A stretch of 49,855 nt of DNA, from positions 1 to 49,855 of the IMG/VR virus record IMGVR_UViG_3300027708_000102; one strand, 5' to 3'. Positions 1 through 49,855 of this stretch are shown piece by piece. The notes below the pieces were generated by a model. That model was not told where the DNA came from. It ran no database searches and saw only the letters and a list, made by a program, of their open reading frames with translations. Within the stretch, counting starts at the first letter, position 1. Each line of letters starts with the position of its first letter. This DNA comes from a virus. Made by a program: the position numbers and the translations under genes.

Positions 1-405
1 CGTGTCATGCAGCGTGGTCTCCACAGTGTAGCTCTTACCAATACCAGCTGGACCACTCACAACCAAACCCTTGACGATGTTAGCCGCAACCGCGCGGCTC
101 ATGTCTTCGAGAATATCAAAAGTCTCTTGCAGTTCCTTGCGGATCTGATCATCTGTGCGAGCCTGCTCTGCTACTGGTGCCTTGGCTGCTGTGTGCAGCT
201 CGCCAACATAGCTAATGTGAGCAGAATCGTTCACATAGATGCGGTTGCGTCCCGCACGCAAGCCAGGTACATCTGCGCCATCTACCGTGATATAGATGCC
301 GTCCTTGTCGCGCTTCTGCGTCTCAAGCAGCTTGAGAGAGACATTGCTTACGCTGGCTCCGCCGCGTGTGCGACCCTCTGTAACGTGTACGTAGCTTGCT
401 GACAT
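1..405 (-). CDS. P-loop ATPase, C-terminus outside window
   Basis: The reading frame starts at the ATG complementary to 403-405 and is still open at base 1, so only the first 135 residues are present. An N-terminal region of about 85 residues precedes a Walker A loop, GPAGIGKS, at about residues 118-125, which shows an ATP-binding AAA-type or helicase-type protein. Walker B and everything after it lie outside the window. It is the last visible gene of the recombination/replication block (gp32, UvsX, UvsY-like) on the same strand, so a DNA-metabolism role is likely. It has its own sigma70-like promoter about 35 bases upstream (439-466) and a GGAG ribosome-binding site. The exact family cannot be decided from this fragment. 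Confidence 0.75.
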   Translation of the reverse strand, partial: MSASYVHVTEGRTRGGASVSNVSLKLLETQKRDKDGIYITVDGADVPGLRAGRNRIYVNDSAHISYVGELHTAAKAPVAEQARTDDQIRKELQETFDILEDMSRAVAANIVKGLVVSGPAGIGKSYTVETTLHDT

Positions 406-438
406 GCTTTTGGCTCCGTTGTGCTCTCGTATGTCCAT

Positions 439-466
439 ACAATAGCACAATATGAGGTGCTGTCAA
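439..466 (-). promoter_or_regulatory. sigma70-like early promoter
   Basis: On the minus strand a perfect TTGACA (466-461) is followed by a 16-base spacer and TATTGT (444-439), just ahead of the ATPase gene. The flanks match a second promoter at 27023-27050: both have AAAAAACC two bases before TTGACAGC, then CCT, and TGC directly before the -10 hexamer. Confidence 0.75.
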
Positions 467-539
467 GCGGTTTTTTCAGCATTATAGGCTTGAAATCATT
501 GATGAAAATAGTGAAAAAACCGTTAAAAATACCGCAGAT

Positions 540-1004
540 TCAGCCTCGAGTGTCCAGATGCGCATCTTCCATGCCCTGTATGCGCAGGCGCACGATATTG
601 CTGATCTGGAACTGCTTCACGTCGAGGCCTTTGATCAGTGCCAGATACTTGTTGCGCACAAGCGCAACTTCGTTGATCAGCGTGGCCATGGTGACCACGT
701 CATCTTCCCCATCGATGTACTTTTCGATGCTGCGATCAGTAAGCTCGCGCTGATAGCGTTCCAGATACCTGCGATAGTGATCGCTGCGTAGCTTATCATA
801 CTTTATGTTTAGATGCTTGAGTATGGCTTCAACTTCCTGCAGCTGTCCAAAGCGATAGGCCATTATGCCGCTGAGTTCTTGGGCGGCTCTTTCGATGCCG
901 CCCACGATCTTGGCTTCGACCCAGGAACCTTCCAGCTGATGTTGATACCAATCGATCGCATCTGGCAGCATAGCCATGTCATCGACGACTCGATTATACC
1001 ACAT
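540..1004 (-). CDS. uvsY: UvsY-like recombination mediator
   Basis: This 154-residue protein is close in size to T4 UvsY (137), which loads UvsX recombinase onto gp32-coated single-stranded DNA. The central part is charged and helical (KYDKLRSDHYRRYLERYQRE, then DRSIEKYIDGEDD), and the end, KQFQISNIVRLRIQGME, resembles the C-terminal helix of UvsY-type proteins. The assignment rests on this pattern and on position: it lies three genes downstream of uvsX in the same minus-strand run, with gaps of 13 bases or less. The start is uncertain: the first ATG has no clear Shine-Dalgarno, and a TATAAATC box ends one base before it; ATGs at codons 10 and 12 are alternatives. Confidence 0.6.
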   Translation of the reverse strand: MWYNRVVDDMAMLPDAIDWYQHQLEGSWVEAKIVGGIERAAQELSGIMAYRFGQLQEVEAILKHLNIKYDKLRSDHYRRYLERYQRELTDRSIEKYIDGEDDVVTMATLINEVALVRNKYLALIKGLDVKQFQISNIVRLRIQGMEDAHLDTRG

Positions 1005-1017
1005 GATTTATACTCGG

Positions 1018-1209
1018 TTATGTACCAAACTTATTGTAAAGTTCCCAGAGCTTCCAGTCCATCTGATGAAGGCACTGCAGCATGGCAAACTGTACTTCTA
1101 GTTGAGCAGCTGCGATATCTGTCATATCTCGGCTATCAAGCGCAGAGTCAACTCGCTTCTGTAGCTGGTCTATGAAAACGTCCTGTGACTCGTTCTTTTG
1201 CCTGGTCAT
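1018..1209 (-). CDS. small hypothetical protein in uvsX operon
   Basis: A 63-residue protein starting MTRQKNESQDVF, predicted helical and rich in Gln and Asp, with no motif I recognise. The ATG at 1209 lies five bases after the stop of the upstream gene; a TTG at 1218 overlapping that stop is an alternative start with a better-spaced GAGG. Its place between two uvsX-linked genes, with only a 13-base gap to the UvsY-like gene, suggests cotranscription. No function is assigned. Confidence 0.6.
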   Translation of the reverse strand: MTRQKNESQDVFIDQLQKRVDSALDSRDMTDIAAAQLEVQFAMLQCLHQMDWKLWELYNKFGT

Positions 1210-1214
1210 GTCTA

Positions 1215-1460
1215 TCAATCATCCTCATAGTCAAGATCATATTCATAATCTTCTTCCACTGGTTCACCAGTATAATGCGCATCGATGGCACTGTCAAGGT
1301 GATCATCTTCGCCTTTTATGGCTTCAAAATCATCTCGATCCATGCCTTTGTCTGCGAAGATGTTGACCAATCTCCTAGCCATGTCTTCTCTCTTGTTGTT
1401 TGGAAGGAGGTCATTGACCACCTCCCAGACTTCTAATAGCAGGCTTGCTCCGATTTCCAT
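1215..1460 (-). CDS. small acidic protein next to uvsX
   Basis: An 81-residue protein with a helical N-terminal part (LLLEVWEVVNDLLPNNKRED) and a very acidic tail (EEDYEYDLDYEDD). Small proteins of this form (a VWEVVND segment followed by an acidic C-terminus) occur beside uvsX in aquatic T4-like phages; their function is not known to me. A GGAGG eight bases before the ATG supports the start, and three bases separate it from the uvsX stop. An acidic tail could mimic DNA or contact a DNA-binding partner, but that is speculation. Confidence 0.65.
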   Translation of the reverse strand: MEIGASLLLEVWEVVNDLLPNNKREDMARRLVNIFADKGMDRDDFEAIKGEDDHLDSAIDAHYTGEPVEEDYEYDLDYEDD

Positions 1461-1463
1461 CTA

Positions 1464-2549
1464 TCAATCCTCCGATGTTGCGGAATCCATGTTGTCTGGA
1501 TCAACTTCGAGTTCCAAGACTGGGGTTATCTTAGTCTCGTCCCATTCAGTCATGATCAGATCCAACAGCTCGTCGGTGACACCAGACCGGAAATACTTAT
1601 GTTCCTTGCCTGTCTTGTCGGTGTACTTGAGCTTGTTGCCGTCCTTGACCAACACGCCCTTCTTTTCGAACATCTCGATCAGACCGCTATATTCGTTCAT
1701 GCCAGTGTCCCAAGGGATCTTGATCTCCACGCTTTCAAACGGCTTGTTGTAGCGTGTCTTCATGATCTTGCAGGCTGCACGGATACCGCGCACGTCTGTG
1801 ACCTTCTTGCCATCCTCATCTTCCTTGAGCTTGAGCTTGCGCATGGCTACCACGATAGAGCTTGCATACACAAATCCCTGACCGCCTGAGATCTTGTCAT
1901 CCGGATCAAACATGTCTTGGCTGGCATAGGTGTGGTTGGTAACCACTAATCCAACGTCATACTCACCAAACATGTTCACGCAGTTGCGCACCAGTGCTGC
2001 CAGTGCCTTGGGCTTGCGACCCATGTCACCCTTCATCTCACCAGCTTCGAATTGGTTCACGTCGGTGGGTGTCAGCAGCATGCCCAGACTGTCCAGCACG
2101 AACAGGATCTTTGGACGCTCTTCTGGGTCAACCTTGTCAAACCTGCTCTTGTAGTCTTTCATGAAGTCGCTGACCAAGCGAGCAACGTCGTCGATCATGG
2201 CCATGTTTACTTTGAGCAGCTTCTCATCACTCGTATCAACGCCCAGTGGCTTGAGCCAGTTCTCGTCAAGTGCGTTCTCTGTATCGATCAAGATCGGGAA
2301 CACACCCGCTCGCTGAGCGTTTCTTATGACGTTGCCTGAGCAGATATAGCTTTTGCCGGAACCAGATTGTCCAGCAAACATGGTGACCTTGCCCAACGGG
2401 ATACCGTTCTTGAAGTCACCACTGATAGCATAGTTTAGAGCGTAATTACCGCTGTGGATCCAAGTCTTAGGATCATGGAATCCAAGGCTGAGACTAGGGA
2501 TAGTCTTGGCGATGTCCTTCCTGAATTTACTGATGTCAAATGGCTTCAC
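1464..2549 (-). CDS. uvsX: UvsX RecA-like recombinase
   Basis: A 361-residue RecA-family strand-exchange ATPase of the T4 UvsX type, acting in recombination-dependent replication and repair. Walker A is GQSGSGKS at residues 60-67, the Walker B strand ends in Asp about 153 (ILFVLDS), and a catalytic Glu lies in LIDTENALD near 91. The length is close to T4 UvsX (391). The start is a GTG (CAC at 2547-2549 on the plus strand) with AGGAG seven bases upstream. It follows gp32 with a strong hairpin between them (2573-2601) and leads the two small genes and the UvsY-like gene. Confidence 0.95.
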   Translation of the reverse strand: MKPFDISKFRKDIAKTIPSLSLGFHDPKTWIHSGNYALNYAISGDFKNGIPLGKVTMFAGQSGSGKSYICSGNVIRNAQRAGVFPILIDTENALDENWLKPLGVDTSDEKLLKVNMAMIDDVARLVSDFMKDYKSRFDKVDPEERPKILFVLDSLGMLLTPTDVNQFEAGEMKGDMGRKPKALAALVRNCVNMFGEYDVGLVVTNHTYASQDMFDPDDKISGGQGFVYASSIVVAMRKLKLKEDEDGKKVTDVRGIRAACKIMKTRYNKPFESVEIKIPWDTGMNEYSGLIEMFEKKGVLVKDGNKLKYTDKTGKEHKYFRSGVTDELLDLIMTEWDETKITPVLELEVDPDNMDSATSED

Positions 2550-2572
2550 TTTTTGCTCCTGTGATCATGTGG

Positions 2573-2601
2573 CAGGATGGGCGATTTGCTCGCCCATCCT
2601 G
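2573..2601 (-). terminator. strong hairpin between gp32 and uvsX
   Basis: A perfect 12-bp stem (CAGGATGGGCGA at 2573-2584 pairs with 2590-2601) with a five-base loop. No T-run follows on the minus strand, so it is not a textbook terminator. It could be a leaky terminator, an attenuator or an mRNA 3'-end stabiliser for gp32. Confidence 0.5.
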
Positions 2602-2613
2602 TGTGTTATTGGA

Positions 2614-3666
2614 TTAGGATTGACCGCCGAGCTTGCGAGCGCGGATGGCTGCCAGGATAGCATCAGGAGAGTTTAATGTTGGCTTTTCTGCTGCTGGTGC
2701 TGCTGGTGCTGCTGCCTTGGGCGGATCCACATCAAATGGAGCTTCGTCCACTGGAGCTGCCTTTGGAGCCGCACGTTCCATGATGCTGGCTGCTGTGACT
2801 GGTTTGGTCACAGGAGTTGCTGTGGTGTTAGCAGCAACATCGTTGTTGCTAGCAAACGCATCCATGCGCATGCCGTTTGGACGATAGAACTGTCCCCAAC
2901 GATCTGCGTCATAGAGATCCTCGTTCACCGATGCTTCAAACATCTCCATGATTGCTGCGAGATGCGCATCATCCGGCTTCTTTGGCAGGAAGCTGTTGAG
3001 CGTGAACAGTCCATGCTTTTCAATGGCGCTGAGTTCATCAACGTTGAGAGCACGTTCCTTCATAGACCAAGATGAGCTGCTATAATTGGCATACCCACCC
3101 TTAGTTGTCTTAGACAGGTAGAAATCACGTCCAGATTCGTAATCAGTAGGGCTATTCTCAAGATCCTGACGCATAAGGATCGCCTTAATAGCATCAAACA
3201 CGCTAGGATTGATGATAAATCTCCGGATTGGATTTTCCGGCGTGTTATCATCCTTGTTAGGATTCTGCGTGACAAAACCCTGGAACACATAGCTCTTCTT
3301 CCGCCAGTACTTGCGAGCCATATCTTCCAAAGTAGGATCCTTCCACCACGGACGTGTTTCGGCTGCGATGGGGCAGCTGCCTGGCTTCCACATGTCCATG
3401 CAAGGTACTTGCACTTCAACTGGACGAGCATCATTTTGCCCCTTGACTCCAGGGAATGGAATCTTGATGATGAGTCGTTCCACCCAGAAGAAGTCGTTGG
3501 TGTCGTCGCCGTCCGGCAGAAACCTCAGAGTGGCAGTTGAGCCCTCTGGGTTGTTCCAAAACGGATAAATGGAGTTGTCGCCGGTAAATTGGCCGCCACG
3601 CGAGCGGTCTTTGCGAGCCTGCTGCTCTAACAGCTTGGCTTGGATTTCTTTAAGATTCAGTCCCAT
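2614..3666 (-). CDS. 32: gp32 single-stranded DNA-binding protein
   Basis: A 350-residue protein of the T4 gp32 family, which coats single-stranded DNA during replication, recombination and repair. The N-terminal basic region (KEIQAKLLEQQARKDRSRGG) corresponds to the cooperativity domain, followed by the OB-fold core with STATLRFLPDGDDTNDFFWV. Cys89 and Cys98 sit where T4 has part of its zinc site, but the complete His/Cys set is not evident. The C-terminal 70 residues are Ala/Pro-rich, and the usual very acidic tail is weak, ending LGGQS. A GGAGG eight bases before the ATG fixes the start. Upstream are overlapping early and late promoter elements. Confidence 0.92.
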   Translation of the reverse strand: MGLNLKEIQAKLLEQQARKDRSRGGQFTGDNSIYPFWNNPEGSTATLRFLPDGDDTNDFFWVERLIIKIPFPGVKGQNDARPVEVQVPCMDMWKPGSCPIAAETRPWWKDPTLEDMARKYWRKKSYVFQGFVTQNPNKDDNTPENPIRRFIINPSVFDAIKAILMRQDLENSPTDYESGRDFYLSKTTKGGYANYSSSSWSMKERALNVDELSAIEKHGLFTLNSFLPKKPDDAHLAAIMEMFEASVNEDLYDADRWGQFYRPNGMRMDAFASNNDVAANTTATPVTKPVTAASIMERAAPKAAPVDEAPFDVDPPKAAAPAAPAAEKPTLNSPDAILAAIRARKLGGQS

Positions 3667-3746
3667 GATATGTGCCTCCTATGTGTGCTTTCATGTGCCT
3701 AATTGTGCTATAGACAGCCCGCAACACCTGTTGCTGACTGACAGTT

Positions 3747-3777
3747 TATTTATGCCGCAGCGATTGTCAAGTGTCAA
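3747..3777 (-). promoter_or_regulatory. overlapping early and late promoters of gp32
   Basis: Two TTGACA hexamers lie at 3777-3772 and 3770-3765 (minus strand). The first is 17 bases from CATAAA, which is itself part of CATAAATA (3754-3747), a T4-type late box; the second is 16 bases from TAAACT. The remaining part of the 162-base gap 3667-3828 holds the gp32 leader and nothing else recognised. Confidence 0.6.
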
Positions 3778-3828
3778 TCTGCTATCTAAGTTTTCAGTGG
3801 AGAATTGGATTGGTGACAGCCGCATGCA

Positions 3829-4851
3829 TTACATAATGCCGGCTAGTTCCTCTAGTCGCAAGAGCTCTTGATCCATCTCTGAACTAGGTACAGTGATGCG
3901 GTAACCATGGCTTACCAAATACCTAGCAGCAGTTTCTAACGCATCCATGTTGGGGACATCCGACTTCTCGCAACCACAAGTTTCGGCTAGCCTATCCCGC
4001 AATTCTATCACTTGTTCAGCTGGTGAACTCATTGTGCTGCTGGCTAGCTTGGTAATGCCAGTGGCATAACCCTTGCTGCCACTGAGCCTCTTGCTTTCTT
4101 TGGCAAGTTGCTCTAGTGCACCCTTGACATGAAGACCAAGCTCTTGATCTTTGTTACGCATCAGCTTGTTAGCACGCTTGAGCTTGATGTAATCCTCGCT
4201 CATGCGCATGATAGCTTTAGCAGTCTGGTCACCAAAACGACCATCGTTGGCAAGATGCCGTGCCATAGCCCTGGCGCCCGCTATATGAGCATGGGGATAA
4301 GCAAAGCGCTCGCCCATCTTGGTCTCTATGAATATGTTCTTGATGTGGCGCCAACGACTGCCCTTCTTCTCTTCGTTCACGGGATCAGTATGGCGTATGA
4401 TCAGCTTGCTATTGCCTATCTGCTGGTAACTGCTCTTGGTGCTACCGTAAGGCTTGCTGATATCGCGGCTCTCTTGGATGTTGTTCACAGCATCTTCCCT
4501 GGGATCAATGTCATGATCAAACTTATACCAGTTCACACTGATGTTTTCCTTGTCACCAACATTGACTTGCATGCTGTCCTTGATCTTGATGACTGTGTTA
4601 AAATCCTTATCGTTAACTAGATTAGGCGTCTTGATATCCATGTGGCTACTGGCATCCTCGTCATGCAGCGTCACTAATATGTTAAAGCTGTCCAGTTTTG
4701 GATCACTGCTTGGTATGGTAGCAAAGAATCTAGTGGCTTCATGTGGATCCATGGTCTTGCTGCCGCCTTTGTCAAACATCTGCGTGCGATAGCCGTTGCC
4801 TCGCAGTATGCCAAAGATCTTATCGCCTATGATGTCCCAGTTGTGATTCAT
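3829..4851 (-). CDS. conserved phage protein of unknown function
   Basis: A 340-residue protein between gp17 and gp32. A central segment (FIETKMGERFAYPHAHIAGA, then RAMARHLANDGRFGD) resembles a protein found in aquatic T4-like phages, without known function. The C-terminal 60 residues are helical and acidic, ending in a Leu/Glu-rich helix. No catalytic motif, signal peptide or membrane segment is visible. The ATG at 4851 has no Shine-Dalgarno; a CTAAATA box (4859-4865) ends seven bases before it, suggesting late transcription with a very short leader. A virion-associated role is possible but unsupported. Confidence 0.7.
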   Translation of the reverse strand: MNHNWDIIGDKIFGILRGNGYRTQMFDKGGSKTMDPHEATRFFATIPSSDPKLDSFNILVTLHDEDASSHMDIKTPNLVNDKDFNTVIKIKDSMQVNVGDKENISVNWYKFDHDIDPREDAVNNIQESRDISKPYGSTKSSYQQIGNSKLIIRHTDPVNEEKKGSRWRHIKNIFIETKMGERFAYPHAHIAGARAMARHLANDGRFGDQTAKAIMRMSEDYIKLKRANKLMRNKDQELGLHVKGALEQLAKESKRLSGSKGYATGITKLASSTMSSPAEQVIELRDRLAETCGCEKSDVPNMDALETAARYLVSHGYRITVPSSEMDQELLRLEELAGIM

Positions 4852-4868
4852 GATGCTATATTTAGCTG

Positions 4869-6455
4869 TTAGAAGCCTAGGCTGATGGGCATTGGTTCCT
4901 GAACGTCCTCGACAAACTCGTCTTTCATGAGATTGCCAAAGTTCTCATCCCAGCGAGTGACCATCTGCATCATGCGCACACACAGTATGGTGGCCATCAC
5001 GGCATCATCGTGCTCTCCAACCTTGCCTTCAAAGCTGTTGCCCTTGGAAACAAAGAACTTCAGCTGTCTGACCAATTGCTTGCTGCGCAAAACCAGCTTG
5101 TTGCTTTCTATGAGGCTCTTCATCTTGGTGCAGGCCATGGCCTTGCTGCGCACGTTGGTGTTCAGGCCTCGACGCAGCCTGCTCACTCCCTTGACCTTTG
5201 GTTCATGCAACCATATGGCATTAAAGTTTTCTTCACCGATCTCGTCTATGCTCACGATAGCTGCTTCGCCCCAGCTGTTGTTTTCCAGAGTGAAGTATAT
5301 CTCTGGTTCACCACGCTGTTCATTGCTCTTGCGCATCTCAGCATGTATGAAGTTGATGATGCCTTGCATGGTCTTGACCTGCTGAGGTATGCTGGTACGA
5401 TTGTGGTTCCACTCTGCCACCTGTGCCATGTCCGGAAGGCTGAAGACCTGTATGCAGCTGTGATCTTTGCCCACACCAGCACTGGGATCCAGAGCCACCA
5501 GGTAAGTCTTGTTGGGTTTGATCTGATCATACCAGCGTGTCTGACCGGTCTTGAACAAAGGTTCGGTACCCTGAAGCTGCAGCAGCGTGGCCGCATTGAT
5601 CAGAGTCTCATCAGCTGTGATGAACTCAACCCCGTACTCTCGCCTAAATCGGTCTATACCGATCTTGGCACGCTCTTTATCTGCCCAGACTTCATCCCTG
5701 CCTGGCACTTCGCTGTAGTGAGCTGTGAATGCCGCAAAGCCGTTCACACCCAGGCCATCTGGTGTGTCATTGCCATAATCATCCACTGTCTTGTTGGCAC
5801 CAAACCAAATCTCTGCGAACTTGTCCTCGTCACTGTTGGGTGTGCTGGTGATGATGCACTTACCACCAGTTGCTAGAGTAGGACTCATAGCAGTCCAAAA
5901 TTCTTCTGCGATACGCGGCTTCACGAACGCAAACTCATCCAAATACAGCAGCGAGATACTCATGCCGCGCCCGCTATCTGGAGTTGTTGTAGTTGCCTTG
6001 ATACGAGATCCATTATCGAACTTGATGTCCTGCACATTATATATGGCAACACCGGCACGTATCCAATCTGGCAGTTCTTCATAGGCAAACTTCACGCGAT
6101 CCATGATCTCATTGGCTGCGCGGAACTTGTTGGCCGCTATCAACACCGTGACATCTTTGTTGAACATAGCATACCATAACAGATAACCCGCTGCCGTGGT
6201 AGTCTTGCCACTCTGCCGTGGCAAAAGTGCTATCACGCTGGTATTCTTCCAGTATGCGTGTACCAAACGCTTCTGATAATCATATGCTTCAAATGCCATG
6301 CGACCTTTGGTAGGATGCTGTATCTTCATGTAATTTTCCATGAAATACAGAGGGTCCTTGGCACAGCGTGCTATCTCGCGGATCTGTTCAGCCGTGTAGG
6401 CAGTCTTCTTGTTAGCCTGCTTTACTATCTGGAAATCTATGTCAGTCTTAGCCAT
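4869..6455 (-). CDS. 17: gp17 terminase large subunit
   Basis: A 528-residue DNA-packaging motor (T4 gp17 is 610), which translocates DNA into proheads and cuts it. The ATPase domain has Walker A LPRQSGKTT at residues 78-86 and Walker B LLYLDEFAF with Asp173 and Glu174. The C-terminal RNase H-fold nuclease has Asp323 in ALDPSAGVGKDHS, a candidate acidic Glu391 in TLENN and Asp483/484 in GEHDDAVMA. All three expected acidic positions and the motor motifs are present, so the enzyme looks intact. The small subunit gene lies two genes upstream. The ribosome-binding site is weak. Confidence 0.96.
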   Translation of the reverse strand: MAKTDIDFQIVKQANKKTAYTAEQIREIARCAKDPLYFMENYMKIQHPTKGRMAFEAYDYQKRLVHAYWKNTSVIALLPRQSGKTTTAAGYLLWYAMFNKDVTVLIAANKFRAANEIMDRVKFAYEELPDWIRAGVAIYNVQDIKFDNGSRIKATTTTPDSGRGMSISLLYLDEFAFVKPRIAEEFWTAMSPTLATGGKCIITSTPNSDEDKFAEIWFGANKTVDDYGNDTPDGLGVNGFAAFTAHYSEVPGRDEVWADKERAKIGIDRFRREYGVEFITADETLINAATLLQLQGTEPLFKTGQTRWYDQIKPNKTYLVALDPSAGVGKDHSCIQVFSLPDMAQVAEWNHNRTSIPQQVKTMQGIINFIHAEMRKSNEQRGEPEIYFTLENNSWGEAAIVSIDEIGEENFNAIWLHEPKVKGVSRLRRGLNTNVRSKAMACTKMKSLIESNKLVLRSKQLVRQLKFFVSKGNSFEGKVGEHDDAVMATILCVRMMQMVTRWDENFGNLMKDEFVEDVQEPMPISLGF

Positions 6456-6469
6456 GTGTTACTCAAGCG

Positions 6470-6492
6470 AACAGCGGCATATAGCCGCTGTT
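6470..6492 (-). other. hairpin upstream of terminase gene
   Basis: A perfect 9-bp stem, AACAGCGGC (6470-6478) with GCCGCTGTT (6484-6492), and loop ATATA, fills the 63-base gap before gp17. There is no T-run after it. It may be a leaky terminator or a translation control element close to the gp17 start. Confidence 0.45.
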
Positions 6493-6518
6493 ACTTATAT
6501 TTGTTAAGCGTTGATCTA

Positions 6519-7712
6519 TCAATTCATCACGTCTTGACGACCAATATGGCTCAGAGGACTGCGGCTACCATCAGTTACAGGTTCCTCATTGCTGAATGGA
6601 TCTTTGTCAAACTTATCACGAGAATTAGCTGTCAATGGGCTTTCTGATCCGTCATTGCTGTGCTCTAAATCAGCTTCTATGAGATAATTTGTGTATTCTT
6701 CGTTGAGCACGTTGAACAAGCTGTTGGCGCGCTGGGCCTGTTCGCTCATAAGCGTGTTATCACCGATCTTACCAAAGCGCTGGTTGATGTGGCGACCTTG
6801 ATAGATGTAATCTTCGGGGTCAATTGGCTCACCGTCTTCTGAATGCTCCGTATGACCATAGTCATGATCAGCATTTTCCATAGCAACTTCTTCACAGGTG
6901 CAGTTAGTCTGCGGATTACCACAGTGTGAACAGGTAGGCTCAGCTGACACACCATAAGGCATGCCGGCTTTTGGTGCCGCTACTACCAATTCAGCGTGAG
7001 CATTGCTGCGTCCAACACCGCTCATAGCCAACAAGCGCTCTAGGGTATCAAAGTCCTCGTCTGTGGCTGTTACAGTCATGCTCTTATGGCTGCCTTTTTC
7101 ATCAATGTTCTGTGTCATCACGATGTTCATGCTCTCACGCAGCTGCTTTTGGCTTTCGTTGTAAGCGTACACAAAACCCTGTGTGTCTGGGCCATTGTTA
7201 GTGGCACCGATCGGAGTAAATGGTATTGGGCCCAGCGGAGCATCCTCTTCCATGCTCGATGACCAGCACTCTTCCATTCCATGCACAGGGCACATCTCGC
7301 CTTCTGCCGTCATGTTGCACTCGCCTTCTTCCATGTTCTCATGCATCTCGTCGTGCTCGATGTCTTTGGTCACTTCACGTCCGGCACGCTCTGCCTTGTC
7401 GTCTTCGCTGCCACGTTTGTGACCATGAATGTGATCTTTGTGGCGCTCGTCATATTCAATGTCATGAGCAACTCTGCGTCCAGCTTTCTCAGCACGGTCG
7501 TCACGAGTATGATCAGACTCTTCATCCATCATCTCGCCCCGGCTGTCTTCCATCTGTATGCTGCCCTGATATCCGACGCATTCTTCCATGCCATGCACAG
7601 GGCACATCTCGCCCTCAGCTGTCATGTTGCACTCTTCAGCTTCAAACACGCTGTCTCTGCGTCCCAAGGACTCTATAGCCCTAAGCTTGCCTAATATGCT
7701 ATGGAAATCCAT
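6519..7712 (-). CDS. Cys/His-rich internal-repeat protein, unknown
   Basis: A 397-residue acidic protein. The 18-residue unit CNMTAEGEMCPVHGMEEC occurs identically at residues 28-45 and 132-149, giving C-X8-C-X2-H-X4-C. Between them a charged unit is also duplicated (DDRAEKAGRRVAHDIEYDER near 71-90 and DDKAERAGREVTKDIEHDEM near 104-123). A third Cys cluster, CSHCGNPQTNCTC (261-273), looks like a zinc knuckle. These could bind metal, but no known fold is recognised. It lies three bases after the preceding gene and just before gp17, inside the packaging/head block, so a structural or head-associated role is plausible. The repeats make it a candidate for rapid length variation. Confidence 0.7.
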   Translation of the reverse strand: MDFHSILGKLRAIESLGRRDSVFEAEECNMTAEGEMCPVHGMEECVGYQGSIQMEDSRGEMMDEESDHTRDDRAEKAGRRVAHDIEYDERHKDHIHGHKRGSEDDKAERAGREVTKDIEHDEMHENMEEGECNMTAEGEMCPVHGMEECWSSSMEEDAPLGPIPFTPIGATNNGPDTQGFVYAYNESQKQLRESMNIVMTQNIDEKGSHKSMTVTATDEDFDTLERLLAMSGVGRSNAHAELVVAAPKAGMPYGVSAEPTCSHCGNPQTNCTCEEVAMENADHDYGHTEHSEDGEPIDPEDYIYQGRHINQRFGKIGDNTLMSEQAQRANSLFNVLNEEYTNYLIEADLEHSNDGSESPLTANSRDKFDKDPFSNEEPVTDGSRSPLSHIGRQDVMN

Positions 7713-7715
7713 GGT

Positions 7716-8534
7716 TTAACCCTTCCTCAAGAATTCTGGTTTGTTTGGAGCTTTTGGTGCTCCCATGTTTACTCGCTTGCCATCTCTGTCCTTGTAGAAC
7801 CTGTACTCTATTTCAGCACCATCATCAAAATTGCCTTCGGGTCCAAGACCACTGCGAGGCGTTGGGTCAGCTGGATCTTTGCTCGATGGCTTGTATACTG
7901 GTTTTGGGGTGTCGTACCTGGCATTGAAATCTGCCATGTCCTGTACAGGCTCATGAGGAGCTACCTTGTTCATCTCAAGCCAGGTAAAGAGCGGTTGGCT
8001 TGAATCAACTTCATCGCTTGGACGTGTTGCTTTTATACCAGCCAAGTAATCCAAAAAGCGCTTGTTATATGCATCGCCAAAGATATCAGTGACCACTGGC
8101 TGTTCAATGTCTTGGTAAAAACGATCTGTGCTTAGGCGTCCCATGGATGATAATCCATCCTTGGTAGCAAGCTCATGGAAACCCATGTCTGTCATGTATC
8201 TGTCTGAGTTCATCTCGACCGGTTCCATGGCAGTTCTCACCACTATGTTCTTCTCTGGTATGTTCATCACACCGCGGATTCCTTCCATGGTGATGTAGCT
8301 GCTCAGAGGCATTGTCGTAACGAAATTGATCTGATACACCGTTTGGTTTGCCTGATCAATGAAATCCATCTTGTCTCCCTTGAGCAAGACTGGTACAGTC
8401 ATCTCAACCAGACCAAACTGCGTGAGATAACGCTCAACAGCATCTAACTGCTCATCGCTTGGTTCCACAGCAAGCTTGATCACGAATCCATACTCTCGTG
8501 TGCTTTCTGCGAGATACTCTCTGAATGACTTCAT
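7716..8534 (-). CDS. putative internal head protein with capsid-targeting-like N-terminus
   Basis: The start at 8534 is chosen over an upstream in-frame start because it gives the N-terminus MKSFREYLAES and has a GGAG 11 bases before it. This strongly resembles the capsid-targeting sequence of T4 internal proteins (MKTYQEFIAEA type), which directs them into the prohead and is cut by gp21 protease after an L/I-X-E site; here LAE is followed by Ser. The rest (272 residues in all) has no motif I recognise and ends in a Pro-rich charged tail (DPTPRSGLGPEGNFDDG). It sits between gp16 and the repeat protein. A CTAAATA late box lies at 8561-8567. Targeting is inferred from the N-terminus only. Confidence 0.65.
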   Translation of the reverse strand: MKSFREYLAESTREYGFVIKLAVEPSDEQLDAVERYLTQFGLVEMTVPVLLKGDKMDFIDQANQTVYQINFVTTMPLSSYITMEGIRGVMNIPEKNIVVRTAMEPVEMNSDRYMTDMGFHELATKDGLSSMGRLSTDRFYQDIEQPVVTDIFGDAYNKRFLDYLAGIKATRPSDEVDSSQPLFTWLEMNKVAPHEPVQDMADFNARYDTPKPVYKPSSKDPADPTPRSGLGPEGNFDDGAEIEYRFYKDRDGKRVNMGAPKAPNKPEFLRKG

Positions 8535-8559
8535 GGCAATAGATGCTCCAATGTACCTG

Positions 8560-9042
8560 TTATTTAGCGTCGCTTTCAATTTCACCTAGCTGTTTGAGCA
8601 GCTCATTTCGGTCCATCATTGTAGCTTTGACATCCAACGGATCATCGTCAGGTGATTTAGTTGTGCGGTCAAGCTTGAGCTTGTCTAGCTTCAGCTTCAG
8701 CATCTTCAGCTTCTTGTCCACCTTAGAGTTCCTAGCATCTACTGCTATCTTTAGCATCTGGCTGCTGCTACTGAATATCTCTCCAGCATGACGAATTTCA
8801 ACATTCATACCGAGATCCTGTAGATCTTGATGTGCTTTGATAGCCATGTTAGCCAGTTCATCCATCTCACGATCATGGAGATCCTGTCCTCTTGCTGTGC
8901 TAAGCTGACGATCAATGTCATCAGCCATGGCCAATGCTGCTGCGATGTCCTCTTCGTTAGGCTGCGCCGGTATCTCTGCATCGGAACCTTCAACAGGTTC
9001 TAGCTCAAATGCATCTTCCAGTGTCTTGAATCTGTTGGCCAT
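8560..9042 (-). CDS. 16: gp16-like terminase small subunit
   Basis: A 160-residue helical protein, close to T4 gp16 (164), the ring-forming regulator of gp17. The middle region EIRHAGEIFSSSSQMLKIAV followed by a Lys/Leu heptad-like stretch (KKLKMLKLKLDKLKLDR) matches the coiled-coil oligomerisation region typical of this family. Residues 15-45 are acidic. The assignment also rests on position: it lies between gp4 and gp17. The ATG at 9042 overlaps the gp4 stop by one base (TGATG), indicating translational coupling; a TTG one codon earlier is the alternative start. Confidence 0.65.
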   Translation of the reverse strand: MANRFKTLEDAFELEPVEGSDAEIPAQPNEEDIAAALAMADDIDRQLSTARGQDLHDREMDELANMAIKAHQDLQDLGMNVEIRHAGEIFSSSSQMLKIAVDARNSKVDKKLKMLKLKLDKLKLDRTTKSPDDDPLDVKATMMDRNELLKQLGEIESDAK

Positions 9043-9494
9043 CAACGGGTCCTCTTGGTCTTGGTTTTGGGCTTAGTGATATATATGTCACTTTCAGTAA
9101 GGATCCTGAAGGTCATTCCGTTCTTCTTACAATAGGTCATTGCCGCTGCCCATTTAGCTGTGTTGAGTATGAGGCTTACCTTGTCTCGCTTGCTCTTGGC
9201 ATTCTCAACCATGGCTTCCTTGGCAGGTTTGACTTCTACTATCTCTGCTCGCCTCTTGCCATTCTTGTCTTGGTATAGTATCATGAAATCTGGCACATAT
9301 TGGCTGGGTTTGCCGGTTAGAGGATTTGTATAGGGTATGCGTATGCTCTCACTGGCCCACTGTATCACACTGGGGTGGCTGTCAAGAAAGTTCATCACAG
9401 TCAGTTCCCAGCTGCTACGGAACGTGACTTCCTGCTTGCCTATCAGCTTTGCTGGATTCTTCGGTATGAATCGCCCTTGGCTGTACTTAGACAT
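9042..9494 (-). CDS. 4: gp4 head completion protein
   Basis: A 150-residue protein matching T4 gp4 (gp50/65 in older naming) in length and motifs: FRSSWELTVMNFLDSHPSVI, QWASESIRIPYTNP, then VPDFMILY and IVEVKP. Glu30, Asp69 and the EVK triad at 87-89 fit the TnsA/PD-(D/E)xK nuclease-like fold. In T4, gp4 acts after packaging so that heads can join tails. The end is very basic (KPKTKTKRTR). Its start lies inside the end of the radical SAM gene upstream (8-base overlap), and its stop overlaps the gp16 start. Confidence 0.88.
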   Translation of the reverse strand: MSKYSQGRFIPKNPAKLIGKQEVTFRSSWELTVMNFLDSHPSVIQWASESIRIPYTNPLTGKPSQYVPDFMILYQDKNGKRRAEIVEVKPAKEAMVENAKSKRDKVSLILNTAKWAAAMTYCKKNGMTFRILTESDIYITKPKTKTKRTR

Positions 9495-10656
9495 TGCTAT
9501 AACCTTCTAGACATGCAGATAATTCTGGATTGATCATTTTCAAAGATGTCCTTCTCAGGGAATCCAACCTATCATTGTATTCGCTGAACATGCTGAGCCA
9601 CACCGGAAGCGGTATGGTAGCTGGCATGCTTAGATGATTAGTTATAGCCGATATCACAGACTTGTGACGCGGGTAGTCAGCAGATCTACGTGTATATGAA
9701 TCTATCAGTGCTTGTTTATAGACAGTGGGTAGATTGCGTGCGTCTAACATGGGCGGATGCTTACACAGTATCACAGAAAGCTTGCTGATGTGAGGGTTGA
9801 GTTCGCTATCTACCCAGTCTAAGAGGTCTAACATAGCATGTGCGTTATACAAGCTGAAGACTGAGGTTATTTTTGCCTTCACGCGAGCATTTTTCGCACA
9901 AATATCTCGTAGATTCTTGGTCACAGCCGAAACCCTATCCCAGGTACTGTCGGATCTTATGTAATCATTCAGCTGACCAAACGCGTCTATGCTACAGTCT
10001 ATCTTAACTTCGCGCAGCACAGAGAAGTATGACTGCATCTCCTCGTTCAGGTCATGAGTCATGTTGCTGCTCATGTGCAGCTGTAAGCGAGAAATATTTC
10101 CGTGATTAGCAACTTGAATCAATGCTTCTATTATGCGTGCTTGATGCATCATTGGTTCACCACCGAGGAACTGTAGTCTCTCTGTGTTCTTAGCAGTTTC
10201 TGCAGACAGATACCATCCAGATTCTCGCAAACCTACCGATAGCTGTCCAAGGGATATAGCATCTGATAGCCAACTAGTCGAACTGGTTTGATTACATGAT
10301 CTACATTTGATATTACAGATGTTGTTCAGATTTACATCCTGGCTCATCAACGTTGGTTCTGCGGAAAAATCCACACCTATGAGATCTGCAAGCTCGAATG
10401 ACCATGTCCTATGGCTGTAACCCTTGACCTGCTCATTGAACTCGCAGGTTTTACAATAGCGATGTCCTTGACCCTGCTTGAATTGTTGCCGTAGATTTTC
10501 CATGTAATCTGTATGGATGTACCCATCAATATCACATTCGGGAACACTATCCGGCCATTTGCAGCAGGGTTTTAACTGGCCATCGGTTTCAATACGACCG
10601 TGAAACCAAGGAAAAGCACAGTAAGGTCTGTTAGCTGTTTGAGATGGCTGCTGCAA
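9487..10656 (-). CDS. radical SAM protein with N-terminal twitch-like Cys cluster
   Basis: A 389-residue radical SAM enzyme. CNIKCRSC (Cys114, Cys118, Cys121) is the CX3CX2C site for the SAM-binding 4Fe-4S cluster, and GGEP lies at 165-168. Cys13 (in YCAFPW), Cys31/32 and the Cys68-X2-Cys71 pair form an N-terminal twitch-like set that could hold an auxiliary cluster. Proteins of this kind occur in aquatic phages; their substrate is unknown. The only start that keeps the N-terminal cysteines is a TTG at 10656, within the last codons of the upstream gene (26-base overlap). It overlaps gp4 downstream by 8 bases. It is separate from the other three radical SAM genes but shares N-terminal architecture with two of them. 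Confidence 0.88.
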   Translation of the reverse strand: MQQPSQTANRPYCAFPWFHGRIETDGQLKPCCKWPDSVPECDIDGYIHTDYMENLRQQFKQGQGHRYCKTCEFNEQVKGYSHRTWSFELADLIGVDFSAEPTLMSQDVNLNNICNIKCRSCNQTSSTSWLSDAISLGQLSVGLRESGWYLSAETAKNTERLQFLGGEPMMHQARIIEALIQVANHGNISRLQLHMSSNMTHDLNEEMQSYFSVLREVKIDCSIDAFGQLNDYIRSDSTWDRVSAVTKNLRDICAKNARVKAKITSVFSLYNAHAMLDLLDWVDSELNPHISKLSVILCKHPPMLDARNLPTVYKQALIDSYTRRSADYPRHKSVISAITNHLSMPATIPLPVWLSMFSEYNDRLDSLRRTSLKMINPELSACLEGYSNV

Positions 10657-11113
10657 TAGTCGGACCCAGGGTTGGATTGTTTGCCCAGCTTGGATAGGGA
10701 TTGATACCCTGGTATCCCAGCTGGCTAGTAGGCAGTCTTATGCTGTTGATAGTAGCAAGGAAATCATTCACTAATATGCCTTTTTTGAAGAGGCTACTCA
10801 CAGGTTGCCCTGTCTGATTAGCATAGTAAACCGCCATGTTTGCTAGCACGGTGATCAAGCTATCTGGCACGTTAGGACCGCCAAACAGTCCAAGTGCCAA
10901 TTGATACGCAGTGGAACCCATGTTGGTCACATAGCGAGCAGGGCTTTGGCTCAACCCGTAGTTGGTAAAATCGCTACCTGATTGAGCTATTGGATTGCCT
11001 TGACCGTCAGCCCATTGGAACTGGCCGCCTTGGTTACTGACCTGTAGCTGACCGCTCTGAAGTGCTAGCTGCTTGCGTATATTGCTCTGTATTATATCTC
11101 TGTTTCCAGACAT
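10631..11113 (-). CDS. hypothetical virion-region protein
   Basis: A 160-residue protein, Gln-rich at the start, with a central segment (AVYYANQTGQPVSSLFKKG) and the end QLGYQGINPYPSWANNPTLG that resembles small conserved proteins next to baseplate genes in aquatic T4-like phages. There are no cysteine motifs or membrane segments. It is eight bases downstream of the gp54-like gene and overlaps the following radical SAM gene by 26 bases. A baseplate or tail role is suggested by position only. Confidence 0.6.
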   Translation of the reverse strand: MSGNRDIIQSNIRKQLALQSGQLQVSNQGGQFQWADGQGNPIAQSGSDFTNYGLSQSPARYVTNMGSTAYQLALGLFGGPNVPDSLITVLANMAVYYANQTGQPVSSLFKKGILVNDFLATINSIRLPTSQLGYQGINPYPSWANNPTLGPTIAAAISNS

Positions 11114-11121
11114 ACCCGCTC

Positions 11122-12843
11122 CTATTCTAGATCATAAGGATAAACCACAGGAGGTGGTTCATTATCACTGATATCACCACCAAAAACCAATGCGTCAGTT
11201 AGCGCAAGGAAAAGCTCTGTGGTATTGTTGCTGTTAGCAGCGCTGGAATATAGATCAGGTCCAAATTCAGGCGGAGGTGCAGGCTGATACGGAGCTTCAT
11301 CGTATCCAATGTATACCCCTTGATCATCATAGATTGGATTGCCAACTGCGATGCTAAATCCAACCCCGTCAACGTTTACGTCTAAACTCAAACTAGATTC
11401 GCCTCGCTGAACCCTGCGCCTTGCTTCTACCAGCGTCTCATACTGAGTAAAGAAGATTTGCCCAGAATCGCTACCATAAGAGTTTATCCTATTGCGCCTA
11501 CCACTATGTAGATGTGGTCGTCTTCCGCCCGGAGTGTATACGTAAGCAGCATGATCAAAGGCCCAATCTGGTGCTGCGGGACTCACTGAGAAAGGTGTTA
11601 CTACTATGTTGTAATATTGATTCCCACCATATATACCAGGGGCAGGGCTAGGGAATAGGGCGGCACCAAAATCAAAGCTACCAAAGCTACCTAGCAAGGT
11701 ATAGCTGCCGCTGATGCTAACAGGTTGGAATATATCTGTTGAGATAATATCCACAAAGGTTGGGATGTCTGGTAGCTGGCCCCGAGGTAGGCCAGCTATA
11801 CCAACGTTCTGTACCGGTGGAAGATCGCTGCCTTGGCTACCAGTTATGGAATTGTACACGATATCACCGCTCAGAGAGGTAGCGTATGTGGTCTGCCCAG
11901 CAGGTATTAGCACTGTGGTTTCGGCTTTTGGATAGTTACCAGCTGGTATGTTGTTGGTCCGTATGCTGCCGACTAGCGCCTGATAGCTAGTCCCATTCAT
12001 GCCAAAATCGCTGTGTATACCACCCGCAGGCGCAGTGATGAAGGATTGCCTCTCATTATTGAGATATTGTGATTTTATCTCTCCTATGAGATCTGGTCTG
12101 GTTACCTCGCCTATTGGCGGCGGTTCACCAGTTGGTTCCAGATATGGCGACGAATCAAAACCAAACTGTGTAGCTAAAGCAGGCGTTATGTTACCAAGAC
12201 TGTACTGAAGAGTCTCATAGCTCAATGTCATCCTAATCTCTTCTAATCCGCTATCTGTGCTGTCGTGTGCTCCAAAATCTATAGCCGTGATCTTGGGATT
12301 TAGATAGCTAGTCAGCGCATATTGTTTGTTATAGAGAGAATAGACATCGATGCTGGTGAAGAAATTGATCTGATCAACAAGCGGTCGCAATCCCCAACCA
12401 GTGCTGTCATCAAAGGTTGGATCAGTGGGGTTAGTACCCATGGTTGTCTGTGATTTGAGCCTTGGATCCCCAAAGTAATAGCTGAAGTATTCTACCCACA
12501 GCTGCAGTGGTCGATTGTCAACCGTGTCATACATGACGACGTTGACTGGCTTATATTCAGTCTTGGTATAAGCATATCTCTTGCGATTGTACTGATTGAG
12601 CTCTCTGGTCTGGAGATCAACGTTGGGCTTGTCAATGGTCTTGATCTTGAAGCTCACACCATTTTCCCAGCTGCCTATGTTCTTGAGTTCTTGGAACATA
12701 GCCAATGCCTGTGTGTTTACCCGGAATGTGGCATAGTACATGTACTTGACACGAGGTATCCGGTACATGGGGTTGCCACCGGTACCAAGGGTACCATAGA
12801 ATGTTGAGGCGTAATTGGTGTTTTGTAAGGTTTTGATTGCCAT
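11122..12843 (-). CDS. tail-tube-like baseplate protein (gp54/gp48-like)
   Basis: A 573-residue protein. The first 240 residues have the layout of tail-tube-fold proteins: MYRIPRVKYMYYATFRVN, IGSWENGVSFKIKTIDKPNV, NRPLQLWVEYFSYYFGDP and a C-terminal strand IRMTLSYETLQYSLG. T4 gp54 and gp48, which initiate tail tube assembly on the baseplate, share this fold. The remaining 330 residues are Pro/Gly/Ser-rich and are an extension relative to T4 gp54 (320). It lies directly after gp19. The start is ATG at 12843, four bases after a CATAAATA box, with no Shine-Dalgarno. A second tube protein is the alternative call. Confidence 0.55.
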   Translation of the reverse strand: MAIKTLQNTNYASTFYGTLGTGGNPMYRIPRVKYMYYATFRVNTQALAMFQELKNIGSWENGVSFKIKTIDKPNVDLQTRELNQYNRKRYAYTKTEYKPVNVVMYDTVDNRPLQLWVEYFSYYFGDPRLKSQTTMGTNPTDPTFDDSTGWGLRPLVDQINFFTSIDVYSLYNKQYALTSYLNPKITAIDFGAHDSTDSGLEEIRMTLSYETLQYSLGNITPALATQFGFDSSPYLEPTGEPPPIGEVTRPDLIGEIKSQYLNNERQSFITAPAGGIHSDFGMNGTSYQALVGSIRTNNIPAGNYPKAETTVLIPAGQTTYATSLSGDIVYNSITGSQGSDLPPVQNVGIAGLPRGQLPDIPTFVDIISTDIFQPVSISGSYTLLGSFGSFDFGAALFPSPAPGIYGGNQYYNIVVTPFSVSPAAPDWAFDHAAYVYTPGGRRPHLHSGRRNRINSYGSDSGQIFFTQYETLVEARRRVQRGESSLSLDVNVDGVGFSIAVGNPIYDDQGVYIGYDEAPYQPAPPPEFGPDLYSSAANSNNTTELFLALTDALVFGGDISDNEPPPVVYPYDLE

Positions 12844-12847
12844 CAAG

Positions 12848-12855
12848 TATTTATG
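12848..12855 (-). promoter_or_regulatory. late promoter box CATAAATA
   Basis: CATAAATA on the minus strand, one mismatch from the T4 late consensus TATAAATA, four bases before the start codon of the gp54-like gene. Confidence 0.6.
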
Positions 12856-12861
12856 GTCAAG

Positions 12862-12887
12862 AAAAACCGCCGGTTTGTGCCGGCGGT
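12862..12887 (-). terminator. rho-independent terminator after gp19
   Basis: On the minus strand ACCGCCGG (from 12887 down) pairs with CCGGCGGT (12873-12866), followed by TTTTT. The stem is 8 bp and GC-rich with a six-base loop. It lies 26 bases after the gp19 stop and just before the late box of the next gene. Confidence 0.85.
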
Positions 12888-12912
12888 CTTGATAATGAAA
12901 AGGTAGGGGTTA

Positions 12913-13509
12913 TTAACCTGCTTGTGGACCGCTACCGCTAGCACGTACACGGCTTGGCATGATGTCTTGATCCTGCGTTGCGTTATCGTAGCGCACAGTC
13001 AGCGTGATCATCATCGATTCGCTGTTGCTATAGTCAAAGCTGTCATAGGCCACAGTCTCGAGATAGCAGCCTTCGAGATACCAGTTCTCGAGAACCCCAC
13101 TGTCTGATCCATCTAAAGTTTCAATCTGAGTAGCAAACTTGTAGTTGATACCAGCAAGGAATGAAGTCTGTGTAAAGTGGTTCATCTGCTTCTGCAGCTG
13201 ATACGATGTCAGGTAGCTTACGCTGTTTGTAACATCATCGCGTACAGTGATTTCAATGCTCTGCCATTCTGGTTTCTGAGCCACATACATCACGTTGTTG
13301 TAGCTGTGGATCGGTGTGCTGTTGTGTTGGATGCTGGGGCGTCCGCAGGTTGCTACCTGTGTGGTTAACGCGATAGCTGCATTCGGTGGTCCAAAACCCT
13401 GCATGCTCACCCTGAAGCGATATTTCAGCTTCGGCATGAGGATGCCACGCCCTGTGGTTCCTAATTGGGTCGGTACACCAAAACTCTGCAAGGTTGGGGT
13501 AAAGGCCAT
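12913..13509 (-). CDS. 19: gp19 tail tube protein
   Basis: A 198-residue tail tube subunit of the T4 gp19 family (163 in T4), which stacks as rings inside the sheath and conducts DNA. Diagnostic stretches are PKLKYRFRVSMQGFG, CGRPSIQHNSTPIHSYNN, KPEWQSIEITVRDDVTN, YKFATQIETLDGSD and MITLTVRYDNATQ. It has its own TATAAATA late promoter 25 bases upstream, an AGGAG site before the ATG and a strong terminator after it, as expected for a highly expressed virion protein. The radical SAM chain separates it from gp18. Confidence 0.93.
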   Translation of the reverse strand: MAFTPTLQSFGVPTQLGTTGRGILMPKLKYRFRVSMQGFGPPNAAIALTTQVATCGRPSIQHNSTPIHSYNNVMYVAQKPEWQSIEITVRDDVTNSVSYLTSYQLQKQMNHFTQTSFLAGINYKFATQIETLDGSDSGVLENWYLEGCYLETVAYDSFDYSNSESMMITLTVRYDNATQDQDIMPSRVRASGSGPQAG

Positions 13510-13533
13510 GTGTGATTCTCCTATGTCGCAGAG

Positions 13534-13541
13534 TATTTATA
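13534..13541 (-). promoter_or_regulatory. late promoter TATAAATA of gp19
   Basis: Perfect T4 late promoter consensus on the minus strand, 24 bases ahead of the gp19 start and in the gap after the last radical SAM gene. Confidence 0.85.
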
Positions 13542-13566
13542 CCAGACGTGTGTCCGATATCAGCTG

Positions 13567-14694
13567 TCAGATCAGCTTGCGGCTCTTTGGTATCTTGCTG
13601 TCTGCGCTGCTCACACAGGCGCTGCTAATGCAGGGCATTGGACCATCAAATAGCTTGAATCCGGTCTCAATGTAACCAAGTGGTTTATCGGCGCAACTAT
13701 AGCTGCGCTTTATAGCTCCATCAGGCTCGCGTATGATGATACTACGAAACCCACTTTCGCAATCCCAGCCATTGAATTGATTGAAATTGAAAGCATTGAA
13801 TCGTTCAGCCTGGTCCATGTACCATTTCTTGCCAGTATCGTCTTCAAATTCTACCTGCATGATCTGCGGTACTGATGCGTCATCGCCGTTTGACACACTC
13901 ATCTTTGCCATGCTGATCTTGGGCTTTGGCCGCTCTACCTTGGATTTAACCGTGGTAAAATCGCGCTGCGGCATGCCGTTGTGCAGTGTAGCAAGCTGAT
14001 CCTTGGTATATCCTTCTACTACCTTGCTGGCAGTTGGATCGCTCTGTGGTTTTAGTGTTACGTTGATACCGCGACCCAGGAAGTATTCTGCTTCAGCATA
14101 GAGAGTATCAAACCATTCTGGCACCATGACGGTGTTCACGGTTACCTGTATGTCGTTCTCCTGCAGGAAAACCAGTTTGTCAGCAAACTTCTCTGTGTGA
14201 CCTTTGAGATCACCTTGCTTGATCCCCTGTTCTCGATGCCAGCTAGCCGTCACGCTCACACGGTGCAGATCTTTGGTAGCATCAACGTATTTCTCGAACC
14301 AACGCAGCCCTTGGCTGATATTTGAAGTCATGTGCACGCTCTGATAGTTGCAGTTAGCAGTATCTTGGCTATAGTGCTCTAGCAGTCTTAGATAATCAGG
14401 ATATACAGTCGGTTCGCCTCCGCTGAAACTGAAATGAAAGCTATTGTAACCTCGTTCTCTGCTCTGTCGCTTGATCTCATCCATGGTCATGAGGTTAAGC
14501 TCTATGGGACGATAATCTTTGGTGTTGCTGCGTGCGTATGGCCAGCAGTAGCTGCAGTTGTAGTTGCAGTATCGACCAATCAACCAGCTCACGCAGAATA
14601 TATCACGATATAGCAGGGTACGCTGACCAAATCTGGTTATCTTGTCGAATGGTATCTTGGTGAAATCATAGGAGCTAACCGCATCATTTGCCAT
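13567..14694 (-). CDS. radical SAM protein with C-terminal Cys cluster
   Basis: A 375-residue radical SAM enzyme. CNYNCSYC (Cys43, Cys47, Cys50) is the CX3CX2C cluster site and SGGEPT lies at 91-96. Further cysteines near the C-terminus (WDCESGF, SYSCADKPLG, MPCISSACVSS) form a SPASM- or twitch-like group that may hold a second Fe-S cluster. It lacks the N-terminal WCP-PW motif of its neighbours, so the layout differs: one auxiliary group at the end rather than the start. It is the last gene of a five-gene overlapping chain (its start overlaps the SDR-like gene by 11 bases). SPASM-type enzymes often modify peptides or proteins; the substrate here is unknown. Confidence 0.9.
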   Translation of the reverse strand: MANDAVSSYDFTKIPFDKITRFGQRTLLYRDIFCVSWLIGRYCNYNCSYCWPYARSNTKDYRPIELNLMTMDEIKRQSRERGYNSFHFSFSGGEPTVYPDYLRLLEHYSQDTANCNYQSVHMTSNISQGLRWFEKYVDATKDLHRVSVTASWHREQGIKQGDLKGHTEKFADKLVFLQENDIQVTVNTVMVPEWFDTLYAEAEYFLGRGINVTLKPQSDPTASKVVEGYTKDQLATLHNGMPQRDFTTVKSKVERPKPKISMAKMSVSNGDDASVPQIMQVEFEDDTGKKWYMDQAERFNAFNFNQFNGWDCESGFRSIIIREPDGAIKRSYSCADKPLGYIETGFKLFDGPMPCISSACVSSADSKIPKSRKLI

Positions 14695-15244
14695 TTACGT
14701 TCTCCTGTATGGGATCTATGCTTAGCTCGTTTATGTTTAGGTTAGCAGGTTGGTCAACCATCCATTTCACATACTGTGCCGCTTGATCAAGCTCCATGCA
14801 GGTCCTCGAAGGATGCTTGTGCTGCACGTTACTAAGCGAGCCCACGCTCAGCAATGACACCTTGGGTCCACCTCCCCAGGTGCTCAATAATCCAAGGCTG
14901 TTGCAGAAATCTCGCAGTGATTTCTTTTCATGTTGATAGGTCCAATCGCTGCCTTTTGAAGTGCGATCCGCGGTGCTACCAATGCTAATGATATGCAGCT
15001 GATGTTTGTGATCTCGAGCAACTGCGTAGACTTCTCGGAGCAGCAGCGTCTGTTGAAACTGCCACAACGCACTGTTATTGATGAAAACATCGTATTCCAG
15101 TGCCAGCTGTGCTAGATCCCTGCGTCGTTGATCTTTATCTAGATCCCAGCCATTTGCTCTACTAACGAAGCTAGCATCTGGCCAAATGCCGTGCATTGAC
15201 TGTGCTAAACCCTTAGTTGGATTACCAGTAATCAATATCTTCAT
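14684..15244 (-). CDS. short-chain dehydrogenase-like protein
   Basis: A 186-residue Rossmann-fold protein. The N-terminus MKILITGNPTKGLA fits the dinucleotide-binding strand and glycine-rich turn, with one residue more than the usual TGxxxGxG. FINNSA at about 55-59 corresponds to the NNAG motif, and Ser90 (IISIGS) with Tyr103-X3-Lys107 gives the Ser-Tyr-Lys triad of short-chain dehydrogenases/reductases. It is shorter than typical SDRs (about 250), so the substrate-binding part is reduced. It overlaps the upstream radical SAM gene by 4 bases (ATGA) and the downstream one by 11, implying coupled translation. A reductase or epimerase acting with the neighbours is plausible; the substrate is unknown. 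Confidence 0.72.
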   Translation of the reverse strand: MKILITGNPTKGLAQSMHGIWPDASFVSRANGWDLDKDQRRRDLAQLALEYDVFINNSALWQFQQTLLLREVYAVARDHKHQLHIISIGSTADRTSKGSDWTYQHEKKSLRDFCNSLGLLSTWGGGPKVSLLSVGSLSNVQHKHPSRTCMELDQAAQYVKWMVDQPANLNINELSIDPIQENVNGK

Positions 15245-16557
15245 AGGTAACCCTCCATCTCTGGTACCACATCTACTAATTTCTGCGATCTAATAGCATC
15301 CATCTTGGCTGTGAATGATACAAAAATATTCCAATGAGCCTCATGTAGATCCCCACTGGTCATGTATTCGATCACGCTACTGCAGATGTTCTTGCTGCTA
15401 GACACCACGTTCTCAGGAAAACCCTGATCCACCACCCAATCATGGAAGTCATTGAATCTATTGGTCACTAGGTCTTTGAGATCTTGTGGCAGCACCCTTA
15501 TGTTGAGATGTTTGGGGTGATGTGCTACATGATGCGTCACGATTGGTTTCTTGATGGTGTTATTGAACTTGTTGAGACCGCTCTGTCCAAGCTTCCATCT
15601 CATGAAATCTGGCATGTGCAGCACGTTGTAGGCAGTCACGGTGTAAGCGAACCAGGCCTGGACGTTTTCAGGGGCTTCGTCGACCCTGTATATGTTTCGC
15701 AAAACCTTGCTCCAATCTGACGGATATCTTTGATATTCCTGCATAGCACCGTATCCATCTATGCTAGCTCCTATCTGTATGGTCTTGAAATGAGTCCACA
15801 GATCGAGCACTCTGCTTGGTATGCTGGTCATGTTGGTGTTATATTCAACTACCATGTTGCCAGCTGCTCCATTCTCTATGCAGCGTTCTAGGAATTCATA
15901 GTGTCGCTCTATCAGCAGAGGTTCGCCTCCTGCCATGTAGACATGCTGCACGTTGCCAGCATTGGCTTCGATCTGCTGCCAGAAACTCTCGCTGTTGTGC
16001 CATCCATAGCTGTTGCTTATCCATTTGCCATTTGAGCGATGCATATGCTCGCGACCGTGCGTGTCGTTGAACCAGTCAACATCATACAGCTTGTTCCAGT
16101 CATCATACCAACCAGTGCTGTCCTGAGGTCCGCACATGCGGCATGCCAAGTTGCAGAGGTTTCCAAATCGTAGATCATAATATACCACAGGCAACGCTTC
16201 TGTATCGATGCTGCCATCTTCTGCGGTATGGGCTAACATTTTAGTACGCTGGTTCTTCCATCTATATGTCTCATATTTCCGACGGCTATCTAAGCCAGCG
16301 TCTTCCTCGCTCTTGCACCTGCCACATTCCTCGCTCCATATGCCCTGCATCATGTTCTTTCGCATGCCTATCAACAAAGCGCTGTTGCGAGCAGAGACCA
16401 GTTCGTCAGATGCTGCGTTATAGGGTGTACCATCTGGTTTGCGAATCACGCCCTTGTTCTGCGTGATGTTGGCCTGGCAACATACCCTGAGATCGCCGTT
16501 GCTCCTCACTGCTTGAAAGTTCCAGGGAATAGGGCACCACGTGTCTGACTTGCTCAT
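15241..16557 (-). CDS. radical SAM protein, N-terminal twitch type
   Basis: A 438-residue radical SAM enzyme. Cys8 (TWCPIPW), Cys26/27 and Cys78-X2-Cys81 form an N-terminal auxiliary cluster set; CNLACRMC (Cys135, Cys139, Cys142) is the SAM cluster and GGEP lies at 210-213. The protein encoded at 17450-18814 has its CX3CX2C at the same residue numbers, so the two are clear paralogues. It overlaps its neighbours by 4 bases on both sides. The reaction and substrate are unknown; auxiliary-cluster enzymes of this kind include peptide and protein modifiers. Confidence 0.9.
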   Translation of the reverse strand: MSKSDTWCPIPWNFQAVRSNGDLRVCCQANITQNKGVIRKPDGTPYNAASDELVSARNSALLIGMRKNMMQGIWSEECGRCKSEEDAGLDSRRKYETYRWKNQRTKMLAHTAEDGSIDTEALPVVYYDLRFGNLCNLACRMCGPQDSTGWYDDWNKLYDVDWFNDTHGREHMHRSNGKWISNSYGWHNSESFWQQIEANAGNVQHVYMAGGEPLLIERHYEFLERCIENGAAGNMVVEYNTNMTSIPSRVLDLWTHFKTIQIGASIDGYGAMQEYQRYPSDWSKVLRNIYRVDEAPENVQAWFAYTVTAYNVLHMPDFMRWKLGQSGLNKFNNTIKKPIVTHHVAHHPKHLNIRVLPQDLKDLVTNRFNDFHDWVVDQGFPENVVSSSKNICSSVIEYMTSGDLHEAHWNIFVSFTAKMDAIRSQKLVDVVPEMEGYL

Positions 16558-17453
16558 ATCCTGCCCTGCTTCCTGGCCTTGACAAGTCCGCGTATGCCCA
16601 ATCGGTTGTGATCACCGACGGCAAAATCATTCCATTCTGGTCCACCGAGAGCAATGTGCATGCACTTGGTAGGCGTGATACCAACTTCGGCACAGACTTC
16701 AATCTGCGATTGCCTATATTTGGCAGGAATGAAATCAGGCGTTTTCAATTCCTGCATGAAGTATATGCCAACCTTGGCAGCTCCGAGCACTGTGTGATTG
16801 TATCTGTTCTGCTGGCATATTGGCAGATCATCGTCAATGTTGCTGTAACGAATGCCACTGCGTATGTGTCCTGTACCTGTGCCTTTGGTAAGACTAAAGC
16901 TAACGCTCTCTATAGCTGGGTGATCCACGCTCAGTTGAACATCCACACAGGTGCCTATGTATGCGCAGTCAACTATGACCGGAACCTTGAGATCTGCGCA
17001 TCTGTCCAGCATGGCATAGAATCCCTGCGGTACATCCCCTGTTGTCGCATGAGGTACGCTGACTATGACATAGTCGCCCTGCTCTATCGGACCGTCCTCT
17101 ATGTGCTTCCAATCCTTAACGATGCGTGCGTGATAGGCATATTCACCTCGATACATGCGCAAACGCCTAGAAGCGTGTCGGTGGTAAGCTTCATCAAAGC
17201 TCTGAGTGGTACCATTTATCAGATGATGCTGTTTGAAACGTTCAAGCCCTATAACCTTACTAAGACGCATGTTTCCAAGGTAGAGCTTATAGGTATCTAG
17301 ATATTCTAACCTGCAATCTAATGGATCGCCGCCATCCTGGAACCATTCTTGCCACGGCAGTGATTTGAAAAGATCCACGAACCGTACGTCATAAACAGCA
17401 GCAGTCTTCTTGCTGATCATGCCGCTATCTACTAGTGATTGCTTGTCCATCAT
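16554..17453 (-). CDS. PLP-dependent aminotransferase-like protein
   Basis: A 299-residue fold-type-I PLP enzyme by motif. Asp162 in VPVIVDCAYIG is placed to bind the PLP ring nitrogen, Lys190 in SFSLTKGTGTGHIRSG is the likely Schiff-base lysine, and Arg198 follows with the usual spacing. PHATTGDVPQG at 134-144 sits where class I enzymes have NPTG, here altered. It is shorter than typical class I/II aminotransferases (about 390), so the small C-terminal domain appears reduced. It lies between the two paralogous radical SAM genes with 4-base overlaps (ATGA) at both ends. Transamination of a residue or small molecule acted on by the neighbours is an inference. Confidence 0.72.
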   Translation of the reverse strand: MMDKQSLVDSGMISKKTAAVYDVRFVDLFKSLPWQEWFQDGGDPLDCRLEYLDTYKLYLGNMRLSKVIGLERFKQHHLINGTTQSFDEAYHRHASRRLRMYRGEYAYHARIVKDWKHIEDGPIEQGDYVIVSVPHATTGDVPQGFYAMLDRCADLKVPVIVDCAYIGTCVDVQLSVDHPAIESVSFSLTKGTGTGHIRSGIRYSNIDDDLPICQQNRYNHTVLGAAKVGIYFMQELKTPDFIPAKYRQSQIEVCAEVGITPTKCMHIALGGPEWNDFAVGDHNRLGIRGLVKARKQGRI

Positions 17454-18814
17454 CTGTTAGTATCCTTTATCACGTCATAGAATTCTGGCAGGCTATCCTG
17501 CATGCTCTCAGATCGTATTTTATCCAACCTATCAGTGAATCTCCAAAACTTAGGCATGAGCTCTGCCTGATCCGCAGCTAGCATAAAACGTTGCCACTGA
17601 TCGAGATGCTGCGTGATACCAGCTATCAGCTCATCTCGGCGAGCATGATCATCGTCATAGAGTTCGCAAGCAAGCTTGATCAGCTCAGGCAATCTGCGGG
17701 CAAAATGCTCTACTACTTTCTGTTTTTCTGCCGGTGGCAAGGTTCTCGCATTTAGATGCTTTGGTCCATACAGAGGATGAAAGAATATCAGCGGACTGTT
17801 TGGTGTGAAACCAAACCTCTTGTACTTTCGGCGCATGAACCATTCCAGAGTGTCAGGTATGTACCAGATGTTGTATATCATGATCGTGCTGGCGATCCAG
17901 ACCACAAAATTGATATCTGTGGCAGAATCTATCCTATCTAGGTTCTCTTCGATCATGTGCCATCGGCAGGGGTGTCGTATGTAGTCATTGACCGGTCCAA
18001 TGCCGTCAACGCTGGCTCCGATCCTAACTTCTCTAAAATGCCGCCACAGATCCCAGGCCACCGGTGGTATCTTTACTACGTTGCTGTTGTATTCGATGAT
18101 GATGTTCTTGCTGATACCCATATCGATGCAGCGTTCGAGGAACTCCCACTGTTGATCAATGAGCATGGGTTCGCCACCAACTGTGTGTATGTGCTGTATG
18201 TTTTTGGCATTCCTAGAGATGTGATCCCAGAACAGAGGTGACTCATACCAAGTGTAACCATCTGTGTCTGGTACTAATCTGCCACTATCATCTCTTGACA
18301 GTGTTACCTTTCCAAAGCTTTCATCATATTGGTGAGTGTTCCACAGGGCTACATAGTCTTCGTACCAAAAATTGCTTTCTGTTGGGCTGCACATCCTGCA
18401 TTTCAGGTTACACTTGTTGCCAAATCTCACTCCGTAGTGCATGACTGGGCAAGACTCATTGGATATCTGTCCATCATCACAGGTCAGCTGCTTGGCCATA
18501 TCAACAGTGAACCTATCAGACCACAGCGTGGTTTCTGTCTGGTTCCTGCTTATCAAACCACCTTTGCTTTCATTCTCGCAGCGTCTACAAGCCGGATTCC
18601 ATCGGCCTGCCAGCATGTCCAAACGTATCTGCCGCAGTAAGGAGCTGTTGCGAGCATCTTCTATCATGTCTAACGTGGCGTTGAAGGTGCTACCGTTTGA
18701 TTTGCGTAAGAGCCCATTATCAGCACCCTGCTGGCTATGCGAGCACACGCGCATGTCTCCGTTATTGCGGATATCTAGGCTGATCCAAGGCAGTGGGCAC
18801 CAATTACATGACAT
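17450..18814 (-). CDS. radical SAM protein, N-terminal twitch type (paralogue)
   Basis: A 454-residue paralogue of the protein encoded at 15241-16557. Cys6 (NWCPLPW), Cys24 and Cys76-X2-Cys79 form the N-terminal auxiliary set; CNLKCRMC (Cys135, Cys139, Cys142) binds the SAM cluster, and GGEP lies at 213-216. Shared stretches include RFGNxCNLxCRMC and a segment VDxxGxxxxYxR(H/Y)P. A TG-A-TATACT extended -10-like sequence (18828-18820) lies just before the ATG, but no matching -35 is seen. The gene follows the 96-residue protein by 35 bases and starts the overlapping chain. Confidence 0.9.
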   Translation of the reverse strand: MSCNWCPLPWISLDIRNNGDMRVCSHSQQGADNGLLRKSNGSTFNATLDMIEDARNSSLLRQIRLDMLAGRWNPACRRCENESKGGLISRNQTETTLWSDRFTVDMAKQLTCDDGQISNESCPVMHYGVRFGNKCNLKCRMCSPTESNFWYEDYVALWNTHQYDESFGKVTLSRDDSGRLVPDTDGYTWYESPLFWDHISRNAKNIQHIHTVGGEPMLIDQQWEFLERCIDMGISKNIIIEYNSNVVKIPPVAWDLWRHFREVRIGASVDGIGPVNDYIRHPCRWHMIEENLDRIDSATDINFVVWIASTIMIYNIWYIPDTLEWFMRRKYKRFGFTPNSPLIFFHPLYGPKHLNARTLPPAEKQKVVEHFARRLPELIKLACELYDDDHARRDELIAGITQHLDQWQRFMLAADQAELMPKFWRFTDRLDKIRSESMQDSLPEFYDVIKDTNR

Positions 18815-18849
18815 GTGCTAGTATATCACAGCTACTGGCTGCTCCATAA

Positions 18850-19140
18850 TCAAGCGTGGCCAATATGCCCATAGACTTCAATGTCAGTGAGCTTGCTCAC
18901 CTCAGTGATCTGGTCCTTTATCAACCGATTTACCAGCTTTAGATTCTGCTTTCTGCTGGCAGGATCTAACTGACCAATGATGTGTCCTAGATTCAAGCTC
19001 AGCACTGTGAGCAGGATCTCATTGGCCAGCTCTGAGCTCGTATCTGTTTCCAGCTTGCTATGCATTCCAGCTAGATAGGTGTATAGGGCCGCGCTGATAT
19101 CATTCTTGAAAGAGTCAGCAATCTTATCTTGATCAGTCAT
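18850..19140 (-). CDS. small helical protein heading the radical SAM cassette
   Basis: A 96-residue, mostly helical protein (LYTYLAGMHSKLETD, ANEILLTVLSLNLGHII, LKLVNRLIKDQITEV) ending HIGHA, with no cysteine and no family I recognise. A TTAAATA box (19146-19152) ends five bases before its ATG, and there is no Shine-Dalgarno. It lies between the gp18 terminator and the first radical SAM gene. It may be a partner or substrate of the enzymes or an unrelated small tail protein; no leader/core peptide pattern is visible. Confidence 0.65.
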   Translation of the reverse strand: MTDQDKIADSFKNDISAALYTYLAGMHSKLETDTSSELANEILLTVLSLNLGHIIGQLDPASRKQNLKLVNRLIKDQITEVSKLTDIEVYGHIGHA

Positions 19141-19145
19141 GACAA

Positions 19146-19152
19146 TATTTAA
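19146..19152 (-). promoter_or_regulatory. late promoter-like box TTAAATA
   Basis: Minus-strand TTAAATA, five bases before the 96-residue gene and downstream of the gp18 terminator. It is the only promoter candidate visible for the whole cassette, apart from a weak extended -10 at 18820-18828. Confidence 0.45.
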
Positions 19153-19192
19153 CGGTCAACCATGCAGGTTAGCAATGCTCATGCAAAGATAA

Positions 19193-19211
19193 ACCGGGCA
19201 TTTAGCCCGGT
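19193..19211 (-). terminator. terminator after gp18
   Basis: Stem ACCGGGC/GCCCGGT (19193-19199 with 19205-19211), loop of five bases, then TTATCTTT on the minus strand. It lies about 10 bases after the gp18 stop. The T-run is imperfect, but the stem is strong. Confidence 0.7.
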
Positions 19212-19219
19212 CCATCAGC

Positions 19220-22200
19220 TTATACGTTGATGTTGTTGCTACCGTTTGGTAGCGGATCTGCGTCATTCAACACCCTGATTGGTATGTAGATGAACTCGAT
19301 CGCCTTTTCTGGCTTGATAGCTATATCAACCCAAAGCTCGTTGCGATCGATCCTAATCGGTGTGTTGTTGCTGCTATCGCACACGACTGAGAAGTCGTAG
19401 AGCGCACGCAATCCAACCAAGTTACCCATGAAGCTGTTAAACGCTATGGTAACTGCCTGCCTGGTCTGAGCGTCGTTTGGCTCAAACAAGAACGGCTGTG
19501 CCAACTGCCTTAGGTTGTAAACCAAGTAGTTGATCAGGCGCGCAACATTGACTCTGTCCAGGCTTGTGGTGATTGGATCCAAGGTCTTCTGTCCATATAC
19601 AACCAAACCACGATTTGGTATGAACGTGATCGGATTGATCTTGTTCACATACAGCACGTCGCGCTGTCCTTGGTTTAGACTGACTGGCTGATATGTACCG
19701 TCTGACTTGAGGTAACCAACGCTCAATGCGCCAGCAACCAAACCACGATTGAAACCAGCTGGAGCAAACCAAGGATAAGCTACTTGGTCATTGTAAGCAT
19801 ATACCGTGAGTGCCATGGTGCTTGGCGGCACAAACACTTGGTTTCCGTCCAAGTTCACTTCCAGTGCCCAGGGATAGTAAACTGCTGCGTATGATGTGTG
19901 GGTTATCAAACCATCAATGCTGTCATAAGCTGCGTTGTTGGCATTGGTAGCCCACTGCTGCAGGCTAGTGGTATCAGCTGGTAGCTCTCCAGGAGGATCT
20001 GCTAGGATGAAAGCTATCTGTTGTATGTCAACATTGAGCAGGTTCATCTCAGCCAAGCATTCTATGTAACCCGGTGTTGCTATCAAGTTGTAGAAGATCG
20101 AATCACCGCGTATGGCTTGGTTGCTAGCAAGCGAAGCATTAAGCGCTCTAAAGACCATAGCACGCTGCGCATCTGGTCCCATGTAAGGGGTGCCATTTGG
20201 ACGGTTACCGCTAGCTGTGACCCAGCAATCCGGATCATAACCTTCAGAAGTGTTCACATCTGGGAAATAATCCATATAGTACTGCTTGACATTGTAGGTG
20301 CTATAACGAGTGTTGAACAGCAACATACCAGCTGGATAAAGCTCTGCGTTAGGCGCATCGCTATCCACATAGTTGCTGACTACCATCGCGCTAGGAGCTT
20401 GGCTGCCATTGGTCTTGCCATTGTTATTGTATCGCGCGTCAGTGAATATGATGCCCGAAGGACTGCTGTGATTGGTGTTATCGATCAGTGTCCATGATCC
20501 AGATGATCCATCGTAGCGGTATAGCACTGGATAGGGTGTCACGCTGCTGTCTACCCAGATGTCGTTGGTAACCAATGGACTAAGGTCGCTCTGTGTGCTA
20601 GGCATGCTGCCATCTATGATTGGACCATTTGGATCTGTAGCTGGATAGGCATTCCTATAACCCTGCCAGATCTGGCCGCTGCCGACCATAATATCAACCT
20701 GTAGGTAGGTGTTATACCATAGCGTACCGTCTGCCGGAGGTCCTACTGGATTGGTGGTGCTCGGTGTATACATCAGTGTTACCCAAGCAGAACCGTCCCA
20801 TTGATAAAGAACTGTCTTGGCCGTAGCAGGCATGTCGCCGTCATTGTTATAACGAGCATACACTGTACCGTAGGTCTTGCTAGAACCAAAAGCAGCATTG
20901 GCTACAGCATCGCTGCTGTACATAGGCACAGTGTTGGTCAGAGGATTGATATTCTGCTCCACCCATATCGTACCATTGTACTTCTTAACTACCATGTTAG
21001 CGCCGCGATCGGCTGGTGTGGTATTGATCCACACGTTGGTAGCAGCAGTCTGTGCCAGTGTGCTAGGTACTGTAAGAGATGGATAGTAACCCTGATAAAC
21101 CATCTGTCGTCCAAACACATAGCCAACTTGTATACCTGCGCTGTTAAGAGGAGTTCCGCTGATATCCTTCAGTATGAACTGTGTACCGTTTGTGTTGGTG
21201 ATTGTGAGATGGTTGCCAGTAGACACGCTAGCCACGATCGGACCACTTGGGAAAGCAGCATTGATAGCAGAGACCACACCAGCCAACGTGTTGTTAGGTG
21301 ATGCCGGCACGTAAATCGTGGTAGCTATTCCTGTGCCAGGATTGATGCTGAATGTGTCAGCAGTTAGATATGCCATGCTAACAGTGAATGTAGCGTTGGT
21401 GCCGCTGCCCCCGGTGACGCTCACCGGATTGGTAGGTGCCACCGTGTAGTTGCCAGGATTGGTCACGGTCACTGTGCCAACACCCCAGCCAATAGTCACT
21501 GTGGCATTAGTACCGTTGCCGCTGGTTGATGAAGGTGTCACAGGATTAGCTGGGACGTTGGTGATGTGCTGTCCGGGCTGTCGTATGGTCAAGGTAACAA
21601 TAGAGCCGCCGCCTCCGATGCTGGCCACTTCTAGTATGGTCGGAGTCACATAGGCTGGACCATCAAAAGTAAGCGTATCGCCTTGAGCATAACCAGTTCC
21701 AGTAGCAGATATGCTAGCCGCTACAGCCTGTATGCTAGCAACAGTCAGCACACCCGTTACGCTGTGGGTACCACCAACGACATTAAGCGTGTCTCCTGGT
21801 GCGTAACCAGCACCAGGCGCAACTACAACCGGCGCTGGCTGTGTTTGTCCTGCTATGTTGCCGTTTGATATCTCAAGCGTAGCAGCTGTGAATGTTGGAT
21901 TAGCCACAGTACCTGTCACTGCTCCATAGTAAGTCTGCGTGGTTGGCATACCTGCAGTCTGCCATGGGTGTGTGGTATTTGTTTCTGTGGTTATGTCATG
22001 GAAGAAAATGTCAGTAGCATCATAGTTGGTGATTACCAAGAAGTTGCTGCTACCAGAAGTGGCAATGCTAGCCAAGGCATTGAAACTATTGGCATCAAGA
22101 ACCGAATTGATCGAAGTTACAAAGCTGCTGAGAGAAGTTCCCGCCACAGTGATGGTCACAGGCACTGCATCACCAATGCTTATAGTGCATTGGTTGCCTA

Positions 22201-23308
22201 TAGTGAAGGTTGGATTGCTGACTGTGCCCTGCACCACACGCGGTGCTGCTTCGCGCCATCCCCAACCTGGATAATCCATGTCAGTGCTGCCAACCAAGAA
22301 CCACCAAGCGTCTGTGTTACCGTTAAGCGTGGTCTGTTCGATCTTCTGCCAGATCTTGTTCTCCATTAATTCGGTAGTCGGATCAGTGCTGTATGCATCA
22401 ACTATGAACTCACCAACTGTGCCGTAAGCATGTATTGGTAATATGGTGTTAGTTGGCTCCGGAGTCATAAATCCGATATCCTCTAACACGTATATGTTAG
22501 AATAAAGCAGATCAATCATCGTGGTGATATCAGTGCCGGTGATGCGTAGATAGTAGAGATCTTCTATCGTAGCTACTGTTGGATCAGGCTTGCCGGTGCG
22601 AGCATAGATCGTAGCGCTAATGCCAGAGTTATGTATGGCGTTGTTGTTGATAGCACTTGCTACATCACTGAGGCTCATGCCAACTGTCATGGGCACTGTA
22701 GTTCCATTAATCACCAAGTTACCAACATGAGTAACGGCAGGAGTGCTGGCACTGGTCAGTCCAACTGATGCCTGTACCATTATCTCGAGATCAGTTGACT
22801 CTGAAAGTGTCAACGGAGTCTTGGCGCTCCAGCTCAATGCGCTGTTAGCGTTCCCATTGCTGCTGAATATGCCCCAAGTGGTGTTTGCTGTGTCAAGCCA
22901 ATATTGGTTGAGTGAAGGAGGACCTGCTGGTTCAGTGGTGCTTGGCACCATCTGCTTTAGATCAACATCCGCACGCAATACATATGCAGTGTTTGCTATA
23001 CCGAGATATTGATATGCTGTGAACAGACCCAGCTCATTCAGCTGATTACCATAGTCAGGCGTGCCAGCGGTGGTGTAGAAGGTTGGAGTTCCAAACGTCT
23101 GCAGCAGATCACGTTGGCTGCTGATTAGATAAAGTTGGTTAGCATTAGCAGCAGTAGTACCGGGCGCGTAAACACCTGAGCTACCAGGTTGTAGCTTATT
23201 AGCTGCCGTAGCAATGAGAATGAGCGGGACGGTTCCAGCACCTGCGCTAGCATATACGCTTTCATCTGTGACTGTGACGCTTACGCCGGGTGATACTAGG
23301 GTTGCCAT
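19220..23308 (-). CDS. 18: gp18 tail sheath protein, greatly enlarged
   Basis: A 1362-residue contractile sheath subunit, about twice T4 gp18 (659). The start (ATLVSPGVSVTVTDESVYAS) and the C-terminal domain (RDVLYVNKINPITFIPNRGL, VNVARLINYLVYNLRQL, QPFLFEPNDAQTRQ) are typical sheath. Roughly residues 130-1000 are mostly added modules: three units like a flagellin hook IN motif (near 195-235, 373-428, 650-705), two GxGYAxGDTL repeats (499-507 and 537-545), two Gly/Thr repeats ending GTNATxTV, and several WYN/WVD-type beta repeats. These probably project outward and decorate the tail. A GATAAATA late box precedes the gene and a hairpin terminator follows it. Confidence 0.92.
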   Translation of the reverse strand: MATLVSPGVSVTVTDESVYASAGAGTVPLILIATAANKLQPGSSGVYAPGTTAANANQLYLISSQRDLLQTFGTPTFYTTAGTPDYGNQLNELGLFTAYQYLGIANTAYVLRADVDLKQMVPSTTEPAGPPSLNQYWLDTANTTWGIFSSNGNANSALSWSAKTPLTLSESTDLEIMVQASVGLTSASTPAVTHVGNLVINGTTVPMTVGMSLSDVASAINNNAIHNSGISATIYARTGKPDPTVATIEDLYYLRITGTDITTMIDLLYSNIYVLEDIGFMTPEPTNTILPIHAYGTVGEFIVDAYSTDPTTELMENKIWQKIEQTTLNGNTDAWWFLVGSTDMDYPGWGWREAAPRVVQGTVSNPTFTIGNQCTISIGDAVPVTITVAGTSLSSFVTSINSVLDANSFNALASIATSGSSNFLVITNYDATDIFFHDITTETNTTHPWQTAGMPTTQTYYGAVTGTVANPTFTAATLEISNGNIAGQTQPAPVVVAPGAGYAPGDTLNVVGGTHSVTGVLTVASIQAVAASISATGTGYAQGDTLTFDGPAYVTPTILEVASIGGGGSIVTLTIRQPGQHITNVPANPVTPSSTSGNGTNATVTIGWGVGTVTVTNPGNYTVAPTNPVSVTGGSGTNATFTVSMAYLTADTFSINPGTGIATTIYVPASPNNTLAGVVSAINAAFPSGPIVASVSTGNHLTITNTNGTQFILKDISGTPLNSAGIQVGYVFGRQMVYQGYYPSLTVPSTLAQTAATNVWINTTPADRGANMVVKKYNGTIWVEQNINPLTNTVPMYSSDAVANAAFGSSKTYGTVYARYNNDGDMPATAKTVLYQWDGSAWVTLMYTPSTTNPVGPPADGTLWYNTYLQVDIMVGSGQIWQGYRNAYPATDPNGPIIDGSMPSTQSDLSPLVTNDIWVDSSVTPYPVLYRYDGSSGSWTLIDNTNHSSPSGIIFTDARYNNNGKTNGSQAPSAMVVSNYVDSDAPNAELYPAGMLLFNTRYSTYNVKQYYMDYFPDVNTSEGYDPDCWVTASGNRPNGTPYMGPDAQRAMVFRALNASLASNQAIRGDSIFYNLIATPGYIECLAEMNLLNVDIQQIAFILADPPGELPADTTSLQQWATNANNAAYDSIDGLITHTSYAAVYYPWALEVNLDGNQVFVPPSTMALTVYAYNDQVAYPWFAPAGFNRGLVAGALSVGYLKSDGTYQPVSLNQGQRDVLYVNKINPITFIPNRGLVVYGQKTLDPITTSLDRVNVARLINYLVYNLRQLAQPFLFEPNDAQTRQAVTIAFNSFMGNLVGLRALYDFSVVCDSSNNTPIRIDRNELWVDIAIKPEKAIEFIYIPIRVLNDADPLPNGSNNINV

Positions 23309-23338
23309 GGAAAACCTCTCCGTTTGAATTGTTCTTTC

Positions 23339-23346
23339 TATTTATC
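23339..23346 (-). promoter_or_regulatory. late promoter box GATAAATA of gp18
   Basis: Minus-strand GATAAATA 30 bases before the gp18 ATG, one mismatch from the T4 late consensus; a GGAGAGG ribosome-binding site lies between. Confidence 0.65.
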
Positions 23347-23397
23347 AGCGACTCAGCAAAAAACCAGGTTTTCTCTGGGTTAGGGCCAAGCAGACGC

Positions 23398-23426
23398 TTG
23401 ATTGGCTGCTGCAGATGCGTTATTAT
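23398..23426 (+). promoter_or_regulatory. sigma70-like promoter of dNMP kinase gene
   Basis: TTGATT (23398-23403), 17-base spacer, TATTAT (23421-23426), 19 bases before the dNMP kinase start. It lies in the divergent gap between gp18 and this gene. Confidence 0.55.
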
Positions 23427-23445
23427 TAGATGGACGGAGGTATCG

Positions 23446-24030
23446 ATGATCATAGGCATATGCGGGTTGATTGGCAGCGGCAAAGGAACCGTGGCTGATA
23501 TACTAGAGCAAGACCAGGGATTCACCAAAGTCAGCTTCGCTGACAGTCTCAAAGATGCTGTAACAGCTGTGTTTGGATGGCCGCGGCATTTACTAGAAGG
23601 TGACACGGATGAGAGCAGAGAATGGCGCGAGCAGGTAGACCCATGGTGGGCCACCAGGCTTAGGATGCCAGATCTAACTCCGCGTTTGATCCTTCAGCTA
23701 TGGGGCACAGAGGTTTGTCGGTCAGGCTTTCATGACGACATTTGGATAGCTAGCATGGAACGCAAGCTGGACAGCAACGTCAATTATGTGATTCCAGACA
23801 CCCGGTTTCCAAACGAGATTGCTCTCATCAAAAAGCTAGGCGGGCAGGTTTGGCACGTGGAAAGAGGCGGTCGTCCGTCGTGGTTTGACAAATATAAGCT
23901 GGGAGGATCGCCACCTAGTGACATACATGCCAGCGAATGGGCATGGGTGAGATCTAAGTTCGAACATACCATAGAAAACAATGGCACCGTGGATCAGCTC
24001 AAGCAAACTGTGCAGGGTTTGATCACCTGA
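23446..24030 (+). CDS. 1: deoxynucleoside monophosphate kinase (gp1-like)
   Basis: A 194-residue P-loop kinase of the T4 gene 1 type, which phosphorylates dNMPs for phage DNA synthesis. The P-loop GLIGSGKG spans residues 7-14. FADSLKDAVTAVFGWPRHLL, a tryptophan-rich segment (REWREQVDPWW), LQLWGTEVCR and VIPDTRFPNE are typical of the family. The ATG at 23446 is chosen because GGAGG lies five bases before it; the open frame extends further upstream without family similarity. Size is near T4 gp1 (241). It is on the plus strand amid virion genes, with its own early-type promoter. Confidence 0.88.
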   Translation: MIIGICGLIGSGKGTVADILEQDQGFTKVSFADSLKDAVTAVFGWPRHLLEGDTDESREWREQVDPWWATRLRMPDLTPRLILQLWGTEVCRSGFHDDIWIASMERKLDSNVNYVIPDTRFPNEIALIKKLGGQVWHVERGGRPSWFDKYKLGGSPPSDIHASEWAWVRSKFEHTIENNGTVDQLKQTVQGLIT

Positions 24031-24058
24031 TTAAATATGATATTATCAAAGGTTACCC

Positions 24059-24640
24059 ATGACGCAAGACTCACCAATGCTATTATCCGACGGCGGCGAG
24101 AGCCCAGTAACCGCAGCAGCAGCTGAACTAGCTGAGGAAGCTGGACATGAACTTAGGCTCCTTACCTATCCAGGATCAACCGTCAGCTTGAACCGAGGAC
24201 ATGTCTATGAGATAGACATGGAGCATCTAAAGGAAGCCAACCGATATCTGCTGCGTGCCAACAAGAATATGCACAGATCGTGGCCGAGAAGGCAGCTAGC
24301 AGCAGACAATGCGCTGCGACGAGATAGTTGGACTGCCAAGTGGGTTCATAGGATCTATATGATAGGGTTGTTTACACAGGATGCCAGCCTGCTCAAGCTG
24401 AATACTGATTCGGCATGGGCAGCTCAGATGTATGTTGATCGCTTCCTCTATGACCAAGAACCCTGGCAACTATGCGAGCTGTTCCTGTTTGATATGAAGA
24501 GCGAATCATGGTGGCAATGGCAGCAGCAGTGGTCGCGTGTCAGCGAGGTCCCATCTCCAGACGGAGTCTACACTGTTCTGGGAAATGACAAGATCACTAA
24601 CGCTGGAAAATCTGCTCTGAGAGATCTTTTTCTCAGTTAG
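24059..24640 (+). CDS. hypothetical protein
   Basis: A 193-residue protein, Trp- and Leu-rich (QQQWSRVSEVPSPDG, YDQEPWQLCELFLFDM), with no recognised family. A segment ELAEEAGHE near residue 23 resembles a Nudix helix but lacks the upstream Gly/Glu and the Arg of that motif. It follows the dNMP kinase by 28 bases, with a TTAAATA box (24031-24037) and an AAGG site in the gap, so it may be transcribed late. Its end overlaps the convergent gp13 end by 4 bases. Confidence 0.65.
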   Translation: MTQDSPMLLSDGGESPVTAAAAELAEEAGHELRLLTYPGSTVSLNRGHVYEIDMEHLKEANRYLLRANKNMHRSWPRRQLAADNALRRDSWTAKWVHRIYMIGLFTQDASLLKLNTDSAWAAQMYVDRFLYDQEPWQLCELFLFDMKSESWWQWQQQWSRVSEVPSPDGVYTVLGNDKITNAGKSALRDLFLS

Positions 24641-25425
24641 CCCACAATAATACCCAGAGGCATGGCATTATCGATATAGAGATCAATGTCCTTTTCGAGG
24701 CGCTCCATCGAAGCCTTGCTTTCTTCCAACAGCTGAGTACCTTTGAGCGTGGTGCCACCCTGTGGACCCGCTAGCGTGTTGTACTTGCTGTATGCCTCTC
24801 CCAACATCCTCTGGCACCAAGCCAAGGTGTAATCTCTAATCCATGGGCGAGCAAATGGATCCTGTAGAATGACATCGTTTGGCCTATACATGTAGGCCCA
24901 TATCAGTATCTGTTCATTGCCACTGGGCCTGCGTACAAGACTCAATCGCTTGGTAACCGTATCAAAGGTATAGTTGATGTCACGACCAAACATGCGCCCA
25001 GCTTGATCAAGGTATTCGTAGAAAAGCTCATATGTCAACAGTCCGGCGCTATAGCCGCCGCCGGCTCCAGCCTGTAGGAGATAGAGGTTGGTATAAGCCA
25101 GGCTGAAAGGATCAATCTGAGTACCACCCGTTATACCACCTAAACCTCTGCGGAACAGTTGCCTCACGCTCACCACATTGTCTGGCAGGTAATAATCCGT
25201 GATATCGTTCTGTAAGAGCAGGAACAAGTAGCTTTCTTCATCCGCATTTCCGCTTCTCTGACGATACCGATCGAACGAAAAGGTTAGAGCAGCACTGTAA
25301 TGAGCAGGATCAAGTTCTATATCTACCATGCCGCCGCCCAGCATCAATTGGACTTCGTCAATTATCTGCTGCTGTAGAGGCGAGCTTGGATTTGAAGGTG
25401 GTACTGTAACTGTTGCTGTGACCAT
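24637..25425 (-). CDS. 13: gp13 neck protein
   Basis: A 262-residue protein matching T4 gp13 (309), which with gp14 forms the neck joining head and tail. The C-terminal part aligns by eye with T4 gp13: WIRDYTLAWCQRMLGEAYSK, GPQGGTTLKGTQLLEESK and the final MPLGIIVG (T4 ends PPFGILVG). The N-terminal half has IELDPAHYSAALTFSFDRYR, also as in gp13. A perfect TATAAATA late box lies 20 bases upstream. Unlike in T4, it is on the opposite strand to gp14 and gp15. Confidence 0.85.
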   Translation of the reverse strand: MVTATVTVPPSNPSSPLQQQIIDEVQLMLGGGMVDIELDPAHYSAALTFSFDRYRQRSGNADEESYLFLLLQNDITDYYLPDNVVSVRQLFRRGLGGITGGTQIDPFSLAYTNLYLLQAGAGGGYSAGLLTYELFYEYLDQAGRMFGRDINYTFDTVTKRLSLVRRPSGNEQILIWAYMYRPNDVILQDPFARPWIRDYTLAWCQRMLGEAYSKYNTLAGPQGGTTLKGTQLLEESKASMERLEKDIDLYIDNAMPLGIIVG

Positions 25426-25445
25426 TTTCTTTGGATCTCCAGCGA

Positions 25446-25453
25446 TATTTATA
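25446..25453 (-). promoter_or_regulatory. late promoter TATAAATA of gp13
   Basis: Perfect T4 late consensus on the minus strand, in the 36-base gap between the transglycosylase stop and gp13. Confidence 0.85.
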
Positions 25454-25461
25454 GCAGCGTA

Positions 25462-25914
25462 TCACTGTTCCTGCATGATCTTCATGACCTTACGGCAGTA
25501 TCTGCTAGGCTTATTTCGCCAAGATTTACCAAGTCCTTCGTTGTATAAGGTAGCTGCCCTGCACTGATCGTCTTGAGCTTCATCTAACGCCATGCGCATA
25601 TAGGTCATGCTGTATTCAAGATTCACTTCTGGCTCTAGCAGTGCGGCGCACTTGCCATTGAACCCTATGCCTCGAGCCGTGCCGCACTTGATCTGTCCTA
25701 GACCATAGTTGCCGCTGCTCAATGCCTTTGCGTCCCAATTACTCTCAACAGTCACTACAGCGATTGCCAGGGAGCTTGGCACGTTATGTTCTTGGGCCTT
25801 GTCAACTGTAAGTTGAACCAAAGGGTTGCTGCTGTGGTGCAACCCATCGGCACCAACTGTTTCACAGCCTGCGCATGCAAAACAGAAGGCTACGACCAGA
25901 GCCATTTTCATCAT
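25462..25914 (-). CDS. lytic transglycosylase, probable lipoprotein
   Basis: A 150-residue SLT-type transglycosylase that would cleave peptidoglycan glycan strands. The N-terminus MMKMALVVAFCFACAGC is a short signal peptide ending in a lipobox-like CAGC, so Cys17 may be lipidated and the protein anchored in a membrane. The catalytic Glu is in VESNWD (about residue 57), followed by SSGNYGLGQIKCGTARGIGF and TLYNEGLGKSWR, classic SLT motifs. The start is the first of two adjacent ATGs; a CTAAATA box (25924-25930) ends nine bases before it and no Shine-Dalgarno is seen. It may act in lysis or in cell-wall entry. Confidence 0.82.
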   Translation of the reverse strand: MMKMALVVAFCFACAGCETVGADGLHHSSNPLVQLTVDKAQEHNVPSSLAIAVVTVESNWDAKALSSGNYGLGQIKCGTARGIGFNGKCAALLEPEVNLEYSMTYMRMALDEAQDDQCRAATLYNEGLGKSWRNKPSRYCRKVMKIMQEQ

Positions 25915-25953
25915 TGGCAAATATATTTAGCCTCCACTGAAGCAAAAGTCAAG

Positions 25954-27003
25954 TTATCTGAACACCTTGATCACCAGTGTGTCCTTGTTGAGCCGCCCAT
26001 TTACGGGATGCCGCTTGCCTTTGATGTTATCATTCATGACCAGATCCACTCGCTTAACCGTGGCAGCGTCGCGTAAAATCACCAAGACCTTCTTGGGATC
26101 ACGCAGTGTCTTAGCAAAGCTTTTGGCTTCATCGTAGCCAGTAATCTTGGTGCCTTTGATGCCAAGCTCACCTTCTGCTGCCGCGTAGACATAGAGCTTG
26201 CGGCTCTTGCTGTTGTAGATCACAGCTTTGTTGCTGCCAGGGATCATAGCTGGGCTCAAGCTAGCCATGTCTGTGTTGAGGTCAACCGTCTTGAACTTAG
26301 CCTTGCTGGCCTGCTTAATGCTCTTGCGACTGACATCCTTGCTGCTGCTAACTGCCTTGGCATTGCCAGTGCTAGTAGCAAGCACGTTAAGCACGGTCAC
26401 GATTGGTTCGATGGTTTCTGCTACCAATCTGTTTTCCTTGTCGCGCATAGCATCCGCAAAGCTCTCCTTGAAGTGATCATAGAGACGCTTGAGCATCTGT
26501 TGGTTTGGCCTGTAGCGATCCAAGCGCTTCTTGGTCTCTTCCTCGATCTTAGCCGTGTCTGCTATGTACTTGCGCCAGACAGCTTCAAGGCTACTGTACA
26601 TGTTCACATATTCGATTGTGCGCCGTCCAGTTAAGCTAAGCTTGATGTCGTCGTCTGGTTCTTCAGCAACTACCTGCACCTTGAGCAGCTCTACCAGCTT
26701 GGACTCAAACCATTCCTTGGCCTGATCCGGCATTACTGCGCCGTGATCCATGCAGAATGTCATGCGACCAATCGTAGCATATTGCCAGGGCGAAAGTGCA
26801 TCCCAGTGATAACGTTCATCAATGTCCCTGTTGACCTTAGCCCAACCCAGGAAGCTCTGTTTTAGCGTGGGGAGATCGATCTCCACGCGAGCGTAGTCCA
26901 TGGCATGACGCCATTCTCTGAGGTGATTTTCGTTCTCAGGACCAGCATTAGAAAAGTCCACACCCTTCATCTTGCGTCCAGAAACTTGAGTTTGCTCGAT
27001 CAT
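25954..27003 (-). CDS. conserved hypothetical protein with early promoter
   Basis: A 349-residue basic, largely helical protein. The C-terminal segment (VLVILRDAATVKRVDLVMND, then GKRHPVNGRLNKDTLVIKVF) looks like a small beta-rich domain seen in proteins of other aquatic T4-like phages; function unknown. Residues 120-230 are charged helices. A GGAGG six bases before the ATG and a strong TTGACA/TACTAT promoter (27023-27050) mark it as an early gene, although it is surrounded by neck and lysis genes. No enzyme motif is visible. Host takeover or replication support are possible early roles, not demonstrated. Confidence 0.72.
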   Translation of the reverse strand: MIEQTQVSGRKMKGVDFSNAGPENENHLREWRHAMDYARVEIDLPTLKQSFLGWAKVNRDIDERYHWDALSPWQYATIGRMTFCMDHGAVMPDQAKEWFESKLVELLKVQVVAEEPDDDIKLSLTGRRTIEYVNMYSSLEAVWRKYIADTAKIEEETKKRLDRYRPNQQMLKRLYDHFKESFADAMRDKENRLVAETIEPIVTVLNVLATSTGNAKAVSSSKDVSRKSIKQASKAKFKTVDLNTDMASLSPAMIPGSNKAVIYNSKSRKLYVYAAAEGELGIKGTKITGYDEAKSFAKTLRDPKKVLVILRDAATVKRVDLVMNDNIKGKRHPVNGRLNKDTLVIKVFR

Positions 27004-27022
27004 CTCTGTCCTCCAATATGCT

Positions 27023-27050
27023 ATAGTAGCATGGTTTTAGGAGCTGTCAA
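27023..27050 (-). promoter_or_regulatory. sigma70-like early promoter
   Basis: Minus-strand TTGACA (27050-27045), 16-base spacer, TACTAT (27028-27023), 20 bases before the 349-residue gene. Spacing and flanks (AAAAAACC before, TGC directly ahead of the -10) match the promoter at 439-466. Confidence 0.8.
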
Positions 27051-27118
27051 CTGGTTTTTTGCTGATTTTTACATAATTTTATCAGCAGATTCAATGATAT
27101 AAACGCACGCAAAGCGCT

Positions 27119-27126
27119 GATAAATA
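27119..27126 (+). promoter_or_regulatory. late promoter box GATAAATA of gp14
   Basis: Plus-strand GATAAATA 26 bases before the GTG start of gp14, one mismatch from the T4 late consensus. It lies in the divergent gap shared with the early promoter at 27023-27050. Confidence 0.65.
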
Positions 27127-27152
27127 CCAATGCCGTAATCTGGGAGCGAGAT

Positions 27153-28286
27153 GTGCCACCATTAACCCTTTGGAAGGGTGCCGCAGTAAGGACAAACGAC
27201 TACAAGCTGTTCGATCGTCTGATCAGCGAGGAGTACCGCATAGGCGGTACTGAATTCTTGGTACACAAATACCTTGGACCAAAACCAACCGGGGACAGCG
27301 GTGATTTTACCCTGCCCAACACGGCGTTAGATGCACTCAACAGCGGACAGGACAACCTTCTGCAGATACAAGACGTGCTAAACATGGAGATACGCGATCG
27401 TGCCTACGATCAGGACGTGATTGCCCTAAAGGGACATTATCAGATCAGTGACACAGAATTTGACCTACGCCAGTTTGGCCTGTTCTTGAGCAATGAGACC
27501 ATATTCATCACCTTCCATCTCAATGACATGGTGCTCAGCATAGGTCGCACGTTGATGAGCGGTGATGTTATAGAGATCAGCCATCGCAGAGATGATCTAG
27601 CACTGGGAGATTTTGTGATACCAAAGTACTATGTGGTGCAGGAAGGAGCACGTCCAGCAGAAGGCTACAGTCCAACATGGTGGCCTCACATCTGGCGAGT
27701 GAAGTGTGATCCGATCACAGACAGCCAAGAATACCGAGACATACTCCAGAAACCAGCACAGGATCTCAATGGAGATCCAGTTCCCAATCCAAACGGCACC
27801 GGAACTCTCACCGTGGCTGACATGGTCAGCGTGTACAACCGCGAGATAGAAATCAACGACAGGATAGTAGCACAAGCTACCGCAGAGGTTCCATTCAGGA
27901 ACCTACAGGCACAGCAGTTCTATGTGTTAGATTCAAACGTACCGGTTACAATCTTGGCCAACGACGGCATTCCTCCAAACCAAAGCAAACCTGTACAGAC
28001 AGGCATAGCTTTTCCGCCCGGTGCGCCCGCAGGTACTTGGATACTGAGAGTGGACTACAGCCCACCTCAGCTTTATGAGAGAGTGCAGTTGGCAAACAAC
28101 AGCGGAGCAGTATGGACACGCTATGAGATAGATTACCGCACCAGCTGGACACCAAGTACTTCCGTGCTTGCTGAGTTCATAAATAATGCCACAGCAACGA
28201 GCACTCTTTCCAATGGAGTTGTTGTACCTCAGAGGCAGGATCTGCGCACGGTGCTGAAAGCCAAGCTAGACCCAGACATCATATAG
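27153..28286 (+). CDS. 14: gp14 neck protein
   Basis: A 377-residue protein of the T4 gp14 family (256 in T4) as found in aquatic T4-like phages: NDYKLFDRLISEEYRIGGTE, VHKYLGP, QDNLLQIQDVLNMEIRDR and FDLRQFGLFLSNETIFITFH. It would form the neck with gp13. It starts with GTG; GGGAG lies six bases upstream, and the ATG two bases earlier runs into a stop after four codons. The C-terminal 130 residues are beta-rich and extend beyond T4 gp14. It is followed after 11 bases by the endolysin gene. Confidence 0.85.
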   Translation: MPPLTLWKGAAVRTNDYKLFDRLISEEYRIGGTEFLVHKYLGPKPTGDSGDFTLPNTALDALNSGQDNLLQIQDVLNMEIRDRAYDQDVIALKGHYQISDTEFDLRQFGLFLSNETIFITFHLNDMVLSIGRTLMSGDVIEISHRRDDLALGDFVIPKYYVVQEGARPAEGYSPTWWPHIWRVKCDPITDSQEYRDILQKPAQDLNGDPVPNPNGTGTLTVADMVSVYNREIEINDRIVAQATAEVPFRNLQAQQFYVLDSNVPVTILANDGIPPNQSKPVQTGIAFPPGAPAGTWILRVDYSPPQLYERVQLANNSGAVWTRYEIDYRTSWTPSTSVLAEFINNATATSTLSNGVVVPQRQDLRTVLKAKLDPDII

Positions 28287-28297
28287 GAGCGAGATAG

Positions 28298-28912
28298 ATG
28301 GTAACCGTTGAGCAACTGCAGCAGATTTTTACGTCATCTGATCCAAGTGATCTACAAGAGATCTGTGATCCCTTGAATGCCGCTATGAACGAATTCAATA
28401 TCAGTAGTGACAGAGAGCAAGCCATGTTCCTAGCACAGTGCGGGCATGAGAGCGGCGGATTCAGTGTCGTACAAGAAAACTTGAACTACAAAGCCGAAGG
28501 ATTGACGAAGATCTTTCACAGATACTTCCAAGATGTAGACACAGCTAGCAGCTATGCGCATAACCCAGAAAAGATTGCCAATCGAGTGTATGCCAATCGC
28601 ATGGGCAATGGTGACGAAGACAGCGGCGACGGCTATCGCTATCGCGGTCGAGGTCTAATACAGCTCACAGGCAAGGACAACTACGATGCCTGCGGCGCGG
28701 CTCTAAAGGTCGATCTCACGGCAGATCCGGATTATCTAGAGACAGCGGAAGGTGCTGCTCGCAGTGCTGCATGGTTTTGGTCACACAACGGCCTCAATCG
28801 GTTTGCTGATAAAGACGATATCGTTGGCTGCACCAAACGAGTCAACGGAGGCACCATTGGCCTTGAAGAACGCACTCGTTATTATCAGATAGCAAAGTCT
28901 GTGCTAGCTTGA
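28298..28912 (+). CDS. GH19-type endolysin
   Basis: A 204-residue glycoside hydrolase family 19 (chitinase-like) enzyme used by many phages to cut peptidoglycan. FLAQCGHESGGF carries the first catalytic Glu (51) and QENLNYKAEGL the second (60). YRYRGRGLIQLTGKDNY and SAAWFWSHNGLNRFAD are typical of the family. There is no signal peptide, so release would need a holin, and none is obvious nearby. A GGAGCGAG site precedes the ATG. The 3' end overlaps the convergent small gene by 9 bases. Confidence 0.9.
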   Translation: MVTVEQLQQIFTSSDPSDLQEICDPLNAAMNEFNISSDREQAMFLAQCGHESGGFSVVQENLNYKAEGLTKIFHRYFQDVDTASSYAHNPEKIANRVYANRMGNGDEDSGDGYRYRGRGLIQLTGKDNYDACGAALKVDLTADPDYLETAEGAARSAAWFWSHNGLNRFADKDDIVGCTKRVNGGTIGLEERTRYYQIAKSVLA

Positions 28913-29113
28913 TTTCTTGATCATATCGCGCACGTCAGTTACTTTTTCGTGCTCGATCATGTCTATGATTTGGTTGGTCAAGTGTATCTCGCGCTTGACC
29001 AACTCGTATTTCACGTTCAGCTTGCGTAGCTCCTCGTGGTAAAATGCCAATTCCTGTTCCTTGCGCCTGCGCATCTCATAGATATCATCCAAGAGGATAA
29101 GCTTAGCAGTCAT
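28904..29113 (-). CDS. small coiled-coil protein
   Basis: A 69-residue highly charged helical protein (MTAKLILLDDIYEMRRRKEQ at the start, ending TDVRDMIKKSS), probably a coiled coil. Similar small proteins with LLLDDIYEMR-type starts occur near tail genes in aquatic T4-like phages; function unknown. An in-frame start at 29140 would add nine residues; the chosen ATG gives the family-like N-terminus. It is a single minus-strand gene between plus-strand endolysin and gp15 genes. A GTAAATA sequence on the minus strand near 29131-29137 may be its late box. Confidence 0.65.
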   Translation of the reverse strand: MTAKLILLDDIYEMRRRKEQELAFYHEELRKLNVKYELVKREIHLTNQIIDMIEHEKVTDVRDMIKKSS

Positions 29114-29137
29114 ACGTTTTACCCATGCAATATTTAC

Positions 29138-29145
29138 CATAAATA
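29138..29145 (+). promoter_or_regulatory. late promoter box CATAAATA of gp15
   Basis: Plus-strand CATAAATA 22 bases before the gp15 ATG, which also has an AGGA ribosome-binding site. Confidence 0.65.
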
Positions 29146-29167
29146 TCCATGAAAAGCAGGACAAAAC

Positions 29168-30829
29168 ATGGAATACTGGTACTCAGGACAGCTACGCAAT
29201 TATCGACTGCAGTTCATACGTGCATTTAGCAACTTCAGCTACAGCGTGGGAACCAATCCAGATGGTACCCCCATCTTAGTTAGAGTGCCATGCCGATATG
29301 GGGATCCAAGTAGGATAGCTGCTACCATAGTCAAGGGCAACAGCGAAAACAAGCTGTTGACCACACCATTCATTACCTGTTGGATAAGCGGCCTAACACT
29401 AGCACCAAATCGCCGGCAAGGACCTCAGATAGTTGATACTGTGCTGGTCAATGAAAGAGCCTACAATCAAGACACCAACCAATATGACAACACACCAGGA
29501 AATCGCTACAGCGTCAATCGCTACATGCCTGTGCCTTATGAATTAAGCATGTCGGTGGACATGTGGACCAACAACGAGAGCGTCAAGGAACAGCTGGTAG
29601 AACAGATCATGGTCCTGTATAACCCAGCCATAGAAGTGCAGACCAGCAATAACCCCATTGATTGGACTGTGCTCACTTGGATAGAGATGCAGGATCAGAT
29701 CACATGGAGCAGCCGTACCATACCCATCGGTACCGAAAATCCAATTGACGTGCTGACCATGGTCTTCCGTTTTCCAATCTGGATCACACCTCCTGCACAG
29801 GTCAATCAGCAGACTATCATTGAAAACATCGTTACCAACATCGTGCAGGGTACCAAAGAAACGCCCAATCAAGTAGAGTGGAGCGATTATGAGTTCCTAG
29901 CTAGACGCACATTCACACCAGGCGATCTCAGCATTTCCCTGACATGGATAGGCAATAACCAATATACCATGGAACTAGCTAGCTATGGTGGCAATCCAGT
30001 TGACAACGGTAACCAAGCCACTGTGACTTTCTCGCAGGTAAATCCGATTTTGGTTCCCGGCACCAGCTTCAGCTTTAACGGCATAGTCATACCAATCAAC
30101 ACTACCAACATAGCCACGTTCGTAGACAGTGCTGCTGCTCTGATGATCAATACCAGCTATAACATACAGCTGCAGAACTACAACACAGTGATGTTCATCA
30201 ACAACACAGCAGAGGACAACACCTTTACCAACGTGACCGGAAATCCGTTGACTGGTCTGGGACTGCTAGCAACCACCTATCCCGGTGGGGAACTGGCATG
30301 GTGGAGGTTGATCAACTATTACGGGACTTTGAATCCTTACAACATTTATGGTAATAATGCTAGCCAGATCACTGTTTGGACAACACAGCCAAACGTGGAT
30401 CCAACAACTACCTATCAAGCAGCAGGTTGGATTCAGCCACATCCAACGAACCAAAACCTACTCATATGGACGGTAGAGCCAGATAGCTTGCCCCCGACTA
30501 CCATAGCTCCAATCACAGCAGTGGTAAATCCGCAGTCCAAAGGACCAGGTGCGGGATTGCCAGCTGCTGCTCCAGGTCAAAGCTATCTGCTAACCGAAAT
30601 GCCATCTCTTAACAGCGTTAGCTGGGGCACTGTCACTGCCAATGCCAACGACATCATAACCTTCGATGGCACAAACTGGCAGGTCACATGGTCGGCTCAG
30701 AACTATCAGGGCAGCATGCAGTACGTACAGAACCTCTTTCAAGGCAAGCTGCTTGAATGGAACGGTACGCATTGGAGCGAGTACATATTGCCTCGCTACG
30801 CAGCAGGTTTCTGGCGCTTCGCTCTATAA
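29168..30829 (+). CDS. 15: gp15 tail terminator / sheath stabiliser, extended
   Basis: A 553-residue protein whose first 230 residues match T4 gp15 (272), the tail completion protein capping the sheath: FSNFSYSV, ILVRVPCRYGDPSRIAATIV, PVPYELSMSVDMWTNNESVK and EQLVEQIMVLYNPAIEVQTS. The C-terminal 320 residues are an addition: a hook IN-like unit near 285-347 similar in layout to those in gp18, then Trp-rich beta repeats (WNGTHWSEY, FDGTNWQVTW). Its stop codon lies inside the TATAAATA box of the next gene. Confidence 0.82.
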   Translation: MEYWYSGQLRNYRLQFIRAFSNFSYSVGTNPDGTPILVRVPCRYGDPSRIAATIVKGNSENKLLTTPFITCWISGLTLAPNRRQGPQIVDTVLVNERAYNQDTNQYDNTPGNRYSVNRYMPVPYELSMSVDMWTNNESVKEQLVEQIMVLYNPAIEVQTSNNPIDWTVLTWIEMQDQITWSSRTIPIGTENPIDVLTMVFRFPIWITPPAQVNQQTIIENIVTNIVQGTKETPNQVEWSDYEFLARRTFTPGDLSISLTWIGNNQYTMELASYGGNPVDNGNQATVTFSQVNPILVPGTSFSFNGIVIPINTTNIATFVDSAAALMINTSYNIQLQNYNTVMFINNTAEDNTFTNVTGNPLTGLGLLATTYPGGELAWWRLINYYGTLNPYNIYGNNASQITVWTTQPNVDPTTTYQAAGWIQPHPTNQNLLIWTVEPDSLPPTTIAPITAVVNPQSKGPGAGLPAAAPGQSYLLTEMPSLNSVSWGTVTANANDIITFDGTNWQVTWSAQNYQGSMQYVQNLFQGKLLEWNGTHWSEYILPRYAAGFWRFAL

Positions 30830-30832
30830 ATA
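30825..30832 (+). promoter_or_regulatory. late promoter TATAAATA overlapping gp15 stop
   Basis: Perfect T4 late consensus; the TAA at 30827-30829 is the gp15 stop, and the box ends four bases before the ATG of the tRNA nucleotidyltransferase-like gene. Confidence 0.75.
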
Positions 30833-30836
30833 TTCC

Positions 30837-31586
30837 ATGCTTACTGAAAAGATTGCCAAGCTCAACATCGATGAAAAGAAGTTTGAACAGGTGTTTACAC
30901 CCGAGGTACATCGTGTAGCTGACGTGCTACGCAAGTACGGATTTGATGCCAGAGTAGTAGGCGGAGCGGTGCGCGATTTCGTGCGCGGCAAAGCCCCTCG
31001 AGACATAGACTTTGCCACCGACGCTGATCCCAGCGAGCTAATCTACATTTTCAACATGGAAGACATTGATCACGATGACAAAGGCATTGGTCACGGAACC
31101 ATCAAAGCAGTGTTTCCCAATGGCAAAGTAGATGTTACCAGCATTGCCTACAAGCTAGAGCTCAAGGACGGAAAGGTACGCATCATACGCGGCCAAGACT
31201 GGGAACAGGATGCTCAGCACAGAGATCTCAGCATCAACAGCATGAGCATTGACAAAGACGGCACGCTCTATGATTACACAGGAGGTCTCGATGATCTGCG
31301 CAACCAACGTGTGGTCATGCTACCTGTGACACAGTATAGGATCAAGGATGACCCTCACTTGATCATGCGATGGTTCAAGGCACTGGGATATTTTAACAGT
31401 CCTCGTTGGCCCAAGCACGATCTCGAGATCATCAAGCAGAACATGCCTCTGCTAGCCAAGATCAAGGACGAAGAAAAGACTGATCGAGAGCTAAGCAGCA
31501 TCATGCGCAGCAGGCATGGACAGAAGATTGTGCGCATGATGTGCGACATGGGTGCAGACAAGTATCTGGGAATAAATTGCGATTGA
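30837..31586 (+). CDS. tRNA nucleotidyltransferase / poly(A) polymerase-family enzyme
   Basis: A 249-residue class II nucleotidyltransferase of the CCA-adding/poly(A) polymerase family. VVGGAVRDFVRGKAPRDIDF supplies the GG signature and metal ligands Asp56 and Asp58; HRDLSINSMSID and DPHLIMRWFKAL correspond to the RD-N and D-R motifs of the neck. The head and neck are present, but the body and tail of full-length enzymes (about 400 residues) are missing. The ATG at 30837 follows a TATAAATA box by four bases, without Shine-Dalgarno. It could repair tRNA 3' ends or add nucleotides to RNA; no tRNA gene was seen in the window. Confidence 0.85.
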   Translation: MLTEKIAKLNIDEKKFEQVFTPEVHRVADVLRKYGFDARVVGGAVRDFVRGKAPRDIDFATDADPSELIYIFNMEDIDHDDKGIGHGTIKAVFPNGKVDVTSIAYKLELKDGKVRIIRGQDWEQDAQHRDLSINSMSIDKDGTLYDYTGGLDDLRNQRVVMLPVTQYRIKDDPHLIMRWFKALGYFNSPRWPKHDLEIIKQNMPLLAKIKDEEKTDRELSSIMRSRHGQKIVRMMCDMGADKYLGINCD

Positions 31587-31610
31587 TGTGGCTAACCCAC
31601 ACAATAAAGC

Positions 31611-32474
31611 ATGAAAAAAGATCTAATCATAGGTTCGTTCACCAACTACAGCTGGGATAAGATCCAGTACTGGGTCAACAGCATAGACGCTTGCGGCTTC
31701 AAGGGCGACAAGGCCATGCTGGTTTACAATGCCGAACTGAGCACAGTTCAGAAGCTCAACGATCGAGGTTTCAAGATAATGGGATTTAGTCAGGATCCCG
31801 CCAACGGTAATCTCGTATACAATGGCCAGCTGATCATAGTCGTAGAACGCTTCCTGCATCTGCACAGCTTCCTTGATAATCTCATGAAGAGTGAGGACTA
31901 TCGCTATGTGATTCACACGGATGTCAAGGATGTGGTATTCCAGCGCAATCCCAGCGAATGGTTGGATGCCAACATGGGCAATGCTAAGATACTAGCCAGC
32001 TGCGAGAGCCTGCAGTATCAGCACGAACCCTGGGGCAACGAAAACTTACAGAACAGCTTCCCTTGGGTGTACGATAAGATGAAGACCAATCCCATATGGA
32101 ACTGCGGTGTTCAATGTGGCGTACCCAGCGTGATGAAAGATCTGTGGCTCAACATATATCTGCTTAGCGTAGGTAGCCAGCATGCTACCAAGGTTCACAA
32201 TCCCGATCAAGCTGCTTACAATGTGTTGCTGGGACTAGAACCCTACAAGAGCATCACCAAGTTTACCATGAGCGAGGACGGTTGGGCATGCCAAGCTGGA
32301 ACCAGTTATGATCCAACCAAGATGCATACCTTCAAACCGCACTTGCTTGAACCTCAACCAAAGTGGGATGGTGAGAATGCTACCACTAGCAGGGGGGCTA
32401 GGCATTACATACTTCATCAGTATGATCGCATCCCGGAGTGGAAACCCATAATTGAGGCCAAACATGCAGGTTAA
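31611..32474 (+). CDS. putative glycosyltransferase (GT-A type)
   Basis: A 287-residue protein with a GT-A-like pattern: an N-terminal beta strand (KKDLIIGSFTNYSW), YRYVIHTDVKDVVFQRNPSE with Asp104 and Asp107 as a DxD-like metal site, and NPIWNCGVQCGVPSVM followed by NPDQAAYNVLL, as in enzymes that place a sugar from a nucleotide donor. It begins a tightly packed plus-strand run of sugar-transfer genes and overlaps the next gene by 11 bases. Donor and acceptor are unknown. The ribosome-binding site is weak. Confidence 0.7.
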   Translation: MKKDLIIGSFTNYSWDKIQYWVNSIDACGFKGDKAMLVYNAELSTVQKLNDRGFKIMGFSQDPANGNLVYNGQLIIVVERFLHLHSFLDNLMKSEDYRYVIHTDVKDVVFQRNPSEWLDANMGNAKILASCESLQYQHEPWGNENLQNSFPWVYDKMKTNPIWNCGVQCGVPSVMKDLWLNIYLLSVGSQHATKVHNPDQAAYNVLLGLEPYKSITKFTMSEDGWACQAGTSYDPTKMHTFKPHLLEPQPKWDGENATTSRGARHYILHQYDRIPEWKPIIEAKHAG

Positions 32475-33429
32475 TTTACAAGAAGAATATCAGAAGGTTG
32501 ACCAGATGCTGAGCAGTTTGGGCGTACCGCACTTCAACCCAGGTCGCAGCATCGTGACCAGCGTTTACGGTAAGGAGATTGCCAGCGGTTATGTTCTAAT
32601 GCGTGAGCTAGCCTTACAAGAAATCAAGCTACCAATTGAAATATTCCATCGCAAAGGCGAGATAACACTCCAGCAAGCAGCCATACTGCGCAGCCCTGCA
32701 CCTGATCAGATAACTGTGCGAGAGATACAGGGCAACGCCAAGGATTTCACTACTATCTATGGGACCAAAGCGGGTTGGAGCACCAAGATATATGCTCTAT
32801 GGGAAAGCCAATACTCAGAGAACCTGTGGCTGGATGCAGATAGCTTTCCAATAAGAAATCCAGAATTCTTGTTTGATGACCAAGAATACTTGGACAAGGG
32901 TAGCTTGTTTTGGCGAGATGTTTTTAGCACTGACCGCGCTAATCGCTATCACGACGACGCGCCAATGTGGCGCATCTTCAACGTGAATCCAAACGACGGC
33001 GAACCTTTTGAAACAGGACAGCTGCTGTTCAACAAGGCACAATGCTGGGCTGAAATGAACTTGGTTAAACACTACGCTGACAACTGCGAGGTGTACTATC
33101 ACTTTGGCGGAGATGCGGAAACATTCCGCATGGCGTGGCAACATCTAGATCTCAGAAATGGTCGACGGCCAAGCTACATCAACTACCAAGCTGACCCAAT
33201 GGTGCCTTATGGATTCATGCCGTTTGGACCTTTCCACAAGGGCCACTCTAACCAATACAAGAAGTGGGGTGGCGGAACAGTGATGGTCCAGCGCGATCGC
33301 AATGGTCTAGAGCTGTTCAACCATCGCAACATGGAGAAGTTCTCGCTTGGTAATAATCCTGTATACACTGACATAACCAATGAGCTGCGCTACCATCAGC
33401 ACATACAAGACCTGAGGCGTTTGATATGA
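32464..33429 (+). CDS. putative alpha-mannosyltransferase-like glycosyltransferase
   Basis: A 321-residue protein resembling the MNN1/GT71-like mannosyltransferase family: ALWESQYSENLWLDADSFPI has the LDAD metal site (Asp124, Asp126), followed by NPEFLFDDQEYLDKGSLFW, GEPFETGQLLFNK and a Trp/Lys-rich end. GAGG lies eight bases before the ATG at 32464, which is inside the previous gene (11-base overlap); a TTG four codons earlier is less likely. It is coupled to the next gene by a 4-base overlap. Virion or lipopolysaccharide glycosylation is a reasonable guess; the acceptor is unknown. Confidence 0.75.
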   Translation: MQVNLQEEYQKVDQMLSSLGVPHFNPGRSIVTSVYGKEIASGYVLMRELALQEIKLPIEIFHRKGEITLQQAAILRSPAPDQITVREIQGNAKDFTTIYGTKAGWSTKIYALWESQYSENLWLDADSFPIRNPEFLFDDQEYLDKGSLFWRDVFSTDRANRYHDDAPMWRIFNVNPNDGEPFETGQLLFNKAQCWAEMNLVKHYADNCEVYYHFGGDAETFRMAWQHLDLRNGRRPSYINYQADPMVPYGFMPFGPFHKGHSNQYKKWGGGTVMVQRDRNGLELFNHRNMEKFSLGNNPVYTDITNELRYHQHIQDLRRLI

Positions 33430-34568
33430 TAGATCAAGTTACTGCGGTGAGATTTCCTAGCGAATGGCAGATCAAGAGGCAGCCAGCACGGCCCAATATG
33501 CTACGCATTGACTACTGCGGCGGCATGAAGTTTGACGAAAACTTTGACTGGGACAACATCTGGTACGATTGTGTGCAGTTGAACGATACACAGACCATAC
33601 TGATCGGTCCGCCGATCTACGAAGGCAAGCAATGGTTTGCTGCGAACGCAGGCTTCGCAGATCGGCATGGACGCGCACTGGACTATCAGTTTTATGATCT
33701 GGACAGGGTCAGCTATACGTTAGTGCATACCAAAGGCATAGACGAGTCACTCATCATGATCAGCAAGAAAGCTGATCCAGTGCACATCGAAGTCCATCAC
33801 AATGATGGATATTTTAACGGCCACAAGACCATGGTAACCCTGCAGAAAGATAACCCAATACAATGGATTGAGCAGTGGATGGACTATCACTATCGTGTGC
33901 ATGGTATAGATGGTTTCTTGATCTATGACAATACCAGCAGCAAGTACACGGTCAACGAACTCGAGAGCAAACTAAGCAGAGATTATCTAAAGCTGAAGAT
34001 AGTACCGTGGCCTTATCCATATGGTCCGCAGGGCAGCGACAACGCACCCTGGGACAGCGACTACGGACAGTACTGCATGCTTGAACATGCCAAATATAGG
34101 TATCTCAGCCATGCGGCGTTGGTTTTGAACAATGACATAGACGAACTGATAGTAACCAAGGGTCCTTCTTTGGACAAGATCCAATCACAGTTAGAATCTG
34201 GGCCATATCACTGCCTAGCATACCAAGGACGTTGGATTGAACCTCACGATGTACCACGTAACAAAGGCGCATATGAAGTACCATTTGAATCAAGATTGTT
34301 CAGTGATTATTGCTGCACAGATGCCAATGACAAGCGAGGTATCGGACACAAGTGGATGTTGGTACCACAGAAAAACATCAACTATCAGTGGTTAGTTCAT
34401 CGCATAGCCGGACCATATGGTGTGAGCGAGGATCTGTTCTACGGACATTATCTTGCTATGAACACCAATTGGAGCTGGGAACGCGACAAATACACTGGCA
34501 ATGTCAAGGATCTAACACCTGATCCGTGGCTACATACAGCGCTGCAGAAGATTGAGGTATATAAATGA
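33426..34568 (+). CDS. putative glycosyltransferase family 92-like
   Basis: A 380-residue protein whose central part matches the GT92/DUF23-like layout: NPIQWIEQWMDYHYRVHGID, GFLIYDNTSS, KIVPWPYP, then QYCMLEHAKYRYLSHA and LVLNNDIDELIV with the DID metal motif at 237-239. The N-terminal 130 residues are divergent. It overlaps the genes on both sides by 4 bases (ATGA), so translation is probably coupled through the run. Donor and acceptor sugars are unknown. Confidence 0.78.
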   Translation: MIDQVTAVRFPSEWQIKRQPARPNMLRIDYCGGMKFDENFDWDNIWYDCVQLNDTQTILIGPPIYEGKQWFAANAGFADRHGRALDYQFYDLDRVSYTLVHTKGIDESLIMISKKADPVHIEVHHNDGYFNGHKTMVTLQKDNPIQWIEQWMDYHYRVHGIDGFLIYDNTSSKYTVNELESKLSRDYLKLKIVPWPYPYGPQGSDNAPWDSDYGQYCMLEHAKYRYLSHAALVLNNDIDELIVTKGPSLDKIQSQLESGPYHCLAYQGRWIEPHDVPRNKGAYEVPFESRLFSDYCCTDANDKRGIGHKWMLVPQKNINYQWLVHRIAGPYGVSEDLFYGHYLAMNTNWSWERDKYTGNVKDLTPDPWLHTALQKIEVYK

Positions 34569-35254
34569 AAAAGCTTTTGGTAGTAACAGGCCCGCAGGGT
34601 TCTGGCAATCACATGTGGAGCAAGGTTCTAAGTGGTACTCCGGGTGTGCGAGGCTGGGAACAGTTGCAGAATGAATACTGGGTTGGACACGGTAACGAGC
34701 CGTTCGCACTGATATGGCAAGATCCCAAGCTGTTCCATGAGATAGACTGGGAACCAGGTAATTATGTTACCAGCATCAGCTGTCCAACTGTTCCAGTGGG
34801 AGGACCTACTGCTCCCAGCGTAGAACCACCCTATGGCGATTTCATGGCTAATGCTAAGCAAGCAGGATTTGACGTCAAGCTGGCAATCATAGGACGAGAC
34901 AAGAACATCCTAGAATTCCAACAGAACAGATTGCGAGAAAACCATAGCACACCAAGATTCTTAAAACACATCGAAGTGCTGATGTCCTATGATCCTGTTT
35001 TCATCAGCACAGAATTACTGTATCTCTATCAAGACCACTATCTCAGACAACTGTCAAAGCTCTTGGATTTTCCAATCAACAATACCAATCTACCGGAGAT
35101 ACTTAAAGACAATACCAATCTCAAATATCTACACCCAGTAGAATCTTATTGGCTAGATGAACACTGTAGGACCAATTCTAGAAAAAACGGCGATCCAACT
35201 AACCCTTATGTGTATCAACCAAAAAAGAACTCCGGAGGAGAAACAAACACATGA
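34565..35254 (+). CDS. P-loop protein, possibly sulfotransferase-like
   Basis: A 229-residue protein starting MKKLLVVTGPQGSGNHMWSK, a phosphate-binding loop closer to sulfotransferase PSB loops (GxGxxxxW/S) than to a full Walker A, which would end GK(S/T). KLAIIGRDKNILEFQQNRLR at about 110-129 could be the 3'-phosphate-binding element. The C-terminus is Asn/Lys-rich. It sits between two sugar-transferase genes with 4-base overlaps; a carbohydrate sulfotransferase would fit, but a nucleotide kinase-like role is possible. GAGG lies upstream of the ATG. Confidence 0.55.
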   Translation: MKKLLVVTGPQGSGNHMWSKVLSGTPGVRGWEQLQNEYWVGHGNEPFALIWQDPKLFHEIDWEPGNYVTSISCPTVPVGGPTAPSVEPPYGDFMANAKQAGFDVKLAIIGRDKNILEFQQNRLRENHSTPRFLKHIEVLMSYDPVFISTELLYLYQDHYLRQLSKLLDFPINNTNLPEILKDNTNLKYLHPVESYWLDEHCRTNSRKNGDPTNPYVYQPKKNSGGETNT

Positions 35255-36210
35255 AGAAATTGCTGTTCGTTGTACACAGATATGCTCCGTTCCCAGGTGG
35301 TAGCGAATACTATGTGCAGGCCATGGCGGAAGAAGCACTGAGCAGAGGACACCAAGTAGCTGTGTTTGCTGGTGAACACCAAGGTGATCACAATGGCGTG
35401 CATGTAACCAGCGATCCTCAGATACTTGGTCGGCCCTGGGATCTCATAGTAGTGCACGGCGGCGATGTTGGTTTACAGAACTTCGTGCTGACCAATGTGC
35501 TGAGAATACCAAGTCCCATGCTTTACATGCTGATACTGCCTAGCAACAGCGAAACATGCCTACATGCTCTCAGAGAATGTGCTTACCTTGGTTGGAGCAC
35601 ACCAGATGACATCAACCACATACGCAAGCATGGACAGAGCGATAAAGCTAAACGTGTGCGTCATGGTATCAAGCTGAACGAAAGCATAGGTAAACCAGGA
35701 TTCAAAGACAAGCATGGTATAACCAAACGCATGTTTCTCAGCTGCGGTGGCTATTGGCCCAACAAGAAGATGCGAGAGCTTGCTGATGTGTTTACCAGAG
35801 CAGAGCTTGACGATGCAGTGCTAGTCACTACTGGTTATGACAATCGCATGGATCTAATGCCTGCAGCCAGCGATACAGTGATGCCATTGATGATAGATGA
35901 CAAAGCAGAAGTGCTCAATGCTATTGCCGAAGCTGATTGCTACCTCATGCACAGCAACCAAGAAGGATTTGGTCTAGTAATATTAGAGAGCATGCTCAAT
36001 GAAACGCCGTGGATATCTCGTCAGATCGCAGGTGCTGCTATGCTCAACAAGTTTGGTCAAACCTACCAAACAGATAGCCAATTGATCAACTTGCTCAAGA
36101 ATTTTGACCCAGTAACCTATGATTTGTCAGCTGCTAAACAGCACATACTGGATAATCATACCATACGCAGCACAGTTGATGACATAGAAGCGATCATCAC
36201 TTCTTCTTAA
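35251..36210 (+). CDS. putative glycosyltransferase (GT-B, GT4-like)
   Basis: A 319-residue GT-B fold glycosyltransferase. The N-terminal KKLLFVVHRYAPFPGGSEYY is the acceptor-side Rossmann start typical of GT4, and EGFGLVILESMLNETPWI carries the E-X7-E motif (Glu238, Glu246) for the nucleotide sugar. FLSCGGYWPNKKMRELADVF is the donor-domain start. A strong GGAGGAG lies ten bases before the ATG. It is the last gene of the sugar-transfer run, and its end overlaps the convergent 532-residue gene by 14 bases. Substrate unknown. Confidence 0.85.
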   Translation: MKKLLFVVHRYAPFPGGSEYYVQAMAEEALSRGHQVAVFAGEHQGDHNGVHVTSDPQILGRPWDLIVVHGGDVGLQNFVLTNVLRIPSPMLYMLILPSNSETCLHALRECAYLGWSTPDDINHIRKHGQSDKAKRVRHGIKLNESIGKPGFKDKHGITKRMFLSCGGYWPNKKMRELADVFTRAELDDAVLVTTGYDNRMDLMPAASDTVMPLMIDDKAEVLNAIAEADCYLMHSNQEGFGLVILESMLNETPWISRQIAGAAMLNKFGQTYQTDSQLINLLKNFDPVTYDLSAAKQHILDNHTIRSTVDDIEAIITSS

Positions 36211-37795
36211 CACGACCCAATGCTACAGCATCAGGAACCTTGATGTCCCTGATGTCTTTCTCGCCTGGTGTGACGATGCGTCCAACCTTTTGCTGCTGTG
36301 TTTTTTCAGCAGACTTGGCTGCTTTCCTAGCCACTGCTGGATCGATCTTGGTGGTCAAGCTGGCATCAGGTTCGTCAGTCATCTTAGCACCCTGACCTAT
36401 CTTGAATCCCAAACGTCCTTTGATTTCGGTGGCACTGAAGAACTTACCACTGTAGAATTTTATGCTACCCTTGAACTGCGGAGGCCAAACCAAATCATAA
36501 CCTTGGCATAACAGATCAGCTCCCTGTACTTTGGTCTTGAAGTACATCTGCACAATGTTTGAATGGTTCAAGATCTCTTTGATGACATCCGTGTAATCTT
36601 CATCATTGAGCTTGGTCGTGACCTGCCTAGCTATGGCAGCCAACGCATGTTTAGCAGGATCATACTGCGGATGATGAGTGTTAGCAGCATAATCGCTCAT
36701 GTAATCTGCTATAGTTTCATCCGGTCTGTAGTCTCGCTTACCATTGTTGATGCTGCTCTTGATCTTGTTAGCCTGTGCATCTGTCACGATACCTTCCGTG
36801 GCAGCAACTTTGAGCAAGCCTTCCACAGCTCCAGAATCCATGATAGTGGTTATGACATCGTTAAACTTGCTAATCTTATCATCCTGCCAAAATGATGCTG
36901 GGAACTTGTCTCGATTTTTGGTAAGCGCATCATACAAGCCCTTCACGCTAGCAGCTGCGCCGCCAACCTTAGCTTTGGTGCTTATCAGTATTTCCGAGGT
37001 CTTTGTTATCACGGTGCTGTCAAACAGGGTTTCGCCTGTGTTTGTGTTGTATTCTATGCTACTGCTACTTAGGCTTTTGCCCCCGTTCATGACTTCTTCT
37101 ATCTCTGGTAGCTGATCACTAGGTTCAAACTGACCTGTTATCAATGCTATAGGGCTGCCCCATTCGCCTAGATATTTGCTATGTAGATTAGCGTCTGCGG
37201 CCCCATCCTTGATCACATAACCGGTGCCATTACCACCAGCTAGAGCACGCAGATATTCCTGCATCTGATCAACTGCTTGATCGCCTGCTGTACCTCTGGC
37301 AGAATCCAGCAAAGATGCTACCTGAGTTGGTCGCACGCGCTGCTTTCCCTTGACGACTTCTGCGGGTTTTAACCCGCTGCGTTCGCTGAAACTTACCTTG
37401 CGATTCATCACATAACCACCATGACCTGGAATGACTCCAGGCGGTATGTTAGTGAGCTTTCCTTCTAGCTTGCCCAAGTCGCGAGTGAACAACACATAAT
37501 GTTCAAAACCTCTGGGAGTTTCCATGTTCACTATGTAAGCTGATTTGGTCCCGCGATCTCGGCTGTTTATCTCATATACCTTACCAGACTTGCCTTGCTT
37601 CCAATCCTGATATGCGTCTGTGAAATCTTCATTGGAATCATACTGAGGTTGATCTTCTGGCAAAAGCGTGAGACCTTGGAAGGTGGCTATATCGTCGCGA
37701 TCAGTAGGATCAACATATTCATCACCTGTGCGCCTAGCCACGAAACCGCGGCTCTCCACAAGTTGGCTAGCAGGAGCAAGATGCCAAATTCTCAT
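36197..37795 (-). CDS. hypothetical protein, possible processed head protein
   Basis: A 532-residue protein with no family I can name. The N-terminus MRIWHLAPASQLVESRGF contains an L-X-E site before Ser, as cut by T4-type prohead protease, but lacks the rest of a capsid-targeting sequence. Noted segments are EILISTKAKVGGAAASVKGL (about 275) and GYDLVWPPQFKGSIKFYSGK near 445. The end is very basic (KAAKSAEKTQQQK, ALGRVKKK). Its start overlaps the nucleotidyltransferase stop by 4 bases, so the two are probably cotranslated and may work together. The 3' end overlaps the convergent GT4-like gene. Confidence 0.68.
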   Translation of the reverse strand: MRIWHLAPASQLVESRGFVARRTGDEYVDPTDRDDIATFQGLTLLPEDQPQYDSNEDFTDAYQDWKQGKSGKVYEINSRDRGTKSAYIVNMETPRGFEHYVLFTRDLGKLEGKLTNIPPGVIPGHGGYVMNRKVSFSERSGLKPAEVVKGKQRVRPTQVASLLDSARGTAGDQAVDQMQEYLRALAGGNGTGYVIKDGAADANLHSKYLGEWGSPIALITGQFEPSDQLPEIEEVMNGGKSLSSSSIEYNTNTGETLFDSTVITKTSEILISTKAKVGGAAASVKGLYDALTKNRDKFPASFWQDDKISKFNDVITTIMDSGAVEGLLKVAATEGIVTDAQANKIKSSINNGKRDYRPDETIADYMSDYAANTHHPQYDPAKHALAAIARQVTTKLNDEDYTDVIKEILNHSNIVQMYFKTKVQGADLLCQGYDLVWPPQFKGSIKFYSGKFFSATEIKGRLGFKIGQGAKMTDEPDASLTTKIDPAVARKAAKSAEKTQQQKVGRIVTPGEKDIRDIKVPDAVALGRVKKK

Positions 37796-38529
37796 AGCGA
37801 ATCCATTGGTAGGTGCATGATGCCTTTGGCTGCAGATTCTCGAGCTTGTGCCAGCTTGGCATCTCTTTCAGGATCATCTTTCAGTGCTCGCAATATGCTC
37901 TTGGCTGAATTGAGATCGTCAGCAGTGGCATCAGGATTGAGCAGCACTTTGGCCACGGTGTCTCTGTCTCGAGCTACTTCAGTGTTGCCTTCTCTGGTCA
38001 TGAGCTTGCCAGTGAAAGCATCAAACTTGAGACCCAGTGCCTTGCCTATGCTGTTCATCAATATGAATATGTCACTGCCCTTGAATTCTGGATCATCATA
38101 CATGCCCCTAGGTCCATGTTGGTGATAGGGAGCCACGGTACCAACGTCGTCTATGACCATGTAATCTACCTGAGCAATACCGCCGTCAAATGGTATGCCA
38201 ACATGCACGTTACGACCACTCATCTTGGCATCATAGCCTTTCTGCACTAGATATTCTTCCAGTGCTTTCTTGGCAGACTTTGCTGGATCTTTCTGGCTGA
38301 TCGTCTTGAAGTATTTGACCAAATCACTGGTTTCTATCATGAGATCAATGTCGCCCGGAGGCACTTTCTTAAAACCTGCCGAGCCTATGTCCTTGGCTAG
38401 ATTCACACGCAGTGCTGGTGGTAAGAGCTTTATCGCATCATCAACCACTGCTGACACTTGATCTAGTGGCACAGCAGATGCGTTTGGTATAGCGTTACCG
38501 CCTTCGGTTATTATCTCTCGCCAACGCAT
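37792..38529 (-). CDS. nucleotidyltransferase-fold protein with capsid-targeting-like start
   Basis: A 245-residue protein with a polymerase beta-type nucleotidyltransferase core: Gly49-Ser50, Asp60 and Asp62 in PPGDIDLMIE, and a third acidic residue Asp122 in QVDYMVIDD. This family transfers nucleotides to proteins, RNA or small molecules. The N-terminus MRWREIITEGG carries an I-T-E site before Gly, resembling T4 capsid-targeting sequences, so it may be packed in the head and delivered with DNA; this is inferred. GAGGTAAC precedes the ATG. It overlaps the 532-residue gene by 4 bases. Confidence 0.72.
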   Translation of the reverse strand: MRWREIITEGGNAIPNASAVPLDQVSAVVDDAIKLLPPALRVNLAKDIGSAGFKKVPPGDIDLMIETSDLVKYFKTISQKDPAKSAKKALEEYLVQKGYDAKMSGRNVHVGIPFDGGIAQVDYMVIDDVGTVAPYHQHGPRGMYDDPEFKGSDIFILMNSIGKALGLKFDAFTGKLMTREGNTEVARDRDTVAKVLLNPDATADDLNSAKSILRALKDDPERDAKLAQARESAAKGIMHLPMDSL

Positions 38530-38537
38530 CAGTTACC

Positions 38538-38837
38538 TCAAAAATTAAATGTTTTCACAGGTTGTACTGCAGAAGCATGTTCTGCTTCTAACTCACTGTG
38601 TATTTGCTCAACATTTATAACACCATATACCCAGGCTTCTACCATTTCTTCTGTAACAGAATCAAAAGGCACAAAGGTTTCCAGATTCGGCGCTCCTAGT
38701 TGAACAGTATCGTTCTTCTTATAGGTAGTACCGTCGTCAGCATATAGCACGCACCACCAATGTATCTGGCTGATAGCATCCGTAAAAACTTCATCGCTGT
38801 AAACATCAGCTGGGCCTAATTGCCAATCGTATCTCAT
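38538..38837 (-). CDS. small hypothetical protein
   Basis: A 99-residue acidic protein, Trp-rich (ISQIHWWCVLYADDGTTYKK, then VTEEMVEAWVYGVINVEQIH). It looks like a small family seen in tailed phages, of unknown function. AAGGAG six bases before the ATG and a CATAAATA late box (38859-38866) support late expression. It heads the minus-strand block with the nucleotidyltransferase and the 532-residue gene, downstream of the capsid gene terminator. Confidence 0.7.
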   Translation of the reverse strand: MRYDWQLGPADVYSDEVFTDAISQIHWWCVLYADDGTTYKKNDTVQLGAPNLETFVPFDSVTEEMVEAWVYGVINVEQIHSELEAEHASAVQPVKTFNF

Positions 38838-38858
38838 ATCTAGCTCCTTGACGCAGCA

Positions 38859-38866
38859 TATTTATG
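38859..38866 (-). promoter_or_regulatory. late promoter box CATAAATA
   Basis: Minus-strand CATAAATA 21 bases before the 99-residue gene, between it and the gp23 terminator. Confidence 0.65.
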
Positions 38867-38904
38867 GTTATATGATGAGTGATGATAGTCGAGCATGCAT
38901 ACAG

Positions 38905-38930
38905 AAAACCCGGGATTGCTCCCGGGTTTT
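38905..38930 (-). terminator. terminator after gp23
   Basis: Stem AAAACCCGGG (38905-38914) with CCCGGGTTTT (38921-38930), loop of six bases, giving a T-run in both directions. It lies 22 bases after the capsid gene stop. Confidence 0.88.
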
Positions 38931-38952
38931 CCTTTCTAGTAGCTCTAATTTC

Positions 38953-40152
38953 TTAGAGGAACTTGAGATGTGCTGTGTTGATTGAAATACCAGCGAGGTA
39001 GTCAGCTGCGTTACCCAAGCTGCTTGCCGTGTTGGTAAGCTCTAGGTAGCCGTAACGTGACATGAAGCTGACCACTGGCTCGAAGGTATTCGGATCAATG
39101 ATAACGCCTGAAGACGTTAGCGGAACGTATGGGCAGTAATAAGCTGCCGCATCAATTTCGCCTGGACCCTTATAACCAACGAGAACGTTGGTAGCATCGC
39201 TTGCGTACTGGTTGACGTAAACACGCATGCTGTTGTTCAAAGTACCAACGAACTTGGTGTTAGTTGGAGCTTCGAACGTGCCTTCTGTGGTACGTGCGAA
39301 CGCAGAGGTCGTTGCAGACTGTAGGATGGTGAGAGCAGTTGGGCTCACAACAACCCAGTTGCCTGCGCCACGACGTGTGCGAGCAGCGATCAAGTTAGCA
39401 GCACGGTTGATGAGGATCGCAAGAGCTGCGTGCTCGTCACCAACGAATGTTGCTGTACCAGAAACTGCAGCCTGATCGTAGGTCAGTGTGGTACCAGCGA
39501 GAGCGAGCAAGGAGGTCAAGATCTCCTGATCGATTTCAGCCGTAATTTCCTGAGCCAGAGCAGCCATGATTTCTGCTTCGATATCGATGCCCTGCTGTGC
39601 CTGTGCATCCTGTGCAGCTTCAAAGGTCCAACGAGCTGATAGCTTGCGGGTCTTTGCTTCCACAACTTCCTTGAGGATCTGGATGTTCAAGCGCTTACCA
39701 GCAACGCCTTCGAGGACGCTAACTGGTGCAGCTGCTGGAGCAGTGCTGTTGCCGTTACCAGAGTAGAACGCAGCAATCTGGAATGGGCTAAGTGCTTCCG
39801 TGTTAGCTGCTACTGGATTTGGCGAACCAAATGTATCAGCATAACGAACGCGCAGCGTGTGGATCTGGCCAACTGGGCCAGTCATAGGCTGAACGCCGAT
39901 GATTTCGTTCGCGATAACCGTAGGCATAACGCGACGAATTACTGGGAGGATAACCTTGTTGAGAGTAGCAACGTTACCTGCAGACGTGCTGCCTGGGGTT
40001 GCGCTTTCAAAAAGGATTCCGGACTTGCTTTGCAGGTCCTTCTTGGTGTTCTCAAGGACAACTTCCATGACCTTCTTGCGATTGCCGGTCAGACCTTCGC
40101 AGAGTGCGGTCTTGGTAGCCGACCAATGAGTTTCAAACAGATTCTTGCTCAT
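38953..40152 (-). CDS. 23: gp23 major capsid protein
   Basis: A 399-residue major capsid protein of the T4 gp23 family (521 in T4), HK97 fold. VILPVIRRVMPTVIANEIIG, VQPMTGPVGQIHTLRVRY and the C-terminal EPVVSFMSRYGYLELTNT are characteristic. A probable gp21 cleavage site is LFE before Ser50 in GILFESATPG, so about 49 residues would be removed on maturation. The ATG at 40152 is chosen because GAAAGGAAG precedes it; an earlier in-frame start adds 17 residues unlike the family. It is followed by a strong terminator; no own late box was seen, so it may be read with gp22. Confidence 0.95.
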   Translation of the reverse strand: MSKNLFETHWSATKTALCEGLTGNRKKVMEVVLENTKKDLQSKSGILFESATPGSTSAGNVATLNKVILPVIRRVMPTVIANEIIGVQPMTGPVGQIHTLRVRYADTFGSPNPVAANTEALSPFQIAAFYSGNGNSTAPAAAPVSVLEGVAGKRLNIQILKEVVEAKTRKLSARWTFEAAQDAQAQQGIDIEAEIMAALAQEITAEIDQEILTSLLALAGTTLTYDQAAVSGTATFVGDEHAALAILINRAANLIAARTRRGAGNWVVVSPTALTILQSATTSAFARTTEGTFEAPTNTKFVGTLNNSMRVYVNQYASDATNVLVGYKGPGEIDAAAYYCPYVPLTSSGVIIDPNTFEPVVSFMSRYGYLELTNTASSLGNAADYLAGISINTAHLKFL

Positions 40153-40165
40153 TTTTGGCTTCCTT

Positions 40166-41371
40166 TCAATTTTTGATGCCTGCGAGATAGAGAATTTGAC
40201 CAATGTCTTGGTTGTTGTCTTCTCTCACCGCTTCTGACAGCTTGTTTGGCCTGTCACCCGTGAATGCCACGGTTTTGTTTGTGGCGTTTTCAGACAGTTT
40301 TTGCCTGATAGCGCCGGTTGCTTCACCGTTCATCACGGTTGGAAGATAACGATTAAAGGCTTCCTTCAAGTTTGTTGTCTTGATGTCCTTAAGCATCTCT
40401 TCCATGATTGCCTTCTTATCGCGGTTCAGAGGAGCTAGCATCTCACTCATGAGCTCCAGCCTCTGTGTGCGATCGTTGGCTGCCTTGACTTGCTTTTCAG
40501 CTGCTTCAACAAGCTGTTGCTTGGTCTGGAGCTGCTTAGTTGCCTCATCAATGCGGGACTGGCTCTCGGCCAGTTGGCGCTGAAGTTGCTTGGTCATGCT
40601 GCCCTCTGATAGGTAACTAGCCATGTATTCTGCAGCGACTGCTTCAAAGATCCTGCGACCAAAGTTGTTCTCACGAGCAACCTTGATATCGTCCCTCCAC
40701 TGCACCAACTCGCTACGGATGACTTCGTTCAACGTCTTGTCCAACGTCTTAGTAGCCTTCTGCACAAATGCTGCCTTGGTTTCGGTGATCTTCTTCTTGC
40801 CCTCGGCAGCTAGCTTGGCACGCTGTTCGATGAGGGCCTTCTTATCAGTTTCAAACTCGGCAATCTCTTCTGAAAGCTTCTTGACCACGAAACCTTCTAG
40901 CTTGCTGATGCGATCCTGGGTGTTTCTCTTTGCGCTTTCGCGGATGGTTTCAACTTCTTGAGCCATCTTCTTGCGCTGTGATTCTAGCGTCTTCCTGTCG
41001 GAGACGAACTCTGATATCTCTTCTTTCAGCTGCTTTGCTACGAATGCGTTCAGCAGTTTAGTGTGTTTTGCGATCGAGGCTTCTGCGATACGCTTAGCTG
41101 CTAGGGTTTCCTTGCTGAGCTTAGCCTTCTGTGCGATCAGAGCAGCGCGGTCTTCTGCGAACTCTTCAAGCTCAGAACGGATAGTGTCGTTCAGCATGTT
41201 ATCCATTGCCTCAACAAGCTGTTGCTTGTCATTGGCATAACGTGCAGCATAATCTTCCTGCAGTTGGGCCTCGGTCTGCTTGATCTTAGCTTGGAATGCT
41301 TCTTGGAGCGCAGACTTGACTTCGGGGCCAAGTACTTCGTTCTCAAGGAGCTCTTCAATCTTTGTTGTCAT
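40166..41371 (-). CDS. 22: gp22 prohead core scaffold protein
   Basis: A 401-residue, almost wholly helical, Lys/Glu-rich protein with long coiled coils, the T4 gp22 scaffold (269 in T4). It sits between gp21 and gp23, exactly where gp22 is found. The conserved C-terminus (NRYLPTVMNGE, then DIGQILYLAGIKN) supports the call. Three internal segments of similar form (EEFAEDRAALIAQKAKLSKE, SEFVSDRKTLESQRKKMAQE, AEFETDKKALIEQRAKLAAE) are tandem repeats, which explains the extra length. It would be degraded by gp21 during maturation. AAGGAG precedes the ATG. Confidence 0.9.
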   Translation of the reverse strand: MTTKIEELLENEVLGPEVKSALQEAFQAKIKQTEAQLQEDYAARYANDKQQLVEAMDNMLNDTIRSELEEFAEDRAALIAQKAKLSKETLAAKRIAEASIAKHTKLLNAFVAKQLKEEISEFVSDRKTLESQRKKMAQEVETIRESAKRNTQDRISKLEGFVVKKLSEEIAEFETDKKALIEQRAKLAAEGKKKITETKAAFVQKATKTLDKTLNEVIRSELVQWRDDIKVARENNFGRRIFEAVAAEYMASYLSEGSMTKQLQRQLAESQSRIDEATKQLQTKQQLVEAAEKQVKAANDRTQRLELMSEMLAPLNRDKKAIMEEMLKDIKTTNLKEAFNRYLPTVMNGEATGAIRQKLSENATNKTVAFTGDRPNKLSEAVREDNNQDIGQILYLAGIKN

Positions 41372-41383
41372 TTGACCGACTCC

Positions 41384-42025
41384 TTATCTCAGTTTCAACT
41401 CGTCAACCCAGTTAAGCAGTATTTTCGTCAGATGCTTCTGAGCAGAACCATCATGACGAACTGCTTCAGCGAGTTCGTTAGCTCGGTATCCGTGTTTGCG
41501 ATTCATGATCGCCTCGTACATCGGCACGGGGTAAGCATTTGGCGCACTAGGTTTGGCTACTATATCAACTGTGAGCATGTCAAAGTCGCTTACCTCGCCG
41601 TTATCGTCTACATTGCCTGAACCACGGCTGCTGACACCTAGCTTTATACCGCTAGAAAGCAGCGTACGGACGATCTCGCCGCAGGGAGTTGGCAATATTT
41701 GTAGCTTGCCATAACCGTTAGCGCCGTCCATCCACATGTCAGTAATCTTATGGCTCACGCGATCGAGATGTATCTGTAGCTCCTGTGGGTGATCGCACTC
41801 TCCAAGAACTCCGTTGTCCTGCTTGATTGACTCATTGAGGGCCTCGACTGCTTTACGTATCTCATTGACGGGATAAACGCGACCGTTGTGATTGCGCAGC
41901 CCGCCTTGTATGAAGATACCTTTCATGTAGACATTCTTTGGTTGGCCCTCACCAGCCGATTCGGTTATGACCTCGGCTTTGGCAACGTCGTAAGTGAGAT
42001 GCTCAACTAAGATGTTCTCTTTCAT
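41384..42025 (-). CDS. 21: gp21 prohead protease
   Basis: A 213-residue serine protease of the T4 gp21 type (212 in T4), which cuts scaffold, capsid and internal proteins at L/I-X-E sites. His79 in LGECDHP and Ser132 or Ser133 in KLGVSSRGSG are catalytic; VDIVAKPSAPNAYP follows. The ATG at 42025 is chosen over starts further upstream because AAGG lies seven bases before it and the length then equals T4 gp21. A CTAAATA late box lies at 42051-42057. Confidence 0.93.
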   Translation of the reverse strand: MKENILVEHLTYDVAKAEVITESAGEGQPKNVYMKGIFIQGGLRNHNGRVYPVNEIRKAVEALNESIKQDNGVLGECDHPQELQIHLDRVSHKITDMWMDGANGYGKLQILPTPCGEIVRTLLSSGIKLGVSSRGSGNVDDNGEVSDFDMLTVDIVAKPSAPNAYPVPMYEAIMNRKHGYRANELAEAVRHDGSAQKHLTKILLNWVDELKLR

Positions 42026-42050
42026 GTACATACCTTGTAATCTGGTGTGA

Positions 42051-42057
42051 TATTTAG
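42051..42057 (-). promoter_or_regulatory. late promoter-like box CTAAATA of gp21
   Basis: Minus-strand CTAAATA 25 bases before the gp21 start and downstream of the terminator at 42101-42131; it could drive gp21-gp22-gp23. Confidence 0.5.
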
Positions 42058-42100
42058 TGACAGATTGATTAACCTGCGTCAAATAGGCATTTTTCTAAGA

Positions 42101-42131
42101 AAATACCGCAGGAATATATCCTGCGGTATTT
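42101..42131 (-). terminator. strong bidirectional terminator
   Basis: A perfect 13-bp stem, AAATACCGCAGGA (42101-42113) with 42119-42131, loop ATATA, flanked by T-rich sequence in both directions. It lies just after the acidic prohead protein gene. Confidence 0.88.
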
Positions 42132-42155
42132 TTTATAGCATCTATGCTCTTTCAA

Positions 42156-43109
42156 TTACTTGCGCGGAGCATGAGTGAGCGGGCTAGTTTGGTTGCCCTT
42201 GCCGAAAGTCTTGTCGGTTGTGTCAAGTGCGCTCTTGCTGTCTTCCTTCGCACCGTACTTGCCGCTCTGCTCATTTTCCATGCCCTCTGTATCAGTCTTG
42301 CGCTGATTGGTCTTTGGGAGGATTGGGAGCTTGTCGCTCTTTGGAGCTGCCTGTAGAGCATAACCATCTGCCTTAGGGCCTGTTCCGGTCTTGATCGGAG
42401 CAGCACCAAAGCGTGTGGTCTGGCTTGGAGGTACTGGGCTGTCTTGCTTGGTATCGGCATCCTTAGGGCTGAACTTGCCAGCGCCTACTTCACCCTTGGT
42501 AGGGATCGTTACCTTCTCAAGCTCAACAGCTTCAGCGAGATCATCGAAGTCTTCTTCGGTGAACATCTCGTCCATCTCTTCTTCGCCTTCTTCGCTGCCC
42601 TGCATTTCATCGCCATCCATGGACATCTCGTCGTCGCCCATGCCGTCCATGTGGTCTTCAGCGCCTTCTGCGGCTTCTAGCTCTTCAAACTCAGCCTTGA
42701 GCTTGGCAAGAGCAGTTTCGAGGTCGCCCATGGTGCCTTCGATGTCGTCCATGACGTCATGTTCAGCGCCTTCTGCGTCAGACATAGCATCGCCGAGATC
42801 TTCTTCAGCGTCATCCATGTCCATCTCAGCATCACCCATGTCCATCTCAGCGTCTTCACCCATGATCTCTTCTGACTCAATCTCGTCATTTAGATCACTG
42901 ATGTGGTCGCTGTGATGCATGACATCGTGGCGGAGATCCTTGCCTTCGTCACCGCCGAGTGTTTCTTCATCCATCTCTTCTGCGCTGATCAGTTCTTCGT
43001 GGATCTGACGAGCTTTTTCGATAAAGACCTGATGTAGCAGATCCTTTGCCTTGCTCTCATCGCCTGCGACGAGATATTCAAGGACTTGTTCAAGTTTATT
43101 CCTAGCCAT
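42156..43109 (-). CDS. acidic prohead core protein (gp67/gp68-like role)
   Basis: A 317-residue protein in three parts: a helical start (LEQVLEYLVAGDESKAKDLL, then HQVFIEKARQIHEELISAEE), an extremely acidic Asp/Glu/Met region (about 50-195) with repeats such as AEMDMGDAEMDMDDAEEDL, and a Pro/Lys/Thr-rich tail. T4 has small acidic core proteins (gp67, gp68) between the portal and protease genes, and this gene holds the same position. It is probably part of the prohead core, removed by gp21. An AGGAG site precedes the ATG and a strong terminator follows. Confidence 0.72.
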   Translation of the reverse strand: MARNKLEQVLEYLVAGDESKAKDLLHQVFIEKARQIHEELISAEEMDEETLGGDEGKDLRHDVMHHSDHISDLNDEIESEEIMGEDAEMDMGDAEMDMDDAEEDLGDAMSDAEGAEHDVMDDIEGTMGDLETALAKLKAEFEELEAAEGAEDHMDGMGDDEMSMDGDEMQGSEEGEEEMDEMFTEEDFDDLAEAVELEKVTIPTKGEVGAGKFSPKDADTKQDSPVPPSQTTRFGAAPIKTGTGPKADGYALQAAPKSDKLPILPKTNQRKTDTEGMENEQSGKYGAKEDSKSALDTTDKTFGKGNQTSPLTHAPRK

Positions 43110-43151
43110 TGCCTTTTACTCCTGTGGTAAGATGTGTAGCAGACTCGGCTG

Positions 43152-43158
43152 TATTTAA
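43152..43158 (-). promoter_or_regulatory. late promoter-like box TTAAATA
   Basis: Minus-strand TTAAATA 42 bases before the acidic core protein gene. The rest of the 111-base gap (43110-43220) has only a weak inverted repeat TAGGTAA/TTACCTA. Confidence 0.45.
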
Positions 43159-43220
43159 TGGCAACAGCCGAATCCTTTGAAATATAGGTAAAAAACCGTA
43201 GATACGATGAAACTTACCTA

Positions 43221-44267
43221 TCAGTAGACTTTTTGTATCCACACGCAACCGGGTAGATCTGAACCTGTGAGATTCTGTGTGACAACAGTACCACCACCAC
43301 CTGGTAATGACACGCTCTGACCATTAGCTATATACCAACCAATTGGTATGGTGGCACCAGTAGGCAGAGAAATGATGCCGTTAGTGGGCATTGGATTGTC
43401 AAGGAATGTGGTAGTTATGATGATGTTGCTGTTGCCGTGGAAGACGTTGCTACCACCAACTACACCGTTGATTATTATGTTAGAACCAAAGCTTAGGCTA
43501 TTAGCTACACCATCCACTGGGCTGGGAACGTAACCAAGCGCAGTGTTGATGTCATTGGCGTTCAGCAGCTGACCGCTGGTCACGATACCATTGCTGCCAA
43601 CTGTCACATTTTGATAGTAGCCCGCTGTGACCACGTGTGTTAGCGCCAGTGGCATCACCACATTACCGCTGCCGTTGAAGCTCACGCTGGCATTGGCACT
43701 GCCTGTCACTGTGATGGTCATGTTGCTAGTAAATGCGTTAGCTGTGCTGGCTCTTCCAAAGAGGTGCAAACCGTTAGAATCGCTTGCTATTGTGATACCA
43801 GCAGCCAAACCCTGAGGAAATCTTGGCGCAAACGCATAATATCGGTCATCAACCAACACGCTAGCTGGTAGCGCAGCTGGTTGCAGTGGTACTAAACTTG
43901 TAGCATAGATGATCTCGTTGTCTGCCAGTGTTAGAGCTACGCTAGTCCCAAGAATGCTGGTAGTAGCAGTACCTGCTGCGCCATCAAATGGCGGAGTGAG
44001 CACCTTCCACTGCACGCCGTTGTAATACTTGATAGCTGCTGCTACAGTATCATACCAAAGCTGTCCTATCAACGGGCTTATTGGCGCACTGTTGCTAGCA
44101 AAAGTCTGTAGCAGATCAACGAAGTTTTGGTTGATATAAAGTCCAAAGTTCACGGTGTTAGCACCAACTAGTGCCAAGCTGGTGCTGGTAGTGTTTATGG
44201 TACCGTCAAGCACCAAGATGTTGCCCTGCGACGTAGCCGTAGACTGATAAGGTATGTTATAACTCAT
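43221..44267 (-). CDS. fibre-like virion protein
   Basis: A 348-residue beta-rich protein, low in charge and rich in Gly, Ser, Asn and Thr. The N-terminal NFGLYINQNFVDLLQTFASN and PLIGQLWYDTVAAAIKYYNG are typical of small tail-fibre or baseplate proteins in aquatic T4-like phages. The C-terminal TGATIPIGWYIANGQSVSLP resembles the tail collar fold found at fibre tips. Its ATG overlaps the stop of the preceding small gene (ATGA). Receptor binding or fibre attachment is plausible; which fibre it belongs to is unknown. Confidence 0.72.
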   Translation of the reverse strand: MSYNIPYQSTATSQGNILVLDGTINTTSTSLALVGANTVNFGLYINQNFVDLLQTFASNSAPISPLIGQLWYDTVAAAIKYYNGVQWKVLTPPFDGAAGTATTSILGTSVALTLADNEIIYATSLVPLQPAALPASVLVDDRYYAFAPRFPQGLAAGITIASDSNGLHLFGRASTANAFTSNMTITVTGSANASVSFNGSGNVVMPLALTHVVTAGYYQNVTVGSNGIVTSGQLLNANDINTALGYVPSPVDGVANSLSFGSNIIINGVVGGSNVFHGNSNIIITTTFLDNPMPTNGIISLPTGATIPIGWYIANGQSVSLPGGGGTVVTQNLTGSDLPGCVWIQKVY

Positions 44268-44479
44268 AGACCTGGTGCGCCTTCTTCTGCCGGAGCGTAT
44301 TGCATGGATAGATGATCAGCATGCACCAAATCTTCCAAAGCTTTAGCAGCACGCATCTTCTTGAGCTTGTTAAGCTGTATGAGCGTTAGTCTCACCCTCC
44401 TAGTGTCATGCAGCTTCGCCTGATTGAACTTGTCATCCTCAGGTGAGTAGTATGCGCCTTGGAATTCGTCAGCTCTCAT
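44264..44479 (-). CDS. small conserved protein next to portal gene
   Basis: A 71-residue charged protein beginning MRADEFQGAYYSPEDDKFN, with a Lys/Leu-rich helix (LTLIQLNKLKKMRAAKALED). Proteins of this form occur next to gp20 in aquatic T4-like phages; function unknown. It has a CATAAATA box (44498-44505) and a GAGGAC site upstream. Confidence 0.72.
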   Translation of the reverse strand: MRADEFQGAYYSPEDDKFNQAKLHDTRRVRLTLIQLNKLKKMRAAKALEDLVHADHLSMQYAPAEEGAPGL

Positions 44480-44497
44480 ATGCCTGTCCTCGCTGGA

Positions 44498-44505
44498 TAT
44501 TTATG
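44498..44505 (-). promoter_or_regulatory. late promoter box CATAAATA
   Basis: Minus-strand CATAAATA in the 30-base gap after gp20, 18 bases before the start of the 71-residue gene. Confidence 0.65.
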
Positions 44506-44509
44506 GTTC

Positions 44510-46276
44510 TTAGGTACCACCAAGTATGCCGCCACCTGGTGGTGCCGCCGGTGGAGCTTCACCGCCTGCCGGTTCTTCACCTGGTGGAGGTGTTTCTTCT
44601 ACTCCGAGATCTGGTCCGCTTGTAGGAGCAGGTGTCTCTGAATCAGGACGAAGTCCAATAGCGTTCATGCCAGGTGGCTCGCTAGATGAGCTAGTACCCG
44701 TCTTGTCCTTGACGCGATCAGCATTCTCTTCGCGCCACATGACTTCGTTGCGAGATATCTCTTCCTGCGTCCAACCAAGGTAGCGTTCGAGGGCAAATCG
44801 CTTGCTCACATACTTGGTGGCTTCTGTGCCCATGAGAGTGCTGAACAGATTGATCTGCTCACCATCCATCTGCATGCGACGATAGTCACTGAAGCTCTGG
44901 GCAGGGAAGAAGGTGATCTCAAAGAGGTTGCTCTGTATCTCTATGCCACGATGCTTGAGAAACAGCTTGAACTCTTTGTCAAGCACTGGGCTCATGAGGT
45001 TCTGTAAGCGACCGCAATACTTGCTGAAGCGATATTCCTGCACGTAAGCAGTGCCAACCTTGCCATCGTTGTAGGTTGCAGTGCCATCATCTGGACCAGT
45101 TGGTAGATAGCTGCTAGGTATACCAAGACCGCGGATCATCTTGTTGTTGAAGTACTTGAGATCGTCGATCTGTCCAAGATTTTCACCAGCATTCAGCGTG
45201 TCAATGCGTGTCCCCTTGCCCTCGGCATTGGTAGCAAGGAAGAAATCTTCATTGATGCTGATGGGATTGTAGGCAGCATCTATAACGCTGACACCACCGC
45301 CCGTCCTGTTGGGAATTCGTCGCTGATATATCTCGTTCTTGATGCGTTCAACGTACTGCATGGCACGAGGACCACTCAGAGATCCCACGTCAATGTAGAA
45401 AACTCTGCGTTCTGGCGCACGCACGATGCGATAGATAAGGATGCAGTCTTCAAGCAGATCTTTCTGCTTGTAAACCTTGTAGATGCTTTCTAATATGCTA
45501 GTTCCAAAAGGCCATTGGTTGTCCATGCCTTCGCTGAGGCTGAGATGCACCACGTGAGTGGCATCAACTGCTGTGTCATTGGGTTGATTGTTGAATCGGC
45601 TCTGGCGAGAACCAGCAGTGCTGGCCTGACCATAGTTTAGTGTACCAGCGCCGCTAGCAGGATTACCACTGCGCGGATATCCACCAGGGAAGCTGTATTG
45701 GTCGTGAACAAGCATGTTAGAACCAACCAACGTGGTGAGATTGAAATCTATCTCACGTATCACGTACTGTTCAACGCTCTTGCCTTTGTCTTCATTGACG
45801 ATGATCTTCTCAACTTTAGTAGGATCAATCCATATCAGCCGGAATGTTTCTGGATCCCTGATGTAGATCTGATCACCATATTTGATCACATTGCGAAACA
45901 TGCGCCACAGGCGCTGGCGCCACTTGTTCAGAGCACACCACTGCTGCAACGTCTCTGTGAGCAATTTGATCTCAGTCTCGCTGAGCTTGCCTTTGTAGTT
46001 GAGCTGGAAAGGTTCATCATCCTTGTCAAAGCTCTGCGTGCTGAAATCGCTGATTGTGTCCAGAGCACGGCTGATCTCGCTGTCCAGATCCATTTGTTCG
46101 TACTGCACATAGCGCTCTATGCGATTTGGAGCACCACTGTAGACTTCAGGCAGATAGCTGTTGTATTTTGATGAGCTTCCTGGTTTAGCATCCCCATCGC
46201 TGTTCCACTGCTCCATGCGCTGCTGCATGCGCGCCTGAGTTGGTACAGCGGAGAAATATTTCTTCCAAGATGCCAT
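44510..46276 (-). CDS. 20: gp20 portal protein
   Basis: A 588-residue portal protein of the T4 gp20 family (524 in T4), which forms the dodecameric DNA gate and starts head assembly. RYVQYEQMDLDSEISRALDT, FRNVIKYGDQIYIRD, APERRVFYIDVGSLSGPRAM and QRRIPNRTGGGVSVIDA are diagnostic. The C-terminal 70 residues are a Pro/Gly/Glu-rich tail (EETPPPGEEPAGGEAPPAAP) not seen in T4. A perfect TATAAATA box lies 24 bases upstream with a GAGG site before the ATG. Confidence 0.95.
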   Translation of the reverse strand: MASWKKYFSAVPTQARMQQRMEQWNSDGDAKPGSSSKYNSYLPEVYSGAPNRIERYVQYEQMDLDSEISRALDTISDFSTQSFDKDDEPFQLNYKGKLSETEIKLLTETLQQWCALNKWRQRLWRMFRNVIKYGDQIYIRDPETFRLIWIDPTKVEKIIVNEDKGKSVEQYVIREIDFNLTTLVGSNMLVHDQYSFPGGYPRSGNPASGAGTLNYGQASTAGSRQSRFNNQPNDTAVDATHVVHLSLSEGMDNQWPFGTSILESIYKVYKQKDLLEDCILIYRIVRAPERRVFYIDVGSLSGPRAMQYVERIKNEIYQRRIPNRTGGGVSVIDAAYNPISINEDFFLATNAEGKGTRIDTLNAGENLGQIDDLKYFNNKMIRGLGIPSSYLPTGPDDGTATYNDGKVGTAYVQEYRFSKYCGRLQNLMSPVLDKEFKLFLKHRGIEIQSNLFEITFFPAQSFSDYRRMQMDGEQINLFSTLMGTEATKYVSKRFALERYLGWTQEEISRNEVMWREENADRVKDKTGTSSSSEPPGMNAIGLRPDSETPAPTSGPDLGVEETPPPGEEPAGGEAPPAAPPGGGILGGT

Positions 46277-46300
46277 GTGATGTATGCCTCTTTAATGGGA

Positions 46301-46308
46301 TATTTATA
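46301..46308 (-). promoter_or_regulatory. late promoter TATAAATA of gp20
   Basis: Perfect T4 late consensus on the minus strand in the 62-base gap between the tape measure gene and gp20. Confidence 0.88.
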
Positions 46309-46338
46309 GTGTGTTGGCTCCGGTACCACTAGGTCAAC

Positions 46339-49300
46339 TTAATAGACCACAGCAGCAACCTTGCTGAATCCGTCGCTCATGACCCTAACCTGACGATCTT
46401 CAACTAGCAGCAGCGATTCGATGTTGTTATTGAGCTTGTTGAGCGCTGCCATCATCTCCTTGTGTCGCTGTTCAGGACTGTGTGGCCCGTTGCTAGTAGT
46501 ACCAGTGCCGCCTGCTGTTGGATTGGTAGCCACTGGACCACCACCAGACAGACCTGGAGCGGCTGTGGCACCAAAGGTTGAGCTGATCACGTTTGGTATG
46601 GCTAGGGTAGCCTGCCTGTTAATGAGATCAGACAAGCTAAACAGATTGCTGAGGCTTTCGATAGATATGCTGTCAGCAAACGCATCAACTAGATAGCTGT
46701 AAGCGTCAGCAAAATAGTAGAGCCTGTCAGCTACTAGCGGTATGTTACCGGTTTCAGTCTCGAGATTTGCCAAGCGAGCCATTATCTCGTTGCTGCCTAG
46801 CAGCCAATTTCCCATTAGCACAAAAGCACCATCACGGAAGATGAGGTCTAACATTGCCAAAGTATCCAACGCTGGTTTGCTAAAAATCCCAGTATTGATC
46901 AGATCAAATGCTCTGGCATAAGCTTCGCCAAAACGTCCCATGACTTCAGATGCTGCGTTCAGAGGCTCGGCAAGCTCACCAAATAATGCTATTTGCTTCC
47001 TGATAGTATCGCTAGCTAACAACCTGTCACCCTTGAACAAAAGCTTGAGCTTGTCCATAGTGTCAAACGCTGTTTGACTAATGGATGCATTGTTAAGCGC
47101 ATAAATTACACGGGGATAGGCATCAGCAAACTTGCTCATAGCATCGCCTGCTGCCTTGAGAGGCTCTGCTATCTCACCAAAGCGCTTGAGCTTGGTTATG
47201 GGATCGTCTGAGAAGAAGCTGCTTATCCAACCAGTTAGGCTACCTAGGCTGTTAACCACCTCTCCTGCACCCATAGCAGCTAGTCCAGCGCCAATCTTGA
47301 TCATACCGTTTCCGGTCTGTTCTAGCTTGGTACCATCAATGTCAGTGAATGACTTGAGACCTTCAGCCATCTTGGGCAAGGCTGCGCCCATGATCCACGT
47401 TGCACCAGCTATTCCTGCGCCTATCAACGTGATGCTACCACCAAGTATTGCTGCACCCAACAGAATATATGGATCTGCCATGGCTTTGAGACCGATACTT
47501 AAACCTTCAAGTATGGCGCCTAGTGCCACACCAAGGCCTTTGCCTATACCACCTACTATAGCAGCTATTGCCTTGCCTAGACCTTCGCTGATGCTAGCGA
47601 TGGCCTTGCCTAGCGTATCAGCCAGAGATACTAGTACGCTGCTTAGCTTGCCAAGCACATCAGCTAACAGGGAAGTCATGCCTCTGATAGCATCTCCCAC
47701 TGCACCACCTATGCTCTTGATGCCATCAGCTAGGCTGGCACCCATGCTGGACATGGATTTGGTAGCACCGCCTGCGGCATCTGCGGCAGCCCCAGCTACG
47801 TTGCCAAGACCTGGAACGTTAGCTAGAGGTTTCAATCCAGGCACGCTGAACAGATTCTTGACTAGGCCGGCACCGGATCTCAGCGTCTTGACCACTCCCC
47901 CCAGCAGTTTGTAAATTATGCCACCACTCAGTATGGCCGCAACAGTGCTGGTCACTACTTCCTGCGTGGTCATCGGCGTGCTGTCTTGACTGTCGCCTCC
48001 AGCTTTATCTGGCGTGGCATTCATACCAAAGAGAAAGCCAAATGTGCTTTTGATATGGTCTCCCAACCAAGTGAACCATTTACCCACGGTCTCAGCTGGT
48101 TTGGTAACCAGATCATAGAGACCTTCAAAGGTAGTGGTGAGTATATCAGCTGTTTTTTCAATCACTTTGAAAAGAAACTCTATGGGTCCGGCAACCAGTG
48201 CCAGCACCTTGGCGGACATCAGGGTGAAACCATTGTTCAGAGTGTTGAGGCTTCTGCTTACTGCTTTCTGTGCGTCAGCTATGGCTTGTGCATCAGCAGG
48301 TGTGGGCTGCCCCTCTTTGATGGCTTTCTGAGCTTGTATGAAACTAGTAGCGTACTTCTGTAGGGTCTCAGCTGCTTCTTTCTGACCTATCAGTCGAAGC
48401 TCATTGGCTCTCTGCTGGAAGGTCTGGCTCATCATAGCCAGATCCTCGTTCTGTGCCTGTACGTTACCTGCCATGGTATCTGCTGACAGCTTCTGTATCT
48501 GTTCCAAACCTCCAGGGAACATGTTCATGGCTTTGAACACATCCGGCATGACCTTGCTGAGACCACCAAATCCCGTGGGACTGTTAAGCTGAGCAAACAT
48601 GGTCTGTAGCTCAGCTGCTGTGTCAGAACCTACCACATTGAGCTGAGCTAATCCTTTGCGTGCCGCATCCTGCAGCTCTGGGGCAAGGCTGTTTATCAGC
48701 AGCTGAACGTCGGGTTTCTTCAGCTGCTGTTTTATTTCTGCATCAAGCTGTTCGCGTCTCTTGCCAGTGCTCTGGCTGAGCCTGTTGAGCTCCTGACCAT
48801 ATTCTATAGCACCTTTTTTAAGCTGATCGTCCGTGATTCGACCAAGCTGACCGGATGTACGCATCTGATCTGCATAGCTGAGGAACAGTTCTTGCGACTC
48901 TTCCATGCTCATACCAAGGTTGCTGCCGTTATTGGTTAGCTTGGCAAATTCCTTGCCTAGCTGAGCAGTCTTGTTGATGCCCATGTAAGTGACCACTTGG
49001 CCATGTTTGGTCAGCACCTTGCTAAGCGTCTGCAGATCAAGTCCAGTATCATTGCTGGCATGTGCTAGCTGGCTGAGACCACCGCTGAACACCAAACCGT
49101 TGTCATAAAGGCTCATGACACTGTCTGCAAGCTGAGTGCCTCGCTTCCATATGATATCAAAAACCTCAGCTGCGAGCGTGACCCTGCCTAGCATTGCTGA
49201 GAGAGCTGTGTTACCCTTGCCAAGGTTCCAGCTAAAACTGTCTGCTGCGTTGGCTATGCCCCCAAACAGGCTGCGGCTGTCCATGCTGCTGAGGCTGTCA

Positions 49301-49599
49301 AAGGTCTTTGCCGTGAAACCCAGGGTCCTCTTGAGATCTTTGGTGCTAGCCGCTAGATCGAGATCAGCACCAGTGTTCTTGTTGACAGCTTCTGTGTTCT
49401 TGTTGAGATCCTCGGCTACCTCGCCTAGATCCTTGATAATATCAGCGTATTCTTTGTCGTTCTTGGCGACGCTCTTGGCGACGCTCTTGGCAATGTTCCG
49501 CAATACGGCATTGCTGTTGTCGCTGCTGGCTAGCAGTGATCGCAGCGTAGCATCCTTGGCCCATTTGGGATAATACTCTTTATCGAGTTCGTCAGACAT
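46339..49599 (-). CDS. tail tape measure protein
   Basis: A 1086-residue protein with a helical, charged N-terminal half and a long hydrophobic Gly/Ala-rich central part (about 520-760; for example IAAIVGGIGKGLGVALGAIL), the pattern of tape measure proteins that set tail length and may cross the host membrane. T4 gp29 has this role (590 residues). The C-terminal third has repeats such as FGEIAEPLKAAGDAMSKFAD and FGELAEPLNAASEVMGRFGE. It starts at 49599 with AGGAC before the ATG. It is the longest minus-strand gene after gp18 and lies next to gp20 and a baseplate hub gene. Confidence 0.78.
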   Translation of the reverse strand: MSDELDKEYYPKWAKDATLRSLLASSDNSNAVLRNIAKSVAKSVAKNDKEYADIIKDLGEVAEDLNKNTEAVNKNTGADLDLAASTKDLKRTLGFTAKTFDSLSSMDSRSLFGGIANAADSFSWNLGKGNTALSAMLGRVTLAAEVFDIIWKRGTQLADSVMSLYDNGLVFSGGLSQLAHASNDTGLDLQTLSKVLTKHGQVVTYMGINKTAQLGKEFAKLTNNGSNLGMSMEESQELFLSYADQMRTSGQLGRITDDQLKKGAIEYGQELNRLSQSTGKRREQLDAEIKQQLKKPDVQLLINSLAPELQDAARKGLAQLNVVGSDTAAELQTMFAQLNSPTGFGGLSKVMPDVFKAMNMFPGGLEQIQKLSADTMAGNVQAQNEDLAMMSQTFQQRANELRLIGQKEAAETLQKYATSFIQAQKAIKEGQPTPADAQAIADAQKAVSRSLNTLNNGFTLMSAKVLALVAGPIEFLFKVIEKTADILTTTFEGLYDLVTKPAETVGKWFTWLGDHIKSTFGFLFGMNATPDKAGGDSQDSTPMTTQEVVTSTVAAILSGGIIYKLLGGVVKTLRSGAGLVKNLFSVPGLKPLANVPGLGNVAGAAADAAGGATKSMSSMGASLADGIKSIGGAVGDAIRGMTSLLADVLGKLSSVLVSLADTLGKAIASISEGLGKAIAAIVGGIGKGLGVALGAILEGLSIGLKAMADPYILLGAAILGGSITLIGAGIAGATWIMGAALPKMAEGLKSFTDIDGTKLEQTGNGMIKIGAGLAAMGAGEVVNSLGSLTGWISSFFSDDPITKLKRFGEIAEPLKAAGDAMSKFADAYPRVIYALNNASISQTAFDTMDKLKLLFKGDRLLASDTIRKQIALFGELAEPLNAASEVMGRFGEAYARAFDLINTGIFSKPALDTLAMLDLIFRDGAFVLMGNWLLGSNEIMARLANLETETGNIPLVADRLYYFADAYSYLVDAFADSISIESLSNLFSLSDLINRQATLAIPNVISSTFGATAAPGLSGGGPVATNPTAGGTGTTSNGPHSPEQRHKEMMAALNKLNNNIESLLLVEDRQVRVMSDGFSKVAAVVY

Positions 49600-49637
49600 G
49601 TCCTGCCAAAATCTTTCATAACCCTGCGATTGCGCAG

Positions 49638-49689
49638 TTAAATATCTGTGCTATCACACGCCAGCACAGATGCTGGCAGGATATTTATG
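49638..49689. promoter_or_regulatory. divergent late-type promoter region
   Basis: The 101-base gap 49600-49700 holds TTAAATA on the plus strand (49638-49644), pointing to the hub gene, and CATAAATA on the minus strand (49689-49682), pointing to the tape measure gene. The boxes cross, so the two leaders would overlap. Inverted repeats CTGCG/CGCAG and ATCTGTGCT/AGCACAGAT lie between. Confidence 0.5.
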
Positions 49690-49700
49690 GAAAGAAAATC

Positions 49701-49855
49701 ATGGTCAACAATCCACTACAGAAGCATTTTAGGAGACCAGCACTCTGGATCAAGCTGCCCACGGGTGGACGCTGGTACCAAGATGGCAGCGTCAGCATCA
49801 ATGGCGAAGGCCAGGTGCGCATCTTTGGTCTAACTGCCAAGGACGACATCATGCT
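49701..49855 (+). CDS. baseplate hub protein (gp26/gp51 family), partial
   Basis: Only the first 51 residues are in the window; the frame is open at the edge. The sequence NPLQKHFRRPALWIKLPTGG, then GEGQVRIFGLTAKDDIML, matches the start of T4-type baseplate hub assembly proteins common in aquatic T4-like phages (hub subunit genes 26/51). It is divergent from the tape measure gene, fitting a tail/baseplate block that continues outside. No strong Shine-Dalgarno; AAGAAA precedes the ATG. Confidence 0.6.
   Translation, partial: MVNNPLQKHFRRPALWIKLPTGGRWYQDGSVSINGEGQVRIFGLTAKDDIM

Follow-up and report, generated by a model that had tools for sequence, protein, structure and literature searches.

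A set of five gene families, comprising the radical SAM enzyme rS5, two further radical SAM families (NTwA and rSAMb), a glycosyltransferase-like family (GT77) and a methyltransferase-like family (f43), recurs both in phages and in chromosomes of the Bdellovibrionota type. The window analysed here, the whole 49,855-nucleotide stretch of IMG/VR record IMGVR_UViG_3300027708_000102, comes from a large uncultivated water phage, and in it rS5 is the last gene of an overlapping five-gene chain lying between the tail sheath and tail tube genes (Table 1). The best reading of this arrangement is a radical-SAM-tailored glycosylation of a tail or surface protein, with rS5 as the part of the core present in the window; both substrate and product are what we infer from sequence. 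The chain may accordingly be one module of a larger, late-expressed system that modifies a tail protein (in bacteria, a surface protein), which we put forward tentatively, as a serious possibility rather than a probability.

The gene chain between tail sheath and tail tube

A preceding sequence-only reading had described five overlapping genes of the radical SAM, PLP and SDR types inserted between gp18 and gp19, and had taken them to be tightly coupled. The open reading frames, their minus-strand orientation and their successive overlaps of 4, 4, 4 and 11 bases in the transcription order rS1, PLP, rS3, SDR and rS5 are confirmed, the overlaps bear out the coupling, and profile matches to PHROGs fix the site between sheath and tube. 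The small ORF sm96, although inside the interval given in that reading, lies outside the chain, with a 35-base gap to it and no overlap. Relatives of sm96 are found after the sheath with 41-71% identity, and searches of Pfam and PHROGs gave nothing better than E 0.01 for it. The same chain is carried by a second locus (L023) with protein identities of 64-91%, saturated synonymous sites and no stops, and it is therefore beyond chance.

Table 1. Features of the chain, its flanks and a second radical SAM site in the window
Feature	Position	Strand	Basis
rS1, N-terminal-twitch radical SAM enzyme (N_Twi_rSAM)	17450..18814	-	NF033640, PF04055, Cys motifs
PLP, short fold-type-I PLP enzyme, class I aminotransferase-like	16554..17453	-	profile against PDB, residues
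rS3, N-terminal-twitch radical SAM enzyme	15241..16557	-	NF033640, AF2 model, structural neighbours
SDR, short (186 aa) short-chain dehydrogenase-like protein	14684..15244	-	profile against PDB, Y-x3-K
rS5, radical SAM enzyme of the core; auxiliary set of four Cys near the C-terminus	13567..14694	-	PF04055, conservation, AF2
sm96, small ORF (96 aa) in the sheath-cassette interval, role unassigned	18850..19140	-	kept in near relatives
gp18, tail sheath, upstream neighbour	19220..23308	-	phrog_10581, E 1e-238
gp19, tail tube, downstream neighbour	12913..13509	-	phrog_4542, E 3e-52
Late-type motif GATAAATA	38 nt before gp18 start	-	motif scan
TATAAATA, exact match to T4-type late promoter motif	13534..13541	-	32 nt before gp19, in gap after rS5
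rS4, fourth N_Twi radical SAM gene, second site in tail/neck module	9487..10656	-	NF033640, 215 bits

The exact form of the T4-type late promoter motif, to which TATAAATA was matched, occurs four times in the window against 0.85 expected (one of 100 shuffles reached four), and late-type motifs stand before both gp18 and gp19. A 120-nt margin around the cassette genes holds no late-type motif with fewer than two mismatches, and gp18 is the probable source of late read-through into the cassette. Late expression, as the sequence-only reading had expected, is thus probable for the cassette in the window lineage. General promoter and terminator scans of the window returned 31 matches against 24.5 (sd 5.5) in shuffles and 10 against 11.2, respectively, too near to the shuffled values to inform.

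Enzyme identities and candidate substrates

Three genes of the chain, rS1, rS3 and rS5, combine the CX3CX2C motif with scores of 30.2, 41.8 and 52.1 bits against PF04055 (cut-off 29.5 bits), rS1 scoring 41.8 and rS5 52 bits. Both rS1 (326 bits) and rS3 (377 bits), together with rS4 and the NTwA copies in L155 and G001, also exceed the 170-bit cut-off of NF033640, a model of twitch domain-containing radical SAM proteins that names no substrate and that finds between 4 and 23 matches in each virus record analysed, some below cut-off. rS4 falls under the PF04055 cut-off; its copy number differs among relatives, and it is perhaps an accessory member. In the N_Twi alignment A4, which includes rS4, seven cysteines, four of them N-terminal, are present in 30 of 30 rows. 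The rS5 alignment A3 (59 rows, mean column identity 72%) keeps CX3CX2C and four further cysteines (C312, C334, C355 and C360) throughout, a predicted set that points to an auxiliary Fe-S site.

The labels of the two remaining enzymes are weak from single sequences but hold with family profiles. PLP alone reaches E 0.095 against Pfam (PF00155 at 12.3 bits, under the gathering cut-off of 19.7), while its profile A1 finds aminotransferases among PDB sequences at E 5e-6. For SDR, a single-sequence NCBIfam match at E 0.004, under cut-off, gives way to E 6e-11 against SDRs when profile A2 is compared with PDB sequences. In PLP, D162 and K190 are present in 30 of 30 rows and R198 in 28, and we take these to be the pyridine-nitrogen Asp, the Schiff-base Lys and the phosphate-binding Arg; in SDR, G7 and the Y-x3-K pair Y103 and K107 occur in 37 of 37 rows. 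The earlier reading had named a lack of SAM- or PLP-binding residues as evidence against a pathway; in the family alignments the Cys motifs, D162 and K190 are kept, and the predicted catalytic positions of the radical SAM, PLP and SDR proteins are conserved.

Structural comparison of AF2 models (pLDDT 86.7 for rS5 and 92.0 for rS3) places rS3 closest to anSMEcpe, a sactipeptide enzyme (5wgg), SkfB and BlsE, with Z of 11-12. The rS5 model lies at Z of 16.8 from BlsE, 16.3 from viperin, 15.8 from SkfB, 15.7 from EpeE and 15.5 from MoaA, values too close together to allow a choice of substrate. Viperin, BlsE, MoaA and SPASM-type enzymes share with rS5 the fold and an extra Cys set, but rS5 fails the curated cut-offs of two of them: it is rejected as viperin (42 bits against 180 for NF038283) and as MoaA (31.5 bits against 284 for TIGR02666), and it passes no curated cut-off among the best 25 of 53 NCBIfam models.

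These neighbours bear on two alternatives. One is a hypermodification of nucleotides or DNA, or a viperin-like modified nucleotide directed against the host or rival phages. Viperin is the nearest match of rS5 both by profile against PDB (E 4e-4) and by Foldseek, the structurally close BlsE and MoaA act on nucleotide substrates, and ThyX or ThyA adjoins some clusters; a title on DNA-modifying phage glycosyltransferases also appears among the references of PMC12619734. Against this, peptide maturases come within about one Z unit of viperin, the viperin score is far under its cut-off, and chromosomal copies of the core argue against a role in phage DNA, so that we give the nucleotide reading little chance. 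Tet_JBP has no match in 28 records, but controls were equally silent and this carries little weight.

The other, for which we allow slightly less still and which we consider very improbable, is a ribosomal peptide (RiPP) pathway through SPASM/twitch-type maturases, to which the auxiliary Cys sets and structural neighbours such as anSMEcpe, SkfB, SuiB, EpeE and other peptide enzymes would be suited. The clusters around rS5 leave hardly any space in which a precursor peptide could be encoded: 13 candidates were found in 495 gaps at 75 distinct rS5 loci, counted with ORFs taken from their earliest start, a choice that makes gaps smaller. L076 and L114 weakly share one short ORF in the vicinity of rS5, and the near copies L049 and L050 share another, but none is more widely common, and no RiPP maturase model scores above cut-off among the models listed.

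Recurrence and variability of the core

Relatives of rS5 (tblastn, E 1e-3 or better) occur in at least 598 of 600 pattern-matched viral stretches. Cultured relatives offer far less: among 50,697 phage records tblastn gave no match at 1e-5 for rS1 or rS5 and none at 1e-3 for GT77, three weak matches for NTwA and one, at 23%, for PLP. Vibrio phage K566 is a distant relative in culture, and three of its radical SAM genes are grouped closely. In the rS5 tree, 15 bacterial rows form one group (85/82, non-starred branch) apart from the viruses, so that no recent host-to-phage transfer is seen, a possibility set aside here on a midpoint-rooted tree with long outgroup branches. In the phylum of G047, rS5 is present in one of 398; this one is the centre of the search, and its copy is nested in the virus clade.

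The single five-gene pathway proposed from the window stands in part. Coupling and intact enzymes speak for it, but a closed five-gene unit is rejected because the content varies and the core partners lie elsewhere. The scatter that the sequence-only reading had named as a counter-indication is partly present: rS5 is found with or without the other four chain genes, which vary among relatives, and in the 216-kb record G001, which has the same chain, the other four core families are found at a distance of 68-77 kb. Close relatives have distant paralogs in place of PLP and rS1, with PLP on the opposite strand, and among 75 distinct loci (one locus per contig) there are 22 in which an SDR immediately precedes rS5. 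Placement between sheath and tube is the habit of one lineage. Tube matches were obtained in 13 of 41 virus records, the other 28 being uninformative. In nine of the 13 the tube follows rS5 downstream by no more than about 14.4 kb, and in G013 (a sister of that lineage), G020, G026 and G033 it is more than 100 kb from rS5 along the record.

Such variation of content and order is what would be expected if the site were a modular hotspot for auxiliary genes with no relation to one another, in which every radical SAM, PLP or SDR gene had a minor job of its own and any pathway went no further than a pair like SDR-rS5 or rS1-PLP; the cluster site differs by lineage, and one locus (L043) has just PLP-rS5 at the sheath-tube place. 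We nevertheless regard a hotspot as distinctly unlikely, since gene overlap inside rS5 clusters is near-complete (median gap -4) and the five core families occur together in 19 of 28 viral records and again in bacterial chromosomes.

The 28 records were chosen for having rS5; NTwA is present in 21, rSAMb in 19, and GT77 and f43 in 20 each, the last two counted with profiles built partly from the same records. In 13 of the 19 full-core records, with G032 placed by hand, the core falls within about 25 kb, and in six it does not (G001, G011, G013, G020, G036 and G039). Part of the core is absent from nine, including four records of more than 120 kb (G005, G031, G033 and G038) which are linear and may be fragments.

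In G001 the core is split, with rS5 in the sheath-tube gap beside SDR, rS3, PLP and rS1, and the other families behind a fibre-type gene and FFN. The order of this second locus is FFN-p131-GTx1-GTx2-p185-GT77x4-f43x2-rSAMb-NTwA, directly behind baseplate-wedge genes, the gene for a 3,701-aa virion protein and the fibre-type gene. The run FFN-p131-GTx1-GTx2 occurs in eight viral records, and in seven of them a fibre-type gene lies directly upstream of FFN (four by PHROGs, three by eye); the eighth region begins at FFN. Seven of 15 viral regions showed no FFN (L177, L180, L182, L183, L186, L189 and L190). Of these, L180 belongs to G013, whose FFN sits in L181; L179 begins inside p131.

FFN has relatives in 11 Pseudomonas jumbo phage records. 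The match in PA5oct is gp360 (26% identity over 74% of the query), a hypothetical protein annotated with ESI-MS/MS. Its gene is lined up with those of a virion structural protein and of a long tail fibre subunit that carry the same annotation, which we read as marking virion proteins.

The names of GT77, GTx1, GTx2 and f43 rest on motifs and weak matches, and the glycosyltransferase label is accordingly putative. An Asp-Gly-Asp motif is invariant or nearly so in 12 rows of GT77, and two copies match GT2-type Pfam models at E 0.003-0.09, under cut-off, with none for other copies. Neither GT77 nor f43 has a match in PHROGs, and their profiles found none in PDB, the best for GT77 being an unrelated chain at 0.17. 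Classical GT2 genes were sought beside the phage clusters and rejected as partners: they occur in 5 of 18 viral records, none near rS5.

Proposed decoration of tail or surface proteins

The position of the other half of the system behind tail-fibre genes, together with its occurrence in predatory-type bacterial chromosomes, makes decoration of a tail or surface protein the likeliest function. The suggestion in the sequence-only reading that a virion protein is a plausible target gains from the same placement of the other core genes directly behind fibre-type genes. In the scheme we favour, GTx1, GTx2 and GT77 would attach a sugar to FFN or to a fibre next to it and f43 would methylate. The three core radical SAM enzymes could introduce C-H-activated changes, for which oxidation, dehydration, epimerisation and C-C bonds are candidates, either into this sugar or into the protein. 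At the same substituent SDR and PLP might exchange carbonyl, hydroxyl and amino groups for one another. Accessory radical SAM, PLP, SDR, PP-loop and hydroxylase genes, swapped between phages, may give each its own decoration, which could alter host recognition or protect the fibre. The fullest form of this proposal, a modular radical-SAM assembly line placing lineage-specific C-H-functionalised decorations on an FFN-family protein of the tail-fibre region, with the same core decorating a Bdellovibrionota-type surface protein, we consider possible but doubtful. If true, phages would be changing their own adhesion proteins through radical reactions, and virion modification would gain a new layer with a bearing on host recognition, defence and the ecology of uncultivated T4-like phages of lakes and oceans, and the large radical SAM family NF033640 would gain a substrate.

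A rather unlikely alternative is that the enzymes remodel the host surface, not the virion, adding an unusual sugar or lipid substituent to host LPS or capsule, for example in superinfection exclusion. In several Bdellovibrionota-type chromosomes the core does lie beside nucleotide-sugar, GT2 and O-acyltransferase genes: rS5 occurs together with nucleotide-sugar, acyltransferase or GT2 genes in 6 of 16 chromosomal regions hand-picked for testing (L156, L159, L160, L162/L112, L165/L113 and L166). The pelagimyophage host-recognition island likewise carries radical SAM cassettes with glycosyltransferases, in an island shared with tail fibres (PMC7029224). In the viruses, however, GT2 genes are rare and distant from rS5, the run begins with FFN in eight records, behind fibre-type genes where visible, and expression in the window lineage is probably late.

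Several phage systems resemble parts of the proposed fibre decoration. The Pelagibacter phage Mosig EXVC030M has, by annotation, aminotransferase, hydroxylase and carbamoyltransferase genes adjoining fibre genes, but its PLP relative is only 23% identical to that of the window phage and it has no rS5 match. Glycosylation of mycobacteriophage virions was reportedly studied by Freeman et al. in 2023. According to the available text of PMC12619734, sugars are placed on mycobacteriophage virion proteins, at the C-termini of capsid and tail-tube proteins, and that text does not mention radical SAM tailoring. The earlier statement that no such phage pathway is known needs qualification, since marine phages of the T4-like type, to which the window phage also belongs, were reported in 2017 to carry many radical SAM genes, one environmental genome of 183 kb having 12 (PMC5332604). 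The part of that paper available to us treats the phages as users of Fe-S clusters and describes neither the core set nor its gene order, bacterial counterpart or target. The statement does hold for the core: in the open-licence literature, with most subscription papers outside the search, we found no description of the five families and no precedent for several radical SAM enzymes tailoring a virion.

If the proposal is true, the core held in common with Bdellovibrionota-type bacteria would make the question testable in cells. All five families recur in such chromosomes, and the FFN-GTx1-GTx2 block occurs there once, in the same order, in the single stretch L161/L191, which reads NTwA, GT77, rS5, FFN, p119, GTx1, GTx2, p163 and GT77. 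By eye, this stretch adjoins pheS/pheT-like ORFs.

The chain between sheath and tube

The window is one virus record of 49,855 bases. An overlapping five-gene chain between gp18 and gp19 was claimed by the sequence-only reading, and the ORF coordinates confirm it, with successive overlaps of 4, 4, 4 and 11 bases from rS1 through PLP, rS3 and SDR to rS5. Alignment rows of relatives show that the catalytic residues of the cassette enzymes are kept, and in the listed 25 of 53 NCBIfam models rS5 stays below each curated cut-off. Between the window and L023, a relative with the same chain, synonymous sites are saturated with dN of only 0.075 (rS5) up to 0.295 (rS1), indicating purifying selection on the cassette genes.

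Features of the cassette and its surroundings in the window
Feature	Position	Strand	Remarks
gp18, tail sheath	19220-23308	-	upstream of cassette
sm96, 96-aa ORF	between gp18 and rS1	-	position of the ORF
rS1	17450-18814	-	over cut-offs of PF04055 and NF033640
PLP	16554-17453	-	second cassette gene
rS3	15241-16557	-	over cut-offs of PF04055 and NF033640
SDR	14684-15244	-	fourth cassette gene
rS5	13567-14694	-	over PF04055 cut-off
gp19, tail tube	12913-13509	-	downstream of cassette
rS4, fourth N_Twi gene	9487-10656		between tail gene and head-closure gene

The window contains four exact copies of the T4-type late motif TATAAATA, against 0.85 expected. One copy falls in the 57 bases that separate rS5 from gp19; GATAAATA sits 38 nt upstream of gp18. 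The best matches at most 120 nt from sm96 and rS5 have two mismatches, and those of rS1, PLP, rS3 and SDR three to four. Five relatives were tried for a motif upstream of gp19, and CATAAATA is found there in all three that gave an answer (L024, L031 and L038, the first two being alike at that site). Judged by motif placement, the cassette is likely to be expressed by late read-through out of gp18.

At 1,362 aa, the sheath protein may contain an extra middle part, its profile match being split into two stretches. The rS4 site holds two copies in the relatives L030 and L032 and none in L040.

rS5 clusters and a wider core in viruses

At least 598 of 600 pattern-matched stretches of the viral collection encode an rS5 relative (tblastn, E 1e-3 or better), and the best 80 of these loci were taken further; 50,697 phage records gave zero rS5 matches at 1e-5. 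Mean column identity in the rS5 alignment (59 rows) is 72%. Neighbours were counted around 75 distinct rS5 sequences, with a single locus taken from each contig and, for the most part, 8 kb of flank on each side; five of the loci come from MAGs, none identical to viral ones. An N_Twi gene lies near rS5 at 67 of the 75 loci, SDR at 42 (directly upstream in 22), an rSAMb-family gene and a PP-loop (QueC-like) gene at 29 each, an Asp_Arg_Hydrox-type gene at 24 and PLP at 23; gene content and order vary across relatives. Tight coupling is general across these clusters, since neighbouring genes have a median spacing of -4 and no more than 30 bases separate them in 434 of 495 gaps, values which the use of earliest-start ORFs pushes down. 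Matches to NF033640 occur at 4 to 23 places per virus record (18 records, E 0.001 or better), not all over the cut-off, with weak matches possible for any radical SAM protein (14 controls).

Of 41 virus records, 13 yielded a tube gene. In nine of these, each from the window's lineage, it follows rS5 downstream by no more than about 14.4 kb; in G013, G020, G026 and G033 the two are over 100 kb apart along the record. In a 457-kb virus just PLP (55%) and rS5 (69%) occupy the cassette site, overlapping (L043:7087-9098) and by eye behind a ThyX-like ORF; this rS5 groups in the tree as sister of the window lineage. The rS5 loci L076 and L114 weakly share a short ORF nearby, the sole hint in the sequences of a small peptide gene.

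Five core families were traced in 28 large or informative picks from the 41 rS5-bearing virus records, among them two apparent near copies (G040 and G042). Relatives of the NTwA of L155 occur in 21 (20 at 56-68%, one at 39%) and of rSAMb in 19 (44-57%); the profiles for GT77 and f43, for which some of the sequences came from these same records, each match 20 (the f43 match in G005 is weak). All five families are present in 19 records, within about 25 kb in 13 and spread wider in six. In G001, a 216-kb record with the same chain as the window at 99-100%, the remaining core genes form a single run 68-77 kb from rS5. This run begins with a baseplate wedge (phrog_43, phrog_10646), a 3,701-aa virion protein (phrog_10938), a 198-aa protein without known function and a fibre-type protein (phrog_19602, E 1.5e-11; its two best matches are without function), and continues with FFN, p131, GTx1, GTx2 and p185, then four GT77-like and two f43-like genes, rSAMb and NTwA. 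The block FFN-p131-GTx1-GTx2 is seen in eight viral records.

The bacterial counterpart

Scanned by pattern, the species-genome collection yielded eight MAG loci, five titled Bdellovibrionales or Bacteriovoracaceae. By profile search, rS5 is present in 17 of 290 genomes of the Bdellovibrionota-type phylum, five of which (G044, G045, G046, G145 and G205) are MAGs from that scan, and in one of 398 genomes of another phylum, namely the search centre itself. At least two copies are chromosomal, because their contigs span 1.6 and 0.94 Mb; the remaining contigs are short. Across 16 bacterial regions, one spanning just 5.3 kb, NTwA relatives (45-58%) occur in 14, rSAMb relatives (at least 43%) in 12, and GT77 and f43 in eight each. 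Counterparts of the rS1-PLP pair are found in L156 and L160 (40% and 46-48%).

In a 91-row rS5 tree, 15 bacterial copies form a single group (85/82) separate from the viruses. The rS5 contigs of two MAGs titled Rickettsiales and Gammaproteobacteria (L110 and L114) nest within the virus clade and are probably viral contigs binned with bacteria. One chromosomal region of Bdellovibrionota type (L161/L191) holds NTwA, GT77, rS5, FFN, p119, GTx1, GTx2, p163 and GT77 side by side, and its proteins match those of G001: FFN at 29% (4e-28), p119 at 33% (4e-24), GTx1 at 33% (4e-48), GTx2 at 1.6e-83 (phmmer) and p163 weakly (4e-05). p131 (e.g. L172:993-1385), of 115-131 aa and without clear family, adjoins FFN in the eight viral records and in L161, and is perhaps a fibre chaperone.

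Possible function and parallels

The gene neighbourhoods point to a tail-region protein as the target of sugar transfer and tailoring. Members of the radical SAM superfamily abstract hydrogen by means of a 5'-deoxyadenosyl radical, and the enzymes here would act in this way either on that sugar or on the protein itself, with SDR and PLP oxidising and transaminating the same group and the putative glycosyltransferases transferring sugar to the candidate tail-region substrate. Structure models support the radical SAM assignment, and the structural neighbours of the modelled proteins include peptide-acting as well as nucleotide-acting enzymes. Modification of a tail-region virion protein is the most likely function, to which we give somewhat less than an even chance. 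The interpretation in the sequence-only reading, a single pathway with a plausible virion target, is supported in part, as to conserved residues and the plausibility of the target, and enlarged beyond its five genes to a set of variable content and order.

No published description naming the five-family core was found in the openly licensed literature. Published work describes 12 radical SAM genes in one marine T4-like genome (2017; PMC5332604), a pelagimyophage island with radical SAM cassettes (2020; PMC7029224), phage samples from the Tasman Sea enriched in radical SAM (PMC7150976) and virion glycosylation in mycobacteriophages (PMC12619734).

FFN relatives at 26-27% are present in 11 Pseudomonas jumbo phage records; in PA5oct the match falls within gp360, a hypothetical protein beside a virion structural protein, gp359, and a long tail fibre subunit, gp358; all three are annotated ESI-MS/MS. 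Pelagibacter phage Mosig EXVC030M (L008) carries three MoaA-like genes, aminotransferases, hydroxylases, a desaturase and a carbamoyltransferase near tail-fibre genes, a cluster parallel to the cassette yet different from it. The jumbo Vibrio phage K566 (L175, 161548-165950) has a row of four genes of which three are annotated as radical SAM, and contains a distant N_Twi relative.
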